Source: Gammaproteobacteria bacterium (lineage in GTDB: Bacteria; Pseudomonadota; Gammaproteobacteria; Pseudomonadales; Pseudohongiellaceae). Taken from it: a stretch of DNA of 64,000 nt. The notes under the pieces were generated by a model that did no database searches, was not told the origin of the DNA, and worked only from the letters and a program-made list of their open reading frames with translations. How positions within the stretch are numbered: the stretch's first letter is position 1; each line of letters opens with the position of its first letter. Of this stretch, positions 1 through 64,000 are shown piece after piece. Both the position numbers and the translations under genes were made by a program. The DNA lies in NCBI GenBank assembly GCA_012960305.1, contig DUBM01000017.1, positions 1 to 64,000 on the forward strand. The letters are read 5' to 3'.

Positions 1-386
1 ATCTCATTCGTGCCGAAATCGGAAGGCACATCGATCGTAAACAGAAATGGGTTGCGTCGTGGATAGAAATGGGTAGGCTGGCCCTGGTCAGCCGCTGCAA
101 AATCGTAGTCCTCGATCTCCAAGTCATCCAGTTCCCCTTCTCCCACAAACGAGAAATAGTTATCAGGACCTATGGATACATCTAATTCTTCTTCCCAATT
201 CGAATTCATGTACCCGAAGAAAAGCTTGTAAGAGCCGTCATCATTAGGCCACCAACCTTCATAAGCCGGCGATACAAATTCGCCGGACAGAACCATGAAC
301 CGACCCTGCCCATGAGCAACCTGAGTCGTGAGAAAAAGCGCCAGTATTAGTGCCAGCACTACTTGTTTTGTATAACATCCAATCAT
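1..386 (-). CDS. Exported protein of unknown function, C-terminus cut by window edge
   Basis: The minus strand from ATG at 386 reads through to base 1 without a stop, giving about 128 residues with the C-terminus outside the window. An N-terminal Sec signal (hydrophobic stretch VLALILALFL, likely cleavage after VAHG) is followed by an acidic domain containing GQPTHFYPRRNPF. I do not recognise a named domain. Its start lies 5 bases after the stop of the cytochrome/copper-monooxygenase-like gene, so the two are almost certainly co-transcribed and translationally coupled. A partner or accessory role for that oxidase-like protein is inference only. Confidence 0.75.
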   Translation of the reverse strand, partial: MIGCYTKQVVLALILALFLTTQVAHGQGRFMVLSGEFVSPAYEGWWPNDDGSYKLFFGYMNSNWEEELDVSIGPDNYFSFVGEGELDDLEIEDYDFAAADQGQPTHFYPRRNPFLFTIDVPSDFGTNE

Positions 387-391
387 TATTC

Positions 392-1852
392 TTACTCGCT
401 ATCTCCTCCACTGGATACTTCCGCAAGCGTTTCAGGAGCCCAGCATAAGGGGCAACCCACATCGTAATCGTTGCGGTCCTTCATATTGGCGCGGCGGATC
501 TCCATTTCTTCTTGGAATTCTTCTTCTGTCATAGTAACAGAATAACCCAGATCGATGAACATATTGGATACGGAGCGGCGGCCACCACCAGCCCAGTTCC
601 TAGCATCGGCTAAATTCGGATTTGATGCACTAGTATCCATGTAGCCTGTGGTATGCAAGATGGTGCCTTTAGGTAGCAAGGGCGCCTTATCTTCCTTATA
701 GATATACTGCTTCACCCAGTTGTGGTCATAACCTACGCAGTTCAGAGTGAACTGATTGTGACCCCAAATCGCCTCAAGGCACATGCGTACACCCGGAGCG
801 TGAAGGTGAGGCTCGAAAGCCATAATCTTAGTGTGCTCCTGCAATACAACATAGTTATGCACTTCTTGGTTGGGTTTGTTTGGAACGATATCAACGTCCA
901 CACCGTTGCCAGTTCGGGGGCCACGTTTAGTATATTTCGGCTCATAGCCATGGGGGAAAAAGTTGATACCAAACTCCAAATGGCCTATTGTTTCACGACC
1001 ATTGGAGTGCAGGTGCGCCGCATTAAGGTGCAGTGCTGAATTCGCCTGCAACAACCGACCAGCACTGTCCGGAAAAACATCACCATTACGACCCACTTCG
1101 TGAATCGGCCAACCAACACGGCTTTCAGGAAGGATGTAAGTACCATCTTCACTGAGCACCCCACTCGCGTAAGTCATGTGATGCCAGATCCAGCGCCCAC
1201 CCACTGTTCCACTTCCAATGTCGGTAGGAATATCGTTAAATTCCCGTACCTCGATGGATTTTACATAACGATCTTCGGTGAGCCCGGTGGGAACTATCCC
1301 TATATCACCCCACCAATCAGGGGCAATGGCAGGTTTTGTGAAATCTGGTCCGACTAGGACCAAATCCGGGTCGCCCAAAGTCCACGCGTCACCATCACTT
1401 AGCACCAGTGCAGGCGGTTCGTTATCAGGATCACCACGCGGTGCTCCGTTTTGCGCCCAGGCTTGGATCATGGCCAGCTCTAAATCAGACAATGAATAAT
1501 CACTCTCAAAGCCATCGATACCGATGTTTTTCTCTACGTACCAAGGCGGCATGGCTCCCATCCGGTCACGTATTGCAGTTCGATACATGATCACAGGTGC
1601 CCATGGACGTACTTCTTCGAAGGACGTAAACGACATCGGCCCACCACCTCCGGGTCGATGACATTGCACGCAGCTTCGCTGCAGAACAGGCGCTATATGG
1701 TCAGCGTAAGTTACATCACTAGGCTGGATGTCCCAATCGGCTACGTCATAATAATGGGGTTGGTGATTGGCGACACTGGCATCATGTGCCTGTGCCCAAG
1801 CAAAAACAGGGGTAAGCAGAAGGATTAGCGCGAGAAATTTTCTAGCAATCAT
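392..1852 (-). CDS. Cytochrome c / copper monooxygenase (PHM/DBM-like) fusion, periplasmic
   Basis: 486 residues with a Sec signal (cleavage near AWAQA). A c-type heme site, CVQCH, is at residues 61-65. The C-terminal part keeps the metal-ligand pattern of copper type II ascorbate-dependent monooxygenases (peptidylglycine hydroxylase family): HH at 224-225, HLH at 280-282, HLH at 349-351 and a lone Met at 431 in SNMF. In PHM the corresponding residues bind the two coppers. A CPLC motif near the C-terminus (467-470) lacks the heme His. The start has a good RBS (GGAGAA 6 bases upstream). It is a distant paralog of the protein at 35845-37218. Substrate unknown; oxidation of a small periplasmic substrate using cytochrome electrons is inference. 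Confidence 0.8.
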   Translation of the reverse strand: MIARKFLALILLLTPVFAWAQAHDASVANHQPHYYDVADWDIQPSDVTYADHIAPVLQRSCVQCHRPGGGGPMSFTSFEEVRPWAPVIMYRTAIRDRMGAMPPWYVEKNIGIDGFESDYSLSDLELAMIQAWAQNGAPRGDPDNEPPALVLSDGDAWTLGDPDLVLVGPDFTKPAIAPDWWGDIGIVPTGLTEDRYVKSIEVREFNDIPTDIGSGTVGGRWIWHHMTYASGVLSEDGTYILPESRVGWPIHEVGRNGDVFPDSAGRLLQANSALHLNAAHLHSNGRETIGHLEFGINFFPHGYEPKYTKRGPRTGNGVDVDIVPNKPNQEVHNYVVLQEHTKIMAFEPHLHAPGVRMCLEAIWGHNQFTLNCVGYDHNWVKQYIYKEDKAPLLPKGTILHTTGYMDTSASNPNLADARNWAGGGRRSVSNMFIDLGYSVTMTEEEFQEEMEIRRANMKDRNDYDVGCPLCWAPETLAEVSSGGDSE

Positions 1853-2160
1853 TGCAGTTTCTCCAAAAATAGAGCTTTTATGTTATTAGGTTGTTATGCA
1901 GGTATCTGTTCTTTATAGCAATTACTATAGAATTATTAAGCAGAATTCTACTCGAAAGCGGATTGCGAAAGCGGGTAAGTCACAATAAGTTGCAATCGAT
2001 AGCCGCAGTCCATGAATTCTCGCAAAACTAGCTCTGAGAATAAGAGTTTCCTAGCGAAAAGTCCACGAAATTAGCTGCCTGATAAGCTTGATACGCGATA
2101 ATTAAGCTCTCACACCAAGAGCCATAAGCTAGGCTCAATTTTAGCACTAATTGGCCTGGT
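1853..2160. other. Intergenic, no feature seen
   Basis: About 308 bases between two minus-strand genes. I see no open reading frame worth calling and no strong terminator hairpin. It may carry the promoter for the copper-monooxygenase-like gene. Confidence 0.5.
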
Positions 2161-3834
2161 TTAATCTGGTAACGCAAACGCTGTCAGAGTGGTGCCTGAA
2201 GGTATTAAAACGTGCTGCTTTCCATCCAGTAAGTAAGTGGTCGCCGCTGCACCCCAAATCCGAGACCCGGTCTGATAATGCCAGAGATTTTTACCGGACT
2301 CGACATCGAAAGCCATGAAATTACCCTCATGGTCCCCCGCAAATACCAGCCCTGCCGCCGTGGTCATAACACCACCAAAAGTCGGTGAAGGGTAAGTAAA
2401 TTCCCAGCGCAGCTCACCGGTGTGAACATCCAATGCTCGCAAGGCACCGGAGCCCTGCTCACCATCGATGAAGACAACACCACCAAAAGAAGATTGGCCC
2501 GTAACATAACGTGGCTCTTCTGGAACAAAGGTTGCACAGGTCTCCCGTGCCGTAAGAATGAATAAATCCAGATCAGGGTAAAACGATGGTGGCATAAAAT
2601 TAGTACTGCCCCACGGGTCGGGTAGACAACCTTTGCTGCCATCATTCAGTACGATGGGGCGACCATCAGCGCCAATCTCTCGCGCCCAACTCGTTGCAGT
2701 AAAGGGTTTGCCTAAAAGCAATTCGCCGCTGACTCTATCCAACACATAGAAAAAACCATTACGATTTCCAACCATTACCACCCTTCGGTCTTGACCGTTC
2801 CACTCGATATCTGCCAGCACTGGCATGTGATTCGAATCCCAATCATTGATGTCATGGGGTGTAAATTGGTAGTGCCATTTCAATTCTCCGGTGTCAGCAT
2901 CAAGAGCAACTAGAGAATTTGAATAAAGGTTATCACCGAGGCGGGTGTCACCGAAATAATCTGGATTCGGATTTCCAACACCCCAGTAGATTAGATTCAA
3001 ATCCGGGTCATAGCTGCCATTCATCCAGGTTCCACCCCCACCGCGAGAGAGCACTTCAGGGTCTGGAGGCCAAGTCTCGCTGCCCGGTTCTCCCAGGGCT
3101 GGAATAGTATGAAAACGCCAGATTTGTTCTCCGGTAGCAGGATCATAAGCGTCGATAAAACCACGAGTCGCATATTCGCCACCGGAAATACCGACGATCA
3201 CTTTGTCATCTAACACTAGTGGAGCAAGAGTCGCGGAATAACCTGTTTTGTAGTCAGCCAGCTGGATGTCCCAAAGAACATCTCCTGTTCGACGATCAAA
3301 AGACACAAGGTGGGCGTCAAGTGTCACCATAAAGAGTTGATTTCCCAACATACCAAAACCACGATTAACCGGAGCACTGGCTCCATAGGTTAAATCATTG
3401 GGTAAATCACGACGGTACTGCCAAAAAGATCGCCCTGTACGTGCATCGATCGCCCAGGCGAAATTGTTCGAGCCAGTTACATAAAGAATGCCATCGTCCA
3501 TAAGCGGTGATGTTTCAAATCCACGGCCACGGGTGGTGGTCCCGGTTTGAAATGTCCATAGAGGTCGAAGTTGATCAACATTTTCCGGGGTTATTTGTTG
3601 CAGAGGACTATGTCGCTTCCCACTGTAGTCTCCTGAGAATGTGAGCCAGCGAGAGGGGTCATCAAAACCTTGCAAAATATCTTCATAGACCGGACCTGCA
3701 TTGTTTGGGATTCCTGAACTGGAAGCCGTATTGCTTTGCCCCATCAGACTGCTGCTCAACCCCAGACAGAGAGTGCTGAAAATCAATTTCCAAAATAATT
3801 TGTTTTGCATTTCGAATAAATCTCGCTTAGTCAT
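2161..3834 (-). CDS. PQQ-dependent alcohol dehydrogenase (methanol/ethanol dehydrogenase family)
   Basis: 557 residues: Sec signal, then an eight-bladed quinoprotein propeller with repeated blade motifs of the ALDADTGELKW type. The catalytic region reads TPHDINDWDS, placing Asp331 where the base of methanol dehydrogenases lies and Asp333 two residues on. This DxD pattern is associated with lanthanide-dependent XoxF-type enzymes, so rare-earth use is possible but unproven. There is no C-terminal heme domain. The upstream diheme cytochrome c gene ends 42 bases before it and is the likely electron acceptor. An internal ATG at 3810 is an alternative start that gives a shorter signal n-region; neither start has a strong RBS. 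Confidence 0.88.
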   Translation of the reverse strand: MTKRDLFEMQNKLFWKLIFSTLCLGLSSSLMGQSNTASSSGIPNNAGPVYEDILQGFDDPSRWLTFSGDYSGKRHSPLQQITPENVDQLRPLWTFQTGTTTRGRGFETSPLMDDGILYVTGSNNFAWAIDARTGRSFWQYRRDLPNDLTYGASAPVNRGFGMLGNQLFMVTLDAHLVSFDRRTGDVLWDIQLADYKTGYSATLAPLVLDDKVIVGISGGEYATRGFIDAYDPATGEQIWRFHTIPALGEPGSETWPPDPEVLSRGGGGTWMNGSYDPDLNLIYWGVGNPNPDYFGDTRLGDNLYSNSLVALDADTGELKWHYQFTPHDINDWDSNHMPVLADIEWNGQDRRVVMVGNRNGFFYVLDRVSGELLLGKPFTATSWAREIGADGRPIVLNDGSKGCLPDPWGSTNFMPPSFYPDLDLFILTARETCATFVPEEPRYVTGQSSFGGVVFIDGEQGSGALRALDVHTGELRWEFTYPSPTFGGVMTTAAGLVFAGDHEGNFMAFDVESGKNLWHYQTGSRIWGAAATTYLLDGKQHVLIPSGTTLTAFALPD

Positions 3835-3876
3835 TGTTAGGCTTTGCTCGGTTCGTTTGTCGAATTATTATTTCAG

Positions 3877-4716
3877 CTAAATCGAGAGTCGGCGCCCTCG
3901 CCTGGACTGTAGATAACTTAAAATGTCGTTAACATCAGCTTCAGTTAGCGCAGATTCTGAAAAAACCGGCATTAGAGAGTCAGCCTCACGAGTGAACTGA
4001 ATCAATTCTGTTTTGTTAAAAGCTCTGAGAACTTGTTCGCTATCCATTAGCTGCACTGAAAAAGCATCTTCACTCTTGACCGTACCCTGCACTCGCTCAT
4101 TGGTTGCAGTCGTTAGGGACACTGGTTTGAATCGACGACCTATTGAGGAGCTAGGTTCACGCAGTGAATTTACCAGCGATGCCAATGAACGACGCCCCGT
4201 AATAGTGGAAAGGTCCGGTCCAAGACTACCTCCGGCACCATCAACCCGATGACAGCGAGAGCAATTTTCGATAAACATATTTCGCCCTCGGTCTGCATTA
4301 CCTACTACGGTTTCATTAGTACCGCTTACGGCAATGCTTCTTAGGTAAGAAACAGTCATCCATATCTCAGGATCAGGATTTTGATGCGGCGGCATAATAC
4401 TGCCAGCAACACCTTCTTTAATCGTCTCGAAAACACTGGCGTCAGTGGTTGTCTGCCGGGCCCATATCAGCGTAAGATCCGGCGCATCAATGCTATCTAT
4501 ACCCCTCGCGTCAGCACCGTGGCACGTTGCGCATTGCGCACGAAAAATAGCACCACCCGCTTGAGCAGCCCGAGGATCATATTCTAGCGGATTCACTCCT
4601 TGCGCTTGAGAAAGGTTGGCCAAGAAAACAAACGCTATAGCTGCAATCGCTGAACAAACTGATGAAACTTCATCTCGACTTTTATTTCGGACAAAACTTA
4701 TACTAAGAGATATCAC
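3877..4716 (-). CDS. Diheme cytochrome c with planctomycete-type heme-binding domain
   Basis: 279 residues. After a signal peptide (cleavage near LSQAQ) come two c-type heme motifs: CATCH followed by GADARG, and CSRCH followed by RVDGAGG. The second half resembles the putative heme-binding domain TIGR02603, with GPDLSTITGRR and a C-terminal helix ending DILSYLQSRRGRR. The start codon is GTG at 4716; no in-frame ATG precedes the signal peptide, and the RBS is weak. It is the first gene of a minus-strand operon with the PQQ dehydrogenase 42 bases downstream, so it probably accepts electrons from that enzyme in the periplasm. Confidence 0.85.
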   Translation of the reverse strand: MISLSISFVRNKSRDEVSSVCSAIAAIAFVFLANLSQAQGVNPLEYDPRAAQAGGAIFRAQCATCHGADARGIDSIDAPDLTLIWARQTTTDASVFETIKEGVAGSIMPPHQNPDPEIWMTVSYLRSIAVSGTNETVVGNADRGRNMFIENCSRCHRVDGAGGSLGPDLSTITGRRSLASLVNSLREPSSSIGRRFKPVSLTTATNERVQGTVKSEDAFSVQLMDSEQVLRAFNKTELIQFTREADSLMPVFSESALTEADVNDILSYLQSRRGRRLSI

Positions 4717-5023
4717 GTTATTATTCTTTTAATTGTGTTTATTATTTAATGGGGGCTATTACACTTATTGAAATACCAAGACTCTTGAGAATAACACCTA
4801 GACATTCCGCTGGCGAGAGCCCCTTCACTGCTCACTTTCCGATTCGATTGCGAATCGCCCAGTTGACAAGACACAGCCATTAGTTTAATTCTATGCTTCT
4901 CAGAAATAAGCTCCAAGCTATGCAGAGTACAATTTAGAACACCATAGAGAGCTTAATAATTAGTCATTCTTACAAATTATTAACTGTCAAATCAATATCA
5001 TCATAACAATATCGGAGAAAGGG
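4717..5023. other. Divergent intergenic region
   Basis: About 307 bases between the minus-strand cytochrome/PQQ operon and the plus-strand cupin gene. A TTGACA at 4863-4868 is a possible -35 box for the plus strand, but the sequence 16-18 bases further on matches a -10 box poorly. No ORF or hairpin was found. Confidence 0.4.
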
Positions 5024-5479
5024 ATGAGTCACAGTCCGAACACAAATCGAAAAACCAAAGAAATACTGACATCAGTTTGTGCTGCTCTAGTACTTAGCGC
5101 AGTAGTTTTCGTCACACAAACAGGCAGCATCTTAGCTCAATCAAGTAATTTTCAGGGGGGCTCACCGGTGGTAACTCAGGCCCCCGATATGACTAGCATC
5201 AGAATTTTGTTTCCTGCTGGAGTAAGGTCTTCATGGCATACCCATACTTGGGGACAGCTACTGATGATCGAAGATGGAGTTGGCATGCATCAAACAAGGG
5301 GTGGCCCTATCTATGAGCAGCGTCCTGGTGAACCTTGGTGGACAGGACCTGATATAGAGCACTGGCACGGAGCACATCCTGATATGGATGCTCACCAGCT
5401 AACTATTTATGAAGGCAGTGTGGTTTGGTTAGATCCTGTTACTGATGATCAATATAACGGGATGAGAATGCGCCCGTAG
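5024..5479 (+). CDS. Secreted cupin-fold protein
   Basis: 151 residues with an N-terminal hydrophobic signal (cleavage near ILAQS) and a single small cupin barrel. Metal-binding-type motifs are visible: SSWHTHTWGQ and, later, HWHGAHPDMDAHQ, which supply several His ligands. It resembles quercetinase or (R)-mandelonitrile-lyase-type cupins of the carboxymuconolactone-associated group. The enzymatic activity is not decidable. The RBS GGAGAAAGGG lies directly before the ATG. The gene is monocistronic, followed by a strong terminator. Confidence 0.8.
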   Translation: MSHSPNTNRKTKEILTSVCAALVLSAVVFVTQTGSILAQSSNFQGGSPVVTQAPDMTSIRILFPAGVRSSWHTHTWGQLLMIEDGVGMHQTRGGPIYEQRPGEPWWTGPDIEHWHGAHPDMDAHQLTIYEGSVVWLDPVTDDQYNGMRMRP

Positions 5480-5526
5480 ATCACTTTATACACTAGATTG
5501 CTTTAAACAATTTCTGATAGCACCAA

Positions 5527-5568
5527 ACTAAAAAAGGCGACTCGAGTAATCGGTTCGTCTTTTTTAGT
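5527..5568 (+). terminator. Rho-independent terminator after cupin gene
   Basis: Inverted arms at 5527-5540 (ACTAAAAAAGGCGA) and 5555-5568 form a 14-bp stem with one G-U pair and a 14-base loop. A-rich and T-rich flanks mean it could work in both directions. Confidence 0.8.
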
Positions 5569-5862
5569 GAATTAGCATTATTGGTTTCTCGAGCTGACAA
5601 TGCTAGTCAGTTCGATATTGCCCTCTCCTCGTAAATATCACTCAGTCTCAAGCTTGAAAATGCATCACTTTCTCAAGGTTACTTAACGTAATTTTTCTCC
5701 AGTAATTTCAAGCAGGATCGTTTACTCCATCTCCACTTGAGCTTTATACTCGCCTCCTAATCGCTATCTTCTGGAGTACAGGCAGGAATATAACTGCCAT
5801 TTGGGTAGATCCGAGTTTTTGTTCCAATCATTGGGGGCTCCGCTGGAGATAAGGAACACATT
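5569..5862. other. Intergenic upstream of beta-helix operon
   Basis: About 294 bases between the terminator and the next ATG. Nothing was recognised except the RBS AAGGA before 5863. It presumably contains the promoter of the two-gene lipoprotein operon. Confidence 0.4.
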
Positions 5863-7071
5863 ATGAAAAATTACATTATTAAAATTATTTTAATAAATTG
5901 TCTTTTCGGACTTCTTGTTGCCTGCGGTCAGGATGAACCAATAGCGCCAGAACTTAGTTTCGAGGAGTCATTGCAGCAACAACTGATTCAAGCCCAACCT
6001 GGCGACATCATTGAAATTAAAGCTGGAGTGCACGAACTGAGCCGAAGCCTTTCCTTGAATGTATCAGGCGTCACAATTCGAGGCGCTGGTAGAGACAGTT
6101 CAATCTTATCTTTTAAAAACCAAATGCAAGGTGCCGAAGGACTTATCGTTACCGCCGATGATTTTGTCATCGAAGATCTAGCTATCGAAGACACTGTAGG
6201 AGACGCGCTAAAAATTAATGAAAGCAACAATGTCATTGTCCGCAGAATTCGAACGGAGTGGACCGGTGGTGCACTAAGCTCTAATGGCGCGTATGGAATT
6301 TATCCGGTCCAATCCAATAATATTTTGATCGATGATGTAGTGGTTATTGGGGCCTCGGATGCCGGAATTTATGTCGGTCAGTCTTCGCAAATTATCGTTC
6401 GCAATTCACGTGCTGAATACAATGTTGCGGGTATCGAAATAGAGAATTCTACATTTGCAGATGTTTATAACAACATCGCAACTAACAATACTGGCGGAAT
6501 TCTAATATTCGATTTGCCTAATTTGCCGATTCAAGGTGGCCGCAATACGCGAGTCTTCAATAATCAAGTTTTTGAAAACAACACCCCGAATTTTGCTCCA
6601 GAAGGAAATATTGTTGGTGAAGTTCCTGCGGGTACCGGCATGATGATTTTGGCAAACGATGAAATAGAAGTCTTCGATAATAATTTTACTGACAATGACA
6701 CTACCTCGATCCTGATTGTCAGCTATTACATCACTGAACGCCCTTTTGATGATCCAAACTATGATCCCTTCCCAGAATCAATCTATATTCATGACAATGA
6801 AATCAATGGTGGGGGCACCAATCCTGATTCTGAGCCACTGCAATTATTACAATCCTCTATGGGTGGACAAGCTATTCCAGACATCGTTTGGGATGGAACT
6901 GTAGTGCCTGGTAAAACAGCAGATCAGGTTCTTTGCCTGGGAGATAGCAATGGCGCGAGCTTTGTAAATTTGGATGCTGGTAACGGATTTGCGGCCCCTA
7001 CATTTGACAGCACAGTCCACAGCTGCTCATTACCGAGTCTTTCCGTTATCTCACTAAGCTCGGCCCTATGA
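5863..7071 (+). CDS. Parallel beta-helix repeat lipoprotein (TIGR03805-like)
   Basis: 402 residues. The N-terminus is a lipoprotein signal with lipobox LVAC (Cys at about residue 21). The body is a right-handed parallel beta-helix, with Asn/Val/Ile-rich turns such as NNVIVRRIR, NNILIDDVVV and SQIIVRNSRA. The same gene order next to an SO_2930-type diheme cytochrome is a described neighbourhood (families TIGR03805/TIGR03806). The stop overlaps the start of the cytochrome gene (ATGA), so translation is coupled. The role is not established; a cell-envelope protein working with the cytochrome is likely. Confidence 0.85.
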   Translation: MKNYIIKIILINCLFGLLVACGQDEPIAPELSFEESLQQQLIQAQPGDIIEIKAGVHELSRSLSLNVSGVTIRGAGRDSSILSFKNQMQGAEGLIVTADDFVIEDLAIEDTVGDALKINESNNVIVRRIRTEWTGGALSSNGAYGIYPVQSNNILIDDVVVIGASDAGIYVGQSSQIIVRNSRAEYNVAGIEIENSTFADVYNNIATNNTGGILIFDLPNLPIQGGRNTRVFNNQVFENNTPNFAPEGNIVGEVPAGTGMMILANDEIEVFDNNFTDNDTTSILIVSYYITERPFDDPNYDPFPESIYIHDNEINGGGTNPDSEPLQLLQSSMGGQAIPDIVWDGTVVPGKTADQVLCLGDSNGASFVNLDAGNGFAAPTFDSTVHSCSLPSLSVISLSSAL

Positions 7072-8171
7072 AAGGACCATCTTTGCGCCTGATTGCAACC
7101 TGTATTTTTACTACTCTTTGCATTAGCGCCTGCTCGGACTCTAGTCCAGTCTTTCATGATTCAGACAGCCCCCAGCGGCTGTCTGAGTGGAACCTGTTTA
7201 GCCTTTCCACCACTGAATTTAGTCCAGTAGAGGCTAGTCTTGTATTTCGGCCAACCAACCAATTATTTACAGATTATGCACATAAATTGCGCACTCTCTG
7301 GCTTCCACAAGGCGAGCAAGCCACTCTAGCTGATGGAGAAATCGACTATCCGAGAGGAACCATACTCAGTAAAACTTTTTATTATCCACTTAATGCAAAC
7401 GGTGAGCTCGTTAAAGTAGCTGACCCGGGACTTAAGACTCTCGACCTTCGAAAGAATGTAATTATCGAAACCCGTCTACTAGTTAAAAGAACCAATGGCT
7501 GGACTGCCTTTCCTTATGTTTGGAATGACGCACAAACAGAAGCATTCCTTCGTGTCGCTGGCGCGAGTAAAAACATTAGCTTAAAAAGTGACGCCGGAAG
7601 CTTAGATTTTACTTATTTTGTTCCTAATGAGAATCAATGCTCAGCCTGTCATGTTACCGAACACCCACACGGTGAAATGCACCCCCTTGGCGCTATTGCA
7701 TCACAACTCAATGCTCGCTTTTCTCTAGATGATACAAATTCACTTTTGCAGACGGAAATTTTACAAGAAAGGAATTGGCTACAAAGCATGCCTGAAATCG
7801 AAGAAACTTTGTCTTGGATGGATGAGAGCCTCGATACCGATACCAGAGCGCTTGCTTATTTAAATATCCACTGCGGCCACTGCCATAATCCTAATGGCGC
7901 CGCCGATACATCAGCTCTATTGCTAGACGGCTCACACGATATATCGATCAATCTAGGAGTTTGTAAGCCTCCTGTAGCAGCCGGGGGGGGTGCTGGCGAT
8001 CTACTCTACGGTATTGTTCCTGGAATTCCTGAGGAATCCATCCTCATTTACCGCATGAACACAACGGCACCTGATGAAATGATGCCAGAGTTGGGCCGTT
8101 CACTTATTCACAACGAAGGTGTGGAGCTAATACATTCTTGGATATCGCAATTACCTGGTAATTGCCCATAA
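7068..8171 (+). CDS. SO_2930-family diheme c-type cytochrome lipoprotein
   Basis: 367 residues with lipobox ISAC near residue 22. Two heme motifs are visible, CSACH (followed by VTEHPHGEMHPLG) and CGHCH (followed by NPNGAADTSALLL), which fits the HNE_0200/SO_2930 family (TIGR03806). The ATG overlaps the TGA of the beta-helix gene by 4 bases. The protein would be anchored in the periplasm or outer membrane. No catalytic function is known for the family, so an electron-transfer role is inferred from the hemes only. Confidence 0.88.
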   Translation: MKGPSLRLIATCIFTTLCISACSDSSPVFHDSDSPQRLSEWNLFSLSTTEFSPVEASLVFRPTNQLFTDYAHKLRTLWLPQGEQATLADGEIDYPRGTILSKTFYYPLNANGELVKVADPGLKTLDLRKNVIIETRLLVKRTNGWTAFPYVWNDAQTEAFLRVAGASKNISLKSDAGSLDFTYFVPNENQCSACHVTEHPHGEMHPLGAIASQLNARFSLDDTNSLLQTEILQERNWLQSMPEIEETLSWMDESLDTDTRALAYLNIHCGHCHNPNGAADTSALLLDGSHDISINLGVCKPPVAAGGGAGDLLYGIVPGIPEESILIYRMNTTAPDEMMPELGRSLIHNEGVELIHSWISQLPGNCP

Positions 8172-8469
8172 TAGTTTTGCCTGCAGTGCGGATGAATGTA
8201 CTTTAATGCGCGCTGGAACAGGTAAGTCAGCAATAAATTGCAGCGCTCGACTATAATATTAATGCTGAAAAACTTAGCATTCAAGCAGTAATGCTTTCTC
8301 TGACCGCAAAGCCTAGGGACAATAGCCCAATCTTCTCTGTAACTTTGTCTGCACCGTTTAATGTCGATGAGGCTATTACTTCAAACGATTGCAGATAGCC
8401 CTAGCCAGGTATGCGTTGTAGACTGGAGCCTCCCCATCATTAACAAAGTCAAAGGCCTTACTTAGTTTG

Positions 8470-9489
8470 ATGCGATTGCAAAAAATCAAGTTGCTATTAG
8501 TAGTAGTCGTTGCAACCCTGCTCAGTGATTGTACTGATCAATCCCAAAATCGACAAACCTATATCCTCACCACTGGCACAACCGGCGGCACGTTTTATCC
8601 TGTGGGTGTTGCCTTATCGACGTTAGTAACAGCGCAGGAGGATTCAGAATTTTCCGTAACAGCTATAAGCTCAGCTGGCTCAATGGAGAACATCAAATTA
8701 CTGAGAGACAATCAGGCCCAGTTTGGCCTGATCTTGTCTATTTTTGCTGCCTGGGCACAAGAGGGGTCCGGGCCCATTCGAAACCCACAGCCCTACCTGC
8801 GTTCCATTAGTGCCATGTGGCCAAATGTCGAACACTTCGTCCTCCATTCAGATTTAGTTACCGATGGAACAATCGCAGACTTAGGCAACATCGATGGCGA
8901 GAGATATGCAATGGGTATGCGCAACTCAGGAGCGGAATATACCGGCGCTTATATTTTGGAAGCCTTAGGCATCGACTATAAAAATCAATTTAACTTAGCC
9001 TATATGGGCTATGGAGCGTCTGCTGGAGCAATGCAAGATGGCAACATCGTAGGGATGAATGTGCCAGCCGGACCACCGATTACTGCAATCACGCAGGCAT
9101 ATGCGCAACTTGCTGACCGTATGACTATTTTAGATTTCACTCAAGAACAACTTGATGCAATAAATTATGAATTCCCGCTGTGGAATTTCTATGAATTAGA
9201 GCCTGGCACCTATCCATATCAAGAAGAAGCAATCACGACGGCTTATAGCCCTAATGTGCTCGTAGTGAGAGATGATGTATCAGAAGAAATCGTTTATAAC
9301 CTAACAAAATTACTATGGGAAAACCTGTCGACCTTACAAGAAATTCATAGCGCAACGAAATCCATGAATTTAGATGTAGCACTCATAGGCATTCCAGTTC
9401 CTCTGCACCCCGGCGCTCTGCGCTACTATCAAGAACAAGGCGTCGAAATTCCTGACCACCTTTTCGGTGACACACCCCACGGCGAATAG
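8470..9489 (+). CDS. TAXI-family TRAP transporter solute-binding lipoprotein, orphan
   Basis: 339 residues from ATG 8470 (a TTG directly before it is less likely). The N-terminus has a hydrophobic segment ending LLSDC, a probable lipobox. The TAXI signature TTGTTGGTFYPVG follows, then SSAGSMENIKLL and the GAEYTGAYILEALG region. TAXI proteins deliver substrates such as glutamate or other organic anions to a fused TRAP membrane subunit. No TRAP permease gene is adjacent, so the membrane partner must lie elsewhere or the protein has another role. Confidence 0.85.
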   Translation: MRLQKIKLLLVVVVATLLSDCTDQSQNRQTYILTTGTTGGTFYPVGVALSTLVTAQEDSEFSVTAISSAGSMENIKLLRDNQAQFGLILSIFAAWAQEGSGPIRNPQPYLRSISAMWPNVEHFVLHSDLVTDGTIADLGNIDGERYAMGMRNSGAEYTGAYILEALGIDYKNQFNLAYMGYGASAGAMQDGNIVGMNVPAGPPITAITQAYAQLADRMTILDFTQEQLDAINYEFPLWNFYELEPGTYPYQEEAITTAYSPNVLVVRDDVSEEIVYNLTKLLWENLSTLQEIHSATKSMNLDVALIGIPVPLHPGALRYYQEQGVEIPDHLFGDTPHGE

Positions 9490-9796
9490 CTCTGACTCCT
9501 TACGATCGACTGATCGATACAGAGGTCAAAGGAAATCGCGCAAAAACGCATGCTTTAAAGTCCCAAACTAGTCATCATTCTTCAGATTTTGTCTAGCCCG
9601 ACGCGTGCTATTCTGGGTTACCTAATTCACCGAAACAAACATCGAACCCGAGGCATAAAGTCAGCGATAGAATATCGTTAATTAAAACCCTGCTGGGGAC
9701 TGAACTAGAGCTCTTTCGCGTATTTTACTCATGGATCTACGCTGTGATTGATCGATTCATTAATCTAATTAGCGACTTTCCACTCTATTTGATAGA
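9490..9796. other. Convergent intergenic region
   Basis: About 307 bases between converging genes. An 8-bp perfect inverted repeat (TATTTGAT/ATCAAATA, 9786-9803) overlaps the stop of the dipeptidase gene; it is AT-only apart from two pairs and is a weak terminator candidate at best. No ORF was seen. Confidence 0.4.
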
Positions 9797-10531
9797 TCAA
9801 ATAATCAGGAAATTAAAATAGGTATCTGGAAAAGGTTCATCCCGCAATGTGAAATGCCACCATTCTTCTATCAGTGGCTGAAACCCATGTTTTCTCATTA
9901 CTTCTTGCAACAGCAAGCGATTATTCTTCTGCTCAGCGCTCACTTTGTCACTACTTGGCCATGACAGTGGATCAAAATAATCATAGCCAGTGCCCATATC
10001 CAATTCGTTTCCAGATCCAAGATCAATCAAGGTAAGGTCGACAGTTGAACCTCGAGAGTGCCCTGAACGCTCTGAGATATATCCATCCCGAAACAAATTT
10101 TCTTTAGATACACCTGGGTAATAAGATTGCTTGTTTTTCACATCTGCTAGATCCCTGGCCCAACGTACAAAATGGTCCACCGCCTGCTGAGGACGATAAG
10201 CATCGAAAACTTTTAGACTGAATCCCAATTCCACCAATTCCCTTTGCACCTCCAGTAATTGCGCCGCCGCCTCATTACTAAGATAGAGCTTCTTAGCCTT
10301 ATAACCATCGATAACCGTTCCAATAAAATTATTGTTGGAGAAATAACGCAACTCTATATGAATTGCTGCTTGGCATGCCGGCATAATCTGAGCTAGATCG
10401 ACAAACCCATCTGGGATTCCTGCGCTCGTGTCGTTATTTTCGATACGTTCACTCCCGCTGCAAGATGTCAACAATATCGCTGCTACGAATGGCTGGAGAA
10501 CGCGGCGTAAATATTTATAATTGAGAGACAA
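9797..10531 (-). CDS. D-alanyl-D-alanine dipeptidase (VanX/DdpX-like), lipoprotein
   Basis: 244 residues, peptidase family M15D. The zinc and catalytic residues of VanX are all present with the right spacing: SGHSRGSTVD (His158, Asp165), EWWHF (Glu223, His226) and AYRP (Arg113). A lipobox, LTSC, places it in the envelope. It cleaves D-Ala-D-Ala, probably for peptidoglycan turnover or nutrition, since no vancomycin-resistance genes are nearby. The only in-frame start is TTG at 10531; an ATG at 10548 is out of frame. Confidence 0.88.
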   Translation of the reverse strand: MSLNYKYLRRVLQPFVAAILLTSCSGSERIENNDTSAGIPDGFVDLAQIMPACQAAIHIELRYFSNNNFIGTVIDGYKAKKLYLSNEAAAQLLEVQRELVELGFSLKVFDAYRPQQAVDHFVRWARDLADVKNKQSYYPGVSKENLFRDGYISERSGHSRGSTVDLTLIDLGSGNELDMGTGYDYFDPLSWPSSDKVSAEQKNNRLLLQEVMRKHGFQPLIEEWWHFTLRDEPFPDTYFNFLII

Positions 10532-10863
10532 AGTTTGCTTACACTCATGCTATAAGTAGGTGATTCATTAGGGCCTGTATTCCTGATTTATTAAGCACAC
10601 TAAAACCTTAAGAAATCATGGTGTAACAGAAGCTTTAAGACTAGAATACGATCCCTTTTTCGGTCTGGCCTTACTCTTCTTATTAAGTGTGCAAGGCGAG
10701 CCCTCTCCTGAAAGTAGTACTTAAGAGCAAAGTGTAATCTCAAGTCTATGAAAACTGTGGCTAGTTTTATAATCAACCAACTGGCCCATTTCGCAGCTTT
10801 AGATTAACACGATTGCAGAAACAAGCTGGTGGCATCTTTGAAAAAAAACACAGAGGAAATTCG
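10532..10863. other. Divergent intergenic region
   Basis: About 332 bases between divergent genes. In-frame codons extend upstream of the racemase ATG, but the RBS AGAGGAAA supports ATG 10864. No other feature was identified. Confidence 0.4.
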
Positions 10864-11559
10864 ATGAAAACGATCGGAATGCTTGGCGGAATGAGCTGGG
10901 AATCTACCGCTACATACTATCGAGAACTCAACCAAGGCGTGAAGAATGCATTGGGTGGCTTACATTCGGCGAAAATTTCCATGGTTAGCGTAGATTTTGA
11001 TGAGATCGAAAAACTACAACATCAGAATGATTGGGAAGGAACTGCAAAAATTCTTTGCGCCGCAGCTGAATCCGTGGAATCTGCTGGTGCCGACCTGCTG
11101 ATAATTTGTACTAACACTATGCACATAGTAGCCCCACAAATTGAAGCCGCTATCTCAATCCCTCTCCTACACATAGCAGATGCGACGGCAATCTCCCTAC
11201 TAGCCGATAAAGTAAAACGCGTTGGTTTATTAGGAACTAAATTCACTATGGAAGAAGGTTTCTATAAATCACGGTTAGTGGAAAAATATGACTTGGAAGT
11301 TGTAGTTCCAGAGCAGGAAGATAGAGAAATCATTCACCAGGTGATCTACGAAGAACTTTGCCTCGGCATAATCAATGATTCTTCCCGTAAGGCTTATTTA
11401 GAAATCATTGAAAAACTGCAGCAACAAAAATTGGACGCAATAATATTAGGTTGCACGGAAATCGCGCTACTCATAAGTCAGCAAGACACAGATATTCGAC
11501 TTTATGACACAGTTAAACTGCATGCTCAACAAGCAGTGGCAGCAGCGATCCAGCAGTAG
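10864..11559 (+). CDS. Aspartate/glutamate racemase family protein (YgeA-like)
   Basis: 231 residues from ATG 10864, preceded by AGAGGAAA. The start MKTIGMLGGMSWESTATYY is the canonical N-terminus of this cofactor-independent racemase family. Both catalytic cysteines are present: CTNTMH at about residue 81 and GCTEIA at about residue 200. It interconverts L- and D-amino acids, with Asp, Glu or a broad range all possible. Transcribed alone, divergently from the D-Ala-D-Ala dipeptidase; both could serve D-amino-acid metabolism. Confidence 0.9.
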   Translation: MKTIGMLGGMSWESTATYYRELNQGVKNALGGLHSAKISMVSVDFDEIEKLQHQNDWEGTAKILCAAAESVESAGADLLIICTNTMHIVAPQIEAAISIPLLHIADATAISLLADKVKRVGLLGTKFTMEEGFYKSRLVEKYDLEVVVPEQEDREIIHQVIYEELCLGIINDSSRKAYLEIIEKLQQQKLDAIILGCTEIALLISQQDTDIRLYDTVKLHAQQAVAAAIQQ

Positions 11560-11776
11560 AACCATTATCGCTGAGCGGTAAGGAATTAAATAGTGAAAAG
11601 GTTACAATATAAATTTTTTGGTAGTGCATATAGGCTTTGTTGTCTATTAGCTAATTACACTTGCTCATATAATCTCTGCTGAATAACTTGTTCAAGATTG
11701 CGAAAATTCCATTCTGCCTAAATAGAACTGCTATTCAAACTCAACTATCTAAAAGCATATCGCCAGAAGAAACACC

Positions 11777-12418
11777 ATGAATGAACTTATAATTGAAACT
11801 GCCACAGTGGCCTTTGCCACTTTCTTTGCTACTATAGGGCCACCTGATGTTGCGGCGATGTATGCAGCTCTGACTTCACGCGCAACACCCAAACACAGAC
11901 AGAAAATGGCAGTTCGTGCTGTGCTTATTGCTGGCTCAATTCTTATTGTTTTTGCCTTAATTGGCGATTTTCTTCTAAGCAGCTTAGGCATCTCACTTGC
12001 AGCTTTGAGAACGGCGGGCGGAATCCTCCTTTTGTTAATTGGAATAGACATGGTGTTCGCACGCCATTCTGGCGGCACATCAACCACTGATGAGGAAGAA
12101 CAGGAAGCCTTATCAAAACGCGATATCTCTGTATTTCCCATAGCTACACCTTTAATTGCTGGTCCGGGAGCTTTGGGGGCAGTAATTCTTTTGATGGCGA
12201 ATGCTGAAGACGATATTAGCTTACAAATTGCTGTCATAGCTGCATTACTCCTAGTCTTGCTCATCACGCTAACAATGCTGTTGCTGGCGAGTAGCCTGCA
12301 AAAACTACTAGGTGTTACTGGTATGCATGTGATCTCAAGAATTTTCGGTGTTCTCCTCTCCGCTTTGGCGATACAGTTTGTATTTGACGGTATCGCTCAA
12401 AGTGGATTATTAAGTTGA
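11777..12418 (+). CDS. MarC family inner-membrane protein
   Basis: 213 residues with about six hydrophobic transmembrane segments. The MarC/UPF0056 features are visible: an N-terminal helix with ATIGPPDVAA, the ATPLIAGPGALGAVI loop, and an acidic cytoplasmic linker (TTDEEEQEA). The family has no firmly known transport activity. RBS AGAAGAAA precedes the ATG. It appears to be a single-gene unit. Confidence 0.88.
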   Translation: MNELIIETATVAFATFFATIGPPDVAAMYAALTSRATPKHRQKMAVRAVLIAGSILIVFALIGDFLLSSLGISLAALRTAGGILLLLIGIDMVFARHSGGTSTTDEEEQEALSKRDISVFPIATPLIAGPGALGAVILLMANAEDDISLQIAVIAALLLVLLITLTMLLLASSLQKLLGVTGMHVISRIFGVLLSALAIQFVFDGIAQSGLLS

Positions 12419-12567
12419 GTTTGGCAGATATTCGCGAATGTCCTATAAATATAGACTTTGCGAGACTGTAGCTTGTATCCTGTTGTTAACTATTGATAGT
12501 TATCAATTAATGAACAAGCATCAATTATTAGCTAAAATGTTACGAATTAGCATAGGAGCGCAGACGA

Positions 12568-13809
12568 ATGTCCAAGGACTCTCTAACTAGAAGAAGATTT
12601 CTCCAATCAACTGGCGCAGCCGCAATTTGGTTACCGACAACCGTGAAAGGTTATACCGCTAATGAAATGCACGCTCTATATGCCGACGGAACCATGCAGG
12701 AAGATGTATCCAAATGGGAGCTGGACACACCATCTCTGTGTGTCGATTTAGATGCGCTGGAAAGTAATATCGCGAAGATGCAGTCAACAACTTCACAAAA
12801 TGGCATAGCCAGCCGCCCCCACGCAAAAACCCATAAGTGCCCAACCATTGCACATATGCAATTAGACAGTGGTTCGGTAGGAATTTGCACCGCAAAAATT
12901 AGCGAGGCGGAAGCCATGTATCAACATGGCATCAATGAAATATTGATGACCACAACGAATGTCACCACCACTAAAATTCGCCGCGCCATGACTCTAAGAC
13001 AATCTTGCCAGGAATTTATTCAGGCAACAGATTCTCCAAGCAACGCGCGACTGCTATCTGAGGCTGCTCAAGCCATGGGAATAGTTGCTGATGTTGTAGT
13101 TGATGTAGATCCTGGCGGCCACCGAACAGGAATCACTGCCGGCACACCTGCGCTTGAGTTAGCCCAGCTTATCGATCAACTTCCTGGTCTCAGGCTTCGG
13201 GGATTGCTTTGCTACGACGGTGGTTCTCAACATGTTAAAGGATTTGAAAAGCGCAAGAACCAAACTTTAGAAAGATTGGTTGCTGCGACCAACACCCATG
13301 AGCAGTTCCAAGCTAGCGGACTAACCACTGAGGTTTTCAGCGGCGGTGGAACCGGCACTTACAATATTGACCACCAAACCCGCGGACTTACAGATATTCA
13401 GGTAGGCAGTTATGTATTTATGGATGCACAATACTTGGGTATAGGCGGCGAAGACAACATAGAGCACTTCACGGATTTTGAACCTGCCCTAACTATTCTC
13501 ACTACTGTTTTAAACGACCAATACGCTGGGCGCTGCACCACCGATGCTGGAGCGAAGGCTTGTACTATAAATCGACCATGGGCAATAATTAAAGGTGAGA
13601 GCGGTATCAGCTACTCTTCTGGATCAGATGAGTTTGGCACGGTTCGATATGAAGAAAATGCCTCACGCACTTATAAGGTTGCGGAAAAAATTGAGCTAAT
13701 CGTTTCTCATTGTGACCCTGTCGTAAACCTATATGATCACATGTACGCCATTCGTAATAATCAGGTGGAGGCAATTTGGCCCATCGCAGCAAGAGGCATG
13801 TCCGCCTAA
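12568..13809 (+). CDS. Tat-exported D-threonine aldolase/D-serine dehydratase-like PLP enzyme
   Basis: 413 residues. A twin-arginine signal (LTRRRFLQS, Arg 8-10) precedes a fold-type III PLP domain. RPHAKTHK carries the likely PLP lysine, Lys87. Near the C-terminus HCD (His381, Asp383) matches the HxD metal pair of D-threonine aldolases rather than the HxC pair of eukaryotic D-serine dehydratase, so a metal-dependent aldolase acting on D-3-hydroxy amino acids is favoured. A Tat signal implies folding with PLP in the cytoplasm before export. Good RBS (AGGAGCG). Confidence 0.85.
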   Translation: MSKDSLTRRRFLQSTGAAAIWLPTTVKGYTANEMHALYADGTMQEDVSKWELDTPSLCVDLDALESNIAKMQSTTSQNGIASRPHAKTHKCPTIAHMQLDSGSVGICTAKISEAEAMYQHGINEILMTTTNVTTTKIRRAMTLRQSCQEFIQATDSPSNARLLSEAAQAMGIVADVVVDVDPGGHRTGITAGTPALELAQLIDQLPGLRLRGLLCYDGGSQHVKGFEKRKNQTLERLVAATNTHEQFQASGLTTEVFSGGGTGTYNIDHQTRGLTDIQVGSYVFMDAQYLGIGGEDNIEHFTDFEPALTILTTVLNDQYAGRCTTDAGAKACTINRPWAIIKGESGISYSSGSDEFGTVRYEENASRTYKVAEKIELIVSHCDPVVNLYDHMYAIRNNQVEAIWPIAARGMSA

Positions 13810-13851
13810 CATTGCCAACCATTAGATTTTAAATCTGCACAGAGAATATAC

Positions 13852-14022
13852 ATGTCGAACGAATTTTTCGTATCGATGGCAAGATTTAACTACTGGATGA
13901 ATCCAAAATTATTCCATAACGGGTGGCACTGTGCTCTGAACCTCATGGAAATGACGATTCGCAAGCAGAGTGTTAGAAGGGGAAGCAAAAGTGATATTCA
14001 AATCCAATCAGGCCGATGTTGA
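13852..14022 (+). pseudogene. Short ORF, possible DinB-family N-terminal relic
   Basis: A 56-codon ORF from ATG 13852 overlaps the start of the acyl-CoA ligase. Its first part (FFVSMARFNYWMNPKLF) resembles the opening helix of DinB-family proteins; the rest does not. It may be a decayed remnant or a chance ORF. Confidence 0.2.
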
Positions 14023-15565
14023 TATTCCTGGGTCTGATTTAACCACAGTAGTTCTTGGCCGGGTCGATGAACTCGGGGACAAGGTTGCATTAGTAGAAGG
14101 CCTGTCGCAAAGATCTCTTAGCTACAATCAGTTGAAACAACAAATCGATCACTTGGCTACCGGTCTTAGTCAACGTAGTTTTAAGAAAGGAGATGTGCTA
14201 GCGATCTTCTGTCCAAATCTGCCTGAGTATGCTGTTATTTTCCTGGGCGTTGCCAAAGCGGGCGGCATAAATACTACGGTCAATTCAATATATTCCCATG
14301 ATGACTTGGTTCACCAATTCAAAGATTCTGCAACAAAATATTTAGTTACCATTCCCCAATTTCTTGACCGCGCTTTACCCGCCGCTGCCGAATGTGATAT
14401 CGAAGAAGTTTTTGTTTTGGGTGACTGCGAAGGCATTGAAGGTGTTACGCCATTTGCCGAACTATTGGAGAATGATGGCAATGCTCCAAGCATTTTCATA
14501 AACCCAGAAGTCGACATTGTAGCTCTGCCGTACTCTAGTGGTACTACTGGCCTTTCCAAAGGAGTTATGCTCACTCATCGAAATTTGGTGACGAATATGG
14601 TGATTTCTTGCGAGTCCAACCCCATTGATGAAGACGACTGCCTTATCGGTGTTCTACCCTTCTTTCATATTTACGGCATGGTGTTGATTCTAAATCTTGC
14701 TATCTATCGAGGGGCCACCTTGGTGACTATGCCGAGATTTGATCTTGAGCAATATCTGCAAATAATTCAAGACTACAAGGCCACCTGCCTCAATGTTGTG
14801 CCACCTTTAGTACTAGCTTTAGCGAAACAGCCCATGGTTGATAACTATGATATTTCAAGTGTGCGATTAATCGCCAGCGGTGCGGCTCCATTAGGTCAGG
14901 AGTTGGAAGCAGCTTGTGCAACGCGGATGAACTCGGCCATATATCAGGGATATGGACTTACAGAAGTTAGCGGTGCTTGCCACATTACTCGCCTAGCTGA
15001 TGGCTTTGATAAGACCGGCGCGGTAGGACCGACTCTTCCTAATACCGAATCTAAACTAATAGACACTGAAACTGGTGAAGACCTAGGAGTAAACCAACGT
15101 GGCGAAGTTTTGGTACGAGGCCCCCATGTGATGGCTGGCTATTTAAATAACCAAGCGGCAACGGATCATTCAGTTGATGACGAAGGTTGGTTTCACACTG
15201 GCGATATTGGCTATGCCGACGAGGACGGATACTTCTACATCGTTGATCGGGTAAAAGAACTCATAAAATACAAAGCCTACCAGGTTGCTCCAGCCGAGTT
15301 GGAAGCTGTGCTCCTTGGTCACCCTTCCATCGCAGATTGCGCTGTCATACCCAGTCCAGACGAAGAAGCTGGCGAAGTACCCAAGGCGTTTGTCGTATTG
15401 AAAGAGGACATGTCTCCTGAAGAAATAATGACTTACGTGGCCGAAAAAGTTTCACCACACAAAAAAATTCGTCGCTTGGAAATAATTGATGAAATACCAA
15501 AATCAGCCGCGGGAAAAATCTTACGCAGAGTACTGGTTGAGAAAGAACGTGAGAGTTTGGCGTAA
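13991..15565 (+). CDS. Acyl-CoA synthetase, 4-coumarate-CoA ligase-like
   Basis: 524 residues from GTG 13991, chosen because AGAAGGGGAAG precedes it and because MIFKS is the usual opening of this group; a GTG at 13970 would add 7 residues. The ANL-superfamily motifs are intact: YSSGTTGLSKGVMLTHRN (ATP loop), GYGLTEVSG, GWFHTGDIGY and the catalytic lysine in PKSAAGKILRR. It activates a carboxylic acid through an acyl-adenylate and makes the CoA thioester. An aromatic or medium-chain acid is likely, but the substrate cannot be fixed. No signal peptide, so cytoplasmic. Confidence 0.9.
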   Translation: MIFKSNQADVDIPGSDLTTVVLGRVDELGDKVALVEGLSQRSLSYNQLKQQIDHLATGLSQRSFKKGDVLAIFCPNLPEYAVIFLGVAKAGGINTTVNSIYSHDDLVHQFKDSATKYLVTIPQFLDRALPAAAECDIEEVFVLGDCEGIEGVTPFAELLENDGNAPSIFINPEVDIVALPYSSGTTGLSKGVMLTHRNLVTNMVISCESNPIDEDDCLIGVLPFFHIYGMVLILNLAIYRGATLVTMPRFDLEQYLQIIQDYKATCLNVVPPLVLALAKQPMVDNYDISSVRLIASGAAPLGQELEAACATRMNSAIYQGYGLTEVSGACHITRLADGFDKTGAVGPTLPNTESKLIDTETGEDLGVNQRGEVLVRGPHVMAGYLNNQAATDHSVDDEGWFHTGDIGYADEDGYFYIVDRVKELIKYKAYQVAPAELEAVLLGHPSIADCAVIPSPDEEAGEVPKAFVVLKEDMSPEEIMTYVAEKVSPHKKIRRLEIIDEIPKSAAGKILRRVLVEKERESLA

Positions 15566-16132
15566 ATAACTGCAGTTAGCTGTAACTACTTTTATTAATT
15601 GGGAACGCAGAAAATAACATGTCAATGCAGTCTGCGTAGTTAAGGGGAAGACTATAAACAAAGTATCTGACGTAACATCACTAACTGAAATCGGCTTCTT
15701 TGCTCCACCCCTGATATCTGCACCAACGCTTCCCCCGACTGTATTGCTGAACAATATTAGTGAGCACCAAAGCCGCCCAACATAAAGCTAACTAATGAGC
15801 CCACCAAAATGGCAATTTAAATAATGCCAGCTGTTAACGCTTCCATTTTCTTCTCCCAAATTTTCTATGATTTTGGTTCAATTAAGATCGGCAGAAAATC
15901 TCTTGATGCTCTCAAAATAATGCAGGGGTGGAATAGCTCGGTCAACGAGTTTTGATGGCATTTGGTTTGCTGGGTTAGATAGGACTGTATGGTGTTTTAA
16001 CTGGATCACCGAATACAGTGTCTTGTGGCTGTTTTCATTGGCTTCTACTTTGAGCTTCTTTGTTGGAAAGTAGCGAGACGCTGGAAAAAGTCGTAACCTT
16101 GGTCTTCGATAAATTCTACAGCAGGTTCCATT
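15566..16132. other. 567-base intergenic region with a possible decayed small membrane gene
   Basis: No tRNA, hairpin or intact gene was seen. On the minus strand, ATG at 15846 is preceded by a strong RBS (GGGAGAAGAAA) and opens a hydrophobic frame (MEALTAGII, stop, then IAILVGSLVSFMLGGFGAH, stop) that is broken by a TAA at codon 10. This may be a remnant of a small membrane protein. Confidence 0.3.
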
Positions 16133-17731
16133 ATGAAATTTGGCCGTTTGCTACCCTCGTTACTAATTGCCCTATTTAGCACTAGCGTTGTCGCTCAAAA
16201 CACGAGCCAGTTTAGTGGTCTCAAGGCCGATGCAGCCGAATCAGTTGATTCCATGTCCAAAATGACTCAGGAGATTGTAGATACGCTGTTTTCCTATTCG
16301 GAGCTCGGCTTTCAGGAATTTGAGACACAACGATACTTAACCGAGATCCTAGCAGAAAACGGCTTCGATATTGAATTGGGTGTGTCCAACATACCTTCGT
16401 CGTGGTGGGCCAGTTGGGGCAGCGGTGAACCTGTTATCGCCCTAGGCTCAGATGTCGACGGCATCCCACGCGCCTCTCAAATGCCAGGTGTTGCCTACAG
16501 ACAACCCATGATCGAAGGCGCACCGGGTCATGGCGAAGGTCACAACTCTGGTCAGGCCGTAAATATTGTTGCAGCCCTGGCAGTAAAAGAGATCATGGAA
16601 CGAGAAGGCTTACCCGGAACAATCATATTGTGGCCTGGTATTGCAGAAGAATTATTAGCAACGAAGGCTTGGTATGCCAGAGATGGATTATTCAATGGTG
16701 TCGATGCAGTTCTATTTACTCACGTATCTAATAATCTAAGCGTGTCTTGGGGAGATGCCCGCGGCACTGGTCTTGTGTCGGTGGAATATCTTTTTGATGG
16801 CGTAGCCGCCCACGGCGCCGGCGATCCCTGGAAAGGACGTAGCGCACTGGATGCCGTTGAGATCATGAATGTCGGCTGGAATTTTAGGCGCGAGCACTTG
16901 CATCCTCTGCAGAGATCGCACTACGTAATTAGCAACGGCGGCGACCAACCCAATGTTGTGCCCTCCTACGCCAGTGTTTGGTATTTCATCCGAGAAATAA
17001 CAGCAGAAAACATTCGCAGTAATTTTGCAACACTACAAAGAGTTGCCGAAGGCGCTGCGATCATGACTGATACCAGCGTTAGCCGGCGGATTGTCGGGGC
17101 AGCATGGCCACGGCATTTCAATCAGCCCATCGCTATTGCAATGGACGAAAACATAAAAGCCGTTGGACTGCCTACCTGGTCTGAAGATGATCAGCGATTT
17201 GCGAAGGCCTTACAAACTTTGATGGGGTCCGATGATCCACAAGGCCTAGCAACTGACTTGTCGGGAATCGGTGAACCTCCTGAAAACCCGATTTCTGGTG
17301 GCTCAGATGACATTGGCGATATTTCCTGGAGCGTGCCAACGGTAACTCTTCGATACCCAGCTAACGTGCGAGGACTGCAAGGTCATCATTGGTCCAGCGC
17401 CATGGCAATGGCCACGCCTATTGCCCATAAGGGCGCAACAGCTGGCTCCAAGGTAGTTGCTGCCACGATGTTAGATCTAGTAACAGACCAATCTCTAGTA
17501 GAAGATGCTCATACTTATTTTGCGGAAGTGCAAACTGCGAATGTTCAATACGAACCCTTTATCGGCCCAGATGATGCTCCCGCTATCGAGAAAAATGCTG
17601 AGATAATGGCCCAGTTCAAACCATTACTGGAAGAACTGTATTATGATCCCTCGCGCCATGAAACTTACCTCGATCAATTAGGAATTGAATATCCACAGTT
17701 AGAACCTAATCTTATTCAACGAGGTAATTAG
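16133..17731 (+). CDS. Exported M20-family amidohydrolase (AbgB-like)
   Basis: 532 residues with a Sec signal (cleavage near VVAQ). Peptidase family M20D features are visible: an N-terminal metal site around SDVDG, GAPGHGEGHNSG with two His, Glu in GIAEELLAT, a dimerisation-domain motif SVEYLFDGVAAHGAGDPWKG, and a C-terminal GHHWSSAMAM. It resembles p-aminobenzoyl-glutamate hydrolase subunit B and related aminoacylases that cleave N-acyl amino acids, but is longer than a typical family member and periplasmic. RBS AGGTT is weak. Confidence 0.85.
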   Translation: MKFGRLLPSLLIALFSTSVVAQNTSQFSGLKADAAESVDSMSKMTQEIVDTLFSYSELGFQEFETQRYLTEILAENGFDIELGVSNIPSSWWASWGSGEPVIALGSDVDGIPRASQMPGVAYRQPMIEGAPGHGEGHNSGQAVNIVAALAVKEIMEREGLPGTIILWPGIAEELLATKAWYARDGLFNGVDAVLFTHVSNNLSVSWGDARGTGLVSVEYLFDGVAAHGAGDPWKGRSALDAVEIMNVGWNFRREHLHPLQRSHYVISNGGDQPNVVPSYASVWYFIREITAENIRSNFATLQRVAEGAAIMTDTSVSRRIVGAAWPRHFNQPIAIAMDENIKAVGLPTWSEDDQRFAKALQTLMGSDDPQGLATDLSGIGEPPENPISGGSDDIGDISWSVPTVTLRYPANVRGLQGHHWSSAMAMATPIAHKGATAGSKVVAATMLDLVTDQSLVEDAHTYFAEVQTANVQYEPFIGPDDAPAIEKNAEIMAQFKPLLEELYYDPSRHETYLDQLGIEYPQLEPNLIQRGN

Positions 17732-17744
17732 GCCAACCTTCTTG

Positions 17745-17763
17745 GGCGAGCAAGGTGCTCGCC
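17745..17763 (+). terminator. Weak hairpin terminator after amidohydrolase
   Basis: GGCGAGCA and TGCTCGCC form an 8-bp perfect stem with a 3-base loop just after the stop codon. The following tract is T-rich but interrupted. Confidence 0.45.
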
Positions 17764-17803
17764 TCTATTTCTATAAATTCTATTTTAAGAAAGTCTATTT
17801 TTC

Positions 17804-18442
17804 ATGAATTTAATACGGTCAAGTTGTTACTTCCTCTTACTTCTAACAAATTTGGTAGTCGCCCAGTCTAATTTAGAGCCAGCGATTATCAGTGACCGCC
17901 TCGCACAAGCACAAACCTTAGAGCACCTTCGAGAAGAAACTTCAGGTCGTCTCTATGTGGCGACTAACAATATAGCCCCGGAAGAAATTGATCGTGCTGT
18001 ACTAAATAAATTAATGGAAGAAATTGCCAGTAGGCCTGCCGTTGCCAAACGCAGATTAAATGTTAGCGATAGTCAGCTACAAGACATATTTATAATAATT
18101 TCTAATGCTCGAAGCTTTATCAACGGCGATGAAATGGCTGCCGTTCGATTAATGTGTAGGGCCTGGCAAAATTCCGTGCTAGATGGCGAAGAAAAAGTCG
18201 CAGCAGCGTTGAATGCATATGAACGTCGAAAACAATTTACCAAAAATTTTATTGCCAAATATTACGCAGTAGTTCTAAGCGATATCGAAACTAGTTTAAC
18301 TAAACCTGCTAAGATTTCATTTACTGCCTATATGGACGATCGTCGAAAACGAATAGCAAATGTCGGTGTCACATCATTTGGTTCCATGATTAAAAGTATA
18401 CCCAATGGAAACGACTCCATTGATTTTCATTGTCGTGGCTAG
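17804..18442 (+). CDS. Exported protein of unknown function
   Basis: 212 residues with a Sec signal (hydrophobic core YFLLLLTNLVV, cleavage near AQ). The mature part is mainly helical, charged and without an obvious domain. It lies between the M20 amidohydrolase and an enoyl-CoA hydratase-type gene, 36 bases upstream of the latter. I do not recognise the family. Confidence 0.7.
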   Translation: MNLIRSSCYFLLLLTNLVVAQSNLEPAIISDRLAQAQTLEHLREETSGRLYVATNNIAPEEIDRAVLNKLMEEIASRPAVAKRRLNVSDSQLQDIFIIISNARSFINGDEMAAVRLMCRAWQNSVLDGEEKVAAALNAYERRKQFTKNFIAKYYAVVLSDIETSLTKPAKISFTAYMDDRRKRIANVGVTSFGSMIKSIPNGNDSIDFHCRG

Positions 18443-18478
18443 TTATCACTATTTTGTAGATAAACCTGGAGAAAGTCT

Positions 18479-19336
18479 GTGAGTTATAAGTGTTTCGAAG
18501 TAACTATCAAGAATAATATAGCCCATATTGTTTTGAATCGACCAAAGAAACGCAACAGCATGATTCATGAATTCTGGGATGAATTACCACTTATCGTCAA
18601 AGAAATCGACAGCAACTCTAAGGCAAGAGTCATTGTTCTATCTTCAACTGGCCCGCATTTTACTGCTGGTTTGGATTTGTCAGTTTTTGGTAGTAGCATC
18701 AAAACCAGCACTGATGCAGATGCCCAAGAAAAACTGCAGCGACAAGAAGGTGCAAGATTTTTTGACACGGTAAAGTACATGCAAGAAGCTTTCTCCTGCC
18801 TCGATAACTGCCGCCTACCTGTATTGGCAGCAATTCAAGGTGGCGCCTTCGGTGGTGGAGTTGACCTAATCACTGCCTGCGATATGCGCTATATGACCGC
18901 TGACGGGTTTATTACTATTTATGAAATTAATATTGGCATGACTGCCGATGTTGGCACTTTCCCACGCATCACTAAATTAATTCCTGAGGGAGTGGTCAAA
19001 GAACTTGCCTATACTGGCCGTCGCCTGACTGCAGCTGAAGCCTTAACTCACGGGCTAATCAATGAAATTTATCCCGATCATAAAACCATGCTCAATGGAG
19101 TTATGAAAATCGCTGCTGAAATCGCAACAAAGGCCCCTCTCGCCGTCTATGGCAGCAAGCGAATAATTAATTACGCCAGAGACCACTCCACAGACGATAC
19201 TCTAGATTACATCGGGATATGGAATGCAAGCATGCTGCAAAATGCTGAAATCAAAGAAGCGATTACAGCGTCCGCAGAAAAACGTGAGGGAGATTTTGTT
19301 GATTTACCAGTCAGTAGAACTAAGCTGGCAAATTAG
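18479..19336 (+). CDS. Enoyl-CoA hydratase/isomerase, dienoyl-CoA isomerase-like
   Basis: 285 residues of the crotonase fold, starting at GTG 18479 behind GGAGAAA. The CoA/oxyanion segments FTAGLDL and QGGAFGGGVDLITACD are present. YEINIGMTADVGT keeps the Glu and Asp of delta(3,5)-delta(2,4)-dienoyl-CoA isomerase (KEVDVGLAADVGT in the mammalian enzyme). It would move double bonds in unsaturated acyl-CoA during beta-oxidation. Cytoplasmic; follows the unknown exported protein. Confidence 0.85.
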   Translation: MSYKCFEVTIKNNIAHIVLNRPKKRNSMIHEFWDELPLIVKEIDSNSKARVIVLSSTGPHFTAGLDLSVFGSSIKTSTDADAQEKLQRQEGARFFDTVKYMQEAFSCLDNCRLPVLAAIQGGAFGGGVDLITACDMRYMTADGFITIYEINIGMTADVGTFPRITKLIPEGVVKELAYTGRRLTAAEALTHGLINEIYPDHKTMLNGVMKIAAEIATKAPLAVYGSKRIINYARDHSTDDTLDYIGIWNASMLQNAEIKEAITASAEKREGDFVDLPVSRTKLAN

Positions 19337-19579
19337 TTCTGTTGCTCCGAAAGGCAAAGGGATAAAAACAGGAAGTTAATAAATCTATGTGTAAAGTAAT
19401 TTTTATTTATTTTCCTATTAGCTAAGCCTTAGAGTCTTGCCTATACTGATCCTCCGAACATCCCCTATCATAAAGACAGTGCATCAAGCTGCGAACAAAA
19501 CTTTCCTGCTGTATGGACTTTTATCCACAGCACCCATACTCTGGTCTTTGCATTGAATCTCTAATAACAAGAGCAACTA

Positions 19580-20650
19580 ATGAAAAATTCCAAAATAGCC
19601 ATAAGCCACTATTTTTTGGGACTATTAATACTCACCCTGAGTATTTTTTCTCTTCCACTGAATGCTCAAAAACCTGATCTAGCGAACGTGAAAGTAACTC
19701 GATTGTTAGATCGCACTTTAATTGGCCCCGACATTCACCCCAGTGTGGGCATCAATATTCAAGGCCCATCAATGATCAAAGTGCCCGAATGGGCGCCTAA
19801 CCGCCTCGGCAATTACTATCTCTACTTCGCTGACCACAAAGGCCTTTATATTCGTCTTGCCTATGCGGATAGTATAGCTGGTCCATGGCAGATTCATGAA
19901 CCTGGCTCAATGAAAATTGAAGATTCGTTTTTTGCGGCTACTCGCCCGCCAATTGCTGAAGGACGACTTGCTGAATTAGTGGCGCGCAGAAAGGCCAGTG
20001 GTGTCAAGGTGTCTCATGATTTAGCACTGGAACTCACTGAGCCCCATATCGCCTCACCCGATGTCCATGTGGATGAGGAAAGCCAACACATTATTATGTA
20101 TTTTCACGGATTAGAGGCAGCAGCGCAACAACACTCTCGTGTGGCAACTTCCCCAGATGGAATCAATTTTACAACGCTACCGGAAAATATTGGTCGAACC
20201 TATGTCCGAGCTTTTAAACACGCCGGAATGACTTACACCATTGCAATGCCCGGTCAATTTTACCGATCTGCTAATGGGCTAACAGATTTTGAGACGGGCC
20301 CCTTACTATTCGAATCCACAATGCGTCATTCGGCAGTCATTATCCGTGGGAATTACCTCTATGTATTTTGGACTAGAGTTGGCGATGCTCCAGAAACTAT
20401 AATGCTCTCCACTATTGAATTAACCGACGATTGGAACGATTGGCAAGAAAGCCCTGAAGTCGAAGTTCTGCGCGCAGAATACGATTGGGAAGGGGCTGAT
20501 GCTCCCATCGAACCCTCAGTGCGATCAACTGCCTATGGTCAAGTAAACCAATTACGCGATCCTTCGCTCTATGTTGAAGATGGAGTGGTTTATCTACTCT
20601 ATGCGGTAGCAGGCGAAAGTGGTATAGCGTTAGCCCGAGTGGACTTTTAG
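19580..20650 (+). CDS. Exported five-bladed beta-propeller protein (GH43/32-like)
   Basis: 356 residues with a Sec signal (cleavage near LNAQ). Blade-like repeats are visible: GNYYLYFADHKGLYIRLAYADS, QHIIMYFHGLE, NYLYVFWTRVG and VVYLLYAVAGE, typical of GH43/GH32-type five-bladed propellers. Clear catalytic acids cannot be assigned, so glycosidase activity is uncertain. The stop overlaps the RBS of the next gene. Confidence 0.75.
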   Translation: MKNSKIAISHYFLGLLILTLSIFSLPLNAQKPDLANVKVTRLLDRTLIGPDIHPSVGINIQGPSMIKVPEWAPNRLGNYYLYFADHKGLYIRLAYADSIAGPWQIHEPGSMKIEDSFFAATRPPIAEGRLAELVARRKASGVKVSHDLALELTEPHIASPDVHVDEESQHIIMYFHGLEAAAQQHSRVATSPDGINFTTLPENIGRTYVRAFKHAGMTYTIAMPGQFYRSANGLTDFETGPLLFESTMRHSAVIIRGNYLYVFWTRVGDAPETIMLSTIELTDDWNDWQESPEVEVLRAEYDWEGADAPIEPSVRSTAYGQVNQLRDPSLYVEDGVVYLLYAVAGESGIALARVDF

Positions 20651-20659
20651 GAGAGAAGT

Positions 20660-21526
20660 ATCAAATCAATTATTAGCATAGTCGTTGTCTTACTATTTTC
20701 CAGCAGTATTGTTCTCGCTGGAAATCAAGGAAGTGTTAGTTGGGGTGGCATGCCTCTTTTTATGATTTGTGCCAGCATTGGTTTTATATTGCATTGGCTA
20801 GTTTTCATTCCGGCCTATATTTATCAAACCGAACACTACTTTGATCTTACTGGCTCCCTATCTTATATCGCAACTCTAATAGCTGCAGTCAATCTGCACC
20901 CCAATCTCGATGCCCGCGACTTAGTTCTGAGTGTGATGATAGCTATCTGGGCAACTCGGCTGGGTAGCTTTCTTTTTATGAGAGTGAAAAAAGCGGGCCA
21001 AGATAGCCGATTCTTAATAATGAAAACAATTTTCCTACGCTACCTTCTTACTTGGACCCTAGGCGGTTGCTGGGTATTCGTCACCATGGCTGCAGGCTTA
21101 GCTGCCATAACCTCAACGACCCAAGCCGGGATCGACACTTTTTTAATCATTGGTTGTAGTTTGTGGCTCTTCGGCTTCGGGTTTGAAGTGATTGCCGATA
21201 GGCAAAAAACAATCTTTCGAAAGAATAGTGAAAACAGCAATAATTTTATAACATCTGATTTATGGTCTATAACGCGACATCCTAATTATTTTGGAGAGAT
21301 TATTCTTTGGGTGGGAATTACAGTTGCTGCTTTTCCTGCACTATCAGGCTGGCAGCTTATAACTCTGATGTCGCCTATCTTCGTAACTTTGTTATTAATT
21401 AAAGTCAGTGGCGTTAAACTATTAGAAGCAAGTGGACAGGAACGCTGGGGATCTGATCCCGAGTATCAAAGTTACTTGGCAAATACCCCAGTTTTGGTAC
21501 CCTTTTTAGGTCGCATTGCTGAATAA
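20660..21526 (+). CDS. DUF1295 (steroid 5-alpha-reductase-like) membrane protein with probable AUC start
   Basis: The C-terminal part has the DUF1295/isoprenylcysteine-methyltransferase-like signature TRHPNYFGEIILWVG and six or more membrane helices. The first in-frame ATG (20750) has no clear RBS and would remove a homologous-looking N-terminal helix (KSIISIVVVLLFSSSIVLAGNQGS). Upstream the frame is open from a TAG at 20648. AGGAGAG stands 5 bases before ATC at 20660, so AUC is the likely start, giving 288 residues; from ATG 20750 it would be 258. The function of the family is not established. It is 9 bases downstream of the beta-propeller gene. Confidence 0.75.
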   Translation: MKSIISIVVVLLFSSSIVLAGNQGSVSWGGMPLFMICASIGFILHWLVFIPAYIYQTEHYFDLTGSLSYIATLIAAVNLHPNLDARDLVLSVMIAIWATRLGSFLFMRVKKAGQDSRFLIMKTIFLRYLLTWTLGGCWVFVTMAAGLAAITSTTQAGIDTFLIIGCSLWLFGFGFEVIADRQKTIFRKNSENSNNFITSDLWSITRHPNYFGEIILWVGITVAAFPALSGWQLITLMSPIFVTLLLIKVSGVKLLEASGQERWGSDPEYQSYLANTPVLVPFLGRIAE

Positions 21527-21549
21527 TTTACCTTCTTGGAAAGGATAAT

Positions 21550-23136
21550 ATGGATATGCCTAAATCGAAATTCGCAAAATTCTTGCTTTTCGTTAGCCTA
21601 ATTAGCGCAAGCTCACTAGCAAATGCGCAAAGCAATCTACGCAGCGCCTGCGCCCAACTTACTAACTTGATATTAGAGGATACAACAATCTCAGTTGCCC
21701 AAGTGGTAAAAGCGAATTCATTTCGCACACCGGGCTTGAATAGCTCCATTGCCCTGCCAGAGTTCTGCCGTGTTATTGGCGTATCTTCTCCAGCAATAAA
21801 TTTCGAAGTTTGGCTACCCATGACAGAGTGGAACGGTAAATACCAAGGCGTTGGTAATGGTGGCATGGCTGGAACTATAAGCTATGGTGCGATGGCTGCT
21901 GCCATACGTCGTGGTTATGCTACTGCAAGCACAGATACCGGCCACAAAGCTGGCCCAATTCCTTTTGACGCTTCTTGGGCTTCTGGTAGACAAGATCTAA
22001 TAGAAGATTTCGGACACCGCTCCCTGCACCTGACAACTGTGAATGCCAAACAAGTAACCAAAGCTTTCTATCGTTCTCCCCCCAACCACTCTTACTACGT
22101 CGGCTGCTCCAAAGGTGGCCAGCAAGGCCTCATGGAAGCACAGCGATATCCTGATGATTTCGATGGCATTATAGCAGGCGATCCAGCCAATGATTGGACG
22201 CGATTCTATGCTGGCGCCCATTTATGGTATTCCCAAGCCATGCTCAGTGATGAAGAAGCCTGGATCCAGCCGGCTAAGTTGCCAGCGCTGGGCGATGCGG
22301 TAAATGCTGCTTGTGACGCCATTGATGGCATAGAAGATGGCATCCTGCAAAACCCTTTAGCCTGTAACTTCGAACCAGCCACGCTGACTTGTCCTGCTGG
22401 CATCGATAACAATTCTTGTTTAACACCAAAGCAAGTTTCCGCTGTTGAGAAAATCTGGTCAGGGGTAAAAGATTTTTCTGGCAAAGTAATTTATCCCGGC
22501 CTAGTTCCAGGCGGCGAAGCTGCTAGAGGGAGCTGGTCTACCTGGGTGACTGGAGCTGAGCCCTATAAGTCACTCCATTGGCGTGGTGGAGAAGGCTTCT
22601 TTCGCTGGTTTGTCTTTAATGATCCTGAATGGAATTTCCGCGACTTCGATTTTGACAATGATCTCACCTACGCCTTGGATAAAGTTGGACCCGCTGTGGA
22701 TTCTGACAATCCTGATCTGCGTGCGCTGCGAGATAATGGTAGCAAATTGATTGTCTATCATGGTTGGAGCGACCCTGACATCTCTCCTGTTGCATCTATC
22801 AACTATTTTGAAGAAGCCGTCGATATCATCGCCGATGATATTCAGGCGCCGAACTATCAAGTAGCACTGGATTCCACACAAGATTTTTATCGACTATTCA
22901 TGGTCCCCGGCATGGCTCATTGTAGCGGCGGGCCTGGACCTGACAGCTTTGATGCATTATCTGCCTTGGAAGATTGGGTGGAGCGTGACATCGCCCCAGA
23001 ATCGATTGTGGCTTCAAAAATAATTGATGGTGAAACTGTGCGAACTCGACCTTTGTGCGTCCATCCAGCCGAAGCTATTTACAATGGTAACGGTAGCACC
23101 GATGTGGCGGAAAATTTTAGTTGCAGAGTTCCATAG
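21550..23136 (+). CDS. Secreted tannase/feruloyl-esterase family hydrolase
   Basis: 528 residues with a Sec signal (cleavage near ANAQ). The alpha/beta-hydrolase nucleophile motif is GCSKGG (Ser187). The acid is in YHGWSDPDISP and the His in VPGMAHCSGGPGPD, as in the tannase family (PF07519), and a cysteine pairs with the catalytic Ser region (Cys186). It would hydrolyse esters of gallic, ferulic or similar phenolic acids outside the cell. RBS GGAAAGGA. Confidence 0.85.
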   Translation: MDMPKSKFAKFLLFVSLISASSLANAQSNLRSACAQLTNLILEDTTISVAQVVKANSFRTPGLNSSIALPEFCRVIGVSSPAINFEVWLPMTEWNGKYQGVGNGGMAGTISYGAMAAAIRRGYATASTDTGHKAGPIPFDASWASGRQDLIEDFGHRSLHLTTVNAKQVTKAFYRSPPNHSYYVGCSKGGQQGLMEAQRYPDDFDGIIAGDPANDWTRFYAGAHLWYSQAMLSDEEAWIQPAKLPALGDAVNAACDAIDGIEDGILQNPLACNFEPATLTCPAGIDNNSCLTPKQVSAVEKIWSGVKDFSGKVIYPGLVPGGEAARGSWSTWVTGAEPYKSLHWRGGEGFFRWFVFNDPEWNFRDFDFDNDLTYALDKVGPAVDSDNPDLRALRDNGSKLIVYHGWSDPDISPVASINYFEEAVDIIADDIQAPNYQVALDSTQDFYRLFMVPGMAHCSGGPGPDSFDALSALEDWVERDIAPESIVASKIIDGETVRTRPLCVHPAEAIYNGNGSTDVAENFSCRVP

Positions 23137-23200
23137 CAAGCGCTACTTGCCAGTACTTTCGTCACGGAACTACATTCTCAATAAGCTTAAATCGCACAGG

Positions 23201-23220
23201 TCCTTGTAAATCAACAAGGA
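23201..23220 (+). terminator. Possible weak terminator
   Basis: TCCTTGT and ACAAGGA form a 7-bp stem with a 6-base loop downstream of the tannase gene, followed by only three T residues. Low strength. Confidence 0.25.
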
Positions 23221-23306
23221 TTTGCATCCATTCGGCACGCAAAGCCCCTTAACTTGCACCCGTACTTCGATTAATTTACCTTTAGCGCCCCAACACGGAG
23301 AAGCAG

Positions 23307-24866
23307 ATGTCCTGGCAAAAAGAAATTGATGAATTGAAGCACCGAGAAGAATTGGCCAAGAAAATGGGCGGCGAAGAACGAATCCAACGTCAACATGATA
23401 ATGGCAGATTCACAGTACGTGAACGCATCGAGCTATTGGTGGACCATGAATCATTCCATGAAATTGGCGCCCTCGCTGGAAAAGTGGTTTATGACGACGA
23501 TGGCGAGTTAACTGATTTCACTCCTTCTAATTTTGTTTTAGGCACTGCAGATCTGAACGGACGTCGAGTAGTTATCGGTGGAGACGACTTCACAGTTAGA
23601 GGCGGCGCTGCAGATGCCAAGGTCGGCAACAAATCAGGCTACGGAGAAAAATATGCGCTGGAAATGCGCTTACCATTGGTACGACTCGTTGATGGTAGCG
23701 GTGGTGGCGGCAGCGTTAAGACGCTTGAGGTGGTTGGTCACTCCTATATACCCGCACTAAAAGGGATCGAAACCACGATGCAGCTCATGGGACATGTGCC
23801 TGTTGTTTGCGCCTGTATGGGGTCAGTTGCTGGCTTAGGTGCTGTTCGAGTCACAATTTCTCATTTCTCACTAATGATTAAAGAAACTAGCCAATTGTTT
23901 GTTGCAGGACCACCAGTAGTCGAACGAGGCTTTGGCAAACCAGTTGGGAAAAACGAATTAGGCGGCTCGCAGATTCATGCGAACGGCAGTGGAGCTGTAG
24001 ACAACGAAGTTGATACAGAAGAAGAAGCTTTCGCCACAATAAAACAATTCCTTTCTTACCTTCCACAAAATGTTTGGCAAGTGTCACCTCGAATTAAAAC
24101 TGACGACCCTGTAGATCGCAGGGATGAATCTCTCCTCTCGGTCATTCCTCGAGACCGCCGCCAAATGTTTCAAGTGCGTGACGTCATTCATTCAGTCGTC
24201 GACAAAGGTTCATTTTTTGAGATCAGCCCCAATTATGGTGAAGCCCTGGTTGTTGGTTTAGCTAGATTAGATGGCTACTCGGTTGGGGTAATGGCCAATG
24301 ATACCTATCACCATGGTGGCGCAGTTAATGCTAGCGCGTCAGAAAAGATGATGCGCTTTGTCGACCTTTGCGACACTTTCCACATCCCTGTACTTAACCT
24401 GGTCGACAATCCGGGCTTTCTCATAGGCACCAAAGCCGAAGAAGAAGGTACCGTGCGCTTAGGAAGTCGCGCACTTATGGCAATCTATCAATCTTCAATC
24501 CCCTGGCTTGCAGTAATTATTCGGCGCTGCTATGGGGTGGCCGGCGGCGGCCATGGGAAGTCTGATGGCCTTAACCTTCGCTATGCTTGGCCATCTGCAG
24601 ATTGGGGCTCTCTGCCAATTGAAGGCGGCGTTCAAGCAGCCTATAAACGGGACATCGAAGCATCTGCTGACCCGGATGCTCGCCGCCGTGAACTCGAGGA
24701 CATGCTTGAAAAATATCGCTCGCCTTTAAGAACCGCAGAAGCTTTTGGCGTTGAAGAGGTAATAGATCCGCGAGACACCCGCCCTCTTGTGTGTGACTGG
24801 ATAAAACTCGCTTATGAAATTATTCCGACGCAGTTAGGTCCTAAATCCCGCACGACTCGTCCATAA
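23307..24866 (+). CDS. Acyl-CoA carboxylase carboxyltransferase subunit
   Basis: 519 residues, closest to propionyl-/methylcrotonyl-CoA carboxylase beta subunits. Both halves of the crotonase-like carboxyltransferase fold are visible, with GGDDFTVRGGA, GSGGGG and SVAGLGA in the N-domain and LVDNPGFLIGTKAE plus CYGVAGGGHG in the C-domain. It transfers CO2 from biotin to an acyl-CoA. No biotin carboxylase or carrier gene is next to it, which is unusual because they normally cluster. Cytoplasmic; RBS ACGGAGAAG. Confidence 0.9.
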   Translation: MSWQKEIDELKHREELAKKMGGEERIQRQHDNGRFTVRERIELLVDHESFHEIGALAGKVVYDDDGELTDFTPSNFVLGTADLNGRRVVIGGDDFTVRGGAADAKVGNKSGYGEKYALEMRLPLVRLVDGSGGGGSVKTLEVVGHSYIPALKGIETTMQLMGHVPVVCACMGSVAGLGAVRVTISHFSLMIKETSQLFVAGPPVVERGFGKPVGKNELGGSQIHANGSGAVDNEVDTEEEAFATIKQFLSYLPQNVWQVSPRIKTDDPVDRRDESLLSVIPRDRRQMFQVRDVIHSVVDKGSFFEISPNYGEALVVGLARLDGYSVGVMANDTYHHGGAVNASASEKMMRFVDLCDTFHIPVLNLVDNPGFLIGTKAEEEGTVRLGSRALMAIYQSSIPWLAVIIRRCYGVAGGGHGKSDGLNLRYAWPSADWGSLPIEGGVQAAYKRDIEASADPDARRRELEDMLEKYRSPLRTAEAFGVEEVIDPRDTRPLVCDWIKLAYEIIPTQLGPKSRTTRP

Positions 24867-24884
24867 AAAAACTACCGAATTTTT

Positions 24885-25997
24885 TCAGGCGGCGCAGGCT
24901 TTTTGAAAGCTGGCAAAAGCGATATCTTGCGCCTGCTGCACTGCCTGTTCTTGATTGGATTGTATCTGTTGCCATTTTGATTCGTACTTGGCAAACGGGT
25001 CAACGATTCCACTAAGCTTGCCGGACAGTGCTTCAATAATAGCTGTGCCACAGAATGGCACATAGCCAGCTGAATATCCGCCCTCATGACAAATCACGAG
25101 CCGCCCTTTACAGAGATTTTCCGCTACTGCGAGTAATTGCTCAGTCATTGCTCGATAGTGAGAAGAAAGCAACATCATATGGCCTAGAGGATCCCAAGTA
25201 CTTCCATCTAAGCCAGAAGCGACTAAGATGATATCTGGTTGAAATTGATCGAGAGCTGGAAGGACTATTCTACGCATTGCCGCATCATAAGCACCACCGC
25301 CACTACCTGGAGGTAATGGTATATTCATATTGAAACCCAATCCATCACCTTCACCACAATCCTCAACAGCCCCAGAATTGTGGGGATAGAGTGAATCTTC
25401 ATGCAGTGAAATTGTTAGGACATCAGGATCATCATAGAACACTGTTTCCGTACCATTGCCATGGTGAACGTCCCAATCTACGACAGCTACCTTGTTCACT
25501 TCATCGCGTAATAACAATTCACGCGCAGTGATAGCCAAGTTAGAGAAAATGCAAAAGCCTCGTCCGCGATCTGGTTCAGCATGATGTCCACATGGTCGCA
25601 CTAAGGCATAGGCATTCTGAATCTTACCTTCTAAGACCGCCTCGCAGGCGCTAATGCAACCACCAACTGCCAGCAAGGCAATCTCATAACTGCCTGGACC
25701 AAAAGGGGTCAGCTCTCCCGCATTACCGCCGTTTTCTGCGCTGAGTTTACGAATCTTTTCTACATATTCAGGAGTGTGCACTAGCAATAATTGCTCTTTG
25801 GTTGCGCTCATAGGATCAAGCGGCAACAGAGCATCAGTAAATTTATAGGCATCAAGAAGGTTTTTTAGGCGGCGCTTAGTTTCCGGGTTCTCGAAATGGA
25901 CCCAAGGCTCGAACTCGCCTGTTGAAGGCAAAACTCCTAAGGCAGGGCCAGTATCGTGCCACATGTATTTTTCGTGCCAAACAAAGCCTGTACGCAA
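24885..25997 (-). CDS. Histone-deacetylase/acetylpolyamine amidohydrolase family protein
   Basis: 370 residues with the arginase-like deacetylase fold. RPCGHHAEPDRGRGFC holds the catalytic His pair and DWDVHHGNGT the first zinc ligands; SGLDGS supplies the second Asp. Class II type; bacterial members deacetylate polyamines or other small amides. The start is TTG 25997, supported by AGGAGAAA. Its start is 21 bases after the stop of the carboxylesterase gene, so it is the downstream gene of a minus-strand unit. Confidence 0.88.
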   Translation of the reverse strand: MRTGFVWHEKYMWHDTGPALGVLPSTGEFEPWVHFENPETKRRLKNLLDAYKFTDALLPLDPMSATKEQLLLVHTPEYVEKIRKLSAENGGNAGELTPFGPGSYEIALLAVGGCISACEAVLEGKIQNAYALVRPCGHHAEPDRGRGFCIFSNLAITARELLLRDEVNKVAVVDWDVHHGNGTETVFYDDPDVLTISLHEDSLYPHNSGAVEDCGEGDGLGFNMNIPLPPGSGGGAYDAAMRRIVLPALDQFQPDIILVASGLDGSTWDPLGHMMLLSSHYRAMTEQLLAVAENLCKGRLVICHEGGYSAGYVPFCGTAIIEALSGKLSGIVDPFAKYESKWQQIQSNQEQAVQQAQDIAFASFQKACAA

Positions 25998-26018
25998 AGA
26001 GCTTTCTCCTTGTTATTT

Positions 26019-27632
26019 CTAGCGGGATTCCATATAGAGCTTCTCTAAGCGATCAAGGTTAGCTTTTTTCGGATGCTCTTCAGTTCGAATTGTAGCATCG
26101 AGAATTTGGACAACATCTGATTGAGCATCATAGCTAGGCCAATTTGGTAACCCATCACCATTAGGATTACCGTCTCTAGCAAAACTAATCCAATAATCTG
26201 CAACCAGTTTTGATAAACGCCGATCATCATCGTCCCAACCAACGCCTACTAGATCAAGATTATCGAATACATAGGCTAACTCACCGGAATGGTAGGCACC
26301 AAAATGACGCTGACCACCATCACCATAAAGGTCTGTTTGTTCTGGCATATAAAGCCTAAACACGGGCGCTTCCCGTGAGAAGAAATACACATAGGCATTG
26401 CTTCCACGATCAGCAACAAGCCGTCCCCACATTCTTGCGGCAAGCAAAAAACTATTGTCAGTAGTAATATCTTTACGAGCATCCAGTGGAGAACTTGCCA
26501 GCGAGTCTAAATAGCCACTCTTGATATTTCCTGCCGACTCACCGAAGACGCCCTGCAAATAATCATCTAATCCCTGCTCAGTAATTTCATCTGCCGTGTG
26601 TTGCAACCCATGATATTCATGAGCAAGACCGCCGACCATAACTGGAATATTATTGTGTCTACTTGACTCTAATAAGTCATAGGGCGCATCAGGAATTACC
26701 CAACCGTCAATGATAGTAGAACCACCTACGCCGGGAGTCGCGATAACGACTTGTGCATCTAAGGACCGAAGTTCAGCTAGGGAAGCTGAACTATTGCCAG
26801 AAACCCCTAGACGGCTGGCAAAAGCTTCGCCACCTACATGAGCCGAATTCTCGCCTTCATCAAGTCGGCGATCTAATTTTATGCATCCTGGGGACTGACC
26901 TATTACGCCTGAGATCATTCCTTCAGTGAGCGGTGAAGACATAAGCAAGCACACATCCGTGCCACCTGCAGATTGGCCAAAAATAGTCACTCGATCAGGG
27001 TCTCCACCAAAATTCTCGATATTATTTTGTACCCACTTTAATACTTCCACTTGATCAAGAATTCCATAGTTTCCCGATGAGTCATTCTTTGATTCTGCTG
27101 TTAAAGCAGGATGCGCAAGATAACCAAGTGAACCAAGGCGATAATTTGCGGTAATAATTACTGCGCCTCGTGCCGCTAGATTTGAACCATCAAAAATTAA
27201 CGGGCCACCATGCCCTGCTGTGTTACCTCCACCATGAAACCACACCATTACCGGCAATGATGCTGACTCGGTTTGTGCGCCACTAAATACATTGAGATAC
27301 AAACAGTCTTCAGAGCGCTGCAGATTTCCCCTTGCATAAAGAGAATTATCAGGATTTCGCATTTGCCAACAAGCTGGACCAATATTATTGGCCTGTCGAA
27401 CACCCGCAAATGGAATGGCAGGAGCTGGTGGCGCCCAGCGCAAATCACGCACTGGCGGCGCCGCATAGGCAATACCTTTAAAGACATTTACCCCGGGCTG
27501 ATGCCTAGATTTGCTACCTGAAAAAACACCACTGTCGGTACTTATGGTTTCGAAACTAGCCGCCATGCCTGGACTTGAAAAAAGCCCAACAATCAGCGTG
27601 CTTAGTAAGGCGGCTAAAGAATATTTAAGCAT
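26019..27632 (-). CDS. Secreted type-B carboxylesterase
   Basis: 537 residues from ATG 27632, chosen because GGAAAG lies 8 bases upstream and MLKYSLAALL then opens the Sec signal (cleavage near GMAA); an ATG at 27719 would add 29 residues. Conserved type-B features: HGGG oxyanion motif at 133-136, Ser221 in FGQSAGG, and late GAYHSGELAYVF with the catalytic His region. It would hydrolyse carboxylic esters in the periplasm or outside the cell. It is followed by the deacetylase-fold gene after 21 bases. Confidence 0.88.
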   Translation of the reverse strand: MLKYSLAALLSTLIVGLFSSPGMAASFETISTDSGVFSGSKSRHQPGVNVFKGIAYAAPPVRDLRWAPPAPAIPFAGVRQANNIGPACWQMRNPDNSLYARGNLQRSEDCLYLNVFSGAQTESASLPVMVWFHGGGNTAGHGGPLIFDGSNLAARGAVIITANYRLGSLGYLAHPALTAESKNDSSGNYGILDQVEVLKWVQNNIENFGGDPDRVTIFGQSAGGTDVCLLMSSPLTEGMISGVIGQSPGCIKLDRRLDEGENSAHVGGEAFASRLGVSGNSSASLAELRSLDAQVVIATPGVGGSTIIDGWVIPDAPYDLLESSRHNNIPVMVGGLAHEYHGLQHTADEITEQGLDDYLQGVFGESAGNIKSGYLDSLASSPLDARKDITTDNSFLLAARMWGRLVADRGSNAYVYFFSREAPVFRLYMPEQTDLYGDGGQRHFGAYHSGELAYVFDNLDLVGVGWDDDDRRLSKLVADYWISFARDGNPNGDGLPNWPSYDAQSDVVQILDATIRTEEHPKKANLDRLEKLYMESR

Positions 27633-27738
27633 CCCATGAACTTTCCTAAGTAGGCGATCGATAAACACAAAATTCGATTTTAACTGCATCACGATTACTT
27701 CCTCGCTTTTGCTTAACAATTAATATTTGGCCTATCGT

Positions 27739-29028
27739 TTACTGAACAACTTCTTCAAGTCGCAACAAGGCTCCATTTGGCTCATCAATCAATACGTAGA
27801 GATATCCATCAGGACTTTGAGTAATCCCTGTGACTCGCTGTCCGAATTCTCTCAACAGACCTTCTCGGCGAATTTCATCACCACGACTGTTGAAGACTAC
27901 GCGCTCAATATGGCCAGTCCCTGGAATTCTGCCTTCCATCATAGAACCTACAAACATATTTCCCTGCCAGCTTGGGATTTTGTCGCCGCTATAGAACGCT
28001 AGCCCCGAAGGAGCGATCGAGGGCCACCATAGAACTTCTGGGTCAACGAATTCTGCACTCCAAGGCTGATCGGATACTCTGTCACCACGATACTGTCTAC
28101 TATAGGAAACTATAGGCCAACCATAATTCTCACCTGGGCGAATAATATTGGCTTCATCGCCACCTTGAGGCCCATTTTCTGTCGCCCATAAATCACCAGT
28201 TTCTGGATGAAAAGACAGTCCAATTTGATTGCGGTGTCCCACCGAATAGACTTCCGGTAAATATTCCCCACTCTCAACGAAGGGGTTGTCCTCAGGCACA
28301 GAGCCGTCTGAATTGAGTCTAAGTAATTTTCCAAAGTGATTGCTAGGATCTTGCGCGAGATCGCCACTACCTGCATAAACATAGGCACCGCCAATAGACA
28401 TCATAAGTTTATTATCCGGAGTGAACAGTAGTTGTGAGGCAGCGATGCTACGATCATAGCCAGCAGCAGAAAATATCTCCTCGACATCTGTCAATTGATC
28501 TTCAATCAATCGGCCTCGCGCCAAAGTAATCTTCTGCTCTGCTTCTCCATCTACCATCACGGCTTTGTGATAGGTCAGATAAACCAATTGATCATCATCC
28601 GGATGCAATGCCACTGCCATCAGTCCGGCGCGGAATATTTCCCCATACACTTCAGGTACGCCGCCAATATCTTGGTCAAGCAAGCGGCCATCTCGGACAA
28701 TGCGCAATTTACCGGTATATCTTTCGGTAATAAGTATGTCTCCATTGTCCCTGAATGCCATGGTAAAAGGATTGGCAAGACCAAGTGCAACCGGCACGAC
28801 TCGAATCTCGGGAACCTCATGTGTACGTATCGTTAGAGGTTGGGCAAAAGGCGACAGCTCTTCAGCTTCGTCGAACGATACTGGTGCTGCTGTCGCTTCG
28901 GAGGAACTAGATTCCACTACTGCAACAAGCTGTGATGAATTATCCATTTCAGAGTTCGAACCGAGCAGAAAAAATACTCCTACTCCGACACCAAGTACTA
29001 GCAGCCCAATTTTCAAAAAATTATTCAT
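27739..29028 (-). CDS. PQQ-dependent sugar dehydrogenase (soluble GDH/Yli family)
   Basis: 429 residues. An N-terminal hydrophobic segment (LLVLGVGVGVFFLLG) acts as signal or anchor; an Ala/Ser-rich linker follows. The six-bladed glucose/sorbosone dehydrogenase domain shows GHRNQIGLSFHP, TENGPQGGDEANI and GENYGWP. It oxidises aldose sugars using PQQ in the periplasm. RBS GAGAAG. It is between the carboxylesterase and the DUF3500 gene on the same strand. Confidence 0.88.
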   Translation of the reverse strand: MNNFLKIGLLVLGVGVGVFFLLGSNSEMDNSSQLVAVVESSSSEATAAPVSFDEAEELSPFAQPLTIRTHEVPEIRVVPVALGLANPFTMAFRDNGDILITERYTGKLRIVRDGRLLDQDIGGVPEVYGEIFRAGLMAVALHPDDDQLVYLTYHKAVMVDGEAEQKITLARGRLIEDQLTDVEEIFSAAGYDRSIAASQLLFTPDNKLMMSIGGAYVYAGSGDLAQDPSNHFGKLLRLNSDGSVPEDNPFVESGEYLPEVYSVGHRNQIGLSFHPETGDLWATENGPQGGDEANIIRPGENYGWPIVSYSRQYRGDRVSDQPWSAEFVDPEVLWWPSIAPSGLAFYSGDKIPSWQGNMFVGSMMEGRIPGTGHIERVVFNSRGDEIRREGLLREFGQRVTGITQSPDGYLYVLIDEPNGALLRLEEVVQ

Positions 29029-29070
29029 AATTGCTTCTCAACTTCGAATGGTTTTGTGATGAAATATCAT

Positions 29071-30177
29071 TTAGTGACGATGGCCTGGCCCATGCTCCAA
29101 TGCAACCGCATCGTAATGCATCCGAATCAGATCACGGCCAAAATCACCCATATAGTCCCGCCACACCAAATGCACATGATTGTTATTGTTTTGCGTATTA
29201 TCGTATTCAATCAGAAACCCAGGTCCCTGCACGCGAAAATAATGTCCTTCTCCGCGAGCAGTGCTGCCAATCCACAAAAATTTGATACCTGCCAAACCGC
29301 TTTGACGAATTACACTTAAGCGCTCATCAGCAATAGCTCTTGGTTGGGACGATGCCAACTCTTCAATAAGACTCATCAACATCGCTTTTTGATTAGTATT
29401 CATAGAGTAATAACTAAGACCTGAATATTCCAACGGTCCAACTTCTTTTTTTGCCGCAGTAAAAATATCACTTGGCGCCTCTTCATTAATTATTGCCTTT
29501 CGAGCTTGTATCACATCCATCGACATCACCAGACTACGAGCAAGATCCTCTTCAGTGGAGAGAACTCTGGTACCAATTCTCGGGCCTTGCCTTACCTCCG
29601 CTGGATTACTGCCAAAAAACTGCGGAGAACTGGATACCCCCTGCCCACCTACGAATGTCCAATTAAATGCCAGATGATGACCTTCATAACGCAGCGCCCA
29701 ATCGTTTTCCAAACCCGGCTCACCGAAAACAGTAATAAAATAGAGATCTGGATCGCGATCAAAACGACCATTTACCTCTATCTCTGCTAGTACCAATTCC
29801 AAACTACGAACGTTTTCTGTTTTTGCGTAACCTTCGGCGCTAAAAAAGGTTTGTATAAGTTCGCTGGCAGACTTTCTTTGGGCATCATCCATACTCTTAA
29901 ACGGGACACCTTTCCGATCCCGCGGAATAAAATGCCAATTTAATCTTTCTTCATCATTAAACTCATAGCTAGCACTGTTACGTTGAAATTGACTAAGGCT
30001 GGACAAGAAAGAGTTCGTCGCATTGACCATCTCTTCGGTCAGATCGATTCGAGCTTGGGCTCCTGCTGACTGCCCATAAGAGGAGCTAGTCATCAGCGAG
30101 AATGAGCCTGCAATCAACAAAATTGCGGCAAGTTTACTTATCGTGAATGCTTGAATCTTAGAACCAGTAGTGAACAT
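29071..30177 (-). CDS. Exported DUF3500 protein
   Basis: 368 residues with a Sec signal (cleavage near SYGQS). The DUF3500 pattern is visible: LNWHFIPRDRKGVPFK, VFGEPGLENDWALRYEGHHLAFNW and a C-terminal HVHLVWRDYMGDFGRD, ending in a His-rich tail. No enzymatic function is known for the family. The start is supported by GAGGAATTCGCC. The stop is 42 bases upstream of the sugar dehydrogenase start, consistent with an operon. Confidence 0.82.
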   Translation of the reverse strand: MFTTGSKIQAFTISKLAAILLIAGSFSLMTSSSYGQSAGAQARIDLTEEMVNATNSFLSSLSQFQRNSASYEFNDEERLNWHFIPRDRKGVPFKSMDDAQRKSASELIQTFFSAEGYAKTENVRSLELVLAEIEVNGRFDRDPDLYFITVFGEPGLENDWALRYEGHHLAFNWTFVGGQGVSSSPQFFGSNPAEVRQGPRIGTRVLSTEEDLARSLVMSMDVIQARKAIINEEAPSDIFTAAKKEVGPLEYSGLSYYSMNTNQKAMLMSLIEELASSQPRAIADERLSVIRQSGLAGIKFLWIGSTARGEGHYFRVQGPGFLIEYDNTQNNNNHVHLVWRDYMGDFGRDLIRMHYDAVALEHGPGHRH

Positions 30178-30344
30178 GGCGAATTCCTCGCTCTCTAGTT
30201 TTATTGTTATTTCGGTGTTTCAGAAGAATCAAAGAGAATAACCCCGCAATCACCGCCAGTCTAGACGCGACCTACATGTATTGCTAATTGTCAGCGTTGA
30301 CAATTTCTGCCATAAATAGCTCTTTTCTAGCCAAGGAAGTATCC

Positions 30345-31313
30345 ATGAAAGCGGTAAGAGTCAAAAAATACGGCGGCCCTGAGGTCATGTCCTATGAAGA
30401 TATAGCTGTGCCTACTCCTGGACCAACAGACGTTCTGGTGAAAATCGCGGCGGCAGGCATCAACTTTATAGACACTTACCAGCGTTCAGGGCTGTACCCT
30501 GTTCCCCTTCCTCTCACTCTGGGTTTAGAAGGCGCAGGTACGGTTGAAGAAACTGGAGATGAGGTATCCCTATTCAATAAAGGTGATCGCGTTGCCTATA
30601 CCAGTGTTGCTGGATCGTATGCAGACTACGCCAGCGTGCCCGAAGATAAGCTCGTACGTATTCCTGACGGCGTCTCTTTCGCTCAGGGAGCGGCTGCAAT
30701 GCTACAAGGGTGCACGGCTCATTACTTGAGTCAAAGCACTTACCCAATCAAAAACGGCGACAGCTGCCTTATCCACGCTGCAGCCGGCGGTGTTGGTTTA
30801 TTGCTCACACAAATGGCGAAAATGGCTGGTGCTTTCGTTATCGCAACCGTATCCACCGAAGAAAAAGCAGAGCTTGCCCGAGGAGCAGGAGCTGATGAGG
30901 TAATCCTTTATTCGGCTCAAGATTTCGAAGCCGAAGTACAACGCATTACTGGAGGTAAAGGTGTCAATGTGGCTTACGATTCTGTAGGGAAAACCACTTT
31001 CGAAAAAAGTATAAACTGCTTACAACCCCTAGGCTATATGGTGCTCTATGGCAATGCCAGCGGCCCGGTAACAGAATTTAATCCAGCATCACTGGGGGCA
31101 AAAGGATCACTTTTCTTAACCCGTCCCACTTTGTTTGCCTATACCGCAGATCGCAAAGCCCTAGACTGGCGCACTAGCGATGTATTTAATTGGATTAGTG
31201 AAGGCAAACTAGATCTACGAATCGGACATTTTTTCCCTCTATCGGAAGTCCGCGAGGCGCACAACGCTCTGGAAGGAAGAGAAACTACGGGTAAAATTAT
31301 TCTCACTCCTTGA
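30345..31313 (+). CDS. NADPH:quinone oxidoreductase (zeta-crystallin-like)
   Basis: 322 residues from ATG 30345 (RBS AAGGAAGT); MKAVRVKKYGGPEVM is the normal family start. The zinc-free MDR fold has the Rossmann motif HAAAGGVGLLLTQMAK and the GITGGKGVNVAYDSVGK loop. It reduces quinones, or oxidises/reduces alkenals, with NADPH in the cytoplasm. An upstream in-frame ATG would only add an unsupported 19 residues. Confidence 0.9.
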   Translation: MKAVRVKKYGGPEVMSYEDIAVPTPGPTDVLVKIAAAGINFIDTYQRSGLYPVPLPLTLGLEGAGTVEETGDEVSLFNKGDRVAYTSVAGSYADYASVPEDKLVRIPDGVSFAQGAAAMLQGCTAHYLSQSTYPIKNGDSCLIHAAAGGVGLLLTQMAKMAGAFVIATVSTEEKAELARGAGADEVILYSAQDFEAEVQRITGGKGVNVAYDSVGKTTFEKSINCLQPLGYMVLYGNASGPVTEFNPASLGAKGSLFLTRPTLFAYTADRKALDWRTSDVFNWISEGKLDLRIGHFFPLSEVREAHNALEGRETTGKIILTP

Positions 31314-31469
31314 AATATTTTGTGAAAAGTGATGGCTATCTATTCCATAGATAGTTATCTTTTAACTACCTCAATACCTAATAATATCGGCAAGTTCGGG
31401 ACTAATTGCTTTAATACATTGGCTGATAAACAGAAAAACCATTAATTGGCAAAACTATAAGGAATTACA

Positions 31470-32354
31470 ATGTTAAAACTCAATTCTTTGCTATTCAGCG
31501 CTTTGGTGATTCTTGCCAGTAGTGCAGTTACCGCACAAACAATCGATTTGGGAAGAGGTTTATTACCACTGACTATCCCAGAAAATTACAACTCCGCCAC
31601 GTCGACACCTTTGATTATCTTACTCCATGGCTACTCGTCCAGCGGCGTAGGTCAAGATGCCTATATGGGTTTTAGTAAAATTGCTGACCGCTATGGCTTC
31701 ATATTGGTAGCTCCGGATGGCACTAAAGAATCCGCTGGCGATAACAATCGTTTCTGGAATGCCAGTGACGCCTGCTGCGATTTTTTCTCTTTAGAAGTTG
31801 ATGATTCAGCTTACGTGCTCAGTATCATCAATGAAGTAAAGTCAGACTATAATATCGATGCCAACCGCGTTTTCCTTATAGGTCATTCCAATGGTGGCTT
31901 TATGTCTTATCGCGCAGCCTATGATCATTCGAGCACTATTGCAGCAATAGTCAGCCTTGCCGGTGCTGACCATGCCGATATTCGGAATGCACCTGACATG
32001 CCAGTTCATGTCCTGCAGATACACGGGACTGCGGATGGCACTATTGCCTACGATGGAGCTGACATTCAGGGCAATTCCTATCCTAGCGCTGAAGAAAGCG
32101 TATCTCGTTGGGCCGCATATAACGGCTGTAGTACTAATGGAGTAACAAGGGAATTGCGCGACCTAGAAGGCCGCATTGATGGTCACGAATCCTCTGTTTT
32201 GCTATTCGAAGAAGGGTGCAAAACCGGTGGCTCAAGTGAATTATGGTCCATTGCGGACGGCTCACATGTCCCCGCTTTGTCTGAATCTTTCAGTCAGCAA
32301 GTGGTTGAATGGTTATATGCACACCCAAAAACCAGCGAAAGCTATTCTGACTAA
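31470..32354 (+). CDS. Secreted PHB-depolymerase/feruloyl-esterase-type hydrolase
   Basis: 294 residues with a Sec signal (cleavage near VTAQ). The LpqC/esterase family alpha/beta-hydrolase fold shows HGYSSSGVGQD, the nucleophile Ser140 in IGHSNGGF, the acid in HGTADGTI and His near SHVPALS. An RBS AAGGAATTAC precedes the ATG. Polymer or phenolic ester hydrolysis outside the cell is likely; the substrate is not decidable. Confidence 0.85.
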   Translation: MLKLNSLLFSALVILASSAVTAQTIDLGRGLLPLTIPENYNSATSTPLIILLHGYSSSGVGQDAYMGFSKIADRYGFILVAPDGTKESAGDNNRFWNASDACCDFFSLEVDDSAYVLSIINEVKSDYNIDANRVFLIGHSNGGFMSYRAAYDHSSTIAAIVSLAGADHADIRNAPDMPVHVLQIHGTADGTIAYDGADIQGNSYPSAEESVSRWAAYNGCSTNGVTRELRDLEGRIDGHESSVLLFEEGCKTGGSSELWSIADGSHVPALSESFSQQVVEWLYAHPKTSESYSD

Positions 32355-32438
32355 ACCCTGTTATTGATTGCTAAAAATCCTCATTTCTTTGAGCAAAGAG
32401 TTGGGGATCTTTTAATTATCCATATAAGTGAAAAGCAA

Positions 32439-33260
32439 ATGTCTCATTTTCTCCAGTTAACAAATCAAGTAATTAAACAACTCACCATGCCGCTGTTTTA
32501 CCTTCTGTTTTCAGCGACATTCCTGCTCCCGTCAGCTAATGCCCAAGAAGGTGAGTGGATTGATTTATTCAATGGTGAAAACCTTGATAATTGGCTAATT
32601 AAGTTTACTGGGCAAGAATTAGGTATAAATTTTCGCGATACTTTCCAAGTTGAAGATGGACTTCTAACTGTTTCCTATGACAACTGGGATAATTTTAATG
32701 GTGAGTTTGGCCATCTATTTTATGATCAAGTTTTCTCTCACTACCTGTTACGAGTGGAATATCGATTCATTGGCGAACAAGTAACTAATGGCCCGGCCTG
32801 GGCCTATCGTAACAATGGTCTAATGTTGCACAGTCAGGACCCACGAACTATGACCGTTAGCCAGGAATTCCCTGCGTCCATCGAATCACAATTATTGGGG
32901 GGCAATGGCAGAGACGATCGCACTAACTTGAATGTCTGCACACCCGGGACCAATATGATGATGGCGGGAAAACTTATTCTTCAGCATTGCACTAACTCAA
33001 ACTCTGATACTTTTCATGGAGACCAGTGGGTAACCGTAGAGATTGAGGTTAGAGGTAGCGAAACCCTAATTCACCGAGTAAATGGTGACCAGGTTTTCGA
33101 ATTGACAGACATCCAGCTCGATGATCGAGACGCAGATGCCCAGGCATTACTAGAAAAAGGCGCTCCACTTATTCTTAAAGAAGGATACGTGGCACTACAA
33201 GCAGAAAGTCATCCAACTCAGTTTCGCAAAATTGAACTTCTACAATTAAGATCTAACTAA
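32439..33260 (+). CDS. Exported DUF1080 (3-keto-disaccharide hydrolase-like) protein
   Basis: 273 residues from ATG 32439; a TTG at 32364 is in frame but lacks an RBS, and the signal (FYLLFSATFLLPSANAQ) fits the later start better. The concanavalin-like DUF1080 domain begins EWIDLFNGENLDNW and shows AYRNNGLMLHSQDP. DUF1080 proteins include 3-keto-glucoside hydrolases. No partner dehydrogenase is adjacent. Its C-terminus faces the M3 peptidase. Confidence 0.82.
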   Translation: MSHFLQLTNQVIKQLTMPLFYLLFSATFLLPSANAQEGEWIDLFNGENLDNWLIKFTGQELGINFRDTFQVEDGLLTVSYDNWDNFNGEFGHLFYDQVFSHYLLRVEYRFIGEQVTNGPAWAYRNNGLMLHSQDPRTMTVSQEFPASIESQLLGGNGRDDRTNLNVCTPGTNMMMAGKLILQHCTNSNSDTFHGDQWVTVEIEVRGSETLIHRVNGDQVFELTDIQLDDRDADAQALLEKGAPLILKEGYVALQAESHPTQFRKIELLQLRSN

Positions 33261-33304
33261 GCTAGCCCCCCTCATTTACTATGAGAGATATCTACAACAG
33301 TTAG

Positions 33305-35158
33305 CTACAACAGCGCTTCGATTCTATCCATTAGAGAAGACATTCTTCGCAACACTGGCTCATAGGCTTCAGGCTGCGTCATGTCCAAACCTGCTTCATT
33401 CAGTAATATATTATGAGGATAGTCAGATCCACCGGCACTCAATACGCGAATAAACGCATCACGCACCTCAACATCTCCTGCAAGAAACTGCTCAGCAAAC
33501 CAGGCAGCTCCACTGATTGATGTCGCATACTGAAAAACGTAAAAATCCATATAGAAATGGGGAATAAATGCCCACTCCACAGCATAGGCGTCGTCAATAG
33601 TAAGCACTCCTTGATCATGGCCGTGATAACGCTTTAATAGCTCTGCATAGATTTCAGTAAATTTAGGCCCAGTAAGCGGCTCGCCATTTTCGGCTGCTTC
33701 ATGGATTGCCTGCTCAAACTCTGCAAACATCGTCTGGCGAAAGAAGGTGCCACGAATCTGCTCCAAAGCTCCGCCAAGATAAAACAATTTTTCTTCATCG
33801 CTACGAGCATTTTTGATCATGTGTTCCTGCAATAGAATTTCATTAATTGTCGACGCCATCTCTGCAGTAAAAGTGGAATAACCTGCAGTCTCATAGGGAT
33901 TATTAGTATTAGAGAGCAAAGAGTGAACCGCATGGCCCCATTCATGAGCGAAGGTGGACATGGACTCGTAGTCATCATTGTGGTTCAACAATACATAGGG
34001 GTGAACATCATAAATCGAGCCATTCATGTAGGCACCAGAACGTTTGCCTGGCTGCGGATGACTATGCATCCAATCTTGAGACAGCCCGAAAGCTAACAAA
34101 TCGAGATAAGTTTCACCGAATGGTCTAAGTGCTTCAAAAGTTATTTCTTCAGAACGATTAAGGTCAAACACTCCTGTATCAACTTCTACCAACGGAGGGT
34201 AAATATCGTAATAACGCAGATCCGCTATTCCCAACATTCTACCCCGCAGCGAAAGGTAACGATGAAACAACGGCAAGGATTCATTCACCTGCGCCACTAA
34301 CTGAGTGTAAATTTCAGGCGGCAGCCCATCATTAAACAAATTACTTGCTAACACTCCATCATGATTTCTTACCCGAGCTGAAAATACATTGGACTGCACT
34401 TCAGCAGCGAGAGTTGCACCCATACCATCTGCAAACTGGTCCCAAGTCGACCAGAACGTATCGAACACTAATTTACGGTCATCCCTATTTGTTGCAGCTC
34501 GCCACAAACCATAACTCGCTTGACTAAGAGTAACTTCCACTCCCTCGCTTAAGGTTATAGTTGGCCAGGGAATATCAGCATTAGCATAGTTGCCATAAAT
34601 TTGCTGTGGTGAGGAGAGGATCATGCCGGCTTGAGCAAGAATTGCCTCAGTTTTTTCATCCAATGTATGAGGGGCATTGCGTAAAGTGTCTTGGAAAATA
34701 AATTCAAAATCTATGAGCGCTGGCTCTTCTCGGAAAAACTGATTAATTCGTCCTTCACCAATGATCAGCAACTCAGGACTAATCCAGGATGTTGCCTCAT
34801 TCAAGTTACTAAACATTAGTCGTGCCATCCCAAATCTAGCTTGCGCTTTCGGCTCTCGCTGATCTGCGTCGCGGCCCAAGCTGGTATAAACATAGACCCG
34901 AGCTGATTCTTTATTCACTTTGGAATACTGTTTCAAGCCGGCAAGCATCGCCTGGGAACTATTACCAAGCGTGCCTTTGTACTTCTTCAGACCTTCGATC
35001 TCCCTATTAACTGCGACCAACGCATCTTCCCATTCAGCAATCGTGGGATAGATTTCCGTAAGATCCCATTCGTAGCGGACAACCTCTTCCGTCTGCCCAA
35101 TACTAAAAGACGATCCGAGTAGAACACATACTCCGAATAGCGCGACTAATAATTTCAT
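33305..35158 (-). CDS. pepF: Exported oligoendopeptidase F-like M3 metallopeptidase
   Basis: 617 residues. Zinc site FAHEWGHAVHSLLS (HExxH) followed by Glu in AEMASTINE, the gluzincin pattern of family M3. A Sec signal (cleavage near SIGQ) makes it periplasmic, unlike the cytoplasmic PepF of Firmicutes. It would degrade short peptides. RBS AGGAATATT. Confidence 0.88.
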   Translation of the reverse strand: MKLLVALFGVCVLLGSSFSIGQTEEVVRYEWDLTEIYPTIAEWEDALVAVNREIEGLKKYKGTLGNSSQAMLAGLKQYSKVNKESARVYVYTSLGRDADQREPKAQARFGMARLMFSNLNEATSWISPELLIIGEGRINQFFREEPALIDFEFIFQDTLRNAPHTLDEKTEAILAQAGMILSSPQQIYGNYANADIPWPTITLSEGVEVTLSQASYGLWRAATNRDDRKLVFDTFWSTWDQFADGMGATLAAEVQSNVFSARVRNHDGVLASNLFNDGLPPEIYTQLVAQVNESLPLFHRYLSLRGRMLGIADLRYYDIYPPLVEVDTGVFDLNRSEEITFEALRPFGETYLDLLAFGLSQDWMHSHPQPGKRSGAYMNGSIYDVHPYVLLNHNDDYESMSTFAHEWGHAVHSLLSNTNNPYETAGYSTFTAEMASTINEILLQEHMIKNARSDEEKLFYLGGALEQIRGTFFRQTMFAEFEQAIHEAAENGEPLTGPKFTEIYAELLKRYHGHDQGVLTIDDAYAVEWAFIPHFYMDFYVFQYATSISGAAWFAEQFLAGDVEVRDAFIRVLSAGGSDYPHNILLNEAGLDMTQPEAYEPVLRRMSSLMDRIEALL

Positions 35159-35844
35159 CTGAAAATATTCCTAAGTAAATACACGTTATTAAATTTGATC
35201 AGCTGTCATATAAATTTAAACAACCTTCTGACAATAATAGCTCAACTATAAAACGAAAACAGAGTTGACGAGTTTCAATTCATCTACTCTGCAGTCGCCA
35301 AACGCTTTTGTTAAAATAAAGTCCCGACAACAAAATCAATAGACTTTAACACAGCATAGATTGAATCTTTGATGGAGCAGTAAAACGATTACTCCAGCAA
35401 CAGTTGCCGCTTCGATAGTAACTTCTCGAATAAAATCACTTCCCCAAATTAACAACTTGATAATAAATAGAAACCGATGAAAATGGCATTAAAAATCCCC
35501 AGTTCTAACTTGTGAGGAGCAAAGATTTTTGTTTTTTATACAGCATTTACTACTTAGGCGGCACATTTTGATAAAGAGAATCGTCATGACGCAAAAGTTA
35601 GTATTCGAACTTCGCTTTCTGAGGTGCAGCCTAACTAACTACACTTGCCAGATAGGAGTGGCCCGGTACTGTCCTTTAATTAGCCTCATCCCCTCTATTA
35701 CTTCGCATTTTTTACTTCAAAACTCAGGATTACTTGTGGCTGGAGCCGCAAAAATTGACCAAATATGCCAGCATAACTATTAGACAAATCAACCAATTAG
35801 CATTAGTCTTTCTGATTAATAAAAACAAATCTCTGGGTACTAAA
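35159..35844. other. 686-base intergenic region, nothing recognised
   Basis: Divergent region between the M3 peptidase and the copper-monooxygenase-like gene. I see no convincing gene, RNA or hairpin. The upstream in-frame extension of the next gene is rejected because it lacks a signal sequence position and RBS. Confidence 0.4.
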
Positions 35845-37218
35845 ATGAAGCTCCCCACAAAGCAACTATTCGCAACAATAATTAGCTCTTTAGCTCTAGT
35901 TGTTTCAGCCTCTGCGACTGCTCAAGACGCGGCTCCCACGTTCTATGCTGATGCCTTACCGCTGTTTGAGAAAAACTGCGTGGCCTGCCACCAGCCTGAA
36001 GGCCCAAAAGTCGGCGGAATTTCAGCTCCTATGTCCCTTCTCGACTACGACCAGGCACGAATTTGGTCTCCCATGATCAAAAATGCTCTGATCACTGGAT
36101 ATATGCCTCCCTGGGGTGCCCATGAACGGCATCGTGGCGAATTCAAGGATGAGCGCTACATCGATCAGAAAGAGTTAGATTTGCTTATCGCTTGGGTTGA
36201 CGGAGGTTCATTAGAAGGTGATCCGGCAGACGTAGCTGATAAAGATGGCCTGATAGCCAGTGGCGGAGGCACGGTTCTGCCTGAGTCAGGCTGGTGGATC
36301 GGGGATCCTGACCTGGTTGTTGAATTTGAACGCCCAGTCTATGTTGAAGACAGCATTATGGACTGGCAACCAACAGTACAATTCCCAGTTCCTGAAGGCG
36401 CGCATTCCGAGCCAAAGTGGATTGCTAAAGCCGAACTAGCACCGGGCGGCTCATGGGTGCACCATATAGTTTCAAGCCACATGGGTGTGGGTGTTCCTGG
36501 GCGGGGACCATTTACCTATCCTGAAGGATGGGGAGTACTGCTGCCTGCAGATCCATTCATAACTGCCAATATTCACTACCACAAGGATCCCGGCGAAGGC
36601 ACAGCAGTCACTGACCTTACCAAAGCTGGCTTTGTTTTCTACGAAGATGGCGACGTGATTGACCACGTAGTTGAAACCAACCTACTTCCACATCGAGGCT
36701 GGACGATTCCTGCAGGTGATCCTAATTACGAAGTAAACAACTCTTTTGAAGTAGAAGAAGACATCTACCTTCTCTCCATGGGCCCTCATATGCATTATCG
36801 TGGTAAAGCCATGCGTTATGAATTGGAGTATCCAGATGGGGAGCGAGAGGTTCTTCTGTGGGTACCGGACTACGATTTCAATTGGCAGTTCCTCTATGAA
36901 TACAATGAGCCAAAATTTGTCCCAGCTGGCTCCACTGTGCATATGAGCTGGTGGTTCGACAATTCAACCAATAACCGTTTCAATCCAGATCCATCTCAAG
37001 ATGTTGTCTACGGTCCTGAAACGACTGATGAAATGGCCAATGCACGAATCTACTATGCCCCAACCACACCTCGAGGAATAGTTGTAGGCCGTGAGCTGCC
37101 AGCAGATGTTTTGAAAGCTGCTCGAGATGATGACAAGCTTCGTCGAGAACGAGCAAATTTACTCGACCAAAGCCAGGACGACTTTTCCTGGTTAACGGAA
37201 GGTGAAGGCAGCCAGTAA
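35845..37218 (+). CDS. Cytochrome c / copper monooxygenase (PHM/DBM-like) fusion
   Basis: 457 residues from ATG 35845, which puts the Sec signal (cleavage near ATAQ) at the N-terminus. A c-type heme motif CVACH is at 45-49. Copper-type ligands of the ascorbate-dependent monooxygenase family follow: HH at 206-207, HYH at 244-246, HMH at 315-317 and Met397 in TTDEMAN, which aligns with the TSSDEM methionine ligand of PHM. It is the clearer of two such proteins in the window. Probable role: periplasmic oxidation linked to cytochrome electron transfer (inference). Confidence 0.82.
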   Translation: MKLPTKQLFATIISSLALVVSASATAQDAAPTFYADALPLFEKNCVACHQPEGPKVGGISAPMSLLDYDQARIWSPMIKNALITGYMPPWGAHERHRGEFKDERYIDQKELDLLIAWVDGGSLEGDPADVADKDGLIASGGGTVLPESGWWIGDPDLVVEFERPVYVEDSIMDWQPTVQFPVPEGAHSEPKWIAKAELAPGGSWVHHIVSSHMGVGVPGRGPFTYPEGWGVLLPADPFITANIHYHKDPGEGTAVTDLTKAGFVFYEDGDVIDHVVETNLLPHRGWTIPAGDPNYEVNNSFEVEEDIYLLSMGPHMHYRGKAMRYELEYPDGEREVLLWVPDYDFNWQFLYEYNEPKFVPAGSTVHMSWWFDNSTNNRFNPDPSQDVVYGPETTDEMANARIYYAPTTPRGIVVGRELPADVLKAARDDDKLRRERANLLDQSQDDFSWLTEGEGSQ

Positions 37219-37285
37219 GCAGCTCTCAATAAAGCCAGAAAATCTTAATATCCTGAGAATAGCCCAATACGACGAGGAGAATTCG

Positions 37286-38272
37286 ATGAGAACAATTAGG
37301 TCAAGTAAATTAAAATCGCGCCTTCTCCTTTCGTTGCCACTGGCTCTGCTGGCGGCTACTCCGTTATTTGCTCAAACTTATGTGGTTGGCCGAACAGTTG
37401 ATGGCCAGCCCGATCTCCAAGGTCTGTGGACTAACGACACCATTACTCCGATCGAACGCCCGGCATCTATGGAAGGTAGAGCATTCCTCTCTGAGGATGA
37501 AATCGCTTCTATGGAAGCAGGATTGGCTGAACGCCGAGAATTTTCTGATAACAATATCGTCGTCGAAGTTGGCGGCAATATTGGTGGTTATAATCAAATT
37601 TGGTTGGATTCTGGGGACACAGTACTTTCTACTGGTCAAACCTCAATGATCGTCGAACCAGCCAATGGTCGAGCCCCCATTCGAGAGGAAGCCGCAGCAA
37701 GAAGAGACTATGGCTTTGCTAACGTAGAAAACCATTATGTTAACCACACTGTTTGGGATCGTTGCATAACTCGCGGCGTACCAGGCTCGATGTTGCCAGC
37801 AGGCTACAACAACGCCTACCGCTTCATCCAGACTGAAGATTCCTTCACCATTATTCACGAAATGATTCACGATGTTCGTGTAATTCCTCTTAAGAAAGAC
37901 ACGCACATCGATTCCAAAGTTAAACTTTGGATGGGTGATTCTGTCGCTCACTGGGAAAACGATACTTTAGTTGTTGAAACAACTAACTACAACGATCGCG
38001 GAATGATTGCCAGCAGTTCTGCCGGTGGCAGACTAAAGGGTATTCCTGTGTCTGAAGACCTGCATGTTGTTGAACGCTTCACTAGGGTGAGCGAGGGCAC
38101 AATTATGTGGGAAGCTAGGGTTACTGATCCAGAAAATTATACGGAGCCATTTACCATCGCCATGCCTCTCACCCAGGATGATGAATACGTAATGTATGAG
38201 TATGCTTGCCACGAGGGAAACTATGCTATACCAAACATTCTTAGAGCTGGCCGAGCGAATGACGCCGATTAG
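37286..38272 (+). CDS. Conserved exported protein of unknown function
   Basis: 328 residues from ATG 37286, chosen because GAGGAGAATTCG precedes it and a Sec signal (cleavage near PLFAQ) follows. Features: CITRGVPGSMLPAGYNN, VKLWMGDSVAHWENDTLVVETTN and a late single Cys in YEYACHEGN. The pattern is seen in many unnamed proteins of environmental bacteria; I know no function. It starts 67 bases after the copper-monooxygenase-like gene, probably in the same operon, and is followed by a strong terminator. Confidence 0.78.
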   Translation: MRTIRSSKLKSRLLLSLPLALLAATPLFAQTYVVGRTVDGQPDLQGLWTNDTITPIERPASMEGRAFLSEDEIASMEAGLAERREFSDNNIVVEVGGNIGGYNQIWLDSGDTVLSTGQTSMIVEPANGRAPIREEAAARRDYGFANVENHYVNHTVWDRCITRGVPGSMLPAGYNNAYRFIQTEDSFTIIHEMIHDVRVIPLKKDTHIDSKVKLWMGDSVAHWENDTLVVETTNYNDRGMIASSSAGGRLKGIPVSEDLHVVERFTRVSEGTIMWEARVTDPENYTEPFTIAMPLTQDDEYVMYEYACHEGNYAIPNILRAGRANDAD

Positions 38273-38344
38273 TTTTATCAGGCGGTAACGGCTAGATAAA
38301 TGCTGATGTAAGACATTTAATCTAAACAACGTAAAATAAATAAG

Positions 38345-38388
38345 AGACAATAAAAAACCCGACTTTAGCGTCGGGTTTTTTATTGTCT
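38345..38388. terminator. Bidirectional terminator with near-perfect long stem
   Basis: A 19-bp perfect inverted repeat with a 6-base loop (arms 38345-38363 and 38370-38388, core CCCGAC/GTCGGG, flanked by six A and six T). It separates two converging operons and should act on both strands. Confidence 0.9.
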
Positions 38389-38467
38389 GAAATTACATCT
38401 AAAATATATTAAGAAACGATGCAAATTATTGCTTAATTACCTGCTCATACTATCCTTTTCAGGACTA

Positions 38468-40480
38468 CTAACCGACCGCAATCGGTGTCCACGCCTTATG
38501 TCTCGAACTCACTTCTTCAACCGTGTGTTTACAGACTCCTGCCTTGGTGATTAGTTTTCTCTCGCAGATATCGCAACGCACACACTCTTTAAAATCGATC
38601 ACGTGACCATGGATAGCTCCTGTAGGACAAGCATGCTCACAGACTTTGCAAACTTGACATTGCTGCACCCGCTCTATCTTCCAAGGCGAGAGAAAGGAAG
38701 CAACGCCTAAGGCTGCGCCCAATGGACAAGCGTAGCGGCAATAAGCCCGTTTTACGACAGTGGAGGCCAGCAAGATAACCACAAGTATCCCCCACAGAAC
38801 CGCCGAGCGACTGATATAGAAAACCGTACCGAAAGGTTCAAAATACTGGAATAGACTCAGTTCACTATAGAAAATCGCCATGAGAACCAGAAAAGCCAAC
38901 ACCCCATACTTTAAGTAAATCGCTTTGTCATGTATCGCCTGTGTCAGTTCTTTTTGGAATCGTTTGGGTACAAAGTGTGCAATAAAGTCCTGTAAAGCAC
39001 CGAAGGGACAAAGTGAAGAACAAAATACGCGCCCCCAAATCAAGGTGGTCACTATTGTGAAAATTATAATGAGCAACAATGGCAAGTCGTTGAGAAACAT
39101 CGAGGGGCCTAACTTAATTCCATTGGTGATATGAGAAACTGAAACGAAGCCACCATCCATCCATCCTAGATAGAACAGCGTCATAGTGAGGGCTGCCCAG
39201 CGAATAGTTGAACTCTTGCGCAAGAATGCCGTCATTACCAAAGCAAACAGCACCAGCAGAGCAAAAACTTCTGCCCAAGGTGCGTTATTTATCAGACTTG
39301 CCCATGCGCCTTCTTCGCCGTAGCCCTCCACATCATCTCCGGGAATAGGCAATAGCTCAGCTGGCACCGGATTACCCAAGGCTAAAGCTAGGGGTATCGG
39401 TGGAACCGAATACTCCACTGTTTCGATGTAGTTAGAATTCGCCAAGGTATCACTAACGTTATAAAGGATATTAAACGGCTTAGAGATATCCGTCGATGGA
39501 TCCAAAACCATGGCGCCGGCAAAGCGTACTCTTCCAGCAATCTTGCCATCGTCAGCAGAACCTACATAAACAAAACGACGGCGTTCGATTTGATAGACAC
39601 TGTCACCCTGCTCTATCGCCAACCTTTCCTGACGAAATGGCTGGGACGCATCACCATCAATACCTACAAGAACCATATGTCCATCTTTAACCCGATTACT
39701 GGCTTCTCTGTCTGCCCGCGAATAGTCGTTGCTACCGACTAGTAAATCCCCCAAACCATCGTGCCCCATAAAAGCGAGAGACAAACGCAACTCAGTCCCA
39801 TCGGACAAATCAATATCCATCTGTTTCACCATGCCGTTTTCCAACATGTCATCCCAGCTTTGATCAGCCAGCAGGCGCAGCGCTATTGCATCACTATTAG
39901 TAGCATTCACATAGTCGGAATCACTCAGGTAAGCTTCTGCCACACGGCGCGCAGCGTTTCTAACACCCCGGGAAACAGCCCAACTGGTGATAGTAGCCCG
40001 CGAGATTCCATCAACATCTCTACCTACGCGAAAACCTTCAATGATGTTTTTTTCTTCGAACTGATTAGGAAAGCGCTCAGAATTAATAAAGTCGCCACGG
40101 ATGCTTTTATAGGATTCGCGGTAATAGAGAACCTTGATGCCAGTAAGCATGCCAGTTAAATCTATACCTACTAAAACATCAATTGGCGCACTGTAGCCAA
40201 CTTCTTCGGGTGGCAAGTCAGGAGTTTCAAATAAATAACCTATTAATTCTGGCTCAGCACTATTCGGATCGGATCGAAATGCACTATATACAGGTGGTTC
40301 CCCCGCTTTTTCAGAAAAATGGGTCGCATCCGGCATGAGCTCATGCATAAGCTCGGCGTCTACTTCAATGAAATCAACCTGACCATAAGCCGCAGGGGCC
40401 GCCAGAAACAAGGGGTTGAGTGAAAAAAAACAGAGAACAACTATTCGGAATTTTCGAGATAACCAACTACAGCCTGGCAT
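38468..40480 (-). CDS. NosR/NirI-like flavo-iron-sulfur membrane protein
   Basis: 670 residues from ATG 40480 (RBS AAGGATAA); an ATG at 40525 would add 15 residues without an RBS. A signal peptide (cleavage near AYGQ) leads to a periplasmic FMN-binding domain with SRATITS, the SGAT(T/S)-type covalent flavin site. Five or more membrane helices follow with two CxxxCP motifs (CSSLCPFGAL, CRYACPLGAA). A C-terminal ferredoxin-like part has CQVCKVCEHACP and CVRCDICERK. NosR supplies electrons to N2O reductase, but no nos genes are here. A role as a redox bridge from quinol to periplasmic partners is inferred. Confidence 0.85.
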   Translation of the reverse strand: MPGCSWLSRKFRIVVLCFFSLNPLFLAAPAAYGQVDFIEVDAELMHELMPDATHFSEKAGEPPVYSAFRSDPNSAEPELIGYLFETPDLPPEEVGYSAPIDVLVGIDLTGMLTGIKVLYYRESYKSIRGDFINSERFPNQFEEKNIIEGFRVGRDVDGISRATITSWAVSRGVRNAARRVAEAYLSDSDYVNATNSDAIALRLLADQSWDDMLENGMVKQMDIDLSDGTELRLSLAFMGHDGLGDLLVGSNDYSRADREASNRVKDGHMVLVGIDGDASQPFRQERLAIEQGDSVYQIERRRFVYVGSADDGKIAGRVRFAGAMVLDPSTDISKPFNILYNVSDTLANSNYIETVEYSVPPIPLALALGNPVPAELLPIPGDDVEGYGEEGAWASLINNAPWAEVFALLVLFALVMTAFLRKSSTIRWAALTMTLFYLGWMDGGFVSVSHITNGIKLGPSMFLNDLPLLLIIIFTIVTTLIWGRVFCSSLCPFGALQDFIAHFVPKRFQKELTQAIHDKAIYLKYGVLAFLVLMAIFYSELSLFQYFEPFGTVFYISRSAVLWGILVVILLASTVVKRAYCRYACPLGAALGVASFLSPWKIERVQQCQVCKVCEHACPTGAIHGHVIDFKECVRCDICERKLITKAGVCKHTVEEVSSRHKAWTPIAVG

Positions 40481-41094
40481 TCTTATTATCCTTTTTATTG
40501 CTCGATTCAGAACTCTTGATGGCATGACGGTACACTAGCCCAAAACCACTAAAAATACACTGGATTGGTGAAGCCTAAGCGCTTGGTATTTAAACAAATA
40601 AATCTGCATGAGTACATGCGAATTAGGGCCGCTAATTCAACAAATTGTGTCTTATGGTAAATCATCAGTAGCTAGGCAATAGAGGACTGCTAGGCTCCCT
40701 TAGTTGATCTTCTGAGAAGGTGCTACACGAACTAGAACTGAAAAAACGACAACGACTTGAAAAGTTAAATCTTCTATCCATTTTTAGACAAGGTTATTGC
40801 AAAAATTTGATCAATTGACGCAACTTACATGAGCCTTGTGTGATGCTCCCATAGCTCTAGTATGTCTAGCTGATAGATTGATCCAAATCTAAAGTCAGTC
40901 TCGATATGAGCGAAAGTCATCGATATATTTCCATGTGTTCTCACGAGATTGAACAACATACAAATACCATGCTCTACCCCAGGTTGGGGAACAATCCAAA
41001 ACCTCTTTAGTATTCCTCGACCCCAAACCTAGACTCACTCTCCAAGACTGTTTATGATCTTTGGCAATTACTAACAACGCCAAAGATTGAGCTT
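40481..41094. other. Divergent intergenic region with a hairpin at the PQQ gene start
   Basis: About 614 bases. The only structure seen is a 9-bp inverted repeat near 41057-41087 (listed separately). No gene was recognised. Confidence 0.4.
41057..41087 (+). promoter_or_regulatory. Inverted repeat just upstream of the PQQ dehydrogenase start
   Basis: ATCTTTGGC (41057-41065) and GCCAAAGAT (41079-41087) are a perfect 9-bp inverted repeat with a 13-base loop, ending 7 bases before ATG 41095. It overlaps the position of the RBS, so it could be an operator or a translational hairpin. Confidence 0.35.
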
Positions 41095-42882
41095 ATGACT
41101 AATAATCTTCGTTTCTCCTCGATACTAAAGCTGTTCGTCGCTGCAAGTTCTACGTTGGTTGCCAGTAGTACCCTCGCACAAATTCTGGACTATGAAACCG
41201 TTACCGATGAGCTTCTGCAAAACCCGCCATCCGGTGACTGGCTAAGCTGGCGTGGACAACAGAATAGCTGGGGCTACAGCGAGTTAGATCAAATAAACAC
41301 AGAAAACGTTAATAAGCTGCAATTAGTCTGGTCCTGGGCAATGGATGATACCGGCGCTGGTCAAGCCGCACCTCTTATACATAATGGCGTTATGTTTCTT
41401 CCTGGTCCACGTGGTGTCATCCAGGCGCTGGATGCGGCCTCTGGCGATCTTATTTGGGAATACCGGCCAGGCATTACTCCGGTTGTTGAAGGTTCCGGCG
41501 CTGTCGCCATCGGTCCTGCACAACTCGGCGACGCGGCAATGCCTGCGACAGCCTATGCAGGTGTTGGTCGTGGAGTTCAAAAAAATATCGCTATCTATGG
41601 CGACATGATTTACGCCGCCACAGAAAATGCCAGCATAGTCGGAATCGACGTACGTACAGGAAGATTAGCCTGGGAGTCAGCTACTGCTGACCCTGCTTTG
41701 GGATATTTTTATACAGCAGGACCCATTGTTGCAGATGGTGTTTTGGTCACTGGAATCACCGGTTGTGGACGTTACAAGGAAGATGTTTGTTTCATAACCG
41801 GACACGATCCAAGTACTGGCGAGGAATTGTGGCGCACCGACACTGTCGCCCGACCCGGATCTCCCGGTGGCGACAGCTGGGGTGACCTACCCCTGCAGTT
41901 CAGAGCCGGTTCTGACTCTTGGGTCGCTGGCAGCTACGATCCGCAAACCAATCTGGTCTACATGGGAACATCTCAAGCCAAGCCTTGGGCCAGCGCAGTG
42001 CGCGGGACTGATGGCGACGCTCTCTACACTAATTCAACCCTTGCCCTAAATCCACAAACCGGTGAAATGGTGTGGTACTACCAACATCTTCCCGCTGAAA
42101 CTCATGACATGGATGAAGTGTTTGAGACAATCCTTATTGATATTGGTGGACGCCCAAGTCTTTTCAAAATGGGCAAGCTGGGAATTCTTTGGCAGCTCGA
42201 CCGTGCTAGCGGCGAAATAATTAAGGCTACCGACATCGGCTACCAAACCATCGTTAACGTTAATCCAACATCCGGACAAGTTAACTACCGTGATGGCATG
42301 ATGCCAAGAATCGGTCAGCAAATAGATATGTGCCCTAGCACTTCTGGTTTTAAAAGCTGGCGCGCTATGTCTTATTCGCCACAAACCAGCGCCTTGTATA
42401 TTCCAATTGCACTTAATTGTGAATTAGCGACCTTTGGCCCAACAGAAAAAGTGTTAGGCGGAGGTGGTGCCGGCCCAGTGCGGCGAATAAACTATCCTCA
42501 CCCCGCCTCGGATGACAATTTAGGTGAAATACTGGTTTTAGATGTCCCCAGTGGCGAAGTGAAGTGGCGCTATCGTTCACGTGCTCCGATCAACAGCGCC
42601 ACACTCACAACTGCCGGAGGCTTAATGTTTGCCGGCGACTGGAACAGAAACATGTTTGCCTTCGATGCAGAAAATGGAGACATTCTCTGGCAAACAAGAG
42701 TAACAACATCAGCACAGGGATTCCCTATTAGCTACGAAGTTGATGGTCGTCAATATGTCGCCCTCCCCGCCGGTATCGGCGGCGCAAGTTGGTCAGGCAT
42801 GCTCCCCCGGGATTTAGCTCCTGAATTAAAAAGTCCCAGAAACGGAAACTCGATGAATGTATTCGCTCTGCCCCAAAACTAA
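41095..42882 (+). CDS. PQQ-dependent alcohol dehydrogenase
   Basis: 595 residues with a Sec signal (cleavage near TLAQ) and an eight-bladed PQQ propeller. The catalytic segment LPAETHDMD puts Asp338 at the catalytic position and Asp340 two residues on, the DxD pattern linked to lanthanide-dependent enzymes. ITGCGRYKEDVC holds two nearby cysteines but not the vicinal pair of classical methanol dehydrogenases. No heme domain; a small cytochrome c gene follows immediately and is the likely electron acceptor. Confidence 0.88.
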   Translation: MTNNLRFSSILKLFVAASSTLVASSTLAQILDYETVTDELLQNPPSGDWLSWRGQQNSWGYSELDQINTENVNKLQLVWSWAMDDTGAGQAAPLIHNGVMFLPGPRGVIQALDAASGDLIWEYRPGITPVVEGSGAVAIGPAQLGDAAMPATAYAGVGRGVQKNIAIYGDMIYAATENASIVGIDVRTGRLAWESATADPALGYFYTAGPIVADGVLVTGITGCGRYKEDVCFITGHDPSTGEELWRTDTVARPGSPGGDSWGDLPLQFRAGSDSWVAGSYDPQTNLVYMGTSQAKPWASAVRGTDGDALYTNSTLALNPQTGEMVWYYQHLPAETHDMDEVFETILIDIGGRPSLFKMGKLGILWQLDRASGEIIKATDIGYQTIVNVNPTSGQVNYRDGMMPRIGQQIDMCPSTSGFKSWRAMSYSPQTSALYIPIALNCELATFGPTEKVLGGGGAGPVRRINYPHPASDDNLGEILVLDVPSGEVKWRYRSRAPINSATLTTAGGLMFAGDWNRNMFAFDAENGDILWQTRVTTSAQGFPISYEVDGRQYVALPAGIGGASWSGMLPRDLAPELKSPRNGNSMNVFALPQN

Positions 42883-42910
42883 AATGCAAAATATATTCTC
42901 AATAAGGATA

Positions 42911-43321
42911 ATGAAAATTGGCACTCTCCTGGTCCTGGCTGTTACCGCCTTGAATTTCAGCTCAGCCCAATCCACGAGCTCAATCCGCGATGGTATTTTT
43001 AGCGACGCACAAGCTGCCCGTGGCGCTGAGGCTTACAGCACCAGCTGTGCTTCCTGTCATTCTGTCGACTTAAGAGGCAATAGCAATTCCCCCAGTCTGC
43101 TTGGTCTAAGTTTTATGTTCATCTGGGAAGGAAAATCATTAGGCGAGCTTTACACAAAAATGAGCACAGAAATGCCAACCGACCGACCAGGCATTCTGAC
43201 TCAACAAACCTATGCTGATATTCTCGCTTTCATTCTAGAATCAAACGAATTTGCCACCGGTGATAACGATCTCACTAGTGACATTTCAGTTCTAGACGAA
43301 ATCCCAATAACATCCCAGTAG
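42911..43321 (+). CDS. Small monoheme cytochrome c
   Basis: 136 residues from ATG 42911 (RBS AATAAGGATA); upstream in-frame ATGs lack an RBS. Sec signal (cleavage near SSAQS), heme motif CASCH, and a class I cytochrome ending with an axial Met near MSTEMPTD. It is 28 bases after the PQQ dehydrogenase stop. It probably takes electrons from that enzyme. Confidence 0.85.
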   Translation: MKIGTLLVLAVTALNFSSAQSTSSIRDGIFSDAQAARGAEAYSTSCASCHSVDLRGNSNSPSLLGLSFMFIWEGKSLGELYTKMSTEMPTDRPGILTQQTYADILAFILESNEFATGDNDLTSDISVLDEIPITSQ

Positions 43322-43886
43322 AGTAATTAAATTACTTGTTATTCACGCACGCATGTCATTGTATAAATAGTGCATGTTGAGCAAAAGTCATTAGAAAGCA
43401 CGGAACATACCTGAGGAATCAGCATAGTCTTTATTCTTAATACCAATGGCGCCAAGACTCTAGTAATATCAACCTTATGGTGGCCCATAAAAACAACCTT
43501 GAATCAATCGATAGGCTCTAGCGTTACGGTGGTCATGAAGAATTAAATCTGAGGTTTCTAACTATTATTTTGGACAAGCCTCGAGAACTTGCTGAAGTAT
43601 TACAAGGCCGTTTGAGAATTCAATTTCCAGAATAAGACCGTCGAGCTGCAAAGCACTTGCTTGACCCTTAAAGAAGAATCAAGATTAGCAAATAAACTTC
43701 TCTGCGCATTACAAAAAATCACATATTTTCGTCAACCTTTAAATCACTTAACCGCTACTTAAGTACATAATTAGCCACTGTTTGATGTGACTAAGTTGTG
43801 ACAACGAGTCACTTGTATTATGTAACAGACTCATCTCACTGTAGTAAGAAACATATCGGCAATTTTTCTCATATGGAAAACCAATA
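43322..43886. other. 565-base intergenic region, nothing recognised
   Basis: No intact gene or strong hairpin. A short stretch near 43523-43635 encodes an ELQGRL-like peptide without a start codon; I do not call it. Confidence 0.4.
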
Positions 43887-46070
43887 ATGATTGAACGATC
43901 CATATCACGAACTTTTCTTATAGTGACCATCTCGGCTTTAACTTTGCTAAAATCGTCGATTCTCCTAGCCCAAAACACCCCAACAACTGCCGACGACTCA
44001 ACGGTGACTTACCCTGCTACCTATTTCGAGCAGTATGAACCATTCTCAGTGAGTGATATGTTGGATCGCATACCAGGCATCAATATGGCCCGAACTATAG
44101 GCTCTCAAACAAACGGCTCCAGCGGCTCAACAAGTGGCCCTGGCAGTTCCCAGGGCTCAGACAGACGCGGGCTGGGTTTGGGTGGCGATCAGGTAATGAT
44201 TAATGGCCGACGCATTACCGGCAAAGAAAATGAAGGAAACAGCCAACTTAGTCGTATTCCTGCCAATCAAGTCGAAAGAATTGAAATCATTCGTGGCACC
44301 TCCGGTGACCTGGACGTCCGTGGTGGTAACCAAGTAATTAATATAGTGCTTACCAAATCAGAATCCCGCTCTTCTGTTGCTTATGAAATCAGCACCGATC
44401 AATTTCATGATGGTGAAGTAAAACCTGGCGCCAGAATTTCACTCAGCGGGCAGCAAGGGGCATTCGATTATTTGCTTAGTGCTGAAACTTCAACTCTTTG
44501 GGAATACAGAAAAGGGTTTGAAACTAGCATTCTTGCAGATGGCTCAAGTAATGACATGATCAACAGAGGCCAGACTACCGATCAACAACCTCTTACCCTG
44601 AGCACAAATCTAGGTTATCAGTTTTCTAATAACGACCTCGTTCATTTCAATGCCCAAATCAATCAAAGTGATGCTCCAGTAGATGAAAGGCGAAGAATCA
44701 CCACTTTTTTAGACTCACCTCCTAGCGTAAATTTACAATTTGATGACATCGGCTCCGAATCTGACTTTTGGGAAACCGGAGGAGACTACGAACACACTTT
44801 CGCTAACGGCAATCGATGGAAATCTCTGTTTATTATAAATCGTAAGGAAGCTGATCGCTTAAGAGAAAGGTTTGATGTCGATAACAACAGCAGTAAAGAC
44901 CTATACCTAGAAAATTTTAATCGCTATCAAGAAAGAATACTTCGCAGCTCCTACTCGATAAACCTTAGTCAAACACAAGATTTTGGATTCGGAATTGAGC
45001 GCGCTCAAACCATCCTCAACTCTAATCTAAAGCTTGGCCTACCGACTGCCACAGGGGATGTATCAGCAGAATTTGGAGGCCTGACACCGATCACTAATTC
45101 GAATGCTACCGTTGAAGAAATTCGACTCGAAGGCTTTGCGATTCATAATTGGCAAATCAATAATCGCATGTCTTTAGAGAGTACACTCATTGTTGAACAA
45201 TCCGAGATAAAGCAATCTGGGGATATTAGCAAGAAACGCGACTTTGACTTTGTTCGACCAAAACTGGATTACCGATTCGATATCACTCCATCTTTACAAT
45301 TTCGCGCCACCGTCGAAAAAGACGTCGCTCAATTAAGCTTCAACGATTTTACAACCAATGTTAATAGCGGAGATGATGACCAAAATGCCGTGGCCGGTAA
45401 CCCCGATCTCAGACAGGAGCAATCTTGGAGATATGATTTAAATCTTGAATATCGTTTCAATAATGATAACGGCGTACTTAACACCAACCTCTTTTATCAT
45501 GACCTTGAAGATGTAATTGACAAGATTGATGTTTCTACTACGACATCAATTATCTCTGCGAACGGCAATCTTGGTAATGGCAAACGCTTTGGCGGCAGCA
45601 TTGACGCGAGTTTGCGTTTAGGGATGTTCGATCTGCCACAACTGCTAGTCACATCTCGCGTAGACGTTGAAGACTCTAATGTTACAGACCCCTTTCTTGG
45701 CATAGAACGCCGCATCATTCGCCAGGGCCGAGGGAGTTATCGATATGGCTTCCGTCATGATTTGACCCACTTCAATCTTAATTACGGAATTGATGTGAGC
45801 GGCAGCTTTGAAGGTGGTAGCAGAGTTCATGACATCGACAAAATTGAAGACTACAACAGCGATGATTTTTTAGTCGTTTTTGTCGAGATGCAGGGTTGGG
45901 GTGATTTGACTTACCGCTTCGAGGCGACCAATATTCATGAATCCGTTCGCTGCCGGATTCGCACACGTTATATTAATGGTACGATTGGAACAGGCACTCT
46001 GAGTGAAATAGAAAATTCCTGCAGCCAAGCAGGTGAGCAGTACGGAATAAAAATTCGGGGTACTTTTTAA
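43887..46070 (+). CDS. TonB-dependent outer-membrane receptor with Ser/Gly-rich plug insert
   Basis: 727 residues: signal peptide (cleavage near LLAQ), plug domain with SDMLDRIPG, MINGRRITGK and ERIEIIRGTSGDLDVRGG, then a large beta-barrel ending in Phe (RGTF), the usual outer-membrane assembly signal. Between DRIPG and INGRR lies a low-complexity Ser/Gly-rich insert. A close paralog is at 56333-58546. It follows a PQQ dehydrogenase/cytochrome pair. The ligand is unknown: an organic substrate, PQQ or a metal complex are all possible. Confidence 0.88.
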   Translation: MIERSISRTFLIVTISALTLLKSSILLAQNTPTTADDSTVTYPATYFEQYEPFSVSDMLDRIPGINMARTIGSQTNGSSGSTSGPGSSQGSDRRGLGLGGDQVMINGRRITGKENEGNSQLSRIPANQVERIEIIRGTSGDLDVRGGNQVINIVLTKSESRSSVAYEISTDQFHDGEVKPGARISLSGQQGAFDYLLSAETSTLWEYRKGFETSILADGSSNDMINRGQTTDQQPLTLSTNLGYQFSNNDLVHFNAQINQSDAPVDERRRITTFLDSPPSVNLQFDDIGSESDFWETGGDYEHTFANGNRWKSLFIINRKEADRLRERFDVDNNSSKDLYLENFNRYQERILRSSYSINLSQTQDFGFGIERAQTILNSNLKLGLPTATGDVSAEFGGLTPITNSNATVEEIRLEGFAIHNWQINNRMSLESTLIVEQSEIKQSGDISKKRDFDFVRPKLDYRFDITPSLQFRATVEKDVAQLSFNDFTTNVNSGDDDQNAVAGNPDLRQEQSWRYDLNLEYRFNNDNGVLNTNLFYHDLEDVIDKIDVSTTTSIISANGNLGNGKRFGGSIDASLRLGMFDLPQLLVTSRVDVEDSNVTDPFLGIERRIIRQGRGSYRYGFRHDLTHFNLNYGIDVSGSFEGGSRVHDIDKIEDYNSDDFLVVFVEMQGWGDLTYRFEATNIHESVRCRIRTRYINGTIGTGTLSEIENSCSQAGEQYGIKIRGTF

Positions 46071-46220
46071 CTATCTGAATTACAGTTTTATGCGTCGCTA
46101 CTAAGGATTTAGATTAATTACCATGAAGGTTAGATTAATATTGTTATCCTCAAATTCTTCCGTTAAAGCTTAAGGGGAGGGTTTTCGGAAGCCGTTGTAA
46201 AAAATATTAAGAAATTAAAG

Positions 46221-46499
46221 ATGACTATAAGATTGGTGTTAATTTTTTCATTACTCGGCTTCGCTGCCTGCAATACCCAGCGAATTAATTACGATTCAAT
46301 GAGTAATGATGAAATCAAAAACTATAATTTGACTGTCGGACAATGGGACAAAGTTTATTGTAGTATGGAAGTCAGGCTAGAAAGCCGAATCCCACGGCGA
46401 AAATGTGCAACACTCTTAGAACTGCAAGGGCAACAAATTGGCGATCTCGGCAGAATCAATGCCGCCAATCCCGGCAGTAGTGAATTCGGCGTAAATTAG
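46221..46499 (+). CDS. Small lipoprotein of unknown function
   Basis: 92 residues with lipobox FAAC (Cys17). The mature part is polar with a pair of later Cys (YCSME and RKCAT). No domain recognised. It lies between the TonB receptor and an esterase gene on the same strand. Confidence 0.7.
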   Translation: MTIRLVLIFSLLGFAACNTQRINYDSMSNDEIKNYNLTVGQWDKVYCSMEVRLESRIPRRKCATLLELQGQQIGDLGRINAANPGSSEFGVN

Positions 46500-46525
46500 T
46501 CAGCTAATTAAAAAAAGAGAATCCT

Positions 46526-47428
46526 ATGCTTAATAAAAAATCAGCCTTACTTCTAATACTAAGTCTCACCTTTTTACCGAGCCAAATTTTATTGGCTCAA
46601 CTTTCGGATCGCGCTTCCTGGACAGCAACGGTTCAGAATGATTTCCGGGTCATTCCTGATTTAACTTATCAGCAAGCTAACGGTGTCGAGCTAAAGATTG
46701 ATGTTTATCAGTCACGCAACAGCGATGGCCCTGCTCCGACGTTTATTTATTATCATGGTGGTGGCTGGGTTGGTGGTTCGAAAGAAGCCAATGTGCTGCG
46801 ATTACTCCCCTATCTCGAGCAAGGCTGGTCGGTGGTGAATGTGCAGTATCGTCTGGGAAATGTTTCATTGGCGCCAGCTGCAGTAGAAGACAGCCTATGC
46901 GCACTTCGCTGGGTAGCAAGAAATGCCGAAGAATATGGCTTCGATACAAATCGCCTGGTTGTGTCAGGAAATTCAGCAGGCGGGCATCTAGCCCTCACAA
47001 CAGGAATGTTGCCAGTAGACAGTGACCTAGGCAGGCAATGCATAGAGAGCGAATCTCCCAAGGTCGCGGCAATTGTAAATTGGTATGGCATTACTGATGT
47101 GGCCGATCTACTCGATGGTGAGAATCAGAAATCCTATGCCGTGCGTTGGATGAGCTCCATGCCGGATCGCAATGAAATTGCCGCGCGCATCTCGCCGCTC
47201 AATTTTATTAATTCTGAGCTACCACCAATTATTACCATTCACGGTGATGCTGACCCAACTGTACCCTATGATCATGCAGTGCAACTACATAGCCTACTAG
47301 ACCAAGCTGAGGTTACCAATGAATTAGTAACCATTTCCGATGGCCGCCATGGTGGATTTCCCGCTAATGAAATGCTCAGAATTTATGAGCAAATTTTTCA
47401 GTTCTTGGACAAAAATGTCAATCATTAA
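46526..47428 (+). CDS. Secreted alpha/beta-hydrolase esterase (BD-FAE/lipase-like)
   Basis: 300 residues with a Sec signal (cleavage near LLAQ). The hormone-sensitive-lipase-like motif HGGGW (77-81) forms the oxyanion hole, Ser150 lies in SGNSAGGH, the acid in HGDADPTVPYD and the His in DGRHGGF. It would cleave carboxylic esters outside the cytoplasm. It starts 26 bases after the lipoprotein stop. Confidence 0.85.
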   Translation: MLNKKSALLLILSLTFLPSQILLAQLSDRASWTATVQNDFRVIPDLTYQQANGVELKIDVYQSRNSDGPAPTFIYYHGGGWVGGSKEANVLRLLPYLEQGWSVVNVQYRLGNVSLAPAAVEDSLCALRWVARNAEEYGFDTNRLVVSGNSAGGHLALTTGMLPVDSDLGRQCIESESPKVAAIVNWYGITDVADLLDGENQKSYAVRWMSSMPDRNEIAARISPLNFINSELPPIITIHGDADPTVPYDHAVQLHSLLDQAEVTNELVTISDGRHGGFPANEMLRIYEQIFQFLDKNVNH

Positions 47429-47946
47429 ATCTAAGGAACAACTCGCCTTTATTTGGACAAAGATTTAAATTACTCAATATTGATTATGGCAGGAAACGAA
47501 TATACCCACATTCAGGTATCGAATTTATTGGCAGGAAAAGTACCCTCTGAAAAAAAGCTGACAGTTTACCCTCGATCATTCCTTAGATATTAATCTGCCA
47601 TTAGATGGCATCGACTTTTTGAAATATTAAAACAAGCGAGCACTGTAAATATTTGATTAAACAGCAGACCAAGTAGTAAATAGAATATATGTTGGTGATT
47701 TGTTTACTGGAAAATATTGCCACCAGAATTCTAGAGTCCTCTTAGCTTGACTTTAAGATGAAAGTCTCTGATGGTGGTATTTTTGATATTCGGATAAGGG
47801 TGCAAACCGTAAGTCAATGAAAATAAAATCTATGGTCTTTATGTGTTAAGTGATTTATCGACTCAAAAAAATGGTCGACGACCAACAAGGCGATCTCGGT
47901 CGCGAACTTCACCGAGTGAGTAATTTGTAAATAACAGGATCTAATT
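47429..47946. other. 518-base intergenic region, nothing recognised
   Basis: AT-rich region upstream of the PQQ lipoprotein gene. No gene, RNA or hairpin was seen. Confidence 0.4.
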
Positions 47947-49935
47947 ATGAAGAATGCAAAGCGAACTTCAATCTTAATTCTTTTAACCACACTCTCACTG
48001 TTAGCAGCTTGCAATTCTGACACCGATGATCAGGAAGTCAGTACATCATTGGATCAATCGCTCGGTCAATGGACTAGCCATGGCGCCGATCACTTCTCAT
48101 CAAAATATGCCGCCTTAGATCAAATCAATGCCGATAATTTTACCGATCTGGTAATCGCCTGGCGCTGGAAATCGGCAGACTATCGTGTCCCAGATGATCT
48201 GTTGTACTTCACCGGCGACTATCGAGCGACGCCTCTTATGGTTAATGGAGTTGTCTATCAAGCAACCAATCATGGACAAGTTGCAGCATTGGACCCAGCT
48301 ACCGGCGAAGAGTTTTGGGTTTTTGATCCTGAATCTTACAAACTCGGACAACCAAATTTTTCGCCTGCCCAAACGCGCGGCATAGAGTATTGGACAGACG
48401 GCGAAGTCGAAAGGATTTTTATCGCTACACTTGGCAAACAGTTAGTCTCAATAGACACCATCACCGGTTTACCCGATCCTGATTTTGGTGACAACGGCAT
48501 CGTTGATCTTTCACAAAATCTCGGCCGGCTTGAATTTGAAATGCGTAACATCACCCATGGTGCACCACCAATTGTCGTTGGCAATACGGTGGTCATTGGC
48601 TCCAAAATCTACGATTACATAATGAGTAATCGCAGTCCGCCTGGCCACGTTCGCGGCTACGATGCCCGTACTGGGGACTTTAAGTGGCGTTTCAATACCA
48701 TTCCCCAGCCCGGCGAGGATTTTAACGAAACCTGGGAAGATGGTAGCTGGCGCACTGCTGGCAATACAAATGTTTGGTCTTTCATGGCGGCTGATGACGA
48801 GCTGGGAATTGTTTATCTGCCCACTTCTACACCAACTAATGATTATTGGGGCGGCAAGCGCCTTGGAGAAAACCTCTACGCTGAAAGCATAGTGGCGCTA
48901 AATGCTGACACTGGCGAACGCATCTGGCATTTTCAAACTGTGCACCATGGACTGTGGGACTATGATGTAGCTTCGGCACCAAACCTTGTTGACGTAGTGG
49001 TCGACGGCGAACCCATCAAGGCACTTGCCCAAGTATCAAAAACCGGCTTCACCTATGTATTTGACCGGGTTACCGGTGAGCCAGTGTGGCCAATTGAAGA
49101 ACGAGCGGTTCCTCCCAGCACTGTTCCTGGCGAACGCGCTCACCCAACCCAGCCCTTCCCTACTAAGCCGCTACCTTTTGAACAAATAGGTGCAAGTGAA
49201 GATGATCTAATTGATTTCACGCCCGAATTAAGAGCTGAAGCACTGGATATCGCCAGTAGTTTTGTCCTCGGGGATATGTTCACTCCACCGATTGTCGGTG
49301 GCTCCGATGGCAAGCGTTCAACTTATGTAGTCCCCGGAGCCGGTGGCGGTGCTAATTTTCCCGGCGCTTCTATGGATCCGGAAACCGGTATTCTTTATAT
49401 TCAATCGGTGACTCGCCCGACGGGAATGGCCCTTGTTGCTCCCCCTAATGGGACTTCCGATTGGCCGTATGTAATTCAATATGATCGCAGTGGCGGCCCA
49501 AGAGGATTACCGTTACTCAAGCCCCCTTATCGACGAATTACAGCAATTGATATTAATACTGGGGAACATGTCTGGCAGATTCCCTTTGGTAAAGGGCCCA
49601 CGGATCACCCTGACATTGCACACTTGAATCTTGGCCCTTTGGGTTCAGTGTTTAATGATGTAGTTGCCGAAGGCGGCATACTGATCACTAAATCTCTTTT
49701 GATTTCCTACTTGGCTTCTAAAGATGAAATAGCCGAGGAGGCAGCTGGCTCCTTGCTGGTCGCCCATGACAAAGCTACCGGTGAACTCATGGGCGAAATA
49801 GAAATTGAGCGTCGCCTGCATGGTCCAATTATGAGTTATCAGCACGAGGGTCGCCAATATTTAGCCGTTGCAGGAGGTGGTCGTAATAATGATGCAGAAA
49901 TGCTCGTTTTCGCTCTACCCGACTCAAGCTTGTGA
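47947..49935 (+). CDS. PQQ-dependent dehydrogenase lipoprotein (glucose/quinate dehydrogenase-type propeller)
   Basis: 662 residues with lipobox LAAC (Cys22), so membrane-anchored. The propeller has HHGLWDYDVASAP, where Asp338 is the expected catalytic Asp and Asp340 gives a DxD pattern. HH-x-LWDxD is typical of membrane glucose/quinate-type quinoproteins, but this one lacks their N-terminal membrane domain. The substrate is unknown. It ends 56 bases before the bicupin gene and may be co-transcribed with it. Confidence 0.88.
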   Translation: MKNAKRTSILILLTTLSLLAACNSDTDDQEVSTSLDQSLGQWTSHGADHFSSKYAALDQINADNFTDLVIAWRWKSADYRVPDDLLYFTGDYRATPLMVNGVVYQATNHGQVAALDPATGEEFWVFDPESYKLGQPNFSPAQTRGIEYWTDGEVERIFIATLGKQLVSIDTITGLPDPDFGDNGIVDLSQNLGRLEFEMRNITHGAPPIVVGNTVVIGSKIYDYIMSNRSPPGHVRGYDARTGDFKWRFNTIPQPGEDFNETWEDGSWRTAGNTNVWSFMAADDELGIVYLPTSTPTNDYWGGKRLGENLYAESIVALNADTGERIWHFQTVHHGLWDYDVASAPNLVDVVVDGEPIKALAQVSKTGFTYVFDRVTGEPVWPIEERAVPPSTVPGERAHPTQPFPTKPLPFEQIGASEDDLIDFTPELRAEALDIASSFVLGDMFTPPIVGGSDGKRSTYVVPGAGGGANFPGASMDPETGILYIQSVTRPTGMALVAPPNGTSDWPYVIQYDRSGGPRGLPLLKPPYRRITAIDINTGEHVWQIPFGKGPTDHPDIAHLNLGPLGSVFNDVVAEGGILITKSLLISYLASKDEIAEEAAGSLLVAHDKATGELMGEIEIERRLHGPIMSYQHEGRQYLAVAGGGRNNDAEMLVFALPDSSL

Positions 49936-49991
49936 AATCACCCGACAAATAGTAGAACAGTACTTTAAGAATAAGAAACTCGGAGCCCACT

Positions 49992-50714
49992 ATGACAATG
50001 TCTCTAATACACAAACTAATTAAATTTTGTTGCCTGCGCAATTGCCTGCTGTTAACTGCTGTAGCGGGGGTATTTTTAATCCAAACCCTTACTTTCCCTG
50101 CGAAGGCGCAAGAGAATGAGTTCATCGGCGAGAAAATTGTTCATCTATTACAAGAGCCCCGTCACCGGACTGTGCACGCGCAGGACGGGCTGTTCTTGCT
50201 GGATGTACAGGTGAATCCCGGAGACACCAGCTTTGCCCATATCCATGACCAGGCTATTTTGTTGACTTACATTAGCGCTGGTAGCGGCCCTAGAGACGGT
50301 TCTGTAAGCACTAATATCGATTATGCCTCTACACCTCACACCCACAAGGTCGCAAATGAAGGCCCAGGGCTGATGCGAATTATTGCTTTCGTGAATAGCG
50401 GGCTCGCAGTCTCAGACAGCAACAGTGATGAACCTTCAGGCATGAATAGTGAACCAGATATTGAGAATCCCTGGTTTCGGTCCTACCGAGTAGAGTTGCA
50501 AGCCGGTGAGCAAACCAATATCCAAACCCATAACAATAATACCGTGATTGTTCAAGGCAGTGACGGCCTTGTGCTTGTTACCCGTGCCGACGGTGTCGCA
50601 GCAGAGCTAGATGCTCCAGGCGATTGGACTTGGAGAGACCCGAATTCTCCATTCATAGTTCGCAACGTGGGCCAAACTTCTGTGTTCGTAGCTATAAATG
50701 AAGGCCGCCAATAG
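49992..50714 (+). CDS. Exported bicupin-like protein
   Basis: 240 residues with a hydrophobic N-terminal signal (cleavage near AKAQ) and two cupin-like repeats. Candidate metal-binding His residues are in TSFAHIHDQ, STPHTHK and NIQTHNNNT. No enzymatic signature strong enough to name. It follows the PQQ lipoprotein gene by 56 bases. Confidence 0.75.
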   Translation: MTMSLIHKLIKFCCLRNCLLLTAVAGVFLIQTLTFPAKAQENEFIGEKIVHLLQEPRHRTVHAQDGLFLLDVQVNPGDTSFAHIHDQAILLTYISAGSGPRDGSVSTNIDYASTPHTHKVANEGPGLMRIIAFVNSGLAVSDSNSDEPSGMNSEPDIENPWFRSYRVELQAGEQTNIQTHNNNTVIVQGSDGLVLVTRADGVAAELDAPGDWTWRDPNSPFIVRNVGQTSVFVAINEGRQ

Positions 50715-50766
50715 CTTAAGGTTCCACTACAAGTTACTCTTTGGCAAGTAAGAGCGGACATATATT

Positions 50767-50810
50767 TACACACATAAAAACCCTCCAGTTGGAGGGTTTT
50801 TATGTGTGTA
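50767..50810. terminator. Bidirectional terminator, 20-bp perfect stem
   Basis: Perfect inverted repeat with a 4-base loop (arms 50767-50786 and 50791-50810, core CCCTCC/GGAGGG flanked by five A and five T). It separates the plus-strand bicupin gene from the minus-strand ThDP operon. Confidence 0.9.
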
Positions 50811-50868
50811 GCAAAAATTTTAATGAGAATTTCCATTACCCGAAATGCGAGCAACAAGAAGTGTAGAT

Positions 50869-51348
50869 TTATTCCTCAGGCACATTAAAAAACTCCACCA
50901 TGTAATTCTGATAAGGTCCTTCCAAAAGAAAGTTATTAAATATTTCATGAAGAAGGTTAACCGCTGTTTTTGCAGCATCGCCACCATCACCGGATTGAAA
51001 ACCAATACTAATCGACAATTTCTCCTGACGGTTCTTGCAAGAAAAGGTAAAACGCTGGTCATCTAAGCGGCGATGGGACGGTATAGATTCCGCAGAACGC
51101 TGATGCAAGAAACTACGAAAATCTTTATCCATCTTGGAACGGAATGGCACTGCTGGTAAGACATCTTTAATTTCTATTTCTGATTTCTGAGTATTCAAAC
51201 GTAAATTAAAAGGCATCTCTGCTAACCAGTGAAAACGATAGTTCACACTGCCGATACTAGCCTGCTCCGCTAAGCTAAAATTTTGAAAGATGCCCCTGTC
51301 GGCATAATTTTGCAACTCTGCGCTCACTGCCTTCACAGTTTCTTGCAT
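50869..51348 (-). CDS. Hypothetical protein, last gene of the ThDP-enzyme operon
   Basis: 159 residues from ATG 51348; a GTG at 51369 is in frame but has no RBS. There is no signal peptide and no recognised domain. It starts 30 bases after the stop of the Tat-exported ThDP enzyme, so it is the third gene of that operon. Being apparently cytoplasmic, it might be an accessory or maturation factor, but this is inference. Confidence 0.7.
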   Translation of the reverse strand: MQETVKAVSAELQNYADRGIFQNFSLAEQASIGSVNYRFHWLAEMPFNLRLNTQKSEIEIKDVLPAVPFRSKMDKDFRSFLHQRSAESIPSHRRLDDQRFTFSCKNRQEKLSISIGFQSGDGGDAAKTAVNLLHEIFNNFLLEGPYQNYMVEFFNVPEE

Positions 51349-51378
51349 TAACTTATCTCGCCTTTGCACTAATAGAAT

Positions 51379-53355
51379 CTACTTATAATAAGCCAATGCA
51401 CCGGGAGCAAAATGTCGCGGCATTGATGGTGGAAATTCATTAGTCCAAAATTCCTTTTTCCCCTGGCAATTAATTAGTGTGGAAATTCCTTCCGTTGCAG
51501 CCAGCTTGTAACCCCTTTCTAGGGCAGGAGTGAACTGCTCAGGGCTAGTTACATATTCACCATTACAGCCAAGCGCTTCAGCGATTTTTTCATAGCGTAG
51601 GTTTTCTTGAAACAAATACATATGTTGGGCTCTCGTGGCACCACGGCCTCCCCCGGATGTCCACACTCCCCAAGCATTATTATTATATACAATCATAACC
51701 GCCGGTATACGGTACTTGCCCAAGGTGTCAAATTCCATAATTGAGTAAGCTGCCCCGGCATCACCAGTAATCCCAATAACTGGAGAACCCTTGTACGGTG
51801 CTTGAGGGCCAATACCATGTTGCACTGCAGCGCCTACACCTACGGTATAGCCTACGTCTGGGCCAATGGCACCATACTGATAGGCTCCATTACAAATTTG
51901 CCCTGGGCGGTAGGCTCGAAGATAGCGACGAGTATACCGACCAATACCATAACCGCCTGACACGACAGCGGTTTGTTGACGATCGATATCACCGTTATAA
52001 AGAAAATCACTAAGTTGGCGACCCATAACAGCTGGATGGATTGATTCTGTATCTGCACTGTATTTCAAACCAAGCCGATAGTACTCCTCGCTTTGATCAT
52101 CAAACGCCTTACGCGCAGCAGCAAGCTCGTCTCTCCAACCTTGTCGCGTTCTTGAGGGCAACGCATCTTCCAAGGCTTCAAGCGCAGCTTTCTCTGAGCT
52201 AACGATGCCTAGATCAATAGGTACATTACGACCAATGTCAGTCGCATCAGGATCAATACGAATCCAGCGAGCATCAGGGCCGAAAGCAAACTCACCGATA
52301 GATGGCATGCAATATTGACCGATTAAGATAACCAAATCCGCACTGCGGATAGCATCGAGCCCGGTAGAAGCAGAAAGCGCATGACCATCGGAAAAGTGGC
52401 CACGTTGAGGTGCGGATTCCACCACCGCAATGTCATTTTTTTCCGCAACTCTCAACAATGCTTCCCAGGCTTTATCGTAAAAAACTCCTGTGCTTGCAAC
52501 AATCATCGGGCGAGAGGCTTGCTGGACCATTTCTACAGCGCGAGTAATGTCAGCAGGATTAGGATGGGCTTTTGATTCAGTACGATAACGAGTCTTGTCG
52601 TAGTAATACTGCAATTCACCTGGCTCCTCGAAACGCGCGCGGGAAATTTCACCAGGAAAGTCTAAATGAACCGGTTTTGGTACTCCCGTCTTAAGCTGAC
52701 GGAATGCATAGGCTGAATATTCATAAATTCTGTTTGGGGTAATCATCCGCTTACCCCATTTTTTCAAGCCATCAGTTTGTGACTGCTGATAGGCAGTTTG
52801 AATCCCATGTTCCGTATCATCCTCACCAATGGTCTTATTACTGGCGATCACCAACAAAGGAGACCGGGCCGCATTGGCAGCACCAATATTCATAATCATA
52901 TTAGTGAAACCTGGCCCCTCTGTACCAGAGGTTGCTGCTATCTCACCTGTGACACGAATAAAACCATCCGCCGCTGAAACCATATTACCTTCACAACGTC
53001 CGCCGTAGCTTGGAATTCCTTCAGCAGCTATGGCATTAATCATATTGTAGTTACCCGGGCAGCAGAAGAACCCAGCAACACCTTCATCACTGCAAAATTT
53101 CGCAAACACTTCAGCCCCACTCATAGGAAAGTTTGCCGGCTTAGCAGCTTCTGCCAAAGTGCGCGGAATTTCTTCGGGAATCTTGATTCCTGGGCCATCT
53201 TGATCTTGGGCCTCAGAGTTTTCACTTTGCATTAGTGCTGCAGCGCCAGCTCCAGCAATTGCAGTACCTTTTATGAAATTACGCCGAGATACAACGGACT
53301 CTTGTTCAGCACTGTTGGAAGCTTTCGATTTTTTAGCACCTTCTTTTTTAGCCAT
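51379..53355 (-). CDS. Tat-exported thiamine-diphosphate-dependent enzyme
   Basis: 658 residues from ATG 53355 (RBS AGAGGAATTC); an in-frame start at 53406 is rejected. A twin-arginine signal, SRRNFIKG (Arg 24-25), is followed by the acetolactate-synthase-like fold: Glu122 in GRCEGNMV as the ThDP-activating Glu, and the ThDP/Mg site [13 protein letters not shown]...YNNNAWG. Export of a ThDP enzyme is rare. A cytochrome c gene ends 16 bases before it, suggesting that it oxidises or decarboxylates a 2-oxo substrate in the periplasm and passes electrons to the heme. Confidence 0.85.
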
Positions 53356-53371
53356 GAGAATTCCTCTGAAT

Positions 53372-53821
53372 CTATTCTTCTGTGGGTCGAGTTGCTTTAG
53401 GTCCAATATTTAAGATATGAGCAACAATCTGCCAGATTGTTTGATTATCAATTGTGTCTTCAAATGGAGGCATTTCTAAGCCAGCACCAAATTTAATGCT
53501 GTGGAATATATGCAGTGGTGAATCACCATAAAACCATGTATCTGGCGCTGTAAGATCAGCAGCAATGAAATCGATGTTCGCCAAGGCGCGGCCGTCGGCG
53601 TCATGACAAGACTGACAATTTATAAGGAAGTAACTCTTGCCTCTGATAGCCGCAGATTTGGAATAGACCATCGGATCAATTTCAGTAGTCATGTCGACAG
53701 CTAAAGACGTTTGGTAAATGGAGCTCAGCAAAAAAGGTGCAATTCCGACTAGTATCCGAAATAACCGCAGGAGATAGGCCCTTATTTGTGGAAAAAATTT
53801 CATAGGAGATTGCTGATTCAT
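53372..53821 (-). CDS. Small cytochrome c, partner of the ThDP enzyme
   Basis: 149 residues with an N-terminal hydrophobic signal and a single CQSCH motif, with a likely axial Met in [11 protein letters not shown]. It is 16 bases upstream of the Tat-exported ThDP enzyme. ATG 53821 is preferred over ATG 53803. It is presumably the electron acceptor of that enzyme. Confidence 0.85.
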
Positions 53822-54030
53822 TTTCGCTTTTCTGTTTGTTCCCAGCTCGTCTATTTGTTCCCAAGAGCTGCCAGTCTTGCTCTCTTAACCATGCTTATTA
53901 ATAAAGTCTCCAATCTTCGTAGATTAGCGCATTTCTTAATGTAGAAACAGACTCATTTGGCGTCAGTTGGGAACATCCCGGAACAACTAATTCTCAACTA
54001 ATTTCGATCTACGGATAAAACCAAACGAAA

Positions 54031-54063
54031 TAAAAAAGGAGGAACTGCTGCCAGTTCCTCCTT
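54031..54063 (-). terminator. Rho-independent terminator of the PQQ dehydrogenase gene
   Basis: AAGGAGGAACTG (54036-54047) and CAGTTCCTCCTT (54052-54063) form a perfect 12-bp stem with a 4-base loop. On the minus strand it is followed by six T. Confidence 0.88.
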
Positions 54064-54116
54064 CCTAGAACACTTCGTGAGCCCTAGCCCCAACCGCTAG
54101 TGCTCAGAATTTGCCT

Positions 54117-56141
54117 TTAGTGGGCATCTCCACCTGCATCAGCGGCACCTGGCAGAGCCATTGCTGTTAATGAGGAAGATGTTTGTAGCATGATGTATTG
54201 ATGACCATCATGTACCCACGAGCTCATGCCATAGCTGCTACGAGATGGCGCTTCGATCTCGCCAATGATTTCACCGCTAGACTTATCAAGCCCCCAGAGC
54301 ATTGGAGTGCCATCTGTAGCTGTATCTGAATAGATCAGCATATTAGCAGTCACAACCATTGGCACTAATGCGCCAGTACCTGTGTTACCTACCTCCTCAA
54401 GATCAGCGCCAGCTGCTTCAAAAGCATTTAAGTTGCGCTGAGAAGTTTCACCAGTTGGAATCATCCAAGCATGATCTCCGCTGTTCATATCGATAGCAGT
54501 AATACGGCTATAAGGCGGTTTGAACAGTGGAACACCAGCAGGATGGCGTGGTGGACGCGCTGTCGCACCAGCTACGCCGTTAGCATACTGCGATGTTGTT
54601 GCACCAGTAGAATCAGGAAACAACAAGTCAGCCTCTTCACCAGGAATCAAGCGCAGTGCGAAACAGTTCTTATGTGAAGAAACGTAAAGCATGCCAGTAG
54701 TAGGATCAGCCACAGCAGGAGCTGTAATATTTGCACCACCCGCTCCACCTGGGCAGTTCATGGCTGCATATTTGCCCATTGCATTGTCAGCATGGATTGG
54801 CGGATTAAAGAGGCCACCCATTACATAGTCATCCAAAGCTGCAATCGCATCTGCACGTAGTTTCGGAGTGAAATCAACCAAATCGTCTTCAGTAACACCC
54901 TGCATTTCATAAGGCTCAGGTTTAGTTACGTGGGGCTGAGTTGGCGACAATACTTCACCTGGAACAATTGAAGGAGGTACAGGACGCTCAACGATTGGCC
55001 AAATAGGCTCGCCGGTGAGGCGGTTGAATGCATAAACCCAGCCCTGCTTTGTAACTTGCATGACACTAGGAATCGCACCTTGTCCATCAACATTCAAATC
55101 CAAAAGAACTGGTGCAGTGGGATTATCAAAGTTCCAAATCTCGTGATGGACCATTTGGAAGTGCCATGCTCTTTCACCAGTTCGGGTATCGAGGGCAATG
55201 ATTGCAGCACCATAGAGATTATCGCCAGGACGGAAACCGCCGTAGTAATCAATAGTCGCGCTATTGGTTGGAATAAAGACAAGGTTATTTTCAGGGTCTG
55301 CTGACAGAGGTGCCCAAGAAGATACATCACCAGTCCATTCCCACGCATCATTTTCCCAAGTCTCATGACCATATTCACCAGGCTTAGGGATTACGTTGAA
55401 TTTCCATTTAAAATCGCCAGTTCTAGCATCATAAGCAAGAATGTCACCTGGCACGTTTTCGATACGGGCTTGATGGTAACCTTGCTCAGCAGAATTACCT
55501 ACAATAATTGTATCGTTAACAACAATCGGCGGAGATGAAGAAGTAATGTATCCAGTTTCTAGTGGAATGCCATTATAAGGATCGTAAGGGTGGCCAAGAT
55601 CAGCTAGTAAATCTACAACGCCAGTTTTCGGAAATCCGTCGACGGGGATCTGACCGCCGAAACCTTCAATCGGAACACCGGTATCGGCATCCAAAGCGGT
55701 TAGAAAGAACGCTGGAGATATCATGTAGATCACACCGCGTCCGTCGATTTCTGCATAGCCAACGCCTTTACCGTAATCGGCACGCATTGAGTATTCGCCA
55801 CGTGGAGTATTCGGTTCACGATAAGACCAAATAGTTTCTCCGTTTTTGGGATCGATTGCGATTACGTGACGGTTATAACCAGCCACAGTAAAAAGTTTGC
55901 CATCGATATAGGAAGGAGTGGAGCGACCACTCACAGCGCCAAAACTGGCCCCATCCCATTCCCAGGCAACTTCAAGATCATTAAAATTGTCTGCCGATAT
56001 TTCTGCTGCTGGTGTATACCGCGTATGAGCAAAATCATTGCCCAAGGTAAACCACTCAATCGAATCTTGAGCGACCAACAAACTTGAAAAACCCAAAAAC
56101 ATTAAGCCTGTAAGAATTCTTCCCAATTTTAGAGTATGCAT
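54117..56141 (-). CDS. PQQ-dependent dehydrogenase with Asn at the catalytic Asp position
   Basis: 674 residues with a Sec signal (cleavage near LLVAQ) and a PQQ propeller. The catalytic segment reads HHEIWNFDNP: Asn337 stands where the paralog at 47947 has Asp (HHGLWDYD). The second acidic residue, Asp339, is kept. This may be a family-specific variant, a changed reaction or lost activity. The C-terminus is Gly/Ala/His-rich (DAGGDAH). RBS AGGAGAGG. It lies 191 bases downstream of the TonB receptor stop on the same strand and may be expressed with it. Confidence 0.85.
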   Translation of the reverse strand: MHTLKLGRILTGLMFLGFSSLLVAQDSIEWFTLGNDFAHTRYTPAAEISADNFNDLEVAWEWDGASFGAVSGRSTPSYIDGKLFTVAGYNRHVIAIDPKNGETIWSYREPNTPRGEYSMRADYGKGVGYAEIDGRGVIYMISPAFFLTALDADTGVPIEGFGGQIPVDGFPKTGVVDLLADLGHPYDPYNGIPLETGYITSSSPPIVVNDTIIVGNSAEQGYHQARIENVPGDILAYDARTGDFKWKFNVIPKPGEYGHETWENDAWEWTGDVSSWAPLSADPENNLVFIPTNSATIDYYGGFRPGDNLYGAAIIALDTRTGERAWHFQMVHHEIWNFDNPTAPVLLDLNVDGQGAIPSVMQVTKQGWVYAFNRLTGEPIWPIVERPVPPSIVPGEVLSPTQPHVTKPEPYEMQGVTEDDLVDFTPKLRADAIAALDDYVMGGLFNPPIHADNAMGKYAAMNCPGGAGGANITAPAVADPTTGMLYVSSHKNCFALRLIPGEEADLLFPDSTGATTSQYANGVAGATARPPRHPAGVPLFKPPYSRITAIDMNSGDHAWMIPTGETSQRNLNAFEAAGADLEEVGNTGTGALVPMVVTANMLIYSDTATDGTPMLWGLDKSSGEIIGEIEAPSRSSYGMSSWVHDGHQYIMLQTSSSLTAMALPGAADAGGDAH

Positions 56142-56332
56142 GTACCTCTCCTGATTATTCTAACCTTGACCGGATTTAGACGCTTATTGCGTATTTTTAA
56201 ACCGAGCACAAAAGTACTATAAATAAGCCTGAATCTCTAATAAATCTAAGGTCTAGACCTGAAAACCGCTATTTTCAACTCAAGTCTCATTGCAATAGCT
56301 AAGCACTAAGACATGAACCTGAGATCAAATCC

Positions 56333-58546
56333 TTAAAACGTGCCGTTTACACTCAAAGAAAGGCTTCTTCCCGAACTACTGCACTGATCCTCTATTTCCT
56401 CAAGAATGCCACCAGACATACGCCCTACGAAGCGTTGGCGTTCTCGACAGAATTTAGGGTTGTTAAAGCCAGAGAGATTTAGACGAAAAGTGATATCGCC
56501 AAAAGCAATTACTTCAGCAAATGCCAGAGCGTAAGGGTCACCCGCGGACAGCTCAATATCGTCGATGTCATAGGTCTTTCTATTGCCGTCGAAACTATTG
56601 TTCCACGAAATGCCATAATTCATATTCCAACTAGTAATGTCATGGCGAAAACCGAGAGAAAGCCGGCCGCGATTATTGTAGGTAAATCTGCGATCAATGC
56701 CAAGAAATGTATCTGTGACATTAGAATCTTCAACATTTAAGCGAGAAGTAACCAAGAGGTTTGGCATGTCGATCATTCGCATGCGAATACTGGCATTAAG
56801 ATTCATGCCGTATTTGTAGCCTTCACCAACATTACCGTTTGCCGCTTGCAATCTATCTTCTGAAGTCGATACATCGATTCGTTCTATGCGATCCGTCCAA
56901 TCTTCATAGAAAATATTACCATCAATCACACCAATATCATTAGGTAATCGATATTCTGCATTAATATCGTATTTCCAATACCACTCTTGACTGAGGTTCT
57001 CATTACCCGCTTGAATATTACTGTCTTCGTCGCGGTTGTCTGTTGCCGCAACAAAATCATTGAAACTCAATTGTTCGACAATTTTCTCGATGGAACCACG
57101 TAATTGTAATCTTGGGGTTAGGTCATAACGAAAATCGACTTTCGGTTTAACAAAATCAAAATCCCGTTTGTTTGATACATCGCCACTCTGACTGATTTCG
57201 GATAACTCATAAAGTATCGAACTCTCCAAAGACATGCGTGAATTGATCACCCAGTTATGAATTACGAATGGTTCATAACGAATTTCTTCAACACTTGAAT
57301 TTGCATTAGAGACGCTAACCGGAATCAATCCGCCGTGAGCGGCTGAAGGCGCACCTGTGCCTGATGCAAGTCCGAGGGCAAGATTCGAATCTAAAATTGT
57401 TTGTGCTCTCTCTGCTCCAAATTCGATATCTTGACCTTGGGCAATATCCATCGTGTAGGACCCGCGCACAATTCTCTCCCGAGTCGTGCTGGATGAATCC
57501 AAAAAGAGATTCTTATCTTCGGAACCATCTGCCGCCACGTTCCAGCGATCTCGCACATTTCCTCGAAAGGATTTGTTGCTGATAAACAAAATCTTAAAGC
57601 GATCACCACTTGAAGTATTGAACTCGTAGTCACCACCTAATTCCCAATTTTCATAATCAGTGGGAGTAGCTTCCCGTTGGAGAGCAATTAGGTTTGGGTT
57701 AACTTTTAAATCTGTCGTGTGACGATCCAATTCCGAATCCGAATACCCCTCCCGGATTAGGGCATTGAAACGGGCACTGCTGTTGGTATTGATCTGATAA
57801 TCGAGATTGGTACTAAGTTGCGTTGAGTCGCTGTCGGAAATTCTATCTTCGCGGACTAAATCGTTAGGAGAAAAATCACCTAGAATACTGTTCTCTTTAC
57901 TGATGCTATTAAAATGCATTTCTTGAGATTGGGCATTGAAGAGGAAATTAAGCCCACCCTGCTGGCCGCTATAGGATAAATCTGCTCGTGGTGAAACTGT
58001 ATGATCTCGAGCTCGCTCAACACTGGCTTCATAGGAAATGCTTGAACTACTTAGTTGATCAAAAAGAACAACGTTGATCACCTGGCCACTACCACGGACA
58101 TCAAGATCACCTGAGGTGCCACGGATAATTTCGATGTAGTCCACTTGGTCAGAAGTGATTCGAGCAAGCTGCCCGCCGGTGCTATTATTTTTACCCGCAG
58201 TACGCTTGCCATTAATTAAAATTTCACTACCACCGCTGCCGCTACCAAAGCCACGACCACCACCACCACCACCACCATGGCTAAAACCACCTGACGATCG
58301 TCCTCCTCGACTAAAACCACCACGGCCACCACCACCGCCACCTGAACCACCGCTAGCACCTGGAATACGATCGAGCATATCCTGTGCTGAAACCGGAGCA
58401 AATTCTGCGAAGTAAGACGCCGGATAAACCACTGTGGAATCTTCACCCTGACTTTCTTGAGCAATTGCAGATGAAGAAATGCCCATTAACACGACGAGAA
58501 TGGTGTTGAAGAAATGGGATCTAATAATTTGTTCTAACCGTGTCAT
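56333..58546 (-). CDS. TonB-dependent outer-membrane receptor with Gly-rich plug insert
   Basis: 737 residues, a clear paralog of the receptor at 43887-46070: AQDMLDRIPG, ILINGKRTAGK and DYIEIIRGTSGDLDVRG occur in the same order, and the barrel ends NGTF. Between DRIPG and INGKR it carries about 45 residues made mostly of Gly, Arg, Ser and Phe. It lies upstream of the PQQ dehydrogenase at 54117. The ligand is unknown. Confidence 0.88.
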   Translation of the reverse strand: MTRLEQIIRSHFFNTILVVLMGISSSAIAQESQGEDSTVVYPASYFAEFAPVSAQDMLDRIPGASGGSGGGGGGRGGFSRGGRSSGGFSHGGGGGGGRGFGSGSGGSEILINGKRTAGKNNSTGGQLARITSDQVDYIEIIRGTSGDLDVRGSGQVINVVLFDQLSSSSISYEASVERARDHTVSPRADLSYSGQQGGLNFLFNAQSQEMHFNSISKENSILGDFSPNDLVREDRISDSDSTQLSTNLDYQINTNSSARFNALIREGYSDSELDRHTTDLKVNPNLIALQREATPTDYENWELGGDYEFNTSSGDRFKILFISNKSFRGNVRDRWNVAADGSEDKNLFLDSSSTTRERIVRGSYTMDIAQGQDIEFGAERAQTILDSNLALGLASGTGAPSAAHGGLIPVSVSNANSSVEEIRYEPFVIHNWVINSRMSLESSILYELSEISQSGDVSNKRDFDFVKPKVDFRYDLTPRLQLRGSIEKIVEQLSFNDFVAATDNRDEDSNIQAGNENLSQEWYWKYDINAEYRLPNDIGVIDGNIFYEDWTDRIERIDVSTSEDRLQAANGNVGEGYKYGMNLNASIRMRMIDMPNLLVTSRLNVEDSNVTDTFLGIDRRFTYNNRGRLSLGFRHDITSWNMNYGISWNNSFDGNRKTYDIDDIELSAGDPYALAFAEVIAFGDITFRLNLSGFNNPKFCRERQRFVGRMSGGILEEIEDQCSSSGRSLSLSVNGTF
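58220..58354 (-). repeat. Gly-rich low-complexity coding repeat in TonB receptor plug
   Basis: Near-perfect GGN-type codon runs (on the plus strand CCACCACC repeats) encode runs of Gly with Arg, Ser, Phe and His. Such tracts are prone to slippage, so length variation is possible. Confidence 0.8.
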
Positions 58547-58784
58547 GCAAAAACCTCTGATAAGCTGCAGTGGCGCTAGCGAAGCCAGCGTTGTTTCGAG
58601 AAATCTGATTACTACAGTGAGGCGCGATTATAGACCAGAATCAATGCCCAATATGTTACGAATTGTATGTGACTCAAGGGCTTGCGAAGCGAAATTTTCA
58701 AGGTCTAGAAAAAAGACTTTTGACCATTCCAAGTATTGTATCTCAATACGGGTACAGCTGAACTTTAAGCCACATACCAAAATC
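58547..58784. other. Intergenic upstream of TonB receptor
   Basis: No feature recognised other than the probable start region for the minus-strand receptor gene. Confidence 0.3.
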
Positions 58785-58952
58785 ATGAATTTCACCATAA
58801 ATCTTAAAGAAGGCGTCCCAATTTACCGTCAAATCGCCAATCAGACTCGCTACACGGGTGCGCCTGGACTACTTCAACCGGACGAGGAAATCTCGGCGGT
58901 GCAGCCTCTGGTCCTGAAGCTGAATGTGCTCCATTCTATTCATGAAGTTTGA
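58785..58952 (+). pseudogene. Remnant of a GntR/YtrA-type transcriptional regulator
   Basis: An ORF of 55 codons begins MNFTINLKEGVPIYRQIANQ and includes a degraded GLLQPDEEI stretch. These match the start of YtrA-type GntR regulators (normally PIYRQI.QI, then GxLxPGDxLPSVR). After about 30 residues the match fades, the helix-turn-helix is damaged and a stop follows, so it is non-functional. No RBS is present. Confidence 0.5.
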
Positions 58953-58999
58953 ACCCCGCTGTCGCCTTTTTTGTTGTCTACTACATTCGTAATTTGGTC

Positions 59000-60397
59000 C
59001 TAGTTAAGTTGAGTTTTACGGAATATTCCAAAGCCCATATATGCAAGACCAATAGACAACAGCGGGTTGAGATAATTAAAAAACGCCCACGGAGCAAACT
59101 CCAACGGTGACATGTTGAGCACCCCTGTAATAAACGCGCCCGAAGTCGTCCATGGGATAAGCGAGGTACTTAAGGTAGCTCCCTCTTCCAGACAACGAGA
59201 CAGCATGTGTTTCTCTAGACCATCTTCTTCGTAAGAGTCTTTGAATATCTGCCCGCCGAATATGATAGAGAGATAACCCTCGCCCATACTCATGTTAGAG
59301 ACGATGCCAGCGCCAATCGTGGCCGCCATAAGGCTCGCGGAACGCTTGATTCGCATCAGTAACCCACTCAGTAGAACTCGAACGAAACCTCCGCGATCGA
59401 GAATGCCACCTAGCGATAATGCGATTAGCGCCAATGACATCGTCCACATCATACTTGTTATGCCTCCTCTGGTAAGGAGTGTATCGAGTTGTTCTAGCCC
59501 CGTATTCGCAACATAACCAGTGTGCAAACTATTTAGTACCTCAGTAACGGTTCTATCTTGAGTCGCGACGGCCAGCACAACCGCAGTCCCAACGCTGGCG
59601 AGCATGCTGATTTCAGCCGGGGTTCGTTTGAGGCTGAGGGTAAGCAGTACAATTAAAGGCAGCAGAGTCAGTGGGCTGATAGCGAACTCGATCTCGAGAT
59701 GTTGAGTTAATGTCAATAACTCTTCCGCAGAGAGTGTCTGACCGCTGTAGTACAATCCGAATAGTGTAAATAGAATAATACTGATGATGTACGTCGGCAC
59801 GGTGGTGTACAGCATCGACTTGATGTGAGAGTAGAGATCCGTTTCTGCACTCATGGCCGCGAGATTGGTTGTGTCTGATACGGGCGACATCTTGTCACCA
59901 AAGCTTGCTCCAGAGACGACCATGCCAGCCACCAGAGGCAGTGGAATGCCCAGTGCGGCCCCTAGTCCCATGAGAACAACACCGATCGTAGCAATTGTTC
60001 CCCATGCCGTGCCGGTGGCAAGCGACATAAGGCTACATAACACTAAACCAGCCGGTAAAAAGAAAGTCGGATGGAGTAAGTCCAGGCCGTAGTAGATGAG
60101 CCCACCGATCGTTCCGCTTTCGATTAACGCAGCGACGAGTATGCCTATTAGGAAAAAAATAAAGATCGCACCCAGACCTTTCTCAATGCCCGAAATCATT
60201 GCAGATTTGATTTTTAGGTAGCTGAAGCCTAGCAGTGAAGAGTGACCCGCAACCCACACGAGCGCGATTACCAGCAGGCTATGCAGGCTAATGTCCAACC
60301 ATAGCATTCCAGAAATAACGATCACGATGACACCACCGAAACAGATCAGCGAATGCAAAAAACTAGGATCTTGCTGGTCTTCCGTAGAATTAATCAT
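59000..60397 (-). CDS. nhaC: Na+/H+ antiporter, NhaC family
   Basis: 465 residues with about eleven hydrophobic helices. The NhaC-type sequence features GTAWGTIATIGVV, GASFGDKMSPVSDTTNLA and LIPWTTSGAFI are all present. It exchanges sodium for protons across the inner membrane, fitting a marine organism. No strong RBS precedes ATG 60397. Confidence 0.9.
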   Translation of the reverse strand: MINSTEDQQDPSFLHSLICFGGVIVIVISGMLWLDISLHSLLVIALVWVAGHSSLLGFSYLKIKSAMISGIEKGLGAIFIFFLIGILVAALIESGTIGGLIYYGLDLLHPTFFLPAGLVLCSLMSLATGTAWGTIATIGVVLMGLGAALGIPLPLVAGMVVSGASFGDKMSPVSDTTNLAAMSAETDLYSHIKSMLYTTVPTYIISIILFTLFGLYYSGQTLSAEELLTLTQHLEIEFAISPLTLLPLIVLLTLSLKRTPAEISMLASVGTAVVLAVATQDRTVTEVLNSLHTGYVANTGLEQLDTLLTRGGITSMMWTMSLALIALSLGGILDRGGFVRVLLSGLLMRIKRSASLMAATIGAGIVSNMSMGEGYLSIIFGGQIFKDSYEEDGLEKHMLSRCLEEGATLSTSLIPWTTSGAFITGVLNMSPLEFAPWAFFNYLNPLLSIGLAYMGFGIFRKTQLN

Positions 60398-61160
60398 GGT
60401 GCGATATTGTATTCATATGTTGAGGGGCGCTACTAATTCAAATGCTTAGTTCAAATTCTACCCTTGCGAATCAATGAGGCAACTATAACTATTCTTATTC
60501 GAGGAAATAAGGGCCTGCCCACATTTAGCTAATCAACAAAAGTATCCCATTCTCCTTAATTTGCTTTAATTCCTCACCCTTTCTTTAAGTGAGCTAGTAG
60601 CGATGAAAGATCGATCCAGGTCAGTTACAAGAAAATAACTAATACACCACAGAGCCAGAAAAACCGAACCGATTAGCAACAAAGTGAATGCTGTGTGTTT
60701 TAAAGATACCTTCATAGTTCCTGGATATGGTGGGGAAAGAAGGCTTTGTATCGCACGGAGAGGAAGTCAGTTCCTGTTTAATCAGTATCCGAAGCCAGGC
60801 AGTTGGAGATTTCTCCTCACTAATCTGCATCACTGCAACAGCAACCTACATCTTCAGTAATTATTGTCCCATTGAAGCAGTATTGCGTGCATGTGCATGT
60901 GCACTGTCGCATTAAATTAAATCGTATGCTGTGTATCTGCTCAAGCACCAACACATCTTACCATAGCTAGGCAACGCTCGTCCCTAGAATACCTTATATA
61001 CATAACTCGAAAACAGTGTTCGCATCGGCAATAAGCTAATTTCGATTAGCGCTTCTGCTGGCAAGCCCAAGACTTTCAGCGTGCAATTAGAAGACTGACG
61101 CGATAGTTTCTTAGGTACAAAACTTTCATAATCACAATAACAAAGGCTAATCGAGATCTT
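60398..61160. other. 763-base intergenic region
   Basis: Only a possible 49-residue minus-strand gene was seen here (listed separately); the rest shows no gene, RNA or terminator. Confidence 0.4.
60566..60715 (-). CDS. Possible small single-helix membrane protein
   Basis: An ORF of 49 codons starts at ATG 60715 behind CAGGAACT. The frame gives a positively charged start (MKVSLKH), one membrane-length hydrophobic run (FTLLLIGSVFLALWCISYFL) and a polar tail. It has no known family, so this is only a candidate. Confidence 0.4.
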   Translation of the reverse strand: MKVSLKHTAFTLLLIGSVFLALWCISYFLVTDLDRSFIATSSLKERVRN

Positions 61161-62753
61161 ATGAAAATACTCTCTCAACAATGGCAAGACTATCTGAATT
61201 CTCCTTTCTCTCGACGGCACTTGCTGCGACTGGGCGCGCAGCTTTCTGGTGCTCTGGCTCTTGGAGCAATGCCGGGATTACTGCATGGTGCTGCACGTCG
61301 GTTGACAAGTTTGCAGGCGGACCCATTTACTCTCGGTGTTGCTTCCGGCGATCCCACTGCAGACTCGGTAGTGCTCTGGACTCGACTGGATAATGATATT
61401 TTGCGAGAAATGGGAGCCGAGCTGGATACCATCGAAATCGCCTATGAAATTTCCACTTCAGAATCTTTCAGGAATGTGCTTCGTCAGGGCGTTATTATCG
61501 CACCTGCTGAATTGGGTCATTCAGCCCATGCTGAGGTTCGAGGTCTACAGGCGGACACAGTCTATTTTTACCGTTGGCAATTAGGCAATATCACCAGCCC
61601 AATCGGAAGAACCAAGACAGCAGCAGCTGCCGATGCGGATATCCAACAACTCAGATTTGCCGTCGCCTCCTGCCAGCAATATGAACACGGTTATTTTACC
61701 GCATACCAACATATGGCAGATGAACACTTTGATCTGATCGTGCACCTCGGTGACTATATTTACGAAAAAAGTTGGGGCCAAAACCTCGTTCGCGCCCACG
61801 AAGGTCCTGAAATTATAACACTTGCTAACTATCGTGCTCGATACAACACTTACAAGTCTGACCCGGATCTGCAAGCAGCTCATGCATCTGCTCCGTGGAT
61901 TGTCACCTGGGATGACCACGAAGTGGATAACAATTATGCGGCTGATATTGGAGAAGATGATCAAACTCCTGAGCAACTGCTAATGCGCAGAACCGCGGCA
62001 TATCAAGCCTTCTATGAATTTATGCCGATCCGTCTACCAGTGGGCAGGCAAGGCCCAGATATGCCCATCTATCGCCGGCTGCGGTTCGGCAAGTTAGCTG
62101 AATTCAATGTGCTCGATACACGCCAGTATCGTAGCGATCAAGCCTGTGGCGACGGTCGAAAACAGAGCTGTGCGGAACACCTTGATAGTAGCAGAACCCT
62201 GCTAGGTGGGGCGCAAAAAGAGTGGCTCTACAATGGCCTCGCGACGGCCGATGCTACCTGGAATGTATTGGCACAGCAGATAATGGTAGCAAGTCTTCGC
62301 TCAGTTGGTGACGCAGGCGAAGAGCTATGGCCCATGGATCTGTGGGATGGCTATCCGTTCGAACGACAGGAATTACTGAATGTCCTTGACCAAGCAGCAA
62401 CGCCTAATCCTGTAGTTCTCACTGGCGATATTCACTCTAATTGGGCAGCCAACCTACAGTTGGATTTCGATAATGAAAATTCGAAAGTCGTAGGCTCCGA
62501 ATTTGTCGGAACCTCAATTACTTCAGGCGGCGATGGTAGAGACATGTCAGATTATGGAACTGCACTGTTAGATAATAACCCACACGTGAAATTTTATAAC
62601 GCGCAACGCGGCTATTTATGTGCAACGCTAACACCTGAGCTATGGAAAACTGACTATAAAATTTTACCCCTAGTCACCCAAGCCGGCGCTGACATCAGTA
62701 TACGCAAAACCTATATCACTGAAGCTGGCAACCCCGGCGTACAAGAAGGATAA
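61161..62753 (+). CDS. phoD: Alkaline phosphatase D (PhoD) family, Tat-exported
   Basis: 530 residues. A twin-arginine signal (SRRHLLRLG, Arg 18-19) leads to the PhoD N-domain (FTLGVASGDPTADSVVLWTRL). The metallophosphatase core follows, with HLGDYIYE, WDDHEVDNNYA and TGDIHSNW holding the Asp/His metal ligands. PhoD cleaves phosphate mono- or diesters in the periplasm to recover phosphate. No Pho box was identified. Confidence 0.92.
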   Translation: MKILSQQWQDYLNSPFSRRHLLRLGAQLSGALALGAMPGLLHGAARRLTSLQADPFTLGVASGDPTADSVVLWTRLDNDILREMGAELDTIEIAYEISTSESFRNVLRQGVIIAPAELGHSAHAEVRGLQADTVYFYRWQLGNITSPIGRTKTAAAADADIQQLRFAVASCQQYEHGYFTAYQHMADEHFDLIVHLGDYIYEKSWGQNLVRAHEGPEIITLANYRARYNTYKSDPDLQAAHASAPWIVTWDDHEVDNNYAADIGEDDQTPEQLLMRRTAAYQAFYEFMPIRLPVGRQGPDMPIYRRLRFGKLAEFNVLDTRQYRSDQACGDGRKQSCAEHLDSSRTLLGGAQKEWLYNGLATADATWNVLAQQIMVASLRSVGDAGEELWPMDLWDGYPFERQELLNVLDQAATPNPVVLTGDIHSNWAANLQLDFDNENSKVVGSEFVGTSITSGGDGRDMSDYGTALLDNNPHVKFYNAQRGYLCATLTPELWKTDYKILPLVTQAGADISIRKTYITEAGNPGVQEG

Positions 62754-62980
62754 AATAATTCAGATCGAAATTCTAAATATTAATAGGACATAGTTACAGG
62801 ATATTTCTAATGGTATCTTACAAATTCAAGCCAATAGAGAGGGGACACCTCATACCAACAAAAAATAACACACAGTTCTAGTTAAAACGATTGGAATTTA
62901 CAACTAGCACATTCATAAGGTGAGCAGAGTCAAACTACAGTAGTTTTGAAAATTTGTATTTATCCATTTTTAGATAATTA

Positions 62981-63997
62981 TTACTTTCGAGAGTACTTTC
63001 TAAGGGCCATACCGCCGGTTAAAGAACCATAGACATTACCCTCTGCATCGGCGATTACACCCTCCTGGGTTCCAACTTCTGAAGGGTCATCAATGAACTC
63101 AAAAACTTCTCCATCGTGGACACTCCCGATACGAATGCCTCGCTCAAAGCCGGGGTTAGTTTGAGGACTTGAAGAAGAATCGGTGACATAGAGTATGTCA
63201 TTGCCATCGATATACATGCCACTGGGCCGACCAAACTGACGCCACTGGTCAATAAAATTTCCTTGTTGATCGAAAACCTGCAATCTATTATTGCCGCGGT
63301 CTCCCACATACAATCGGCCTTGAGAATCCATCGCCAAGGCATGGGGAGTATGAAAGTTACCTGGCCCTTCTCCTCGACTACCCCAGCTTAATAGAAATTT
63401 TCCTGCAGCATCGAATTTCATAATGCGCGCATTGGATGCGCCTCCATGCCCATCGCCAACGAAAATATCACCATTAGGCGCTACATAAACTGAAGAGGGT
63501 TGATTGAATTCATCTGGACCGTCACCAGGCTGACCGGCTTTGCCCAAGGTCATTAAGAGCTCGCCTGAAGAACTGAATTTAAATACTTGATGGCCTTTGC
63601 CATCCCGTCTGGAGTCTTCTCCATTCGGCCCTTCACCATCGGCAACCCAGACATTGCCCTCTTTATCGACAAAATTACTATGAGGACGAATGAACATGTT
63701 CTGACCGAAGCTTTGTAGTAAGTTTCCGGTCAGATCAAATTGCATAATCGGCGCGAAGTCCGAACCTACGCAGTTATTAGCACCGCAGCGATCGAAAAGC
63801 CAGATGCTTGATTGGTCAGGATGAATAAAAATGCCGGCAGCAGAACCTATTGGTCGATTGATTGGCATTTTGAAAAAACTTTCATCCAAGGTGTAGTTAG
63901 GGCTGGGCGTACTCATCGGAGTCGGCTGAGCAAGCAAGCTTGCACTTGCACAAACAAGTGCTCCGCTTAAAAAAACTATCTTACTCAGCCTAATCAT
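62981..63997 (-). CDS. Exported NHL-repeat protein, peptidyl-hydroxyglycine amidating lyase-like
   Basis: 338 residues with a Sec signal (cleavage near LLAQ) and a six-bladed NHL propeller. Blades such as FNQPSSVYVAPNGDIFVGDG, NARIMKFDAAGKFLLSWG and FHTPHALAMDSQGRLYVGDR align with the eukaryotic PAL domain. Two of its zinc His are recognisable (His106 in RPHSN, His219 in TPHA). The third (PHDIVA in PAL) is replaced by TQEGVIA, so activity as PAL is doubtful. Its ATG is 3 bases from the window end. Confidence 0.78.
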   Translation of the reverse strand: MIRLSKIVFLSGALVCASASLLAQPTPMSTPSPNYTLDESFFKMPINRPIGSAAGIFIHPDQSSIWLFDRCGANNCVGSDFAPIMQFDLTGNLLQSFGQNMFIRPHSNFVDKEGNVWVADGEGPNGEDSRRDGKGHQVFKFSSSGELLMTLGKAGQPGDGPDEFNQPSSVYVAPNGDIFVGDGHGGASNARIMKFDAAGKFLLSWGSRGEGPGNFHTPHALAMDSQGRLYVGDRGNNRLQVFDQQGNFIDQWRQFGRPSGMYIDGNDILYVTDSSSSPQTNPGFERGIRIGSVHDGEVFEFIDDPSEVGTQEGVIADAEGNVYGSLTGGMALRKYSRK

Positions 63998-64000
63998 GAG

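Follow-up and report, generated by a model that had tools for sequence, protein, structure and literature searches.

Can a ThDP-dependent enzyme be exported from the cytoplasm and pass its electrons to a cytochrome c encoded beside it? The question is raised by a locus in a 64,000-nucleotide stretch of gammaproteobacterial DNA (the window). ThDP enzymes are, to our knowledge, generally regarded as cytoplasmic, and a literature search of partial coverage, by title and start of abstract, found no paper on an exported one. The original prediction, based on the same DNA, described three minus-strand genes with gaps of 16 and 30 bases, encoding a cytochrome c with a CQSCH motif, a ThDP enzyme with a twin-arginine (Tat) signal, and an unfamiliar 159-residue protein. 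The coordinates and the gaps are exactly so, and the genes and features of the locus are as follows:

53372..53821, minus strand: gene 1, cytochrome c, 149 amino acids (ORF call and Pfam)
53603..53617, minus strand: haem-binding motif CQSCH (read in the sequence)
51379..53355, minus strand: gene 2, ThDP-dependent enzyme with Tat signal, 658 amino acids, ATG start (three TPP domains, alignment)
53203..53355, minus strand: N-terminal region of the enzyme with the twin-arginine signal, motif at residues 23-30 (Pfam, alignment, Tat rule)
52990..52992, minus strand: Glu122, invariant in 45 of 45 aligned homologues
51676..51765, minus strand: GDAG...NNN motif, residues 531-560, with D532, G534 and N558-N560 invariant in the 45-member alignment
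50869..51348, minus strand: gene 3, 159-residue protein with no visible signal peptide and no Pfam family
54033..54066, minus strand: terminator-like hairpin that separates the trio from the quinoprotein gene upstream (hairpin scan)
50777..50800, minus strand: hairpin AAAACCCTCC-AACT-GGAGGGTTTT, 3' of gene 3 (found by eye, absent from the scan output)

The hairpin scan of the region returned 4 terminator-like sites against 3.1 expected by chance, so that the hairpin at 54033..54066 is weak on its own. Several quinoprotein-like beta-propeller genes are found in the window; those at 47947-49935 and 54117-56141 match PF01011 strongly, and also match the 'acido-empty-quinoprotein' model, far under NCBIfam cut-offs, while those at 2161-3834 and 41095-42882 were recognised by eye only. 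A 240-residue secreted protein is encoded at 49992-50714, convergent with the trio; a Pfam search gave no match for it, and its cupin-like nature is a guess. Its relatives lie within 6 kb of the unit at 12 loci, the window included, all of the OM182 type.

Cytochrome c and ThDP enzyme

The product of gene 1 matches Cytochrome_CBB3 (PF13442) with 38.8 bits against a cut-off of 27 and, having both the CXXCH motif and the cytochrome c profile, is a small monohaem class I cytochrome c; an N-terminal hydrophobic export signal and a Met-containing EMPPF loop can be recognised by eye. The product of gene 2 matches the N, M and C domains of TPP_enzyme in Pfam well over the cut-offs, and all three domains are present in 45 of 45 aligned homologues. 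Together with Glu122, which we take to be the cofactor-activating glutamate of ThDP enzymes, and the GDAG...NNN stretch, presumably the ThDP/Mg2+ motif, these domains identify the acetolactate synthase/pyruvate oxidase fold.

The enzyme scores under the cut-off of every NCBIfam model among the matches listed (25 of 53 matched), including the equivalogs for pyruvate oxidase/ubiquinone-dependent pyruvate dehydrogenase (PRK09124, 90.9 bits vs 792), 2-hydroxyacyl-CoA lyase (136.7 vs 600) and oxalyl-CoA decarboxylase (146.4 vs 557). The names acetolactate synthase, oxalyl-CoA decarboxylase and sulfoacetaldehyde acetyltransferase were rejected, all with scores far under these cut-offs. A profile ranking of solved enzymes is headed by 2-hydroxyacyl-CoA lyase/synthase, BbmA, oxalyl-CoA decarboxylase and benzaldehyde lyase/formolase, followed by glyoxylate carboligase, acetolactate synthase and pyruvate oxidase. 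Foldseek agrees that the nearest structures are non-oxidative lyases, the predicted structure of the enzyme being of moderate confidence (pLDDT 73) with low-confidence stretches, and VIA-align ties several of these ThDP families.

Tat signal

Arg24, Arg25 and Phe27 are invariant in 45 of 45 aligned homologues, and in 80 of 83 orthologues a hydrophobic stretch comes after RR; the sequences of the remaining three are truncated or frame-broken. A simple Tat rule is passed by 42 of the 45 members, as compared with 103 of 9000 shuffled N-termini; the three that fail retain RR and have a short uncharged stretch. The same rule is passed by 4 of 44 ORFs in the window, one of which is gene 2; the others, at 12568-13809, 61161-62753 and 9797-10531, carry TRRRFLQ, SRRHLLR and a weak LRRVLQP, respectively. 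The Pfam model TAT_signal falls just short on gene 2 (E 1.2e-4; 22.3 bits vs a cut-off of 22.7) and matches 7 of the 45 members at E 0.1; this 21-position model is insensitive for these proteins. Genes for TatC and CcmF were both found in the window's genome. The enzyme thus has what is expected of a Tat substrate, i.e., an RR motif, an uncharged hydrophobic stretch and a Tat system in the same genome, with Pfam borderline. The predicted Tat signal is borne out by motif and alignment and conserved across phyla, and these sequence features indicate that the enzyme is probably exported by Tat.

Relatives and their distribution

Relatives were taken from a scan of genome contigs (best 80 of 140) and from whole-genome draws. 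Going by the names in their records, the best 80 of 140 include 14 OM182-type Gammaproteobacteria at 83-91% identity, many Acidobacteriota (Holophagales, Thermoanaerobaculia, Bryobacterales, Blastocatellia, Vicinamibacteria), Hydrogenedentota, one member of Gemmatimonadota and one of Opitutales. In the draws, where each count includes the draw's own centre genome, the enzyme was found in 24 of 297 genomes for Acidobacteriota, 5 of 68 for Hydrogenedentota, 2 of 398 for the window's phylum, and 1 of 240 for the class of genome G725, that one being G725 itself. A looser, single-sequence search of the window's order gave 7 of 293, three of them above 50% identity (the window's genome and two others). 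In the window's phylum the enzyme is thus rare, with a patchy distribution. Sequences from Holophagales/Thermoanaerobaculia form the sister group of the window's clade in the tree (support 97/92), an arrangement that fits transfer between phyla. Two genomes of the Hydrogenedentota draw have two copies, each with its own third gene (G295, L134 and L135; G1017, L125 and L140); these may be mixed bins.

Conservation of the three-gene unit

The original prediction called for a look at whether the three genes co-occur in other genomes, and the recount shows that they do. The 140 enzyme loci less 36 duplicate places give 104 distinct loci, only six paralogue-control loci being left out; the Tat motif is present in 97 and absent from 2, and the remaining 5 have a truncated N-terminus. 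These counts include related genomes, which are not independent, and lean to close relatives, because the loci came from the best 80 of 140 and from the whole-genome draws. The third gene lies within 2.6 kb on the same strand at 84 of the 97 Tat loci (83 downstream, 1 upstream). Among the Tat loci in which it was not found, 11 end within 800 bases downstream (counting L078, with 779 bases), and two, L044 and L049, lack it.

A related cytochrome c is encoded within 2.6 kb on the same strand at 80 of the 97 Tat loci, upstream in 53 (mostly OM182, Holophagales and Bryobacterales) and after the third gene in 27 (mostly Blastocatellia and Vicinamibacteria). A dihaem form occurs in most Hydrogenedentota loci and in the Opitutales locus, and in Solibacter-like loci (L053:3807-4493, L056:7447-7896, L058:7306-7911, L067:7505-8212) a divergently transcribed CXXCH protein replaces the usual cytochrome; the one tested, that of L058, has a helix-hairpin-helix domain by Pfam. 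Five loci (L133, L121, L072, L077, L080) have the third gene and room for a cytochrome, yet no related one nearby. Around six other ThDP-enzyme matches, neither partner profile was found within about 1.5 kb. Judged by gene content and order, the three-gene unit around the ThDP enzyme is conserved and portable, and it occurs in some bacteria of the sea and of soil. Of the two partners, the third protein shows the tighter linkage to the Tat signal, which the original prediction overlooked.

The wider neighbourhood was considered as a guide to the substrate. Upstream of the unit, three OM182-type genomes (L010-L012) and several Bryobacterales (L038-L047) have a gene for a cyclase-like hydrolase (PF04199 in the one case tested), a possible substrate clue. 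An FMN 2-hydroxyacid dehydrogenase is a neighbour once only (L005). No consistent substrate picture emerges, because the cyclase, amidohydrolase, penicillin-acylase-like (the name we assume for this neighbour) and molybdenum-hydroxylase genes are each confined to a few lineages, and a substrate assignment on this basis was abandoned.

Homologues without the Tat signal

Two homologues were seen directly to be without a Tat signal: that of genome G559 (L118/L144), and a protein on plasmid p3 of Rhizobium leguminosarum GLR17 (L090:8905-10746), 52% identical and encoded in an NRPS-like cluster. The latter cluster also has SDRs, a TauD-type dioxygenase and a serine-tRNA ligase, and possibly represents an unexplored biosynthetic use of the same enzyme. 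The third gene is absent at both loci. No related cytochrome was found within 2.6 kb at the Rhizobium locus, which has about 8.9 kb of flank on either side, nor downstream in G559, whose contig ends 436 bases upstream. A protein from G414, 89% identical to that of G559, lacks its N-terminus and is likewise without the third gene; it is presumably Tat-less too. In the draw of 297 genomes, the enzyme occurs without the third protein only in G414 and G559, and the third protein occurs alone only in G514, where the C-terminus of the enzyme is found at the contig edge, 33 bases away.

In the tree, the G559 and Rhizobium homologues fall inside a clade with 100/100 support whose seven other sampled members bear the Tat signal, though both are long branches whose placement is unsure according to the tree program. 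Since both lie within a Tat-bearing clade, the likely history is a joint loss of export and third gene, which may have happened twice.

Third protein

No credible Pfam family was found among 54 members of the third-protein family, and the Pfam families of TorD/DmsD and NapD match none of the 54 at E 0.1. A match to Methyltransf_7 (19.1 bits vs a cut-off of 29.8, in 1 of 54 members) was dismissed as chance, and Foldseek on the third protein alone, which ranks T4 MotA and topoisomerases at the top, gave E-values that are not credible. The predicted fold may be secretion-chaperone-like. Gene linkage and this fold suggest that the third protein may be the enzyme's export helper, or dedicated chaperone.

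Proposed function and alternatives

We propose, with a probability of about one half, that the unit makes an exported ThDP-dependent oxidoreductase with a dedicated chaperone, whose electrons would go to cytochrome c. The Tat system carries folded, cofactor-loaded proteins; the enzyme would fold and bind ThDP in the cytoplasm and then leave by Tat, a step that the sequence supports well. The 159-residue protein would remain in the cytoplasm and shield the Tat leader, or the N-terminal region, for as long as the enzyme is being assembled and loaded with cofactor, as linkage and predicted fold suggest. Once in the periplasm, the enzyme would act on an aldehyde, an acyloin or a 2-oxo acid; the ThDP-bound carbanion/enamine would give up its two electrons to the co-encoded cytochrome c, from which they would reach the terminal oxidase. 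It is the gene linkage that points to this last step: the presence of a cytochrome next to the enzyme at most loci speaks for electron transfer. Of the original prediction, Tat export and the conserved neighbourhood are supported, and neither a missing Tat motif nor a missing neighbourhood, two of the findings that would have told against it, was seen; an oxidative decarboxylase or dehydrogenase is a candidate function, the nearest solved enzymes being non-oxidative lyases that rank ahead of pyruvate oxidase. Rather unlikely, in our estimate, is the bolder version, in which a flavin-free ThDP enzyme would send carbanion electrons directly to periplasmic c-type haem, and a protein of the type III secretion chaperone fold would act as a Tat proofreading chaperone.

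The lyase relationship gives weight to a different possibility, which we hold to be real, with a minor but appreciable probability: the exported enzyme may be a lyase or carboligase without redox activity, one that cleaves acyloins, 2-hydroxy acids or 2-oxo acids, and a separate periplasmic quinoprotein would oxidise its aldehyde product or a substrate precursor, the small cytochrome c taking the electrons of the latter protein. We consider it because the window and seven further loci (L015, L017, L018, L049, L050, L059, L070) have quinoprotein-like genes next to the unit, at no more than about 1.2 kb and in the same orientation, with divergently transcribed ones in L053 and L067 (these neighbours were grouped by BLAST, the Pfam check covering the window's two); the nearest relatives by profile and Foldseek, and the homologue in the NRPS-like cluster without a redox partner, are also in its favour. 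Linkage to the cytochrome (80/97) is, however, far commoner than linkage to a quinoprotein, in the window a hairpin sets the quinoprotein gene apart from the trio, and several relatives have other genes between quinoprotein and unit.

The third protein, rather than being a chaperone, might be a YbjN-like regulator, or a small subunit that leaves the cytoplasm by hitchhiking with the enzyme. We find this somewhat doubtful, given that the protein is absent where the Tat signal is absent and the enzyme core is kept, which is unexpected for a catalytic subunit, and that it has no credible Pfam domain. A vestigial Tat-like motif, on an ordinary cytoplasmic acetolactate-synthase-like enzyme whose neighbouring cytochrome is unrelated, could be argued from the Pfam Tat model (just short in the window's protein, 7 of 45 members matched); this reading is most improbable in view of a motif that is invariant over several phyla, is linked to both partners, and is missing together with the third gene in two lineages.

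Comparison with known systems

Type III secretion chaperones and YbjN/DR_1245 (1ry9, 1xkp, 2bsh, 4h5b, 6vu7) have no detectable sequence similarity to the third protein, whose partner, unlike theirs, is a predicted Tat substrate, with no type III system implied. In the job proposed for it, the third protein is closer to the Tat redox-enzyme maturation proteins TorD/DmsD and NapD, each a system-specific chaperone beside one Tat enzyme, although it has no Pfam match to any of them. These proteins serve molybdoenzymes, and NapD, in contrast to the rest, has a ferredoxin-type fold (PMC10609526). No paper found in our literature search (partial coverage, by title and start of abstract) links Tat chaperoning to secretion chaperones. 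Should the third protein be a chaperone, the secretion-chaperone fold would join Tat export, with the Tat-less homologue as a natural control.

The enzyme shares its three-domain ThDP fold with 2-hydroxyacyl-CoA lyase, oxalyl-CoA decarboxylase and benzaldehyde lyase (8vza, 7pt2, 7ayg, 2ag0), the branch that is nearest by profile (191.8 bits for 8vza) and by Foldseek (6.1e-28 and 23% identity for 7ayg). These lyases work in the cytoplasm, on CoA thioesters or on aromatic acyloins; an enzyme outside the cytoplasm is unlikely to meet CoA substrates. What sets the enzyme apart from that branch is its Tat leader, with a cytochrome c and third gene beside it, and its scores, which lie far under the listed NCBIfam cut-offs. 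Pyruvate oxidase and PoxB, the quinone-linked pyruvate dehydrogenase (1pow, 3eya), share the ThDP fold as weaker relatives (1pow, 103.5 bits by profile), and are the functional precedent for a ThDP enzyme that passes electrons to respiration; they contain FAD, work inside the cytoplasm or face it, and use O2 or ubiquinone as the acceptor. If our reading is true, electrons from carbon would have a new way into the respiratory chain without substrate uptake, by an exported ThDP enzyme and a cytochrome of its own, and this with ecological reach, as OM182-type marine bacteria and many Acidobacteriota carry the unit; the flavin-free version, if true, would add a periplasmic entry point for electrons and a structural class of Tat chaperone, both of them new, in a single portable unit.
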